A stretch of 32,467 bases of DNA. It comes from an uncultured Enterocloster sp. (lineage in GTDB: Bacteria; Bacillota; Clostridia; Lachnospirales; Lachnospiraceae). Shown piece after piece: positions 1-32,467 of this stretch. The stretch is taken from assembly GCA_944384065.1 (NCBI GenBank), contig CALWRY010000017.1:1-32467 (forward strand), in the 5' to 3' direction. The position numbers and the translations under genes were made by a program. The stretch's first letter is position 1, and each line of letters begins with the position of its first letter. The notes beneath the pieces are model-generated. The model was not told the origin of the DNA and did not search any database. It saw only the letters and a program-made list of their open reading frames with translations.

Positions 1-2
1 CG

Positions 3-542
3 TTGGCTAGATTAAAAGAACAGTATCAGAACGAGTTTGTAGAAGCTCTGACAAAGAAATTTGGATACAAGAACGTAATGCAGGTGCCCAAGCTTGACAA
101 GATTGTAATCAATATGCGTGTGGGCGAGGCAAAGGAGAATGCCAAGGTTCTGGATGCAGCGGTGAGAGATCTGGAGATCATCTCCGGTCAGAAGGCTGTG
201 ACCACCAAGGCAAAGAAGTCCGTAGCTAACTTCAAGATCCGTGAGGGCATGGCCATTGGCTGCAAGGTTACCCTCCGGGGCGAGAGAATGTACGAGTTCC
301 TTGACCGCCTGGTAAACCTGGCCCTTCCCCGTGTGCGTGACTTCAGAGGTGTAAACCCCAACGCGTTCGATGGAAGAGGAAACTACACCCTTGGCATCAA
401 GGAGCAGCTGATCTTCCCTGAGATCGAGTATGACAAGATCGACAAGGTAAGAGGTATGGATATTATTTTTGTTACCACGGCCAAGACCGATGAGGAGGCC
501 CGTGAACTGTTGACATTATTCAATATGCCTTTTGCGAAATAA
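3..542 (+). CDS. rplE: 50S ribosomal protein L5
   Basis: L5 binds 5S rRNA and helps form the central protuberance of the large subunit. The 179-residue product ([12 protein letters not shown]...) has the usual bacterial L5 length and the conserved core around [16 protein letters not shown] (residues 27-42) and the C-terminal [16 protein letters not shown] segment. The start is a TTG at position 3, chosen because it gives the standard family length; the window begins two bases earlier, so its ribosome binding site and the upstream genes (rplX, rplN expected) cannot be seen. It is the first visible gene of the spc operon; rpsN follows after 15 bases. Certain in identity, slightly less in the start codon. 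Confidence 0.95.
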
Positions 543-557
543 TAGGAGGAAAGTTTC

Positions 558-743
558 ATGGCTAAGACTTCAATGAAGATTAAACAGCAGCGCCCTGCCA
601 AGTTCTCCACCAGGGAGTACACCCGCTGCAGGATCTGCGGCCGTCCCCATGCGTACCTGAGAAAGTACGGCATCTGCCGTATCTGCTTCCGTGAGTTAGC
701 ATATAAGGGCCAGATCCCCGGCGTGAAGAAGGCCAGCTGGTAA
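558..743 (+). CDS. rpsN: 30S ribosomal protein S14, zinc-binding type (type Z)
   Basis: S14 sits in the head of the small subunit near S3 and S10. The 61-residue form is the short, zinc-containing version: four cysteines at 24, 27, 40 and 43 (CRIC...CRIC) make a zinc ribbon, and the C-terminus [12 protein letters not shown] is the classic ending. An AGGAGG site lies 9 bases before the ATG. It lies between rplE and rpsH as in other Firmicutes spc operons. Bacteria often carry a second, zinc-free S14 under Zur control; whether this genome does cannot be told from the window. Confidence 0.98.
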
Positions 744-778
744 GCATCCGATAGTAGAAAAGAAGGAGGCATTATAAA

Positions 779-1180
779 ATGACGATGAGCGATCCCATTG
801 CAGATATGCTTACAAGAATCCGTAATGCAAATACTGCAAAGCATGATACAGTTGATATTCCTTCCTCCAAGATGAAATTAGCTATCGCTGATATTCTGGT
901 GAAGGAGGGCTATATTGCCAAGTACGACCTGATCGAGGACGGCGGTTTTACCACCATCCGCGTGACCTTAAAGTATGGCAAGGACAAGAACGAGAAGGTT
1001 ATCTCCGGCATCAAGAGAATCTCCAAGCCCGGTCTGCGCGTGTACGCAAACAAGGAGGAGCTTCCCAAGGTGCTTGGCGGACTTGGAACCGCCATCATCT
1101 CCACCAACCAGGGCGTGATCACCGACAAGGAAGCGCGCAAGCTGGGCGTAGGCGGAGAGGTATTGGCTTTTGTTTGGTAA
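779..1180 (+). CDS. rpsH: 30S ribosomal protein S8
   Basis: S8 binds the central domain of 16S rRNA early in assembly and in E. coli is the translational repressor of the spc operon. The 133-residue protein has the normal length, the N-terminal [13 protein letters not shown] motif and the C-terminal [22 protein letters not shown] block. Two in-frame ATGs lie six bases apart; the first (779) is nine bases from the AAGGAGG at 763-769, the second fifteen, so the first is preferred. It is followed by a 75-base gap containing a perfect 9-bp hairpin before rplF. Confidence 0.97.
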
Positions 1181-1205
1181 TTTCCGCTCAATGCGACTGA
1201 AAACA

Positions 1206-1227
1206 GAGAAGGCGCAGACGCCTTCTC
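1206..1227 (+). promoter_or_regulatory. Perfect 9-bp hairpin in the rpsH-rplF gap
   Basis: GAGAAGGCG (1206-1214), loop CAGA, CGCCTTCTC (1219-1227). No U-tract follows, so it does not look like an intrinsic terminator. It may be an RNase processing site or a translational spacer; its function is unknown. Confidence 0.6.
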
Positions 1228-1255
1228 CGAGAATTTAAGTAGGAGGTAAAACGGC

Positions 1256-1798
1256 ATGTCACGTATTGGTAGAATGCCAGTTGCAATCCCGGCAGGCGTT
1301 ACGGTAACGATTGCTGAGGGCAACAAAGTGACCGTAAAAGGTCCTAAGGGAACATTAGAGAGAGTACTTCCGTCCGAGATGACCATCGAGGAGAAGGACG
1401 GACATATTGTAGTAAGCAGACCGAATGATTTGAAGAAAATGAAATCTCTCCACGGCCTGACCAGAACCCTGATCAACAACATGGTGCATGGTGTGACGGA
1501 AGGGTATGAGAAGGTTCTTGAGGTAAACGGCGTAGGCTACAGAGCCGCGAAGCAGGGCAAGAAGCTGACCCTGAACCTGGGATACTCCCATCCCGTTGAG
1601 ATGGAGGATCCGGAGGGTATCGAGACTGTCTGCGATGGACAGAACAAGATCATTGTAAAGGGTATCAGCAAAGAAAAAGTTGGCCAGTATGCTGCCGAGA
1701 TCAGAGACAAGAGACGTCCTGAGCCGTACAAGGGCAAGGGTATCAAGTATGCTGACGAGGTTATCAGACGTAAAGTTGGTAAGACTGGTAAGAAATAA
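1256..1798 (+). CDS. rplF: 50S ribosomal protein L6
   Basis: L6 binds 23S rRNA near the factor-binding centre and sarcin-ricin loop. The 180 residues show the duplicated L6 fold: an N-terminal half beginning [15 protein letters not shown] and a C-terminal half with [21 protein letters not shown] (about 144-164), the family signature. Ribosome binding site AGGAGG lies about ten bases before the ATG. It follows rpsH after a hairpin-containing gap and precedes rplR by 18 bases. Normal length, no anomalies. Confidence 0.98.
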
Positions 1799-1816
1799 TC
1801 TAAGGAGAGTGTAGAG

Positions 1817-2185
1817 ATGGTTAATAAGAAATCAAGAAGCGAAATTCGCATGAAAAAGCATGCCAGAATGCGCAACCGTTTTTCCGGCACCGCCGAGAGA
1901 CCGCGTCTGGCCGTGTTTAGAAGTAATAATCATATGTATGCTCAAATTATCGACGATACGGTTGGTAACACCTTAGTTGCTGCTTCCACAGTAGAGAAGA
2001 CCATTAAGTCCGAGCTGGAGAAGACCAACGACAAGGCGGCTGCGGCATATATTGGTACGGTGATTGCAAAGAGAGCCCTTGAGAAAGGTATCAAGGAAGT
2101 TGTCTTCGACAGAGGCGGCTTTATATATCAGGGCAAGATTCAGGCATTAGCAGATGCAGCCCGCGAGGCTGGTCTGGATTTCTAA
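1817..2185 (+). CDS. rplR: 50S ribosomal protein L18
   Basis: L18 is one of the 5S rRNA binding proteins and mediates 5S attachment to the large subunit. The 122-residue product has the basic N-terminus, the [20 protein letters not shown] core (about 29-48) and the diagnostic [25 protein letters not shown]-terminal block. AAGGAG site upstream, ATG start. It lies 18 bases after rplF and 18 before rpsE in standard spc order. Confidence 0.98.
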
Positions 2186-2203
2186 TTGAGAGGAGAATAA
2201 AAC

Positions 2204-2713
2204 ATGAAGCGTACAATTATTGATGCCAGTCAGTTGGAGCTGAATGATAGAGTAGTTGCCATCAAGAGAGTCTCCAAGACTGTTAAAGGTGGACGTACCA
2301 TGAGATTTTCCGCTCTGGTAGTAGTTGGCGATGGCAACGGCCATGTAGGTGTTGGCCTGGGCAAGGCCGGTGAGGTTCCGGAAGCAATCCGCAAGGGCAA
2401 GGAAGCCGCTGTGAAGAATCTGGTGGAGATCCCTGTGGACGAGAATAAGAGCATTCCCCACGACTTCATCGGAAAGTTCGGCAGCTCCAGCGTTCTGCTT
2501 AAGAGAGCTCCCGAAGGTACTGGTATTATCGCAGGCGGTCCGGCCCGTGCCGTAGTGGAGCTTGCCGGCATCCGCAATATCCGTACAAAGTCCCTGGGAT
2601 CCAACAACAAGACCAACGTGGTTTTGGCAACCCTGGCAGGATTAACTTCCCTGAAGACTCCGGAGGAGTTCGCAAAGCTCCGCGGCAAGTCCGTAGAAGA
2701 GATTCTGGCCTAA
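2204..2713 (+). CDS. rpsE: 30S ribosomal protein S5
   Basis: S5 forms part of the mRNA entry channel and influences decoding accuracy. The 169-residue protein has the double-stranded-RNA-binding-like N-terminal domain with [35 protein letters not shown] (about 28-62) and the C-terminal fold with the [20 protein letters not shown] block. It starts at ATG behind GAGAGGAG. The downstream gap to rpmD is 15 bases and contains a fresh AGGAGG. Confidence 0.98.
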
Positions 2714-2728
2714 TAGGAGGAGAGAGAC

Positions 2729-2911
2729 ATGGCAGAGAAATTAAAAATCACACTGGTCAAGTCCCCTATCGGCGCGATCCCCAAGCAGAGAGCGACCGTT
2801 GAGGCTCTTGGCCTTACCAAGATGCACAAGACGGTTGAGCTGCCGGCCAATGACGCGGTTAAGGGCATGGTACAGGCCGTTCGGCATTTAGTAAAAGTAG
2901 AAGAGATTTAG
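2729..2911 (+). CDS. rpmD: 50S ribosomal protein L30
   Basis: A small large-subunit protein of 60 residues, the normal bacterial length. [24 protein letters not shown] and the [13 protein letters not shown] ending are diagnostic. ATG is preceded by AGGAGGAGAG. It lies between rpsE and rplO as in nearly all bacteria. Nothing unusual. Confidence 0.97.
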
Positions 2912-2930
2912 GCGTAAGGAGGTGCAAGTC

Positions 2931-3371
2931 ATGGAATTATCTAATTTAAAGCCTGCTGCTGGTTCCAAGCACAGCAATAATTTCAGAAAAGGCCGTGGCC
3001 ACGGCTCAGGAAACGGCAAGACTGCCGGCAAGGGCCATAAGGGACAGAAGGCACGTTCCGGCGCCCCCAGACCTGGTTTTGAAGGCGGTCAGATGCCTTT
3101 ATACCGTCGTCTGCCCAAGCGCGGCTTTACCAACCCCAACAGCAAGACCATTGTGGGCATCAATGTGAGCGCCCTGGAGCGTTTTGACAACGAGGCGGTT
3201 GTTACGGTTGAGACCCTGATTGAGAGCGGCGTCATCAAGAACCCGAGAGACGGCGTGAAAATTCTTGGAAACGGAGAATTAACCAAAAAGCTGACTGTTA
3301 AGGTAAATGCCTTCAGCGAAGGCGCAAAAGCTAAAATTGAAGCTTTAGGTGGAACCTGCGAGGTGATCTAA
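2931..3371 (+). CDS. rplO: 50S ribosomal protein L15
   Basis: L15 is a late-assembling large-subunit protein with a glycine- and lysine-rich N-terminal tail threading into 23S rRNA; the tail here is residues about 10-55 ([24 protein letters not shown] split around G/K repeats). The ATG at 2931 was chosen over an in-frame GTG at 2922 because the GTG lies inside the ribosome binding site TAAGGAGGTG. The product is 146 residues. Its stop overlaps the secY start as TAATG, so secY is probably translationally coupled to it. Confidence 0.97.
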
Positions 3372-4687
3372 TGTTTAAATCCATCAGGAATGCGTTCAAG
3401 GTAAAGGAGCTTCGGGGCAAGCTGCTCTACACGCTCATGATGCTGGTAGTCATTCGTTTTGGCTCCCAGCTCCCCATTCCCGGGATTGAGACATCCTTCT
3501 TTGCGGATTGGTTTGAGAGGCAGTCAACAAACGCCTTTGGCTTTTTCAATGCCATGACGGGCGGCTCCTTCTCATCGATGTCTGTCTTTGCCTTGAGTAT
3601 TACGCCATACATCACGTCCTCCATCATCATTCAGCTGCTCACCATTGCCATCCCAAGGCTGGAGGAGCTGCAGAAGGATGGAGAGGACGGAAGGAAGAAG
3701 ATTCAGGAATACACCCGATACACCACAGTGGGACTGGCGCTCTTTGAGTCAGCGGCCATGGCCATTGGCTTTGGCCGTCAGGGACTTCTCCTTGACTACA
3801 CAGTGGGCAATATCATTGTAGCCGTCGTGACCATGACTACGGGCAGCGCCCTGCTCATGTGGATCGGCGAGCAGATTACGGAAAAGGGTGTGGGCAACGG
3901 TATCTCTATCGTCCTGCTGTTCAATATTCTTTCCAGTGTGCCCGATGACATGAGAAACCTGTATTACCGTTTTATTTTCGGACAGACCATTCCGACCATG
4001 GTAGTTGCCGCGGTTATTATTGCAGCGGTGATCCTGGCCATGGTGGTGTTTGTTATCGTGCTGAACGACGCGGAGAGAAGAATTCCCGTACAGTATTCCA
4101 AAAAGATGGTTGGCCGCAAGATGGTGGGAGGACAGGCTTCCAGCATTCCTCTGAAGGTTAACACGGCGGGCGTTATGCCGGTTATCTTTGCTTCATCCAT
4201 TATGTCGTTCCCGGTGGTGATTGCCCAGTTCTTCCCTGTGGACTACACAAGCGTGGGCGGGCACATCCTGATGATGCTCAACTCTGCGTCCTGGTGCAGG
4301 CCGGATCAGCCGGTGTATTCCATCGGTCTGGTGATTTACCTGGTTCTGCTGATCCTCTTTGCTTATTTCTACACGTCCATCACCTTTAATCCCTTGGAGG
4401 TGGCGAACAACATGAAGAAGCAGGGCGGATTTATCCCCGGCATTCGTCCGGGCAAGCCTACCAGCGACTATCTGAACGGCATATTGAACTATATTATTTT
4501 CATCGGCGCCATGGGCCTGATTGTTGTGTCCGTTGTCCCGATTCTCGTGTCCGGTCTTCTGGATGTAACCCAGATCTCATTTATGGGAACGTCCCTGATC
4601 ATCATTGTGGGCGTGGTACTGGAGACTATTAAGGCAATCGAATCACAGATGCTTGTGCGCTACTACAAGGGATTCTTGAACGATTAA
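3371..4687 (+). CDS. secY: Protein translocase subunit SecY
   Basis: The central channel of the Sec translocon, working here with SecA (also encoded in this window) and SecE/SecG elsewhere. The 438-residue protein has about ten hydrophobic segments; N-terminal RFGSQLPIPGI, the plug region after FGFFNAMTGG, the ISSIIIQLL segment of TM2, and C-terminal FYTSITFNPLEVANNMKKQGGFIPGIRPGKPT are family signatures. It overlaps rplO by one base (TAATG). No independent ribosome binding site is evident, consistent with coupling. It is followed by two hairpins before adk. Confidence 0.98.
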   Translation: MFKSIRNAFKVKELRGKLLYTLMMLVVIRFGSQLPIPGIETSFFADWFERQSTNAFGFFNAMTGGSFSSMSVFALSITPYITSSIIIQLLTIAIPRLEELQKDGEDGRKKIQEYTRYTTVGLALFESAAMAIGFGRQGLLLDYTVGNIIVAVVTMTTGSALLMWIGEQITEKGVGNGISIVLLFNILSSVPDDMRNLYYRFIFGQTIPTMVVAAVIIAAVILAMVVFVIVLNDAERRIPVQYSKKMVGRKMVGGQASSIPLKVNTAGVMPVIFASSIMSFPVVIAQFFPVDYTSVGGHILMMLNSASWCRPDQPVYSIGLVIYLVLLILFAYFYTSITFNPLEVANNMKKQGGFIPGIRPGKPTSDYLNGILNYIIFIGAMGLIVVSVVPILVSGLLDVTQISFMGTSLIIIVGVVLETIKAIESQMLVRYYKGFLND

Positions 4688-4691
4688 CAGT

Positions 4692-5452
<761 letters not shown>

Positions 5453-5455
5453 AAA

Positions 5456-6211
5456 ATGGTGACAATTAAATCGGAACGGGAAATTGAATTAATGCGTGAG
5501 GCTGGAAGGATCCTTGCGAAGGTCCATGAGGATCTGGGGAAGGAGCTCAAGGCCGGCATGACAACAAAGGAGATTGACCGGATCTGCGAGGAGATGATTC
5601 GAAGCTATGGGTGTATCCCCTCCTTCCTGAACTATGAGGGATATCCGGCTTCCGTGTGCGTGTCCATCAACGATGAGGTTGTCCACGGGATACCGAGCAA
5701 GCACCGGCATCTGAAGGAGGGCGACATCGTCAGCCTGGATACGGGTGTCATCTGGAAAGGGTACCAGTCGGACGCGGCCAGGACCCATATGATCGGCGAG
5801 GTAAGCCCCCAGGCAAGAAAGCTGGTGGAAGTGACGGAGCAGAGCTTTTTTGAGGGAATAAAGTACGCCAAAGCAGGCAATCATCTCAATGACATATCCT
5901 CAGCCATTCAGGCATATGCGGAGAGCTTTGGGTTCGGCGTGGTTCGTGATCTGGTAGGCCATGGCATAGGAACCAAGATGCACGAGGAGCCTGAAATACC
6001 GAATTTCTCCCAGCACCGCAAAGGCATTCGCCTTGCGGCAGGGATGACCCTTGCAATTGAGCCCATGATTACCGCCGGGCGCTACGACGTGGTCTGGCTG
6101 GATGATGACTGGACTGTCGTCACGGAGGACGGCTCCCTGGCTTCCCACTATGAGAATACCGTATTGATTACGGAAGGGGATCCGGAGATTCTGTCTCTTC
6201 AGTCGAGGTGA
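5456..6211 (+). CDS. map: Type I methionine aminopeptidase
   Basis: Removes the initiator methionine from nascent proteins. The 251-residue enzyme has the pita-bread fold residues: H77 (VVHGIP), metal ligands D95 (SLDTG), D106 (SDAART), H169 (GHGIG), E202 (AIEP) and E233 (HYENT). It lacks an N-terminal SEC-C zinc extension. The start is the ATG 3 bases after adk; the ribosome binding site AGGAG lies inside the end of adk, indicating coupling. The stop overlaps the ribosome binding site (GAGGTGA) of the KOW-protein gene that follows. Confidence 0.98.
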   Translation: MVTIKSEREIELMREAGRILAKVHEDLGKELKAGMTTKEIDRICEEMIRSYGCIPSFLNYEGYPASVCVSINDEVVHGIPSKHRHLKEGDIVSLDTGVIWKGYQSDAARTHMIGEVSPQARKLVEVTEQSFFEGIKYAKAGNHLNDISSAIQAYAESFGFGVVRDLVGHGIGTKMHEEPEIPNFSQHRKGIRLAAGMTLAIEPMITAGRYDVVWLDDDWTVVTEDGSLASHYENTVLITEGDPEILSLQSR

Positions 6212-6215
6212 ACAT

Positions 6216-6521
6216 ATGGCGGAACTAAAGGCGGCCGGCCTGGTAAAAAGCCTGGCCGGCCACGATAAAGGGGAGCTGTATATCATAATCAGCGTCCAGG
6301 GGGAATATGCTTACCTGTCGGACGGACGGCTTCGCCCCCTGAATAAGCAGAAGCGCAAGAACAAAAAACACCTGCAGATTTTAGGCGCGTACAGTGAGGA
6401 GCTGGCGGCAAAGCTGTCGGAGGGCCTGCCGGTCCACGACCATGAGATTGCCGGCTTTATCCGCGCGTACAAGCAGGAGGAGGGAAAGGAAAATGTCGAA
6501 AGCAGACGTGATCGAAATTGA
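6216..6521 (+). CDS. KOW-domain RNA-binding protein (ribosomal L14e-like)
   Basis: A 101-residue basic protein of the KOW-domain type regularly found between map and infA in Firmicutes. The N-terminal half ([18 protein letters not shown], about 8-25) is the KOW-like beta segment and [13 protein letters not shown] (44-56) is a strongly basic stretch suited to RNA binding; the C-terminal third is not conserved-looking. Function is not established; a ribosome or translation role is inferred from domain and context. ATG with GAGGTGA overlapping the map stop. Its last 29 bases overlap infA in another frame, so infA is probably coupled to it. Confidence 0.85.
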
Positions 6522-6711
6522 GGGAACCGTAGTTGAGAAGCTGCCCAACGCCATGTTCCAGGTAGAGCTGGAAAATGGACATCAGGTTCTCGCCCATATC
6601 AGCGGAAAGCTTCGGATGAATTACATCCGCATTCTGCCGGGCGACAAGGTGACCCTTGAAATGTCGCCCTACGACCTGTCCAAGGGCAGAATTATCTGGA
6701 GAGATAAGTAA
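6493..6711 (+). CDS. infA: Translation initiation factor IF-1
   Basis: IF-1 binds the A site of the 30S subunit during initiation. The 72-residue OB-fold protein reads [20 protein letters not shown] at its N-terminus and contains [19 protein letters not shown] (about 34-52), near-invariant in the family. The C-terminus KGRIIWRDK departs from the common KGRITYRYK. The chosen ATG at 6493 gives exactly the family length and has AGGAGGAGGGAAAGG upstream inside the preceding gene. A promoter lies right after its stop. Confidence 0.97.
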
Positions 6712-6719
6712 AAAAGGAC

Positions 6720-6748
6720 TTGCATTTGCTGGACTGTTTTGGTATAAT
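6720..6748 (+). promoter_or_regulatory. Sigma-A promoter with extended -10, upstream of rpmJ
   Basis: TTGCAT (6720-6725), a 17-base spacer, and TATAAT (6743-6748) preceded by TG one base away (extended -10). It starts right after infA and would transcribe rpmJ-rpsM-rpsK-rpsD and probably rpoA-rplQ independently of the spc operon. Confidence 0.8.
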
Positions 6749-6788
6749 ATTTCAGCAACTTTGTTGTTCTATAGAAAGGAGAATTACT

Positions 6789-6902
6789 GTGAAGGTTAGA
6801 TCATCCGTCAAACCGATCTGCGAAAAGTGCAAGATCATAAAGAGAAAAGGCAGTATCAGAGTAATTTGCGAAAATCCAAAGCACAAACAGAGACAAGGTT
6901 AA
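6789..6902 (+). CDS. rpmJ: 50S ribosomal protein L36, zinc-binding type
   Basis: The 37-residue L36 ([20 protein letters not shown]...) is the zinc form, with ligands C11, C14, C27 and H32. The start is a GTG at 6789 behind AGAAAGGAG; an in-frame ATG at 6720 would sit on the -35 element of the promoter and is discounted. It is the first gene after the internal promoter and 27 bases before rpsM. Like S14 here it is the zinc-requiring paralogue. Confidence 0.97.
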
Positions 6903-6929
6903 TTTAATTTTAGGAGGTGTACTACACAC

Positions 6930-7298
6930 ATGGCTCGTATTTCAGGTGTTGACTTACCAAGAGAAAAGCGCGTTGAGATCGGTCTTACTTACATCTATGG
7001 AATCGGCAGATCCAGCTCCAACCGTATTCTGGCCGAGGCTGGCGTGAATCCGGATACCCGTGTAAAGGATCTGACAGATGATGAGGTGAAGAAGCTGACC
7101 GCTATCATCGCTGACACCCAGGTGGTGGAAGGTGATCTGCGCAGAGAGATCGCGATGAACATTAAGCGTCTTCAGGAGATCGGATGCTACAGAGGAATCC
7201 GCCACAGAAAGGGACTTCCGGTTCGCGGGCAGAAGACAAAGACCAACGCGAGAACCTGCAAGGGACCGAGAAAGACCGTAGCAAACAAGAAGAAGTAA
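6930..7298 (+). CDS. rpsM: 30S ribosomal protein S13
   Basis: S13 lies in the head of the small subunit, contacting P-site tRNA and forming inter-subunit bridges. The 122-residue protein begins [21 protein letters not shown] and ends with the basic tail [24 protein letters not shown] characteristic of the family. ATG is preceded by TAGGAGGTG. It is followed by an 81-base gap before rpsK. Normal length and composition. Confidence 0.98.
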
Positions 7299-7379
7299 CT
7301 TTGCAACCCGAATTCGATTTGTATGTTTTAAAAGCAGGATGAGCGAATTCAAGTAAATGAGAAAGTAGGTTAGTTTAAA

Positions 7380-7784
7380 ATGGCTAAAAAAGTGTCCACT
7401 ACAGCTAAGAAAGTGACAAAAAAGCGTGTAAAGAAAAACGTTGAACGCGGACAGGCACATATCCAGTCATCTTTTAACAACACGATTGTTACATTGACGG
7501 ATGCCCAGGGAAACGCTTTATCATGGGCAAGTGCCGGTGGTCTGGGATTTAGAGGTTCAAGGAAATCTACTCCTTATGCAGCTCAGATGGCAGCAGAAAC
7601 TGCTACAAAGGCAGCTCTTGTACATGGCTTGAAATCCGTTGACGTTATGGTCAAGGGGCCGGGCTCAGGACGCGAGGCAGCGATCCGCGCTCTTCAGGCA
7701 TGCGGCCTGGAGGTAACCAGCATTAGAGACGTGACTCCCGTTCCTCACAACGGATGCCGTCCGCCCAAGCGCAGAAGAGTCTGA
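7380..7784 (+). CDS. rpsK: 30S ribosomal protein S11
   Basis: S11 forms part of the platform near the mRNA exit site. The 134-residue protein has a lysine-rich N-terminus, the [17 protein letters not shown] segment (about 30-46) and the C-terminal signature [20 protein letters not shown]. The ATG has only a weak ribosome binding site (GTAGGTTAG), and the 81-base leader contains a 7-bp inverted repeat (GAATTCG 7310-7316 and CGAATTC 7344-7350) that may be chance, as GAATTC is itself palindromic. Order rpsM-rpsK-rpsD is standard. Confidence 0.98.
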
Positions 7785-7810
7785 TTGATTTTATTAGGAG
7801 GTAAAGTAAA

Positions 7811-8404
7811 GTGGCAGTAGATAGAGTTCCTGTTCTTAAAAGATGCAGATCCCTGGACCTGGATCCGGTCTATTTAGGAATTGATAAGAAGTCCAATAGA
7901 GAGTCCAAAAGAGCAAACAAGAAGTTAAGCGAGTATGGCCAGCAGCTTCGCGAGAAGCAGAAAGCCAAGTTCATCTACGGCGTTCTGGAGAAGCCCTTCC
8001 GCAACTACTATGCAAAGGCTTCCCGCATGAGCGGTATGGTTGGTACCAACCTGATGGTCCTGCTGGAGTGCCGTCTTGACAATGTCCTGTTCCGCATGGG
8101 AATCGGCCGCACCCGCAAGGAGTCCCGTCAGATTGTGGATCACAAGCATGTGCTGGTGAACGGCAAGTGCGTGAACATCCCCTCCTTCCAGGTGAAGGCC
8201 GGCGATGTGATCGAGATCAAGGAGAAGTACAAATCCGCTCAGAGATACAAGGATATCCTGGAGGTGACCGGCGGCCGTATGGTTCCCGCATGGCTGGAGG
8301 TTGACCAGGAGAACCTGCGCGGCACCGTGAAGGAGCTTCCCACCAGAGATGAGATTGATGTTCCTGTAAACGAGATGCTCATCGTTGAGTTGTACTCCAA
8401 GTAA
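7811..8404 (+). CDS. rpsD: 30S ribosomal protein S4
   Basis: S4 nucleates assembly of the 16S 5' domain and influences fidelity. The 197-residue protein begins with a GTG at 7811 behind TTAGGAGGT. The N-terminal KRCRSLDLDPVYLGI is of the clostridial type without the four-cysteine zinc site; the S4 RNA-binding domain follows at about 88-150 (LECRLDNVLFRMGIGRTRKESRQ...VNGKCVNIPSFQVKAGD). Location in the alpha operon between rpsK and rpoA is usual. A terminator-like hairpin and a -10 box follow before rpoA. Confidence 0.97.
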   Translation: MAVDRVPVLKRCRSLDLDPVYLGIDKKSNRESKRANKKLSEYGQQLREKQKAKFIYGVLEKPFRNYYAKASRMSGMVGTNLMVLLECRLDNVLFRMGIGRTRKESRQIVDHKHVLVNGKCVNIPSFQVKAGDVIEIKEKYKSAQRYKDILEVTGGRMVPAWLEVDQENLRGTVKELPTRDEIDVPVNEMLIVELYSK

Positions 8405-8420
8405 TCCGACGTGACAGTCC

Positions 8421-8473
8421 GGAGGGCGGGCGGACAGAGACGGAACCCGGCTCTGCTTATACGCCCGCCTTTT
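8421..8473 (+). terminator. Terminator-like structure between rpsD and rpoA
   Basis: GGCGGGCG (8425-8432) pairs with CGCCCGCC (8462-8469), extendable by A-T and G-U pairs through 8421 and 8473; CAGAG (8435-8439) pairs with CTCTG (8451-8455) inside it. TTTT follows the stem directly. Likely a partial terminator or attenuator limiting rpoA relative to upstream genes. Confidence 0.55.
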
Positions 8474-8504
8474 GGACAGGCATACGTTTCCCTCGAGATA
8501 TAAT
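8472..8504 (+). promoter_or_regulatory. Possible promoter upstream of rpoA
   Basis: A perfect TATAAT at 8499-8504, 26 bases before the rpoA start. The best -35-like match, TTGGAC (8472-8477), is 21 bases away, longer than optimal, so activity is uncertain. Confidence 0.4.
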
Positions 8505-8530
8505 AGAGACCCAAAAAGGAGGGGCTATTA

Positions 8531-9493
8531 GTGTTCGATTTTGAAAAACCAAACATTGAGATTGCAGAGATCTCAGAAGACAAGAGATACGGCAAGTTTG
8601 TGGTTGAACCGCTTGAGAGAGGTTACGGTACGACTCTGGGCAATTCCCTGCGGAGAATTATGCTTTCTTCCCTGCCCGGAGCTGCAGTGAGTCAGGTAAA
8701 AATCGATGGCGTTTTGCATGAGTTCAGTTCCATCTCCGGTGTGAAGGAAGATGTGACTGAGATTATCATGAACATCAAGAGCTTAGCAATCAAGAATAAC
8801 AGTGACACCGATGAGCCCAAGGTTGCCTATATTGAGTTCGAGGGCGAAGGCGTCATTACCGCAGCGGATATCCAGGCGGACGCGGACATTGAGATCATGA
8901 ATCCGGATCAGGTGATTGCCACCTTGAGCGGAGGCACGGACAGCAAATTTTATATGGAGCTGACCATCACCAAGGGCCGCGGCTATGTGAGCGCTGATAA
9001 GAATAAGAATGATGAGCTCCCCATCGGTGTGATTGCAGTGGATTCCATCTACACACCGGTAGAGCGTGTCAATATGGCGGTGGAGAACACCCGTGTGGGC
9101 CAGCAGACAGACTATGACAAGCTGACCCTGGAGATTTTCACCAACGGTACCCTGGGCCCGGACGAGGCAGTAAGCCTGGCGGCTAAGGTACTGAGCGAGC
9201 ATTTAAACCTGTTTATTGACCTTTCCGAGAACGCCAAGACCGCTGAGATCATGGTGGAGAAGGAGGACAATGAAAAGGAAAAAGTTCTGGAGATGAACAT
9301 CGACGAGCTTGAGCTGTCGGTGCGCTCCTACAACTGCTTAAAGAGAGCCGGCATCAATACGGTGGAGGAGCTGTGCAACCGCACACCCGAGGATATGATG
9401 AAGGTTCGGAATCTTGGCCGCAAGTCTCTGGAAGAGGTGTTGGCCAAGTTAAAAGAGCTGGGGCTTGAATTAAATCCCAGCGACGAGTCATAA
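8531..9493 (+). CDS. rpoA: DNA-directed RNA polymerase subunit alpha
   Basis: Alpha dimerises to scaffold RNA polymerase assembly; its C-terminal domain binds UP elements and activators. The 320-residue protein starts at GTG 8531 behind AAGGAGG. N-terminal domain (about 1-230) includes [31 protein letters not shown] (23-53); the linker runs to about 250; the C-terminal domain contains [23 protein letters not shown] and [20 protein letters not shown]. The 180-base gap before rplQ is unusually long and structured. Confidence 0.98.
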
Positions 9494-9550
9494 AATCCGG
9501 GCAACCGGACAGACAAGGCGTCCGATGCAACCGGGCGCTGCCCCCGGATT
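9494..9550 (+). promoter_or_regulatory. Folded RNA segment in the rpoA-rplQ gap (three-stem junction)
   Basis: Outer stem AATCCGG (9494-9500) with CCGGATT (9544-9550); inside it CGGAC (9506-9510) with GTCCG (9520-9524), and GGGC (9533-9536) with GCCC (9540-9543). The outer stem begins at the first base after the rpoA stop. No T-run follows, so it is not an obvious terminator. The remaining ~120 bases to rplQ contain no gene I can support. Confidence 0.5.
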
Positions 9551-9673
9551 CAGTAAGTCCATAAGAAGCATGGATCCGGGCTGCCCAGAAATCAAGTGGA
9601 GATGCGTGCCTTAAGCCAGTAAGACCGACGGTGCATGGTAAAGGTATGCCACAGAATATGGAGGACAAATACA

Positions 9674-10210
9674 ATGGCAGGATATAGAAAATTAGGTAGA
9701 AACTCAAATCAGAGAAAGGCGCTGCTTCGGAATCAGGTGACAGCACTTCTGTACCATGGAAAGATCCGCACCACAGAGGCCAGAGCAAAGGAAATCCGCA
9801 AGATTGCGGAGGGCCTGATCGCGATGGCTGTGCGCGAGCGCGATAATTATGAGACTGTTACCGTAAAGGCCAAGGTAGCCCGCAAGGACAAGGACGGCAA
9901 GCGCGTAAAGGAAGTTGTGGACGGCAAGAAGGTTACCGTTTACGATGAGGTGGAGAAGGAGATCAAGAAGGATAAGCCCTCCAGACTTCACGCAAGACGC
10001 CAGATGCTGCGCGTTTTCTACGGAGTGACCGAGGTTCCCGCTGCTGCAGCAGGAAAAAAGAAGAACACGAAGGCGGTTGATATGCCGGCAAAGATGTTCG
10101 ACGAGATTGCTCCCAAGTACGCAAACCGCAACGGCGGTTACACCCGTATTGTAAAGATTGGACCCCGCAAGGGCGATGCCGCGATGGAGGTTCTGATCGA
10201 GCTTGTTTAA
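9674..10210 (+). CDS. rplQ: 50S ribosomal protein L17, extended form
   Basis: L17 lies near the peptide exit tunnel. The N-terminus [20 protein letters not shown] and the C-terminus [25 protein letters not shown] are diagnostic. At 178 residues it is about 50-60 longer than the E. coli or Bacillus proteins: extra Lys/Asp-rich sequence at about 60-102 and an Ala/Lys segment at about 121-135. Such extended L17s are known in clostridia. The ATG at 9674 was chosen over an in-frame upstream ATG (9635) because GGAGG precedes it. It is the last gene of the alpha operon. Confidence 0.96.
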
Positions 10211-10260
10211 TAGGTAAGACCGCCAAGGCGGTTCTGAATTGCATATAGTTAGGCAGGCGG

Positions 10261-10300
10261 CTGCAGACAGAGTATTTCTGTCTGCAGTCTTTTATTATTT
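10261..10300 (+). terminator. Intrinsic terminator of the ribosomal cluster
   Basis: CTGCAGACAGA (10261-10271), loop GTATT, TCTGTCTGCAG (10277-10287), then TCTTTTATTATTT. A perfect 11-bp stem with a T-run: a strong stop after rplQ. Confidence 0.9.
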
Positions 10301-10316
10301 GACAGAATATCGTAAG

Positions 10317-10346
10317 TTGACGGCCCAGGCAGGGTAAGGCTATAAT
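10317..10346 (+). promoter_or_regulatory. Sigma-A promoter of the wall-binding protein gene
   Basis: TTGACG (10317-10322), 18-base spacer, TATAAT (10341-10346). It begins just after the terminator, leaving a 5' leader of about 60 bases to the ATG at 10414. Confidence 0.85.
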
Positions 10347-10413
10347 GGAGCTACAAATAGAGAAGGAAAGAGCTGTGGAGAACGGCAAATTTTTCCGAAA
10401 GGAGGCGGTGATT

Positions 10414-11643
10414 ATGTGGAGAAGGAAAGGCCTGGTTACTGCGGCCCTGGCTGCGGCGCTGGTGTCCCTTCCCTTTAGCGCGCAGGCCGATGACAGAAAG
10501 TATATTTCCAGTATATCGCTTAAGGTTCACGTGGATCTGGATCCAGGTGATTCCATCGATGATGGGGACAGCATTGATACCAGCAACGGAGGGGGAGACG
10601 GGACGTATGTCTATACCAGCTCCAGCAAGTACTCCATTGACTCCGCACAGTGGGCTACGGACACAAAGATTGGGGTTGGGGATACGCCGAAGATCGAGGT
10701 TTACCTGGATCCGGACTATTCCGGTGACACAGAATACCGGTTCCGCAGCAGCTATAGCTCCAGCTCTGTAAGCATCAGCGGCGGTACCTTTGTCTCGGCG
10801 GACCGGAAAGGCGATCAGCTGAAGGTCGTGCTCCGGGTCAACGGGATTAAGGGAACCTTCAGCGAGCCGGAGGACGCTTTCTGGGATGATGCGCGGGGAA
10901 GAGCCCGGTGGGAAGAGGGAGATGACGATTCCGGGTATTATGACGTGTACCTATACCGCGGCTCAAGCGTTGTGAAGAAGCTTGAGGAGTACCGCGGAAA
11001 TTCTTATAATTTCTATCCCTATATGACCAAGGAAGGGGACTACACCTTTAAGGTGCGGACCGTGCCTCACACAGACGATGAGAAGCGCTATGGAGATAAG
11101 AGCGGATGGGTAGAGTCCGGTGATCTCTATATTGACGAGGATGAGGTGTCGGACGGAACCGGACAGGATACGGGAAGCGGCGCAGGCGGCGGAATCACCC
11201 AGGTTGGCTGGATTCAGGATGGAAGCACCTGGTATTTCCGGTATCCGGACGGCACCTATCAGCAGGCAGGCTGGCTTAAGTGGAACGGCATCTGGTATCT
11301 GTTCGACAGCAGCGGGCGGATGCTCACAGGATGGCAGCAGACCGGAGGAAACTGGTATTTTATGGATGGCAGCGGGGCCATGAAGACTGGCTGGGTGAAG
11401 TCCGGCGACGTATGGTACTATATGAATCCCAACGCGGACGGGCCGGAGGGCGCCATGGTTAAGAGCAGCTGGCTTGTTATCGACGGAAAGGCCTACTTCC
11501 TAAGCGACTCCGGCGCTATGGTGGAGGGATGGTACCAGGTGGAGGGAAACTGGTATTATTTCTATCCGGGACAGGGCCACAGAGCGGTGAACACAAATAT
11601 AAGCGGTTTTCAGCTGGACGCCAATGGGGTCTGGAACCGATAA
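10414..11643 (+). CDS. Secreted protein with choline-binding-type cell-wall repeats
   Basis: The 409-residue product has a signal peptide (MWRRKGLVTAALAAALVSLPFSAQA, about 1-25). Residues about 26-255 are acidic, Ser/Tyr/Gly-rich and not recognised; the segment YDVYLYRGSSVVKKLEEYRG onward looks like a fibronectin-type beta domain. Residues 265-409 hold about six to seven CW_binding_1-type repeats (GW...WYYF/L...G.M), which attach proteins non-covalently to wall polymers. No catalytic domain is visible, so the role could be adhesive or structural. ATG 10414 has GAAAGGAGG eight bases upstream; an in-frame ATG at 10345 overlaps the -10 box and is impossible. It stands alone between its own promoter and terminator. 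Confidence 0.85.
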   Translation: MWRRKGLVTAALAAALVSLPFSAQADDRKYISSISLKVHVDLDPGDSIDDGDSIDTSNGGGDGTYVYTSSSKYSIDSAQWATDTKIGVGDTPKIEVYLDPDYSGDTEYRFRSSYSSSSVSISGGTFVSADRKGDQLKVVLRVNGIKGTFSEPEDAFWDDARGRARWEEGDDDSGYYDVYLYRGSSVVKKLEEYRGNSYNFYPYMTKEGDYTFKVRTVPHTDDEKRYGDKSGWVESGDLYIDEDEVSDGTGQDTGSGAGGGITQVGWIQDGSTWYFRYPDGTYQQAGWLKWNGIWYLFDSSGRMLTGWQQTGGNWYFMDGSGAMKTGWVKSGDVWYYMNPNADGPEGAMVKSSWLVIDGKAYFLSDSGAMVEGWYQVEGNWYYFYPGQGHRAVNTNISGFQLDANGVWNR

Positions 11644-11663
11644 AGTATAAGGATGACAATACG

Positions 11664-11687
11664 GGGAGCCCGGGAAGCCGGGCTCCC
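11664..11687 (+). terminator. GC-rich hairpin after the wall-binding protein gene
   Basis: GGGAGCCCGG (11664-11673), loop GAAG, CCGGGCTCCC (11678-11687), followed by ATTTG. The perfect 10-bp stem is strong but the T-run is short, so termination may be partial. Confidence 0.7.
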
Positions 11688-11693
11688 ATTTGC

Positions 11694-11749
11694 TGTGCGT
11701 GGAACTGAGCTGCGTTTCGCCTGTGCACGGAACCAGGCTGCGTTTCGCA
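11694..11749 (+). repeat. Two tandem 28-bp imperfect repeats
   Basis: Units 11694-11721 and 11722-11749 agree at 22 of 28 positions and share the block GCTGCGTTTCGC. They abut the -35 box of the ecfA1 promoter. They could be tandem regulator sites or a recent slippage duplication. Confidence 0.7.
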
Positions 11750-11751
11750 TG

Positions 11752-11780
11752 TTGTGTTTGTGGATAAAGTATGCTAAAAT
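11752..11780 (+). promoter_or_regulatory. Promoter for ecfA1-ecfA2-ecfT-truA
   Basis: TTGTGT (11752-11757), 17-base spacer, TAAAAT (11775-11780) with an extended -10 TG (11772-11773). It is 41 bases before the ecfA1 ATG. Confidence 0.6.
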
Positions 11781-11820
11781 GTTTCAGAAATAGTTGCAGG
11801 CACACGGAGAAAGGAACGGA

Positions 11821-12681
11821 ATGGGAATCATAAAGGCGGCCCGGCTGGTGCATGAATACATCAGGCGGAATGAAGACGATAAGGTGGAAGAAATAAAGCG
11901 GGCGCTGGACGGCGTGGACGTGGAGATAAAGGCCGGGGATTTCGTGGCGGTTCTGGGGCACAATGGATCGGGAAAGTCCACATTCGCCAAGCATGTAAAC
12001 GCTCTTCTGGCGCCCACGGAGGGGACGCTCTGGGTGGGCGGCATGGATACAAAGGAGGAATCCCATGTATGGGACATCCGGAAGCTGGCGGGAATGGTGT
12101 TCCAGAATCCGGACAATCAAATTATCGGAAATATTGTGGAGGAGGACGTAGGCTTTGGGCCGGAAAACCTGGGAGTGCCCACGGAGGAAATCTGGCGCCG
12201 CGTGGACGAGAGCCTGAAGGCAGTGGGAATGACGGCCTACCGCCTTCAGTCCCCCAATAAGCTGTCCGGCGGGCAGAAGCAGCGGGTGGCGATTGCCGGG
12301 GTTATGGCAATGAAGCCCAGATGTATTATCCTGGACGAGCCCACGGCCATGCTGGATCCCAACGGGCGCAGGGAGGTTATAAAGACAGTTCACGCCCTCA
12401 ACCGGGCGGAGGGGATCACGGTTCTGCTTATCACCCACTATATGGAGGAAGCAGTGGACGCGGATCGGGTGATTGTGATGGACGATGGGCGCATCGTGAT
12501 GGACGGGAAGCCTCGGGAAATTTTTTCTAGGGTTCAGGAGCTGAAAAGCCATGGACTGGACGTGCCCCAGGCCACGGAGCTGGCTTATGAGCTTAAGGAA
12601 GCAGGGCTTCCTCTTCCTGAGGGGATTTTGAGCAGGGAAGAGCTGGTCCGGGAGCTGGCGCCCTTGTTGAGCGAGAGATAG
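11821..12681 (+). CDS. ecfA1: ECF transporter ATPase EcfA1
   Basis: One of the two ATPases of the energy-coupling factor module that powers uptake of vitamins and trace metals through interchangeable S components. The 286-residue protein shows Walker [10 protein letters not shown] (46-54), Q-loop FQNPDNQ (94-100, EcfA1-type), signature LSGGQ (148-152), Walker B IILDEP (169-174) and switch H206. ATG at 11821 follows GGAGAAAGGAA; a TTG at 11794 in frame is less likely. It begins the ecfA1-ecfA2-ecfT-truA unit. No S-component gene is nearby, as expected for a shared group II module. Confidence 0.96.
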
Positions 12682-12696
12682 GCGGAGGGAACGCAC

Positions 12697-13581
12697 ATGT
12701 CGATAAAAGCAGTAGATCTGAATTATGTTTACAGCGGCGGGACCGCCTTTGAGCAGCATGCTCTCTTTGACGTAAACTTTGAGATCAGGGACGGGGAGTT
12801 TGTGGGGCTAATCGGGCACACAGGCTCAGGCAAATCCACGCTGACCCAGCATCTCAACGGGCTTCTCAGGGCCAGCTCCGGCGCCCTCTATTATAATGGG
12901 GAAAATATATACGCTCCGGATTACGATATGAAGAAGCTGAGAAGCAAGGTGGGGCTTGTTTTCCAGTATCCGGAACATCAGCTCTTTGAGATAGATGTGC
13001 TGACGGATGTGTGCTTTGGCCCGAAGAATCTTGGGCTGTCCCAGGAGGAGGCGGAGGCCAGGGCGCGGCAGGCCCTGGAGCTGGTGGGGCTTGACGAGAG
13101 CTTTTACAGGCAGTCTCCTTTTGAGCTGTCCGGCGGGCAGAAGCGGAGAGCCGCCATCGCAGGGGTTCTGGCCATGGAGCCGGAGGTCCTGATTTTGGAT
13201 GAGCCCACAGCGGGGTTGGATCCTCGGGGCAGGGACGAGATTCTGGATGTGATCAAGGGGCTCCATGAACAGAAGGGCATGACCATCATCCTGGTGTCCC
13301 ACAGCATGGAGGATGTGGCCAGATATGCAGAACGGCTGATAGTCATGAATCACGGCTCCAAGGTGTATGACGGGACGCCCAAGGAGGTATTCCGCCATTA
13401 TAAGGAGCTGGAGGCCATTGGCCTGGCCGCGCCCCAGATCACCTACCTGGTGCATGAGCTCAGGGAAAAGGGGGTTGATCTGGATTCGGATATCACCACC
13501 ATCCGGGAGGCCAAGGAGGCTATCCTGGCCCTGTGGACAGAAAACAGGCGGAAAGAAGGCGGTGGGAAGAGCGATGTTTAG
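12697..13581 (+). CDS. ecfA2: ECF transporter ATPase EcfA2
   Basis: Partner ATPase of EcfA1. The 294 residues carry Walker A GHTGSGKST (40-48), the EcfA2-type Q-loop FQYPEHQLFE (89-98), signature LSGGQ (144-148) and Walker B LILDEP (165-170). The Q-loop wording distinguishes it from EcfA1. It starts 15 bases after ecfA1 behind GGCGGAGGGAA and overlaps ecfT by eight bases, so the three subunits are translationally linked, fitting a fixed A1:A2:T stoichiometry. Confidence 0.96.
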   Translation: MSIKAVDLNYVYSGGTAFEQHALFDVNFEIRDGEFVGLIGHTGSGKSTLTQHLNGLLRASSGALYYNGENIYAPDYDMKKLRSKVGLVFQYPEHQLFEIDVLTDVCFGPKNLGLSQEEAEARARQALELVGLDESFYRQSPFELSGGQKRRAAIAGVLAMEPEVLILDEPTAGLDPRGRDEILDVIKGLHEQKGMTIILVSHSMEDVARYAERLIVMNHGSKVYDGTPKEVFRHYKELEAIGLAAPQITYLVHELREKGVDLDSDITTIREAKEAILALWTENRRKEGGGKSDV

Positions 13582-14374
13582 AGAGATTACACTGGGACAA
13601 TATTATCCTGTGGATTCCAGGATCCACAGGCTGGATCCGCGGACCAAGCTGTTCGGGACCATGATATTTATTATCTCCCTGTTTTTGGCGGATAATTTGT
13701 GGGGATATGGCCTGGCCACGGCAGCTCTCATTCTGGTAATCCGGATGACCCTGGTGCCGGTCCGCTTTATTCTCAGGGGCCTTAGGGCTGTGCTGATCCT
13801 TCTTCTTATCAGCGTCAGCTTCAACCTGTTTCTCACCGGGGGAGAGGTGATTGCGAGCTTTTGGATTTTCCGGATTACCAAGGAGGGAGTGCGGCTGGCC
13901 TTTTTTATGGCAGTGCGCCTGATTTATCTGGTGATTGGATCTTCCCTTATGACGCTTACCACGACGCCGAACCAGCTGACAGACGGCCTGGAGAAAGGGC
14001 TCGGATGCCTGAAGAAACTCCATGTGCCTGTCCATGAGGTGGCTATGATGATGTCCATTGCCCTGCGTTTTATCCCGATTCTGGTAGAGGAGACGGACAA
14101 AATTATGAAGGCTCAGATGGCCCGGGGCGCGGACTTTGAATCGGGCAATCTGATCCAGAGGGCAAGGGCTATGGTGCCGTTGCTGGTTCCGCTGTTTGTC
14201 AGCGCATTCCGCAGGGCAACGGATCTGGCCATGGCCATGGAGGCCAGGTGTTACCGGGGCGGCGAGGGACGGACCAAGATGAAGCCCCTGCGCTACCAGG
14301 CAGGGGATCGGGCGGCATACACAGCGCTCCTTGTGTACCTGGGGGCCATGGCTGCTTCCCGAATATTTTTGTGA
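13574..14374 (+). CDS. ecfT: ECF transporter transmembrane subunit EcfT
   Basis: The transmembrane coupling subunit joining EcfA1/A2 to S components. The 266-residue protein has hydrophobic segments at roughly 30-80, 90-115 and near the C-terminus, and the cytoplasmic coupling motifs QMARGADFE and AMEARCYRG, the two Ala-Arg motifs that dock on the ATPases. The start ATG at 13574 overlaps the end of ecfA2; a longer in-frame reading begins inside ecfA2 and is a shadow. The gene ends 10 bases before truA. Confidence 0.95.
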   Translation: MFREITLGQYYPVDSRIHRLDPRTKLFGTMIFIISLFLADNLWGYGLATAALILVIRMTLVPVRFILRGLRAVLILLLISVSFNLFLTGGEVIASFWIFRITKEGVRLAFFMAVRLIYLVIGSSLMTLTTTPNQLTDGLEKGLGCLKKLHVPVHEVAMMMSIALRFIPILVEETDKIMKAQMARGADFESGNLIQRARAMVPLLVPLFVSAFRRATDLAMAMEARCYRGGEGRTKMKPLRYQAGDRAAYTALLVYLGAMAASRIFL

Positions 14375-14384
14375 GGATGGATGA

Positions 14385-15125
14385 ATGAAGCGAATAAAGC
14401 TGGTGGTGGCCTATGACGGCACCAATTATCACGGATGGCAGCTTCAGCCGGGGGCGGCGACCATTGAGCAGATGCTCAATGAGGCTCTGACCGGGCTGCT
14501 GGGGGAGCCGATTGCAGTCATCGGCGCCAGCCGGACAGATGCAGGTGTTCACGCCCTGGGAAATGTGGCGGTGTTTGACACAAGGCACCGGATGCCGGGG
14601 GAGAAGATACGCTTTGCTTTAAACCACCGCCTTCCTGCGGACATACGGGTGCAGTCTTCCTGCCAGGTGCCGGACGACTGGCATCCCAGAAAACACCCCT
14701 GCATCAAGACCTATGAATACCGGATTTTGAACCGTGAGGTGGAGCTGCCCCAGGAGCGGCTGTACGCTGCCTTCTGCCGTTTTCCGGTGGATGTGGAGCG
14801 CATGAGACAGGGGGCCGCGTTCCTGGTGGGAGAGCATGATTTTAAAAGCTTCTGCAATGTGCGGACCCAGGCGGAGACAACGGTGCGGCACATATACGAT
14901 ATCCAGGTAGAGCGGGACGGAAAGGGGATTATCACCATACGGATCCGGGGAAATGGATTCCTCTACAATATGGTGCGCATTATAGCGGGGACGCTCCTGA
15001 AAACCGGGATGGGGCAGATGGAGCCAGAGGGCGTCAGGCGCGCGCTCGAAGCGCGGGACCGTCAGGCTGCAGGGCCTACGGCCCCGGCCATGGGCCTGAC
15101 GCTGGCCGGGATTGAATACACATAG
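14385..15125 (+). CDS. truA: tRNA pseudouridine(38-40) synthase TruA
   Basis: Converts uridines 38-40 of the tRNA anticodon stem to pseudouridine. The 246-residue protein has YDGTNYHGWQ (10-19), the catalytic aspartate D52 in ASRTDAGVHA, and the NGFLYNMVRIIAGTLL C-terminal block. ATG 14385 sits behind TGAGGATGG; an ATG four bases upstream is out of frame. The order ecfA1-ecfA2-ecfT-truA-rplM-rpsI is widespread in Firmicutes; here rplM has its own promoter. No clear terminator follows truA. Confidence 0.96.
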   Translation: MKRIKLVVAYDGTNYHGWQLQPGAATIEQMLNEALTGLLGEPIAVIGASRTDAGVHALGNVAVFDTRHRMPGEKIRFALNHRLPADIRVQSSCQVPDDWHPRKHPCIKTYEYRILNREVELPQERLYAAFCRFPVDVERMRQGAAFLVGEHDFKSFCNVRTQAETTVRHIYDIQVERDGKGIITIRIRGNGFLYNMVRIIAGTLLKTGMGQMEPEGVRRALEARDRQAAGPTAPAMGLTLAGIEYT

Positions 15126-15178
15126 CCGGGCAGGAAGAACCGGCGCCCGCTGGGGAGGCCTGCAGCCCGAGCCGTTAC

Positions 15179-15214
15179 AAAAAACGCGAAAAAACCTCGA
15201 AAAACCGTGGAAAA
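15179..15214 (+). promoter_or_regulatory. Four helically phased A-tracts upstream of the rplM promoter
   Basis: A-runs at 15179-15184, 15189-15194, 15200-15204 and 15211-15214 have centres about 10 to 10.5 bases apart and end just before the -35 box. In-phase A-tracts bend DNA and can act as UP elements for the RNA polymerase alpha C-terminal domain. Confidence 0.75.
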
Positions 15215-15219
15215 TAGGG

Positions 15220-15248
15220 TTGACACCTGTGGAACCCTATTATATAAT
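15220..15248 (+). promoter_or_regulatory. Perfect-consensus sigma-A promoter for rplM-rpsI
   Basis: TTGACA (15220-15225), exactly 17 bases, TATAAT (15243-15248). Transcription would start near 15255, giving a leader of about 150 bases before rplM. Confidence 0.95.
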
Positions 15249-15254
15249 ATAAAA

Positions 15255-15405
15255 CTGTGACATTACCAGAGAATGCTTATCCAAAGCCCCGGAGTAAGCA
15301 TCCAGCTGATAAATTCTTCCCATATTTATCAGGCGGTTTGGGGCGTCCTTGGGACGCCGGATATATTTTTATAGAACGAAGGTTCAATCAACAGGAGGTT
15401 AATCC
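15255..15405 (+). promoter_or_regulatory. Structured 5' leader of rplM (L13 leader-like)
   Basis: Three stems are visible: ATGCTTA (15273-15279) with TAAGCAT (15295-15301); CTGATAAAT (15306-15314) with ATTTATCAG (15324-15332); GGCGTCC (15342-15348) with GGACGCC (15352-15358), followed by ATATATTTTT. Loop bases CCAAAGCCCC (15281-15290) could pair with TTTGGGGC (15337-15344) as a pseudoknot. Position and size fit the L13 leader known in Firmicutes, thought to let L13 regulate its own mRNA; family membership is inferred. Confidence 0.65.
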
Positions 15406-15834
15406 ATGAAAAGTTTTATGGCGAGTCCAGCGACAATTGAGAGAAAATGGTACGTAGTGGATGCTGCGGGATGCACATTAGGACGCCTGGCTTCTGAGGT
15501 TGCCAGCGTTTTGAGGGGCAAGAATAAGCCTATCTTCACTCCTCATATGGACTGCGGAGATTATGTGATTGTAGTCAACGCTTCCAAGGTAAAGGTAACC
15601 GGCAAGAAGCTTGATCAGAAGATTTACTACCGTCATTCTGATTATGTGGGCGGTATGAGAGAGACCACTCTTCGCGAGATGATGGACAAGAAGCCCGAGC
15701 AGGTAGTTGAGTTAGCAGTTAAGGGTATGCTTCCAAAAGGACCTCTGGGAAGAAGCATGTACAAGAAGCTTCATGTATACGCAGGCCCGGATCACGAGCA
15801 GGCAGCGCAGAAACCGGAAGTTTTAACATTTTAA
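15406..15834 (+). CDS. rplM: 50S ribosomal protein L13
   Basis: An early-assembling large-subunit protein. The 142 residues include [29 protein letters not shown] (about 14-42), the [15 protein letters not shown] segment and [25 protein letters not shown], all typical. ATG lies behind ACAGGAGGTTAATCC. It is the first gene of an rplM-rpsI unit with its own consensus promoter and leader; rpsI starts 24 bases after the stop. Confidence 0.98.
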
Positions 15835-15858
15835 TGAGGATTGGAGGAAGAAAGTATC

Positions 15859-16251
15859 ATGGCTAGCGTGAAATTTTATGGAACAGGCAGAAGGAAAAAA
15901 TCCATCGCCAGAGTATATATGACACCCGGCACCGGCAAGATCACCATCAACAAGAGAGATATTGATGATTATCTGGGACTTGAGACCTTAAAGCTCATCG
16001 TTCGTCAGCCCCTGGTAGCTACCGATACCACGGACAAGTTCGATATCATGGTAAATGTACACGGCGGCGGCACCACCGGACAGGCAGGCGCTATCCGTCA
16101 CGGCATCTCCAGAGCCCTCTTAAAGGCTGACATTGATTACCGTCCCGTTCTCAAGAAGGCTGGATATCTGACCAGAGATCCGAGAATGAAGGAGAGGAAG
16201 AAGTACGGCTTAAAGGCAGCAAGAAGAGCGCCGCAGTTCTCCAAGAGATAA
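15859..16251 (+). CDS. rpsI: 30S ribosomal protein S9
   Basis: S9 contacts P-site tRNA through its C-terminal tail. The 130-residue protein starts [20 protein letters not shown] and ends [24 protein letters not shown], with the invariant terminal arginine. The ATG at 15859 gives the exact family length and has GGAGGAAG upstream; an earlier in-frame TTG (15841) is rejected. It is followed by a strong terminator. Confidence 0.98.
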
Positions 16252-16272
16252 TCGACCATACAAAAACAGCGA

Positions 16273-16306
16273 AAAAGCCCGGAATTACGCCATTTTCCGG
16301 GCTTTT
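16273..16306 (+). terminator. Intrinsic terminator after rpsI
   Basis: AAAAGCCCGGAA (16273-16284), ten-base loop, TTCCGGGCTTTT (16295-16306). A perfect 12-bp stem with A and T flanks; it may work in both directions. Confidence 0.9.
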
Positions 16307-16345
16307 GTTATGTCCAAAAATCAGGTGGAAAGCGGAGGTAATGGT

Positions 16346-16624
16346 ATGTTTCCAAAGGTTGTAAAGGTAATGCCAATGAGAGATTATACGGTTCATGTAT
16401 ATTTTGAAGATGGAAAAACCGTACATTATGATATGACTCCTATGATTGGAAAAGGAGTCTTCAGCCCGCTAAAAGATATAAATGTTTTTGTGGACACATG
16501 TACGGTTTTGAATGATACGCTTGCATGGGATCTTTCAAAAAATCAGGATAATACGGCCTGCCTGGATATTGATCCATTTACATTATATCATTTGCCCTTG
16601 GCGGAAGAAAAGATGGGGGAATGA
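16346..16624 (+). CDS. DUF2442 domain-containing protein
   Basis: A 92-residue protein: MFPKVVKVMPMRDYTVHVYF at the start, then FEDGKTVHYDMTPMI and a GVFSPLKD...AWDLSK...CLDIDP pattern, the layout of small DUF2442 proteins, whose biochemical role is unknown. They are often encoded beside DUF4160 proteins; no such partner is visible here. ATG 16346 has GGAGG eight bases upstream; an in-frame ATG at 16310 lies right against the rpsI terminator and is unlikely. No promoter is evident, so it may depend on read-through. It converges with the reductase gene. Confidence 0.75.
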   Translation: MFPKVVKVMPMRDYTVHVYFEDGKTVHYDMTPMIGKGVFSPLKDINVFVDTCTVLNDTLAWDLSKNQDNTACLDIDPFTLYHLPLAEEKMGE

Positions 16625-16683
16625 GATATCCCCAGCGTCCTTTCTATTGCCTGTTTTGCGCTTTGCAGCCAGACATGGGGCAA

Positions 16684-17415
16684 TCAAAACCACCCGCCGT
16701 CCAGCCCGATAACCTGGCCGGTGAGATAGGTTCCCTTATATCCCAGGTGATAGACCAGATCCGCCACCTCCTCGGCGCGCCCCAGACGTCCCGCGGGAAT
16801 ATCCTCCACCAGGGCGATAAGCTCGTCCTCCTCCATCCACTGGTTCATCTCTGTGTCGATGGCGCCGCAGGCCACGGCATTGACCTGGATATTGCTGGGG
16901 GCCAGCTCCTTGGCCAGGGCCTTTGTGAGGGCATTGACGCCGCCCTTGGTGGCGGAGTACGCCGCCTCGCAGGAGGCGCCCACGGAGCCCCATACGGACG
17001 ATATATTGATGATTTTCCCCTGCTTCTGCTGGAGCATATAGGGAATGGCCAGCTTGCAGCAGTTAAATACCGAGGTCAGATTTACATGGAGCATCCGCTC
17101 CCAATCCTCGCTTGTCATGTCCTGAAGGAGGCCGATGTAGGAAATTCCTGCATTGTTTACCAAAACATCAACCCCGCCGAACTGCTTTTTTACCTGCCCA
17201 AAGAATTCCTGGCAGCAGGTCATATCTCCCATATCTCCCCGATAGGCCAGGCAGGAGACCTGGAAGGATTCTATCTCTTTTTTGGCCTGAAGGAGCCGAT
17301 CTTCTCTGTGGACGCAGCTGATGGCCACATTATATCCCTTTTTTGCAAACTTTACAGCGATGGCTTTCCCGATTCCCCGGGATGCGCCGGTGACAAGCAC
17401 GGTTTTTCTGGGCAT
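16684..17415 (-). CDS. ymfI: SDR-family reductase, probable EF-P 5-aminopentanone reductase (YmfI-like)
   Basis: A 243-residue short-chain dehydrogenase: TGASRGIG cofactor loop (9-16), NNAG (87-90), catalytic S140, Y153 and K157. Beyond the general FabG pattern, SSVWGSVGASCE (139-150), AKELAPSNIQVNAVACGAIDT and DIPAGRLGRAEEVAD match my recollection of Bacillus YmfI, which reduces 5-aminopentanone on elongation factor P to 5-aminopentanol. FabG itself is the alternative, but there are no fatty-acid genes nearby. NADPH use is inferred. ATG with AAAGGAT upstream. It is divergent from trxB and isolated from EF-P genes. Confidence 0.75.
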   Translation of the reverse strand: MPRKTVLVTGASRGIGKAIAVKFAKKGYNVAISCVHREDRLLQAKKEIESFQVSCLAYRGDMGDMTCCQEFFGQVKKQFGGVDVLVNNAGISYIGLLQDMTSEDWERMLHVNLTSVFNCCKLAIPYMLQQKQGKIINISSVWGSVGASCEAAYSATKGGVNALTKALAKELAPSNIQVNAVACGAIDTEMNQWMEEDELIALVEDIPAGRLGRAEEVADLVYHLGYKGTYLTGQVIGLDGGWF

Positions 17416-17467
17416 ATAAACACATCCTTTCTGTCATTGTTTTTTGCCGGCTTGGCCAGTTACCTCT

Positions 17468-17473
17468 ATTTTA
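17468..17473 (-). promoter_or_regulatory. Possible extended -10 box for the YmfI-like gene
   Basis: On the minus strand TAAAAT is preceded by TGA (extended -10), about 50 bases before the ATG. No good -35 box is present, so this is tentative. Confidence 0.35.
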
Positions 17474-17515
17474 TCACATTCCAGAGGCATGTACAGATAA
17501 TTGTAAGAAATTAAA

Positions 17516-17545
17516 TTGTAATATTTGAAACAATTATGTTATAAT
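17516..17545 (+). promoter_or_regulatory. Sigma-A promoter of the thioredoxin reductase gene
   Basis: TTGTAA (17516-17521), 18-base spacer, TATAAT (17540-17545) with TG at 17537-17538 (extended -10). It lies 40 bases before the trxB ATG. Confidence 0.75.
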
Positions 17546-17585
17546 GGCCTGGTAGATAAATAAAAATTAAGAAGGAATTTCGAAT

Positions 17586-18509
17586 ATGGCACATTTGTAT
17601 GATCTTATTATAATCGGATCCGGACCCGCAGGCCTCGGAGCCGCCATATATGCGCAGAGGGCGCGATTGGACACGCTGGTGATTGAAAAAGCCATGGTCA
17701 GCGGAGGCCAGGTACTGACCACCTATGAGGTGGATAATTACCCGGGGCTTCCGGGGATCAGCGGCTATGATCTGGGACTGAAGCTCAGGGAGCACGCGGA
17801 TAAGCTGGGAGCGCAGTTCGCGGAGGATGAAGTGGAACGGGTGGAAGACGGGGGACCCGGCGCGCCCAAGCGGGTGATCTGCGCCGGAGAGACCTATGAG
17901 GCCCGGGCGCTGATTCTCGCCACAGGGGCAGTGCACAGAAAGCTTGGGATCCCCGGGGAGGAGGAGTTCGCCGGCATGGGCGTATCCTACTGCGCAACCT
18001 GCGACGGCGCATTTTTCCGGAATAAGACGGCGGCGGTGATCGGCGGCGGAGATGTGGCTGTGGAGGACGCGATCTTTCTGGCGCGCATGTGCAGCAAGGT
18101 ATATCTCATCCACCGGCGGGATGCCCTGCGGGCGGCCAAGAGCTTACAGGAGAGCCTGATGGCCCTGGACAATGTGGAGATTCTATGGGACAGCGTGGCG
18201 GAATCCATCGAAGGGAGCGGCCAGGTGGAGCGGCTGCAGATTTCTAATGTGAAGACAGGGGAAAAGCGTAAGCTGGAGCTTCAGGGCGTATTTATCGCGG
18301 TGGGAATTACCCCGGAGAGCCGGGCTTTTGACGGCCTGGTGGAGATGGATCACGGATATATCAAGGCCGGGGAGGACGGGATTACCTCGGCTCCCGGTAT
18401 TTTTGCCGCGGGAGATGTGCGGACGAAGCAGCTGCGCCAGATTATTACGGCGGCAGCGGACGGGGCTAACGCGGTGACCAGCGCGGAGCGGTACTTGACG
18501 GAGCATTAA
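17586..18509 (+). CDS. trxB: Thioredoxin reductase (NAD(P)H, FAD)
   Basis: Transfers electrons from a nicotinamide cofactor through FAD to thioredoxin. The 307 residues show the FAD dinucleotide motif GSGPAG (11-16), the redox pair C136-A-T-C139, a second nucleotide motif GGGDVA (153-158), HRRD (176-179), whose arginines typically hold the NADPH phosphate, and C-terminal GIFAAGDVR. The intact HRRD argues against the ferredoxin- or flavin-type reductases of some clostridia. ATG with AAGAAGGAATTT upstream. The SH3-NlpC/P60 gene begins 15 bases later, possibly in the same transcript. Confidence 0.93.
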   Translation: MAHLYDLIIIGSGPAGLGAAIYAQRARLDTLVIEKAMVSGGQVLTTYEVDNYPGLPGISGYDLGLKLREHADKLGAQFAEDEVERVEDGGPGAPKRVICAGETYEARALILATGAVHRKLGIPGEEEFAGMGVSYCATCDGAFFRNKTAAVIGGGDVAVEDAIFLARMCSKVYLIHRRDALRAAKSLQESLMALDNVEILWDSVAESIEGSGQVERLQISNVKTGEKRKLELQGVFIAVGITPESRAFDGLVEMDHGYIKAGEDGITSAPGIFAAGDVRTKQLRQIITAAADGANAVTSAERYLTEH

Positions 18510-18524
18510 AGGGCGGTGGTACGG

Positions 18525-19988
18525 ATGAAGACATGGAGAAATATATTGATTCTCAGCGCGTTCTGCAGCGCTCTCCAGGCCGGTCCCGCACTGGCGTCTA
18601 CCAATTTGGAGACAGGATCCTCGCTGGCGGGGATCTCTGTTGCACTGAACAATTATTATGCGGGGAATGAGGAGCCGGAGAAAAAGCTGGCTCAGACGTA
18701 TTCGGAGATGGAGGAGGCGGAAGCTGCGGCTGCCGCCACTGCGGCGGCAGTGCCCAGCGCAGCAAAGGAGAGCAGGGCGGCAGAGTCCCAGTCATCCGCA
18801 GGGAGCAAGTCCTCAGCCTATGACAATATAGCGGTATCCAACATAAGCGGCACGGTAAATATCCGAACGGAGGCCAATACCAGCAGCTCCGTGACGGGAA
18901 AGATTTATAATGACTGCGCGGCAACAATTCTGGAGACAGTGGACGGAGAGGGCGGAAAATGGTACAAGATCCAGTCAGGCTCCGTGACTGGTTACATAAA
19001 AGCCGAGTATTTCGTCACCGGTGAACAGGCGGCGGCCAGGGCCAAGGAGGTGGGAACCACCTACGGCACAGTGGTTGAGACGCCCAGCCTGCGCCTGCGG
19101 GAGAGCCCGGATCTCACCAGCAAGACCTTAACCCTTCTGGCGGAAGGGGCCCAGTACACAGTGGTGGGGGAGGAAGGCGACTTCCTTAAGGTTGCGGTGG
19201 ACACGGATCTCGAGGGCTATGTATTTAAGGACTATATGAAGACCCAGGTTTCCTTTAAAGAGGCTGTTTCCCTGGAGGAAGAGCAGGAGCAGCAGGCTGA
19301 GGCCGAAGAGCGCAGGAAGGAAGCGGAGAAAGCCCTGGAGGAGCTTGAGAAGGCCAAGGAGGCGGCGAAGAAGACGACTACGGCCGCAAAGCAGGAGACC
19401 ACCAAGGCGGCTGAGACCACTGAGGCAGAGACCACGAAGGCGCAGACCACCGCGCCGGCCGAGACAAGGCCCCAGGTGATAGAGGCGAATCCGGAGAGCG
19501 AGGCGGACACCACGGCTGCGGCCCCGGAGACAGAGAAGACAACAGAGGCTGAGACAAAGAGCCCGGTAGGGCCGGGAGGAAGCTCTGATTCGGAAGGCTC
19601 CGGATCGGGCAGTTCAGCGGTTGCCTCCGCCACCAGAAACGCCATTGTGGCTTACGCCAAGCAGTTTTTGGGGAATCCCTATGTATATGGCGGCACCAGC
19701 CTGACAAACGGAGCGGACTGCTCAGGCTTTGTCATGAGCGTGTTTGCCCATTTTGGCATCAACACGGGACGGACTTCCCGGGATCAGGCGGCTATGGGAA
19801 GGGAGATCTCCATAAGCGAGGTACAGCCGGGAGATCTGCTGTTCTACGCCAGCGGCAATTATATTAACCATGTGGGCATCTATGTGGGAGGCGGGCAGAT
19901 TATCCATGCCAGCACACCGGCCACGGGTATTTGCTATGCGCCCTCCAACTACAGAACCCCCTGCAAGGCCGTAACCTTTTTGAATTAG
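18525..19988 (+). CDS. Secreted SH3b - NlpC/P60 peptidoglycan hydrolase
   Basis: A 487-residue cell-wall enzyme: signal peptide (about 1-25, ending ALAS), two bacterial SH3 domains (about 100-165 and 175-240, with VNIRTEANTSSSVTGKI and LRLRESPDLTSKTL), a charged coiled-coil (about 245-280), a Thr/Glu/Ala-rich spacer (about 280-360) and a C-terminal NlpC/P60 domain. The catalytic set is Cys399 (DCSGFV), His449 (NHVGIYVG) and His461 (IIHAST). Such enzymes cut stem peptides, often D-Glu to the third residue. ATG 18525 is preferred over GTG 18516 for spacing to AAAGGG and because the signal peptide then starts MKTWRN. Convergent with hpf. Confidence 0.9.
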   Translation: MKTWRNILILSAFCSALQAGPALASTNLETGSSLAGISVALNNYYAGNEEPEKKLAQTYSEMEEAEAAAAATAAAVPSAAKESRAAESQSSAGSKSSAYDNIAVSNISGTVNIRTEANTSSSVTGKIYNDCAATILETVDGEGGKWYKIQSGSVTGYIKAEYFVTGEQAAARAKEVGTTYGTVVETPSLRLRESPDLTSKTLTLLAEGAQYTVVGEEGDFLKVAVDTDLEGYVFKDYMKTQVSFKEAVSLEEEQEQQAEAEERRKEAEKALEELEKAKEAAKKTTTAAKQETTKAAETTEAETTKAQTTAPAETRPQVIEANPESEADTTAAAPETEKTTEAETKSPVGPGGSSDSEGSGSGSSAVASATRNAIVAYAKQFLGNPYVYGGTSLTNGADCSGFVMSVFAHFGINTGRTSRDQAAMGREISISEVQPGDLLFYASGNYINHVGIYVGGGQIIHASTPATGICYAPSNYRTPCKAVTFLN

Positions 19989-20054
19989 AGACGGATCCGG
20001 ACAGAGGCCCAGGCGCTTTTGCCCGGATGTCTGTCTACGGGAATAAAGAGCGCA

Positions 20055-20095
20055 AAGAGGCCCGCAGCCAAGTATTCTATGGCTGCGGGCCTCTT
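20055..20095. terminator. Bidirectional terminator between NlpC/P60 gene and hpf
   Basis: A perfect 16-bp stem: AAGAGGCCCGCAGCCA (20055-20070) and TGGCTGCGGGCCTCTT (20080-20095) with a 9-base loop. It lies between two convergent genes, so it probably serves both. Confidence 0.85.
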
Positions 20096-20107
20096 CTGTG
20101 CGCGCAA

Positions 20108-20638
20108 TTAGAATTCCGGCTCGATCAAACCGTAGGTTCCATTCTTGCGCTTGTACACTACATTCACCTGATCCGTGTCAGAGTTGAGAAATACATAAAA
20201 GTTGTGTCCCAGCATCTCCATCTGGAGGCAGGCCTCCTCGGGGTTGGTGGGCTTGATGGCGAATTTCTTCGTCCGGACAATCTGAATCTCGTCCTCGGGC
20301 GTCTCGTCCTCCTCCTCGATAAAAGCCTGGGAGAAGGAGACAGCCGCCTGCTTGCGGTCAATCAGTTTCTTTCTATATCTTCGTATCTGCCGCTCGATGA
20401 TCTCTTCCACCAAATCAATGGATACGTACATATCGGTGCTGGACTCCTCCGCGCGGATGGTATTCCCTTTGATGGGGATGGTGACCTCGATCTTCTGCCG
20501 GTCCTTCTGGGTGCTCATGGCGACGATCACTTCCGTATCCGGCGTAAAGAAATGATCCAGTTTGCCGATCTTCTTTTCAACGGCAGCCTTCAAACCTGGA
20601 GTTACTTCCATATTCAGTCCGGTATAGGTATAACGCAT
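20108..20638 (-). CDS. hpf: Ribosome hibernation promoting factor, long form
   Basis: Long HPF dimerises 70S ribosomes into inactive 100S particles in stationary phase. The 176-residue protein has the N-terminal HPF/RaiA domain (MRYTYTGLNMEVTPGLKAAV to about residue 105, with KIGKLDHFF) and a C-terminal dimerisation domain (about 118-176: IVRTKKFAIKPTNPEEACLQMEMLGHNFYVFLN). ATG with AAAAGGAG upstream on the minus strand. Location beside secA is the Bacillus yvyD-secA-prfB arrangement, but hpf is on the opposite strand here, with a 701-bp divergent spacer. Confidence 0.96.
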   Translation of the reverse strand: MRYTYTGLNMEVTPGLKAAVEKKIGKLDHFFTPDTEVIVAMSTQKDRQKIEVTIPIKGNTIRAEESSTDMYVSIDLVEEIIERQIRRYRKKLIDRKQAAVSFSQAFIEEEDETPEDEIQIVRTKKFAIKPTNPEEACLQMEMLGHNFYVFLNSDTDQVNVVYKRKNGTYGLIEPEF

Positions 20639-20660
20639 AACATCAACTCCTTTTCTTGAG

Positions 20661-20697
20661 ATAATGACATTATAGCATATTTATTATAAAATTACAA
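20661..20697 (-). promoter_or_regulatory. Sigma-A promoter of hpf with overlapping palindrome
   Basis: On the minus strand: TTGTAA (20692-20697), 17-base spacer, TATAAT (20669-20674) with extended -10 TG. The palindrome ATAATGACATTAT (20661-20673) overlaps the -10 box and likely start point, a plausible operator. Confidence 0.75.
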
Positions 20698-21165
20698 TGA
20701 AAACATGCAAATTGCCTAACAATTTATCTTAATTTTTTATAAAAAATATCTTTATGGGGAATTCTGGAATATTGAATTTCTAATACACGGCTTTGAAAAA
20801 TGTCAAGAGAAATACGTGTATTTTATTTGATCATGCGCAAGTTTATCAGAAGTGTACAAAAAGAAAATTTTTCTAAAAAATCCATAAGGCGTTTGTGGGG
20901 AGAACTTTGTGATTGTGGATAAAGTGGATAACTCGGTGTATAACTGGTTTTTCCAATAAAATGGACAAACATGGCTGTGGATAAATTTGTGGGCGGTGTG
21001 TATAACAGGCTGTGGATAATGTGGATGCGTATAAAAACGAACATACTTTTTGTGCAGAGTGTATAGTTAACCATAAATCCACGGGCAAGCTTGGAACAGC
21101 TTCGGGGGCCTATATCCGCCCACGGCTGAGCAGCAGTCTCAAAATGTTAATTTTTTATGAACCCG
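20698..21165. other. Non-coding hpf-secA spacer: AT-rich stretch, DnaA boxes
   Basis: No protein gene is supportable here. Bases about 20698-20880 are very AT-rich (for example TTAATTTTTTATAAAAAATA from 20728) and include an inverted repeat AATACACG (20782-20789) / CGTGTATT (20815-20822). Next comes the DnaA-box cluster (listed separately). From 21035 to 21165 I see nothing recognisable until the secA promoter. Confidence 0.6.
20914..21034 (-). promoter_or_regulatory. DnaA-box cluster
   Basis: TGTGGATAA (complement of the consensus TTATCCACA) occurs perfectly at 20914-20922, 20976-20984 and 21011-21019. TGTGTATAA (E. coli R2-type TTATACACA) is at 20997-21005. One-mismatch variants are AGTGGATAA (20923-20931), GGTGTATAA (20935-20943) and TGCGTATAA (21026-21034); TGTGGATGC (21020-21028) is weaker. 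All point the same way. It may control hpf or secA, titrate DnaA, or be part of an origin; dnaA and dnaN are not nearby. Confidence 0.8.
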
Positions 21166-21194
21166 TTGAATAAATGCCTGCCAAGTGCTACAAT
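21166..21194 (+). promoter_or_regulatory. Sigma-A promoter of secA
   Basis: TTGAAT (21166-21171), 17-base spacer, TACAAT (21189-21194) with extended -10 TG. Transcription starting near 21200 leaves a leader of about 140 bases before secA. Confidence 0.75.
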
Positions 21195-21339
21195 GTATAA
21201 GATTGTATCATGGGTAAACTATCGGCGCATTCTGCATGTATGCCAGGTATAGACGGCAAGGGACGGCAGATACTAGTAGCAGTTCTGGACAGTTGCGGAT
21301 AGTGAGATTGAAAATAGGAAGAAGTTAGGAGAGTATACC

Positions 21340-23910
21340 ATGAACTTAATTGAAAAAGTGTTTGGGACTCACAGCGAGAGAGAGCTGAAGATGATTCGGC
21401 CGATTGTGGAAAAGATTGAGAGCCTGCGGCCTGAGATGCAGGCCAAGTCCGACGAGGAGCTGCGGGACCAGACCAGGATTTTCAAGGAGAGGCTGGCGGG
21501 TGGGGAGACCCTGGATGACATTCTGCCGGAGGCATTTGCCACTGTGCGGGAAGCGGCCAAGCGGACTCTCAATATGGAGCATTTCCCTGTGCAGCTTATC
21601 GGCGGCATTGTGCTTCACCAGGGCCGTATCGCAGAGATGCGCACCGGTGAAGGAAAAACCCTGGTGTCCACCTGCCCGGCCTACTTAAATGCGCTGCGGG
21701 GCAAGGGCGTGCAGATTGTTACGGTGAACGACTATCTGGCCAAGCGTGACGCGGAGTGGATGGGCCAGGTACACCGCTTTTTGGGACTTACGGTGGGCGT
21801 GGTGCTCAACGAGATGAACAGCGAGGAGCGGAAAGCAGCCTATGCCTGCGATATCACCTACGTGACCAACAACGAGCTGGGATTTGACTATCTGCGTGAC
21901 AATATGGCCATCTATAAGGAGCAGCTGGTGCTCCGGGAGCTGGACTACTGCATCATCGACGAGGTGGACTCCGTGCTGATTGACGAGGCGCGTACCCCTC
22001 TGATTATTTCCGGACAGAGCGGCAAGTCCACCAAGCTCTACGAGGTCTGCGATGTACTGGCCCGCCAGCTGGAGCGGGGCACGGTTTCCAAGGAATTTTC
22101 CAAGATTGACGCCATCATGGGTGAGGAGATCGAGGAGACCGGCGACTTCGTTGTGGATGAGAAGGACAAGGTGGTAAACCTTACCGAGCAGGGCGTGAAG
22201 AAGGTGGAGGAATTCTTCCACATTGAAAACCTGGCGGATCCCCAGAACCTGGAGATCCAGCACAACATCATCCTGGCCCTGCGGGCCAATAACCTGATGT
22301 TTAGGGATAAGGACTATGTGGTTAAGGACGGAGAGGTCCTGATCGTAGATGAGTTCACCGGCCGTATTATGCCGGGCCGCCGGTACTCGGACGGCCTGCA
22401 CCAGGCCATCGAGGCCAAGGAGCACGTGCAGGTGCGCCGGGAGAGCCGGACCCTGGCCACCATCACCTTCCAGAACTTCTTCAACAAGTTCAATAAGAAG
22501 GCGGGCATGACCGGTACGGCTCTGACCGAGGAGAAGGAGTTCAGGAACATCTACGGCATGGACGTAATCGCCATCCCCACCAACCGGCCCATGATCCGAA
22601 AGGACTGGGACGACGCGGTGTATAAGACCAAGAAAGAGAAGTTCAAGGCGGTTGTGGACGAGGTGGAGGCCGCTCATGAGAAGGGCCAGCCTGTGCTGGT
22701 GGGCACCATTGCCATTGAGACCTCTGAGCTCTTAAGCAAGATGTTAAACCGCCGGGGCATTCCCCACAAGGTGCTGAACGCCAAGTTCCACGAGCTGGAG
22801 GCAGAGATCGTGGCGGACGCCGGAATCCACGGATCCGTGACCATCGCCACCAATATGGCGGGCCGCGGTACGGATATCAAGCTGGATGACGAGTCCAAGG
22901 CCCTTGGAGGCCTCAAGATTATCGGCACGGAGCGCCATGAGTCCCGGCGTATTGACAATCAGCTGCGGGGCCGTTCCGGCCGTCAGGGAGATCCGGGCGA
23001 ATCCCGCTTCTACCTGTCCTTGGAGGATGACCTGCTGCGGCTTTTCGGATCCGAGCGCCTGATGCATATGTTTGAGGCCATGGGCGTGCCTGAGGGCGAG
23101 CAGATTGAGCACAAGATGCTCTCCAACGCCATTGAGAAGGCCCAGATGAAGATAGAGGGCAACAACTTCGGCATCCGTGAGCAGCTCTTAAAGTTTGACG
23201 AGGTGAACAATGAGCAGCGCGAGGTTATCTACGCGGAGCGCCGCAAGGTTCTGGACGGGGACAACATGCGGGAGCTGGTGCTCAAGATGATCACGGACAT
23301 TGTGGAGAACGCAGTGGACATGTCCATCTCCGACGATCAGCCGGCGGAGAAGTGGGATCTGTCCGAGCTCAACAGCCTGCTTCTGCCCATTATCCCCTTA
23401 AGCCCCATCCGGCTGACGGAGGAGCAGAAGCACATGAAGAAGAATGAGCTCAAGCATCTCTTAAAGGAGCAGGCCATCAAGCTCTACGAGACCAAGGAGG
23501 CGGAGTTCCCCGAGGCGGAGCAGATCCGCGAGATCGAGCGCGTGGTTCTTCTGAAAGTCATTGACAATAAGTGGATGGCCCATCTGGACGACATGGACGC
23601 CCTGAGGGAGAGCATCGGGCTTCAGGCCTACGGCCAGAGGGATCCGGTTGTGGAGTACAAGATGCAGGGCTACGACATGTATGAGGCCATGATGGCCTCC
23701 ATCCAGGAGGAGACAGTGCGCATCCTCTTCCACATCCGCGTGGAGCAGAAGGTGGAGCGGGAGCCCGCTGCCAAGGTGACGGGAACCAACAGGGACAGCT
23801 CCTCCCCCAGCGCCCCCAAGAAGCGGGTGGAGCAGAAGATTTACCCCAACGACCCCTGCCCCTGCGGATCCGGAAAGAAGTATAAGCAGTGCCACGGGCG
23901 GCTGAAGTAG
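21340..23910 (+). CDS. secA: Preprotein translocase ATPase SecA
   Basis: The motor that drives unfolded preproteins through SecYEG. The 856-residue protein has Walker A MRTGEGKT (100-107), the [19 protein letters not shown] helicase block (about 209-227), [12 protein letters not shown] in the second nucleotide-binding fold and [20 protein letters not shown]. The C-terminus [17 protein letters not shown] is the zinc-binding SEC-C tail that contacts SecB or ribosomes. ATG 21340 has TTAGGAGAG upstream and is preceded by its own promoter. Downstream, prfB would be 56 bases away were it not for an inserted 153-bp MITE. Confidence 0.98.
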
Positions 23911-23939
23911 TAAGACGCCGTCCTGGTCTGCCGCAATCA

Positions 23940-23947
23940 ATTAAATA
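23940..23947. repeat. Target-site duplication, left copy
   Basis: ATTAAATA, directly abutting the GTAA end of the MITE. Confidence 0.85.
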
Positions 23948-24100
23948 GTAACTATTCAGGACGGCATCCTCTTGCCCGGCCAAAGGCCGGACAAGAGGCA
24001 TCGGAGGTTCCTCCGATGTGAAAACAGGGGCAAAAGCATGCTTATAAGCGAGCTTAACGCCTGTTTTTGCCCCTGCTTTCCCGCCGTCCTGAACAGTTAC
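23948..24100. mobile_element. MITE with IS66-type ends, inserted between secA and prfB
   Basis: The 153-bp element has 18-bp terminal inverted repeats, 23948-23965 (GTAACTATTCAGGACGGC) and 24083-24100, matching at 17 of 18. It is flanked by an exact 8-bp duplication ATTAAATA (23940-23947 and 24101-24108). GTAA tips plus 8-bp duplications are hallmarks of the IS66 family. It encodes no protein. Inside are three hairpins: 23968-23998 (CCTCTTG/CAAGAGG around CCGGCC/GGCCGG), 23999-24018 (CATCGGAGG/CCTCCGATG) and 24025-24075 (CAGGGGCAAAA/TTTTGCCCCTG). Mobilisation by an IS66 transposase elsewhere is inferred. Confidence 0.9.
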
Positions 24101-24108
24101 ATTAAATA
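24101..24108. repeat. Target-site duplication, right copy
   Basis: ATTAAATA, directly abutting the TTAC end of the MITE and 19 bases before the prfB start codon. Confidence 0.85.
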
Positions 24109-24127
24109 AATGAAAGAAGGTGAAGCT

Positions 24128-25265
24128 GTGGTTGAGTTCGATAATTTTAAACATACGCTCTCGACGTATGACAAACCATTAGTGGAAGTGAGGGATTCAC
24201 TTTGACCTGGATAACAAGGTCAGAAGAATCGCAGAATTAGACAAATCGATGGAGGAGCCGGGCTTCTGGGATGACCCGGACAAATCCACCAGGCTGGTCC
24301 GGGAGGCCAAGCATTTGAAGGATGAGGTGGACACCTATCACCAGCTGGAGCAGGCCTATGAGGATATCCAGGTGATGATCCAGATGGGGATGGAGGAGGA
24401 CGATGCCTCCCTGATCCCGGAGATCGAGCAGATGCTGGACGAATTTTCCCAGACACTGGAAAATATGCGCATGAAGCTCCTGCTTTCCGGGGAGTACGAC
24501 GCCTACGACGCCATCCTGCGGCTGAATGCAGGGGCCGGCGGAACAGAGTCCTGCGACTGGTGCAGCATGCTTTACCGCATGTACTGCCGGTGGGCGGAGA
24601 AGCACGGCTTTAAGGTGGAAGTGCTGGATTTCCTGGACGGTGAGGAGGCGGGCATCAAGTCTGTGACCATCCAGGTGAGCGGGGAGAATGCCTACGGATA
24701 TCTGCGCTCCGAGCACGGGGTGCACCGCCTGGTGCGTATTTCTCCCTTTAATGCGGCCGGGAAGCGGCAGACCTCCTTTGTGTCCTGCGACGTGATGCCG
24801 GACATCAAGGAGGACATTGACATAGAGATCAATCCGGACGATATCCGGGTGGATACCTACCGGTCCAGCGGCGCAGGCGGCCAGCACATCAACAAGACCT
24901 CATCGGCTATCCGCATCACCCATTATCCCACGGGAATTGTGGTGACCTGCCAGAACGAGCGGTCCCAGTTCCAGAACAAGGATAAGGCCATGCAGATGCT
25001 GAAGGCCAAGCTCTATATGTTAAAGCAGGAGGAGCAGGCCGCCAAGGCGGCGGGCATCCGCGGGGATGTGAAGGACAACGGCTGGGGAAGCCAGATCCGA
25101 TCCTATGTGCTTCAGCCCTACACCATGGTGAAGGATCTGCGCACCGGACAGGAGAGCGGCAACGTGGACGCAGTGCTGGACGGGGCGCTGGATGACTTTA
25201 TCAGCGCGTATCTGCGCTGGATGAGCCTGGGCTGCCCGGACCGTCATGCCAGGTCGGAGGAGTAA
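24128..25265 (+). CDS. prfB: Peptide chain release factor 2, programmed +1 frameshift
   Basis: RF2 releases peptides at UGA and UAA. The gene is read as 24128-24202 joined to 24204-25265. The first 25 codons (MVEFDNFKHTLSTYDKPLVE onward) end at CTT followed by UGA (24203-24205) in CTTTGAC, the classic RF2 autoregulatory slip site; AGGG (24191-24194) upstream can act as the stimulatory Shine-Dalgarno. The 378-residue product has SPF at 205-207 and GGQ at 250-252, the same numbers as E. coli RF2, which supports the GTG start at 24128 behind AGAAGGTG. A MITE lies immediately upstream; a strong terminator follows. Confidence 0.96.
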
Positions 25266-25268
25266 AGG

Positions 25269-25312
25269 AAACTCCACAGGAATGGAAGAATTCATTCCTG
25301 TGGAGTTTTTTT
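25269..25312 (+). terminator. Intrinsic terminator after prfB
   Basis: AAACTCCACAGGAATG (25269-25284), 8-base loop, CATTCCTGTGGAGTTT (25293-25308), and a run of seven T. Perfect 16-bp stem. Confidence 0.92.
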
Positions 25313-25349
25313 GATCGCAAAGCTTGCGCCGGATTAGCCCTGCTCCAGA

Positions 25350-26150
25350 TCAGGTGTCCGGACTCACCCGAAACTGCAATTCGGCGATGTGCTCCTCCTG
25401 GGAGCTGGTGGTGTGTATATCCAGAACCAGAAGCTCTAAGAAGGGTCCGGACAGCGTATAGCGGTGTTTCTTGGCGTACTGGAGAAGCAGAGGGACGTAG
25501 AAGCGGTTCTGGTCGCAGCTGCCCCGGTAGGATATGGACAGGTAGTCCCCCTGGGGAAGAAGGGTTTCCCCCTTTTCGTGGAGGATGAAAACCCCCTCAT
25601 AGTCCCGGTACTTTCCCTTGGGGAAGGAGGCGGGGCGCAGGATGGATCCCATCTGGCAGTTGCCGATGATGTACAGGATGCTGCTGTCAAAGTCCACCAG
25701 CTGCTTGATGAGCAGATCCATATCGGAGTCAGAGGCGTATCCCTGGTGGATGCAGTGGCAGCGGCGGGCGGGAAGGGAGCGGAGCCGGATGTTCCCCACA
25801 GGGGCGGAGGAGGCGTCCAGCACTGCCCGGCGGCGGCTGGATAAATTGTCGCGGCTCTCCTTAAGGCGGGCAATCCGCTGATCCACAGCCTCTATCTCCG
25901 CGTCAATCATGGCGAGGGTGGAGGCCACGGTGTGGTCGTCCAGGTATTCCCGAATGCTTTCCATGGAAAAATCCAGGGCCCGGAGATCCCGTATGATGTT
26001 CAGGCGCCACAGATCCTCGCTGGAGTACAGCCGGTAATTGTTGGCGGAGCGCCTGGGGACCAAAAGCCCCAATTCTTCATAATAACGCAGGGAGTCCGTG
26101 CTGATGTGGTACAGCCGGGCCAGCTCCCCGATCCTAAAATATTTTGACAT
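25350..26150 (-). CDS. MerR-family transcriptional regulator with effector-binding domain
   Basis: A 266-residue regulator: MerR winged-helix domain (about 1-70: YFRIGELARLYHISTDSLRYYEELGLL, then NNYRLYSSEDLWRLNIIRDLR), a dimerisation coiled-coil (about 75-110) and a C-terminal domain (about 120-266) resembling the GyrI-like drug-binding fold of BmrR-type activators. The ATG at 26150 begins MSKYFRIGEL after AGGGGAAAA; a start seven codons earlier would add an untypical N-terminus. It is divergent from a MATE exporter, whose expression it probably controls. Effector unknown. Confidence 0.85.
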   Translation of the reverse strand: MSKYFRIGELARLYHISTDSLRYYEELGLLVPRRSANNYRLYSSEDLWRLNIIRDLRALDFSMESIREYLDDHTVASTLAMIDAEIEAVDQRIARLKESRDNLSSRRRAVLDASSAPVGNIRLRSLPARRCHCIHQGYASDSDMDLLIKQLVDFDSSILYIIGNCQMGSILRPASFPKGKYRDYEGVFILHEKGETLLPQGDYLSISYRGSCDQNRFYVPLLLQYAKKHRYTLSGPFLELLVLDIHTTSSQEEHIAELQFRVSPDT

Positions 26151-26180
26151 AAATTTTCCCCTATTGCGCAAGATAATCCC

Positions 26181-26211
26181 TTTACCTTGGTATTATACCA
26201 ATGTTTAAGAT
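26181..26211 (+). promoter_or_regulatory. MerR-type promoter/operator between regulator and MATE gene
   Basis: TTTACC (26181-26186), 19-base spacer, TAAGAT (26206-26211); the perfect dyad TTGGTA-TTA-TACCAA (26187-26201) sits in the spacer. A 19-base spacer holding a dyad is the MerR-activated layout. The minus strand has TATAAT within the same dyad (26192-26197), suggesting autoregulation of the merR gene. Confidence 0.6.
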
Positions 26212-26289
26212 AATAGTACAGAACAAAACGCAGCGGGCGGCAGGTGACAGGTGCCGCCTTTGGCGAAGAAGAAACGGGGGAATTTACAG

Positions 26290-27630
26290 ATGAATATAGA
26301 GAAAGGTCCGCTGAAAACGCGATTTTTGAAATTTATTCTGCCGTCCATGGCTGCCCAGTGGATTTTCGCGCTGTACACCATGATCGATGGGATGTTTGTG
26401 GCCAGAGGAGTGTCGGAGGATGCCTTGTCAGCGGTCAACATTGCGTCCCCCTACATAAATTTCCTCTTCTCCGTGTCCATCTTGTTTGCGGTGGGAACCT
26501 CCACCATTGTCTCCATCTATATGGGAAAAGGGGAGCACGAGCAGGTCAACCGGGTTTATACCCAGAGCCTGGTGACTCTGGGCGTCATCGCAGTGATAAT
26601 CATGGCGGCCGTATTTTTTAATCTGGAGTGGGTGATTAATTTCCTGGGGGCTACGGATGTGAACCGCCACTATGTGAGGGAATACATCCTGGCTGTGCTG
26701 CCCTTCTCCTGGTGCTTCATCATCGCCTACTCCTTTGAGATCCTGGTGAAGGCGGACGGGTATCCGGGATACGCGGTATTCGCCATTGTATCCGGAGCGG
26801 TCATGCACTGCGGGCTGGACTATATTTTCGTATTCCTGTGTGATTTTGGGGTGCGGGGGGCCGGCCTGGCCACGGGCATATCCCAGTGCGCCTTAATCTT
26901 TATCTACCTGAAGCATTTCCTGGGGCCCAAGGCCTCCATGCGGCTGGAGCGCTTCCGGTTCAGCTTTATGGAATTTGTGAGGATGATAAAAATCGGGGCG
27001 TCCTCCTTTCTGACGGAGTTTTCAGCGGGCATCACCGTGTTCCTGTTTAACCACGCGATTCTGCGCTATATCGGCAATGACGGGGTTATCAGCTACACCA
27101 TTGTGGCCTATGTGAACACCATTGTCATCATGTCCATGGCGGGCATTGCCCAGGGCGCGCAGCCCCTGATCAGCTTTTACTTTGGAAAGGGAGAGATGGG
27201 CACCTGCTGGCGCCTGTACCGGTACGGCCTTATCTCCTGCACGGTTCTGGCGGCTGTTACTTTTATAAGCTCCATGCTGGGGGCGGATCTGCTGGTGAAT
27301 ATTTTTATATCGGCGGATTTGCCGGAGCTGAGAGCCTACTCCACAGAGGTGTTCCGGATTTTCAGCATTTCGTTTTTGCTTATGGGCTTCAATATTGTGT
27401 CCGGCGGGTTTTTTACAGCCCTGGAGATGCCAAAATCCGCCTTTGCAGTCACGGTGGCGAGGGGACTGGTAACGCTGGCTCTGGCCCTCTTCCTCTGTAC
27501 GGCGGTTATGGGAGGAGCCGGGATCTGGTGGGCTCCCACGGTGTCGGAGATCATGTGCCTGGCGCTCAGCGCCGGTCTGATGTTTGGCTTCCGGGCAAGA
27601 GAACGAAGAAAAAGCGCTCTGGCGCAGTAA
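26290..27630 (+). CDS. MATE-family efflux transporter
   Basis: A 446-residue polytopic membrane protein with about twelve hydrophobic segments. The N-terminus (LKTRFLKFILPSMAAQWIFALYTMIDGMFVARGVSEDALSAVNIA, in segments) and the matching second half (IGASSFLTEFSAGITVFLFNHAI and GIAQGAQPLISFYFGKG) are the duplicated MATE pattern; these exporters use Na+ or H+ to expel cationic drugs or metabolites. ATG at 26290 has CGGGGGAA upstream; earlier in-frame GTG (26251) gives an untypical tail. Divergent MerR regulator and operator imply inducible expression. Substrate cannot be told. Confidence 0.9.
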   Translation: MNIEKGPLKTRFLKFILPSMAAQWIFALYTMIDGMFVARGVSEDALSAVNIASPYINFLFSVSILFAVGTSTIVSIYMGKGEHEQVNRVYTQSLVTLGVIAVIIMAAVFFNLEWVINFLGATDVNRHYVREYILAVLPFSWCFIIAYSFEILVKADGYPGYAVFAIVSGAVMHCGLDYIFVFLCDFGVRGAGLATGISQCALIFIYLKHFLGPKASMRLERFRFSFMEFVRMIKIGASSFLTEFSAGITVFLFNHAILRYIGNDGVISYTIVAYVNTIVIMSMAGIAQGAQPLISFYFGKGEMGTCWRLYRYGLISCTVLAAVTFISSMLGADLLVNIFISADLPELRAYSTEVFRIFSISFLLMGFNIVSGGFFTALEMPKSAFAVTVARGLVTLALALFLCTAVMGGAGIWWAPTVSEIMCLALSAGLMFGFRARERRKSALAQ

Positions 27631-27674
27631 ATAAACATAAGACTGCCGCAGGTATTCCGCCGTGCGGTCAGCCG

Positions 27675-27712
27675 GAAAGTGTGCCCGGGTTTTCAGGCAC
27701 ACTTTCTTTTTT
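27675..27712 (+). terminator. Intrinsic terminator after the MATE gene
   Basis: GAAAGTGTGCC (27675-27685), ten-base loop, GGCACACTTTC (27696-27706), then TTTTTTC. Confidence 0.9.
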
Positions 27713-27751
27713 CTTTGCAACAATTGCACACATTTGGATGGAAAAATAGTG

Positions 27752-27757
27752 TATAAT
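27752..27757 (+). promoter_or_regulatory. -10 box upstream of the response regulator gene
   Basis: A perfect TATAAT about 55 bases before the GTG start. No good -35 at 17 bases; TTGCAC (27724-27729) is too far away. It may need an activator. Confidence 0.45.
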
Positions 27758-27812
27758 GAAAGAAATATAGTACAGGACAGCGGGAAAACAGAAGACAAGG
27801 AGGCAGAAGAGC

Positions 27813-29060
27813 GTGTACAGTTTGCTTATCGTGGACGGGGACAAAAATGAGCTGAAAAAAATCAGGGAGATGGTTGAAGATTCGTCTATGAAGACGGAGG
27901 GAGTGTGGGAGTGCGGCAGTGGGATTGAGGCGGTGAAGGCGGCTCTGTCCCAGCGGCCATGCATCTGCCTGACGGAGATCAAGCTGCCGGATATCACGGG
28001 ATTTGAGGCGGTGCGGCAGATGCAGGCGGTGAATCCGGAGTGCAAATATATCTTTACCACATCCCACAGCTATTTTGACTATGCTATACAGGCCATGCAG
28101 CTGGGGGCTGTGGACGTTCTCTTAAAGCCTGTGCGAAAGGACCGGCTTTTGGCCGCGCTGCGCAGGGCCTCGGATCAGATCCGGGAGGATCGGGAACAGG
28201 AGCTGGAAAATAAAAAGGTCAGGGATCTCATGTATGTGCTGGAGAAGCGCATTTTGAAGGAGCTGGTGACCAGCCAGATTGACGAGGAAACCCTGTGGTT
28301 TTTTGAGGCCATGAATTTTGACTGGCCCTATTTCTGCATCTGCTTTGCGCGCATTGAGCGGGAGATGAGCGAGGAGGAGCAGGAGCGCATATCCAGGAAG
28401 CTGCGCTGGGAGCTGACGGCCTCGGGCTGCCAGCACCTTTTGTACGCCCACGGGGACAGCGTGGATCTTATGATATTCGCCCAGTCTAAGTCCTACGCCG
28501 AGGAGGTGGCGGACAATGTCAGGAATATTTTTGCTGAGGTATTCAGAGAGTGGGGGCTTTCCGCCAAGTTTGGCGCCGGCAGCTGGGAGAGCGATTTTAT
28601 CCAGGCGGAATTTTCCTATATTCAGGCCAAGGGGCAGGTAGGCGAGTCTGTGAGCACCTCCGAAGATGAGGGGATGCGGATGGAGCAGATTGAAAAGGAC
28701 ATGGGCAAGTGGCAGAAGAAAACGGGCATCCCCCAGGAGATCCAGGGCATCTGCCAGTACATAGAAGACAACTACAGCGAGAAGATCACCTTAAACTCCA
28801 TTGCGGAGCAGGCGGGGTTCAGCAAGTATTATATCAGCCGCCTTTTCAAGCAGTACATGGGCGTGACGATCATTGACTATCTGATTAAAATACGTCTGGA
28901 CAAGGCGAAGAAACTCCTTGTTTCCGGGGAGTACAATATCAAGCAGATCAGCTATATGGTGGGGTATTCGGATCCCAACTATTTCACTTGGTCTTTCAAA
29001 AAGTATCTGGGGATCTCTCCGATAAAATACAAATATTTCCAGGAATATGGAAACGCCTAG
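27813..29060 (+). CDS. AraC-type response regulator with non-canonical receiver (YesN-like)
   Basis: A 415-residue regulator: receiver domain (about 1-120), a middle region (about 130-290) and a C-terminal AraC helix-turn-helix pair (about 310-410: ITLNSIAEQAGFSKYYISRLFKQYMG and IKQISYMVGYSDPNYFTWSFKKYLGISPIKYK). In the receiver the phospho-acceptor position is Glu55 (CLTEIKLPD; codon GAG 27975-27977) where Asp is expected, and the acidic pair is D8-G9-D10 rather than D-D/E. K105 (LLKP) is intact. It may therefore be constitutive or sense otherwise. GTG start with AAGGAGG nine bases upstream. No histidine kinase is adjacent; the TRAP cluster follows. Confidence 0.88.
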   Translation: MYSLLIVDGDKNELKKIREMVEDSSMKTEGVWECGSGIEAVKAALSQRPCICLTEIKLPDITGFEAVRQMQAVNPECKYIFTTSHSYFDYAIQAMQLGAVDVLLKPVRKDRLLAALRRASDQIREDREQELENKKVRDLMYVLEKRILKELVTSQIDEETLWFFEAMNFDWPYFCICFARIEREMSEEEQERISRKLRWELTASGCQHLLYAHGDSVDLMIFAQSKSYAEEVADNVRNIFAEVFREWGLSAKFGAGSWESDFIQAEFSYIQAKGQVGESVSTSEDEGMRMEQIEKDMGKWQKKTGIPQEIQGICQYIEDNYSEKITLNSIAEQAGFSKYYISRLFKQYMGVTIIDYLIKIRLDKAKKLLVSGEYNIKQISYMVGYSDPNYFTWSFKKYLGISPIKYKYFQEYGNA

Positions 29061-29083
29061 CGCAGCTGCCGGGCATGGTGATA

Positions 29084-29195
29084 AGTGCACAACATATTTT
29101 GGGGGACGCGGAAAAATACATATATAATTTGAATAAAAATTGAAAATAGTGCGCAATATTTTAAACAATACTCACAAATAAGTCAATATTTTAAG
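29084..29195. repeat. Repeated AT-rich motif upstream of the TRAP cluster
   Basis: AGTGCACAACATATTTT (29084-29100), AGTGCGCAATATTTTAA (29148-29164) and AGTCAATATTTTAA (29181-29194) are related; CAATATTTTAA is an exact 11-base repeat spaced 30 bases apart. Probable binding sites for the upstream AraC-type regulator. Confidence 0.5.
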
Positions 29196-29239
29196 GTCAG
29201 TGGGCAAGTTATTTGAGTGCAATCCGTATGGGAAATTTG

Positions 29240-29245
29240 TATAAT
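29240..29245 (+). promoter_or_regulatory. -10 box of the YhcH/TRAP operon
   Basis: TATAAT 40 bases before the yhcH-like ATG, just downstream of the repeated motifs. The -35 region (GTGCAA at 17 bases) is poor, as is common for activator-dependent promoters. Confidence 0.55.
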
Positions 29246-29284
29246 ACAGATAACAATAAAGAACGCATACAGGAGGAACAAAAA

Positions 29285-29788
29285 ATGATTGTTACAACCT
29301 TAAATGAGAGCGAGCGCTATTATGTTCTGGGCGAGAACGTGAAGAAAGCCCTGGAGTGGCTGAAGGCCAACGATATCACCAAGATGGAAGACGGCCGTTA
29401 TGCCCTGGACGGAACCATGCTTTCCAAGAGCAGCCTTCTGGACATGAGCGCAAAGGAGAAGCAGGGCGTGTTTATTCTGGTTCAGCGCTACACCACCCGT
29501 TCCATCGATGACTGCTGGTTCGAGGGCCACAAGAAGTTTATCGACATCCACTATGTGGCTGAGGGTATGGAGTATTTCTGCTACACCCCCTTATCCAGAG
29601 CAGGAGAGCCGGTGACGGAGTACGATGATGTGGAAGACGACTACCTGTACAACAGAGACTATGAGACCGGCGTGCTGATGAAGGCCGGCGATGTGGTAAT
29701 CGTATATCCGGAGGATGTGCATATGCCTCAGAGAAGGGCCTTGGTTCCCTCCGATGTGGTAAAGGCCTGCGTGAAGATCGTTTTATAA
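29285..29788 (+). CDS. YhcH/YjgK/YiaL-family protein (NanQ-like)
   Basis: A 167-residue cupin-like protein of the YhcH/YjgK/YiaL (DUF386) family. Family residues visible are the FEGHKKFIDIHYVAEGMEYF segment (about 78-97) and GDVVIVYPEDVHMPQ (about 139-153), including histidines likely to bind a metal. Members include NanQ, a sialic acid anomerase, and YiaL, encoded beside the YiaMNO TRAP importer. ATG 29285 has CAGGAGGAAC upstream; an earlier in-frame ATG would lie before the -10 box. It heads the yhcH-dctP-dctQ-dctM unit, suggesting anomer or sugar-acid handling of the imported compound. The exact substrate is unknown. Confidence 0.85.
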   Translation: MIVTTLNESERYYVLGENVKKALEWLKANDITKMEDGRYALDGTMLSKSSLLDMSAKEKQGVFILVQRYTTRSIDDCWFEGHKKFIDIHYVAEGMEYFCYTPLSRAGEPVTEYDDVEDDYLYNRDYETGVLMKAGDVVIVYPEDVHMPQRRALVPSDVVKACVKIVL

Positions 29789-29808
29789 AATAAGGGGAGG
29801 ATAAATGG

Positions 29809-30915
29809 ATGAAAAAACAGAGCGTTGTATGTTTGCTGACAGCGGCATTTGTGGCGGCGGCTATGACCGGATGTTCCGGAGGCGAATCCGCTGAGACTAC
29901 GGCGGCAGCTACCCAGGCAGCAGAGGCCGGATCCGAGGCAGAGGCTGGATCCGAGGCGGAGACAGAGGCGGCGGCCCCCACGGAGACATTTGTAATGCAG
30001 ATTGGTCATGCCCAGGCGGAGACCTCTCCCCGGCATGTGTCCCTGTTATCCTTTAAGGAAGCGGTGGAGGAGCAGACCAACGGAGGAATTGAGGTTCAGA
30101 TTTATCCCGCCGGCCAGCTGGGCGACGAGACGGAGATGACGGAGGCTGTGGCCATGGGAACCCTCCAGGCGGTCCGCGGCGGCGACCTGGAGTATCTGCC
30201 CCAGATTACCATGCTGTCCCTTCCGCTCCTCTTTGACAACATTGAAGAGGTGCACGAGGTATTCTACAGCGACTTTGTGGCGGACAAGCTCACCAGCGTG
30301 GAGAGCGAGCACGGCATGAAGGTGCTGGCCATCGGAGACGACAGCGGCTTCCGCCAGATTACCAACAATAAGCGGCGTATTACCTCCCCGGATGACATGA
30401 AGGATCTGAAGATGCGCACGGTTCTGGAGATCATGACCCTTTCCATGGAAGCCTACGGCGCTTCCGCAGTGTCCGTGCCCTTCACGGATCTGTATATGGC
30501 GATGAAGACCGGCGTGTGCGACGGGCAGGAGAACCCCCTGGCGCTCATCGACAACCAGAAGTTCTACGAGGTACAGCCCTATATCTCCATCATCGACTAC
30601 ATGGTATGCGCGGAGGTTATGTACGTGAATCTGGAGTGGTTTAACTCCCTTCCCGCAGAGTACCAGGAGATCCTGACCACCTGTGCCCGCGACATGATGG
30701 ATGAGACCAGCGAGATCGTGGAAGCGGATAACGAGAAGTACATCCAGACGCTGGTGGACTACGGCTGCGACGTATATACCCTCACGGAGGAGGAGAGAGA
30801 GTCCTTCCGGCCTGCCTCCGAGGAAGTTTGGAAAGAATATATTGAACTGGGACGGATGACAAGAGAGGATCTGGACGCGATGCTTGCGATCCTTGGAAGA
30901 GAGGTCAGCTGGTAA
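29809..30915 (+). CDS. dctP: TRAP transporter substrate-binding lipoprotein (DctP family)
   Basis: The extracytoplasmic solute receptor of a TRAP importer. The 368-residue protein has a lipoprotein signal with lipobox MTGC (lipidated Cys22), an Ala/Glu-rich linker holding a short repeat (GSEAEAGSEAE, 41-51) and the DctP fold from about 60. R203 (LKMRT) corresponds to the arginine that holds the ligand carboxylate, and DGQENPL (238-244) is the usual hinge motif, so an organic or sugar acid is the likely ligand. ATG 29809 has GGGGAGG eight bases upstream. A hairpin separates it from dctQ. Confidence 0.93.
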   Translation: MKKQSVVCLLTAAFVAAAMTGCSGGESAETTAAATQAAEAGSEAEAGSEAETEAAAPTETFVMQIGHAQAETSPRHVSLLSFKEAVEEQTNGGIEVQIYPAGQLGDETEMTEAVAMGTLQAVRGGDLEYLPQITMLSLPLLFDNIEEVHEVFYSDFVADKLTSVESEHGMKVLAIGDDSGFRQITNNKRRITSPDDMKDLKMRTVLEIMTLSMEAYGASAVSVPFTDLYMAMKTGVCDGQENPLALIDNQKFYEVQPYISIIDYMVCAEVMYVNLEWFNSLPAEYQEILTTCARDMMDETSEIVEADNEKYIQTLVDYGCDVYTLTEEERESFRPASEEVWKEYIELGRMTREDLDAMLAILGREVSW

Positions 30916-30937
30916 TAAAGAAGACTTAAACGAACGG

Positions 30938-30966
30938 ATTGCGCCCCTCGTAAGAGCGGGCGCAAT
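30938..30966 (+). promoter_or_regulatory. Intercistronic hairpin between dctP and dctQ
   Basis: ATTGCGCCC (30938-30946) pairs with GGGCGCAAT (30958-30966); CTC-GTAA-GAG extends it inside with one bulged C. There is no proper T-run, so it probably protects dctP mRNA or attenuates, giving more binding protein than membrane subunits. Confidence 0.7.
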
Positions 30967-30989
30967 TTGACGATAGGGAGAGGGATTGT

Positions 30990-31547
30990 ATGGACGGTTT
31001 AAAGAAAGCGGGCTGGTATCTCTACAAGCTGTATGTGGGGATTGGGATGCTGGCCATCGGCATCATCACCGTGTGCGTGATAAGCTCGGTGATCATGCGG
31101 TATTTTTTCAATGTTTCCTTTATATTTCTTGAAGAATTTGTAACAGCGGTGTTCACCTTTTCCACCTTCTGGGGGATCGGGATTGCGGTTCTGGAGAACG
31201 AGCACATTGTCATCGACGTGGTGTTTCAGACCTTTCCGAAGAAGGTGCGCCATGCCCTTACCATTATCAATCACTTCCTGATGCTTGCGGTGAACCTGCT
31301 CATGGTGTACTTAAGCATCGAGTGGATCTCCAAAGCGGGAAAGACCATGTCCAACGGACTGCGGATTCAGCTAAAGTATCTGTATGTGATACTTCCCATC
31401 GGCTTTGCGGTAGCGTCTGTCTGCGTTGTGGTGAAATTAATTCTTCTCATCACAGGGCAGGATGAAAAGGTGCGCTTTAAGCCGGAGCCCGACCTGGATG
31501 ATCTGATTGAGCAGATGGAAGCAGAGCTGAGCAGCAGCTCGGATTGA
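30990..31547 (+). CDS. dctQ: TRAP transporter small membrane subunit (DctQ family)
   Basis: A 185-residue protein with four hydrophobic segments (about 13-35, 45-68, 90-112, 128-152), the DctQ topology. WGIGIAVLENEHIVIDVVFQ (about 57-76) contains the glutamate-rich motif typical of the family. The C-terminal tail is acidic. The small subunit stabilises the large one and helps dock the binding protein. ATG with AGGGAGAGGG upstream. It ends 17 bases before dctM. Confidence 0.9.
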   Translation: MDGLKKAGWYLYKLYVGIGMLAIGIITVCVISSVIMRYFFNVSFIFLEEFVTAVFTFSTFWGIGIAVLENEHIVIDVVFQTFPKKVRHALTIINHFLMLAVNLLMVYLSIEWISKAGKTMSNGLRIQLKYLYVILPIGFAVASVCVVVKLILLITGQDEKVRFKPEPDLDDLIEQMEAELSSSSD

Positions 31548-31564
31548 TACGGAGGTGAACACAT

Positions 31565-32467
31565 ATGGTAATGTTATATCTTATGGGCGGTCTTATCATC
31601 ATCACCCTGCTGGGTATGCCCCTGGCCTACTCCATCGGCCTGTCCAGCGTGATCAGCATGCTGATTGAGGCGCCTCAGTTTCTGACCATGATTCCCCAGA
31701 GAATCTGGTCCGGATCCTTTGACTACGTAATGGTTTGTATGCCCCTCTTCATGTTCATGGGCGAGCTGATGAACAAGAGCGGCATCACCGACAACCTGAT
31801 GGATATGCTTCTCTACATTGTGCGCCCCATCAAGGGCGGCCTGGCAGAGGTGAACGTGCTTGACAGCCTTGTGTTCGGCGGAATCTCCGGGTCCTCCGTG
31901 GCGGACGTGGCCGCTCTGGGCTCCGTGGTAATCCCGGCAATGGAGAAGCAGGGGTATCCGCCCCGCTTTGCGGCAGGACTTACGGTGGCCACCGCCACCA
32001 TGGGCATCATCGTGCCCCCCAGTATTCCACTGATTATGTATTCCATGATATCGGGGGCCTCCATCAGCGATCTGTTTGTGGCGGGCATTATCCCCGGCGT
32101 GCTGGTGGCTCTCACTCAGCTGGTTGTGGTTTATGTGATGTCCAAGAAAAGGGGATATCACCCCCAGGTGATCGCGTTCAACATGCGCCACTTTATCCGG
32201 ACCATGCTCATGGGACTTCCCACCCTGTTTATGCCCCTGGTCATCATCCTGTCCATCTCACTGGGCATCGCAACCCCCAGCGAGTCTGCGGCTATCGCAG
32301 TGCTCTACGCGCTGATTCTGGGCGGTCTGTGCTACCGGAAGCTCACTTGGAAGGATATCTTAAGCGCCCTGCGCCGGACTCTGGTTTCCTCCAGCACCAT
32401 CGTCATCATCATCGGATTTTCCACGATCTTCTCCTGGCTGATGACCATGCAGCAGGTTCCCCAGACT
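31565..32467 (+). CDS. dctM: TRAP transporter large membrane subunit (DctM family), 3' end missing
   Basis: The first 301 codons of the Na+-coupled transport subunit; the reading frame is still open at the window edge, and family members run to about 425-435 residues. Visible landmarks: MVMLYLMGGLIIITLLGMPLAYSIG-type first helix, VFGGISGSSVADVAALGSVVIPAM (about 102-125), and ATMGIIVPPSIPLIMYSMISG (about 142-162), the ion and substrate region. ATG 31565 has CGGAGGTGA upstream. It completes the P-Q-M set. Confidence 0.95.
   Translation, partial: MVMLYLMGGLIIITLLGMPLAYSIGLSSVISMLIEAPQFLTMIPQRIWSGSFDYVMVCMPLFMFMGELMNKSGITDNLMDMLLYIVRPIKGGLAEVNVLDSLVFGGISGSSVADVAALGSVVIPAMEKQGYPPRFAAGLTVATATMGIIVPPSIPLIMYSMISGASISDLFVAGIIPGVLVALTQLVVVYVMSKKRGYHPQVIAFNMRHFIRTMLMGLPTLFMPLVIILSISLGIATPSESAAIAVLYALILGGLCYRKLTWKDILSALRRTLVSSSTIVIIIGFSTIFSWLMTMQQVPQT

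What the first reader, a model, noticed from the sequence alone, without database searches (positions are those of the whole stretch)
23940..24108. Complete IS66-type MITE with exact 8-bp target duplication splitting secA from prfB
The 153-bp segment 23948-24100 has 18-bp inverted termini (17/18 match) that start GTAA and is bounded by ATTAAATA on both sides. Removing it and one duplication leaves secA and prfB 56 bases apart, an operon-like spacing, so the element appears to be an insertion into an ancestral operon. It encodes nothing and would be transcribed as three consecutive hairpins just upstream of the prfB ribosome binding site, so it may attenuate or stabilise RF2 mRNA. IS66 assignment rests on the GTAA ends and 8-bp duplication; I know of no description of this particular element.
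Basis: partly seen in the sequence, partly recalled or inferred. Interest (0 to 1): 0.87.

Follow-up and report, generated by a model that had tools for sequence, protein, structure and literature searches.

The report
IS66-type MITE with conserved hairpin module
A 153-base parasitic DNA element of the IS66 kind has landed between secA and prfB in an Enterocloster-like gut bacterium, and its three internal hairpins are kept by matching changes in both arms, even in copies whose ends have eroded.

Summary
Confirmed: window 23948-24100 is a 153-bp element with 17/18-bp inverted ends and exact ATTAAATA duplications. It is a multicopy MITE: 76 places in its draft genome; copies in 13 of 17 genus genomes, own included (genus inferred: Enterocloster). 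In 84 full-length copies, 39 have 8-bp duplications with at most one mismatch (controls 0.5%). IS66 assignment holds: its ends share GTAACT[A/G]TTCAG with IS66 elements (72 of 80 fetched IS66 loci hold the motif; 18 show exact 8-bp duplications). Empty sites in close relatives show mobility. At secA-prfB only G000 and G015 (2 of 17) carry it, beside a fossil of an older insertion.

New here: the interior is a three-hairpin module. Double pair changes on the tree number 43 (shuffles 3.6); across genera stem 3 turns over while an 18-nt tip motif stays nearly fixed. Nineteen end-eroded copies keep both, and two orthologous insertions show compensation in place. No orientation bias. No Rfam match; my searches found no description. 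Selection, template-switch correction, or both, maintain it; the fixed tip favours selection, but copies were found with models that reward these features. Parent element, and effect on prfB, unknown.

The parts
23940..23947 (.). left target-site duplication ATTAAATA
24101..24108 (.). right target-site duplication ATTAAATA
23948..24100 (+). MITE, 153 bp, non-coding
   Evidence: covariance model 177.4 bits, + strand; the window copy is one of the 63 rows the model was built from
23948..23965 (+). left terminal inverted repeat, begins GTAACTATTCAG (IS66 terminal motif)
24083..24100 (-). right terminal inverted repeat, begins GTAACTGTTCAG on the minus strand
23968..23998 (+). hairpin 1 (family: CTTCTTG/CAAGAAG base, covarying inner stem)
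23999..24018 (+). hairpin 2 (CATCGGA..TCCGATG)
24020..24080 (+). hairpin 3, long stem with the strongest covariation
24041..24058 (+). apical motif CTTAYAAGCRAGCTTRAC at the top of hairpin 3, nearly fixed across genera
23911..23934 (+). fossil of an older MITE insertion, alignable with the 21-bp remnant in G014
24128..25265 (+). prfB (RF2), inferred GTG start 24128, +1 frameshift site CTTTGA at 24200-24205
21340..23910 (+). secA
   Evidence: C-terminal CxCGSGKK motif

Best explanation
A non-autonomous IS66-family element (MITE) inserted between secA and prfB in the recent ancestor of G000 and G015, duplicating ATTAAATA, beside the relic of an older insertion. It was moved in trans by a transposase of the single-gene IS66 type, whose elements have GTAACT[A/G]TTCAG ends and 8-bp duplications (ends, duplications and empty sites shown; the transposase itself inferred, none was found in G000). 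Its interior is a three-hairpin module whose pairing is kept by double changes, including after insertion and after the ends have eroded, with a nearly fixed motif at the tip of hairpin 3. The most likely reason is constraint on a hairpin that works in either orientation (protein-bound DNA hairpin, or RNA from either strand), probably helped by replication template switching that copies one arm onto the other (inferred). At secA-prfB it is probably transcribed and leaves the prfB ribosome-binding site and start intact, with at most a mild effect (inferred).
For: TIR and TSD; 76 places in G000; TSD exact in 19 of 84 and <=1 mismatch in 39 of 84 against about 0.5% in mispaired controls, peak at length 8; IS66 ends: motif GTAACT[A/G][T/C]TCAG in 72 of 80 fetched IS66 loci, 18 of 80 with paired ends and exact 8-bp TSD, L066 and L108 nearest; empty sites G015 L218/G000 L201 and G000 L193/G015 L222, and both TSDs without the element in G015 L228; 2 of 17 occupancy at secA-prfB. 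Structure: 31 of 62 pairs (25 of 45 in the hairpins) with both-side changes, 201 cells against 51.7+-9.7 shuffled and 7-22 slid; 43 double events against null mean 3.6, maximum 8 of 60 shuffles; in-place compensation L252/L305 and L320/L325; 19 end-eroded copies keep stem 3 at 14.95/17 against 8.87 mispaired; tip diversity 0.17 where ends are 0.57-0.71; orientation 19 same, 22 opposite.
Against: No IS66 end with the MITE's next bases was found: the best continuation matches 4 of 6, and none of 50 IS66 loci searched holds the module, so the parent is unknown. G000 has no IS66 transposase match (draft, 89.5% complete). Copies were found with models that reward structure and the conserved motif, so unstructured old copies would be missed; decayed copies exist (L231; L093, L094, L096). 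Other pair changes in the hairpins (98 events) outnumber doubles (43). Only two orthologous pairs are clean; two others were not, and gene conversion from another copy could also change both arms at once. In hairpin 3 A-C intermediates exceed G-T (21 to 9, p = 0.04), a hint of minus-strand RNA that the orientation-neutral reading does not predict.
Confidence: 0.85

Rival explanations
1. The hairpins are kept by a neutral mutational process: template switching during replication copies one arm onto the other (quasipalindrome correction), so paired changes need no function.
For: In the lower part of stem 3 double changes occur with hardly any one-sided cells and in clusters; no excess of G-T over A-C intermediates (21 against 30 events, p = 0.26); the distant TIR arms covary little (6 double of 98 events); the process is described in E. 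coli and yeast (search listing and abstract starts of PMC7202029 and PMC8604942).
Against: It cannot keep the 18-nt tip motif or hairpin-2 sequence in copies whose ends are nearly saturated, nor the asymmetric TTA/AY internal loop kept in 91 of 101 copies (one mismatch in TTA allowed), which arm homogenisation should remove. Both points share the ascertainment caveat.
Confidence: 0.35
2. The module is a cis-acting RNA: copies inserted in transcripts act as attenuators, insulators or RNase III sites, here tuning RF2 (prfB) expression.
For: 41 of 84 copies lie between co-directional ORFs; module conserved in end-eroded copies; conserved tip with covarying stem is typical of structured RNA; A-C over G-T in hairpin 3 (21 to 9, p = 0.04) would be G-U tolerance on the minus strand.
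Against: No orientation bias (19 same, 22 opposite; 28 same, 32 opposite in the overlapping set, of which the end-eroded copies are 7 same, 4 opposite); no + strand G-U excess; no terminator-like site; 15 of 17 relatives lack the intact element at secA-prfB.
Confidence: 0.25
3. The hairpins are selected for transposition itself (ssDNA or cruciform recognised together with the ends).
For: Orientation-neutral; module matched in 26 of 298 genera of the family sample, own included.
Against: Pairing and tip motif persist in end-eroded copies and do not decay with TSD age.
Confidence: 0.2
4. It belongs to another mobile family (for example REP/RAYT-type) and resembles IS66 by chance.
For: Hairpin-rich interior; no parental IS66 found.
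Against: 12-nt terminal identity with IS66 elements and 8-bp TSD specificity.
Confidence: 0.03

Closest known systems
Single-gene IS66 elements (tnpC only, ISBst12-like by recall; L108: NF033517, DDE_Tnp_IS66, DUF6444)
   Same: terminal motif GTAACT[A/G]TTCAG and 8-bp target duplication
   Different: mostly 1.5-2.0 kb, a few about 2.5 kb (single gene seen in L108, elsewhere inferred from length); bases after position 12 differ; no three-hairpin module in 50 loci searched
bcr1 repeat of the Bacillus cereus group
   Same: BCR class of 100-400 bp repeats, bcr1 averaging 39 copies, mobile-element features (passages of PMC6542083); structured with compensatory changes by my recall only (0 occurrences of 'compensatory' in that paper)
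   Different: TTTAT motif and a proposed site-specific mechanism, not IS66 ends; confined to the B. cereus group (same passages)
MITEPsy1 of Pseudomonas syringae
   Same: short, non-coding, TIRs and target duplication, shown to move (passages of PMC3189936)
   Different: 100 nt, listed as 'IS5?', 4-nt duplication; no covarying module in the passages seen
REP / GTAG-tagged palindromes
   Same: palindromic repeats outside genes (abstract start of PMC3733652)
   Different: 20-40 bp; not a TSD-bounded 153-bp unit

Membership tests
IS66 family (non-autonomous member) | ends begin GTAA and match IS66 termini | tested here: met
   12 nt identical to ends of fetched IS66 elements; motif in 72 of 80 IS66 loci
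IS66 family (non-autonomous member) | 8-bp target duplication | tested here: met
   of 84 copies, exact matches 19 at length 8, 1 at 7, 0 at 9
IS66 family (non-autonomous member) | a parental element with the same full TIR (not needed for family membership, but the usual origin of a MITE) | tested here: not met
   best continuation after the 12 nt matches 4 of 6 bases in 116 motif sites of 80 IS66 loci; no match in the genus PF03050 loci except the 12 nt in L066; module absent from 50 IS66 loci
IS66 family (non-autonomous member) | moved by an IS66 transposase | not testable with these tools
   needs a transposition assay
MITE | short, non-coding, TIR-bounded, multicopy, with TSD | tested here: met
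MITE | insertion polymorphism between close relatives | tested here: met
   sites G015 L218/G000 L201 and G000 L193/G015 L222
Known Rfam RNA family | match at gathering score | tested here: not met
Intrinsic terminator | GC hairpin followed by T run | tested here: not met
   0 sites in 23700-24300

The most novel reading that the evidence does not exclude
The interior is an undescribed structured nucleic-acid family of Lachnospiraceae (three hairpins, nearly fixed CTTAYAAGCRAGCTTRAC tip, hypervariable covarying stem) that was captured by IS66 ends, is dispersed by transposition, and is then kept by the cell for an orientation-independent function after the ends have died.
Probability: 0.4. Interest if true: 0.82.

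Novelty: new variant of a known kind. Interest (0 to 1): 0.6.

Why it matters
Bacterial MITEs are usually read as decaying debris. Here one family, matched in 26 of 298 sampled genera of a major gut family (own genus included, 13 of the others at E<=1e-15), keeps a three-hairpin interior by paired changes while its stem sequence is replaced, even in copies that have lost their ends. That is either a new mobile structured RNA/DNA family or an unusually clear natural record of template-switch correction; both can be tested directly, and it warns that covariation alone can mislead in palindromic repeats.

Tried and rejected
Rejected: apparent IS66 ends in L062 and L063: in L062 the match lies inside the tnpC reading frame; in L063 it lies at the same relative position and was not translated separately. 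The single IMG/VR hit has no module and is a chance TIR match inside a phage reading frame. Plasmid and phage collections gave nothing at E<=1e-5. Pairs L253/L355 and L233/L322 first looked like complete stem turnover in place, but the flanks do not line up cleanly, so I do not use them. A search for + strand RNA selection (G-T against A-C, orientation) gave no support. Weak Rfam microRNA matches are far below gathering scores.

Mended on checking: the first tree count (45 doubles, 115 other) included two extra column pairs that its null did not; one search recounts with the same pairs on both sides (43 doubles, 98 other; null mean 3.6, maximum 8 of 60). The Fisher and intermediate counts printed are replaced by those.

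Dropped rows: 18 of 84 full-length copies longer than 156 bp were left out of alignment A3, and 3 of the remaining 66 (L212, L216, L030) as the same insertion in a sister genome. Among the 84 some are shared insertions (window/L212, L204/L216, L030/L219, L252/L264) or share flanks within one genome (L285/L286), so they are not all independent; 6 of the 18 IS66 elements with exact TSD are from one genome, Eubacterium plexicaudatum ASF492. One search was given 95 of the held loci; 104 copies entered the classes and 101 those. One search was given 50 of the 80 IS66 loci. Gene context rests on a simple longest-ORF caller, 12 copies fell inside an ORF and 9 at an edge.

Full report
OBSERVATION. Bases 23948-24100 form a 153-bp unit with 18-bp inverted ends matching at 17 of 18 and ATTAAATA on each side. 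Three hairpins lie inside: 23968-23998, 23999-24018 and 24020-24080. secA ends at 23910; prfB starts, by the ribosome-binding site conserved in relatives (read by eye), at GTG 24128, with the RF2 frameshift site at 24200-24205.

COPIES. The element is repetitive. A nucleotide search scored 40 of 105 candidates in the own genome and all 40 matched; a covariance model R1 built from 63 copies gives 81 matches at E<=1e-5, 5 of them antisense reads of a copy already counted, hence 76 places in 3.37 Mb, with 42, 29 and 24 matches in G015, G006 and G014 (antisense reads not removed there). Of 17 genus genomes, own included, 13 have copies by the nucleotide search. In a family-wide sample R1 matched 27 of 299 genomes at E<=0.001, in 26 of 298 genera, own included; 13 of the other-genus genomes reach E<=1e-15. 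In a class-wide sample 2 of 291 matched, both in the same family. Infernal's stricter filters were used in those two searches, so they are lower bounds.

TARGET DUPLICATION. In 84 full-length copies with flanks, from eight genomes, 19 have an exact 8-bp duplication and 39 at most one mismatch; mispaired flanks give 0.06% and about 0.5%. Exact matches peak sharply at length 8 (19, against 1 at 7 and 0 at 9). In G000 alone 6 of 36 are exact and 16 of 36 have at most one mismatch.

IS66. G000 holds no IS66 transposase match. G016 holds the end of an IS66 gene followed directly after the stop by an end reading GTAACTATTCAGAACCACCC. L108, from another genus, is a complete 1,824-bp single-gene IS66 with ends GTAACTGTTCAGAACC and GTATCTGTTCAGAACC, without a matching target duplication; its protein matches DDE_Tnp_IS66, DUF6444 and NF033517. 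Of 80 related loci, 72 hold at least one exact GTAACT[A/G][T/C]TCAG, and 18 showed paired ends with an exact 8-bp duplication, 17 of these beginning with the motif at both ends, in Lachnospiraceae, other Clostridia, a Selenomonas, an Opitutaceae, a Dehalococcoidia and a cyanobacterium (the script required a GTA or NTAA right end and weighed the duplication, so this subset is partly selected). The MITE ends match this motif over 12 bases and then diverge: the best IS66 continuation matches 4 of 6 bases. I therefore file it as a non-autonomous IS66 element; no parent with the full end was found, and the module is absent from the 50 IS66 loci scanned.

MOBILITY. G015 carries a copy where G000 has a clean site 8 bases shorter across the junction (92.6% over 571 bp); G000 carries one where G015 is empty in the same way (94.6% over 464 bp); and at a third site G015 lacks the G000 copy but has both duplications side by side (96% over 800 bp), as expected from precise end-to-end excision, though this is a single case.

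THE secA-prfB SITE. secA precedes prfB in 17 of 17 genomes; G000 and G015 carry the identical element. G006 has a 64-bp deleted relative with an exact AAAAAATA duplication, G014 a 21-bp end-to-end remnant, G011 a short remnant; the other 12 show no recognisable end (read by eye). The G014 remnant aligns with window 23918-23930, so the spacer was hit before and the window element is probably a second, younger insertion next to the fossil. Six relatives carry an unrelated hairpin there that looks like a terminator by eye (not scanned). The element lies upstream of the conserved ribosome-binding site and adds no terminator-like site.

A STRUCTURED INTERIOR. In 63 distinct copies 31 of 62 pairs change on both sides, 25 of them among the 45 hairpin pairs; 201 cells carry double changes against 51.7+-9.7 in shuffles and 7-22 when partners are slid. 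Column pair 83-133 occurs as C-G, T-A, A-T and G-C with no unpaired cell. On a tree, the three hairpins have 43 Watson-Crick to Watson-Crick changes against a null mean of 3.6 (maximum 8 of 60 shuffles) and 98 other events; the TIR has 6 and 92 (Fisher p = 3e-6). Ten copies from ten other genera have a stem 3 of quite different sequence, still largely paired; with the window copy and one from G001, 10 of 12 carry the tip CTTAYAAGCRAGCTTRAY exactly, L295 and L303 differing by 3 and 2 bases.

IN PLACE AND AFTER THE ENDS DIE. In two orthologous insertions of G006 and G014 (flanks 91-93% identical) paired changes happened in place: C-G to G-C in stem 3 of L252/L305, T-A to G-C in hairpin 1 and further changes in stem 3 of L320/L325; gene conversion from another copy is not excluded. 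Internal pairing does not decay with a worsening duplication (3.6, 3.7, 2.3% non-Watson-Crick) while outer ends tend to (8.9, 12.6, 15.4%; rho 0.23, p = 0.07). In 19 copies with eroded ends, stem 3 pairs at 14.95 of 17 positions against 8.87 for mispaired arms, and diversity is 0.57-0.71 in the ends, 0.51 in stem 3, 0.27 in hairpin 2 and 0.17 in the tip. The asymmetric TTA/AY loop below the tip is kept in 91 of 101 copies. The caveat is ascertainment: copies were found by models that reward these features, and deleted copies exist (L231).

WHAT KEEPS IT. Template switching between hairpin arms can make paired changes without selection (PMC7202029, PMC8604942: listing and abstract starts only) and probably contributes, but does not explain a fixed tip or a kept asymmetric loop. 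Selection on the + strand RNA is not supported: 19 of 41 copies between co-directional ORFs are in the same orientation, and G-T intermediates do not exceed A-C (21 against 30, p = 0.26). In hairpin 3 alone A-C exceed G-T (21 to 9, p = 0.04), which would fit G-U pairs on the minus strand; I treat it as a hint only. Selection for transposition alone does not explain end-eroded copies. I favour constraint on an orientation-independent hairpin, about 0.4, over template switching alone, about 0.35.

KNOWN OR NOT. Rfam gives no match at gathering score. Full-text searches for IS66 with MITE (8 papers listed), MITE with compensatory mutations, MITE with Lachnospiraceae, the literal end and motif sequences (16 papers whose titles suggest chance primer matches) and Enterocloster with insertion sequence (none) showed no description in their listings; of these I looked into passages of PMC3189936 only. 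The library holds open-licence PMC papers only; ISfinder was not available.

Noticed in passing
L099, L102, L103, L105, L106, L107 (secA-prfB spacers): Six of 17 genus genomes carry an unrelated GC-rich hairpin between secA and prfB that looks terminator-like by eye, so the pair may not be one transcript in the whole genus.
   Followed up: no
18 of 84 full-length copies, e.g. L244:9131-9304, L271:5018-5209: Longer variants of 168-194 bp; some carry a TACCCCAAAGGGCACCTAG-like extra stretch before hairpin 1.
   Followed up: no
L228 around 855 (G015) against L248:9341-9495 (G000): Both 8-bp duplications present without the element: a possible precise excision footprint, n = 1.
   Followed up: partly
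G004: This genome has 31 IS66 transposase matches but no copy of the MITE at E<=1e-5 in the nucleotide search.
   Followed up: no
window 8405-8487: The orthologous spacer in G007 (L284) holds a MITE where this window has about 80 unrelated bases.
   Followed up: no
L280:1581-2016 and L320:1421-1655: Adjacent copies of the module.
   Followed up: no
G000 C173:1, C10:2, C18:2, C141:22: Several copies sit at contig ends, so the repeat probably breaks the draft assembly and the copy number is a lower bound.
   Followed up: no
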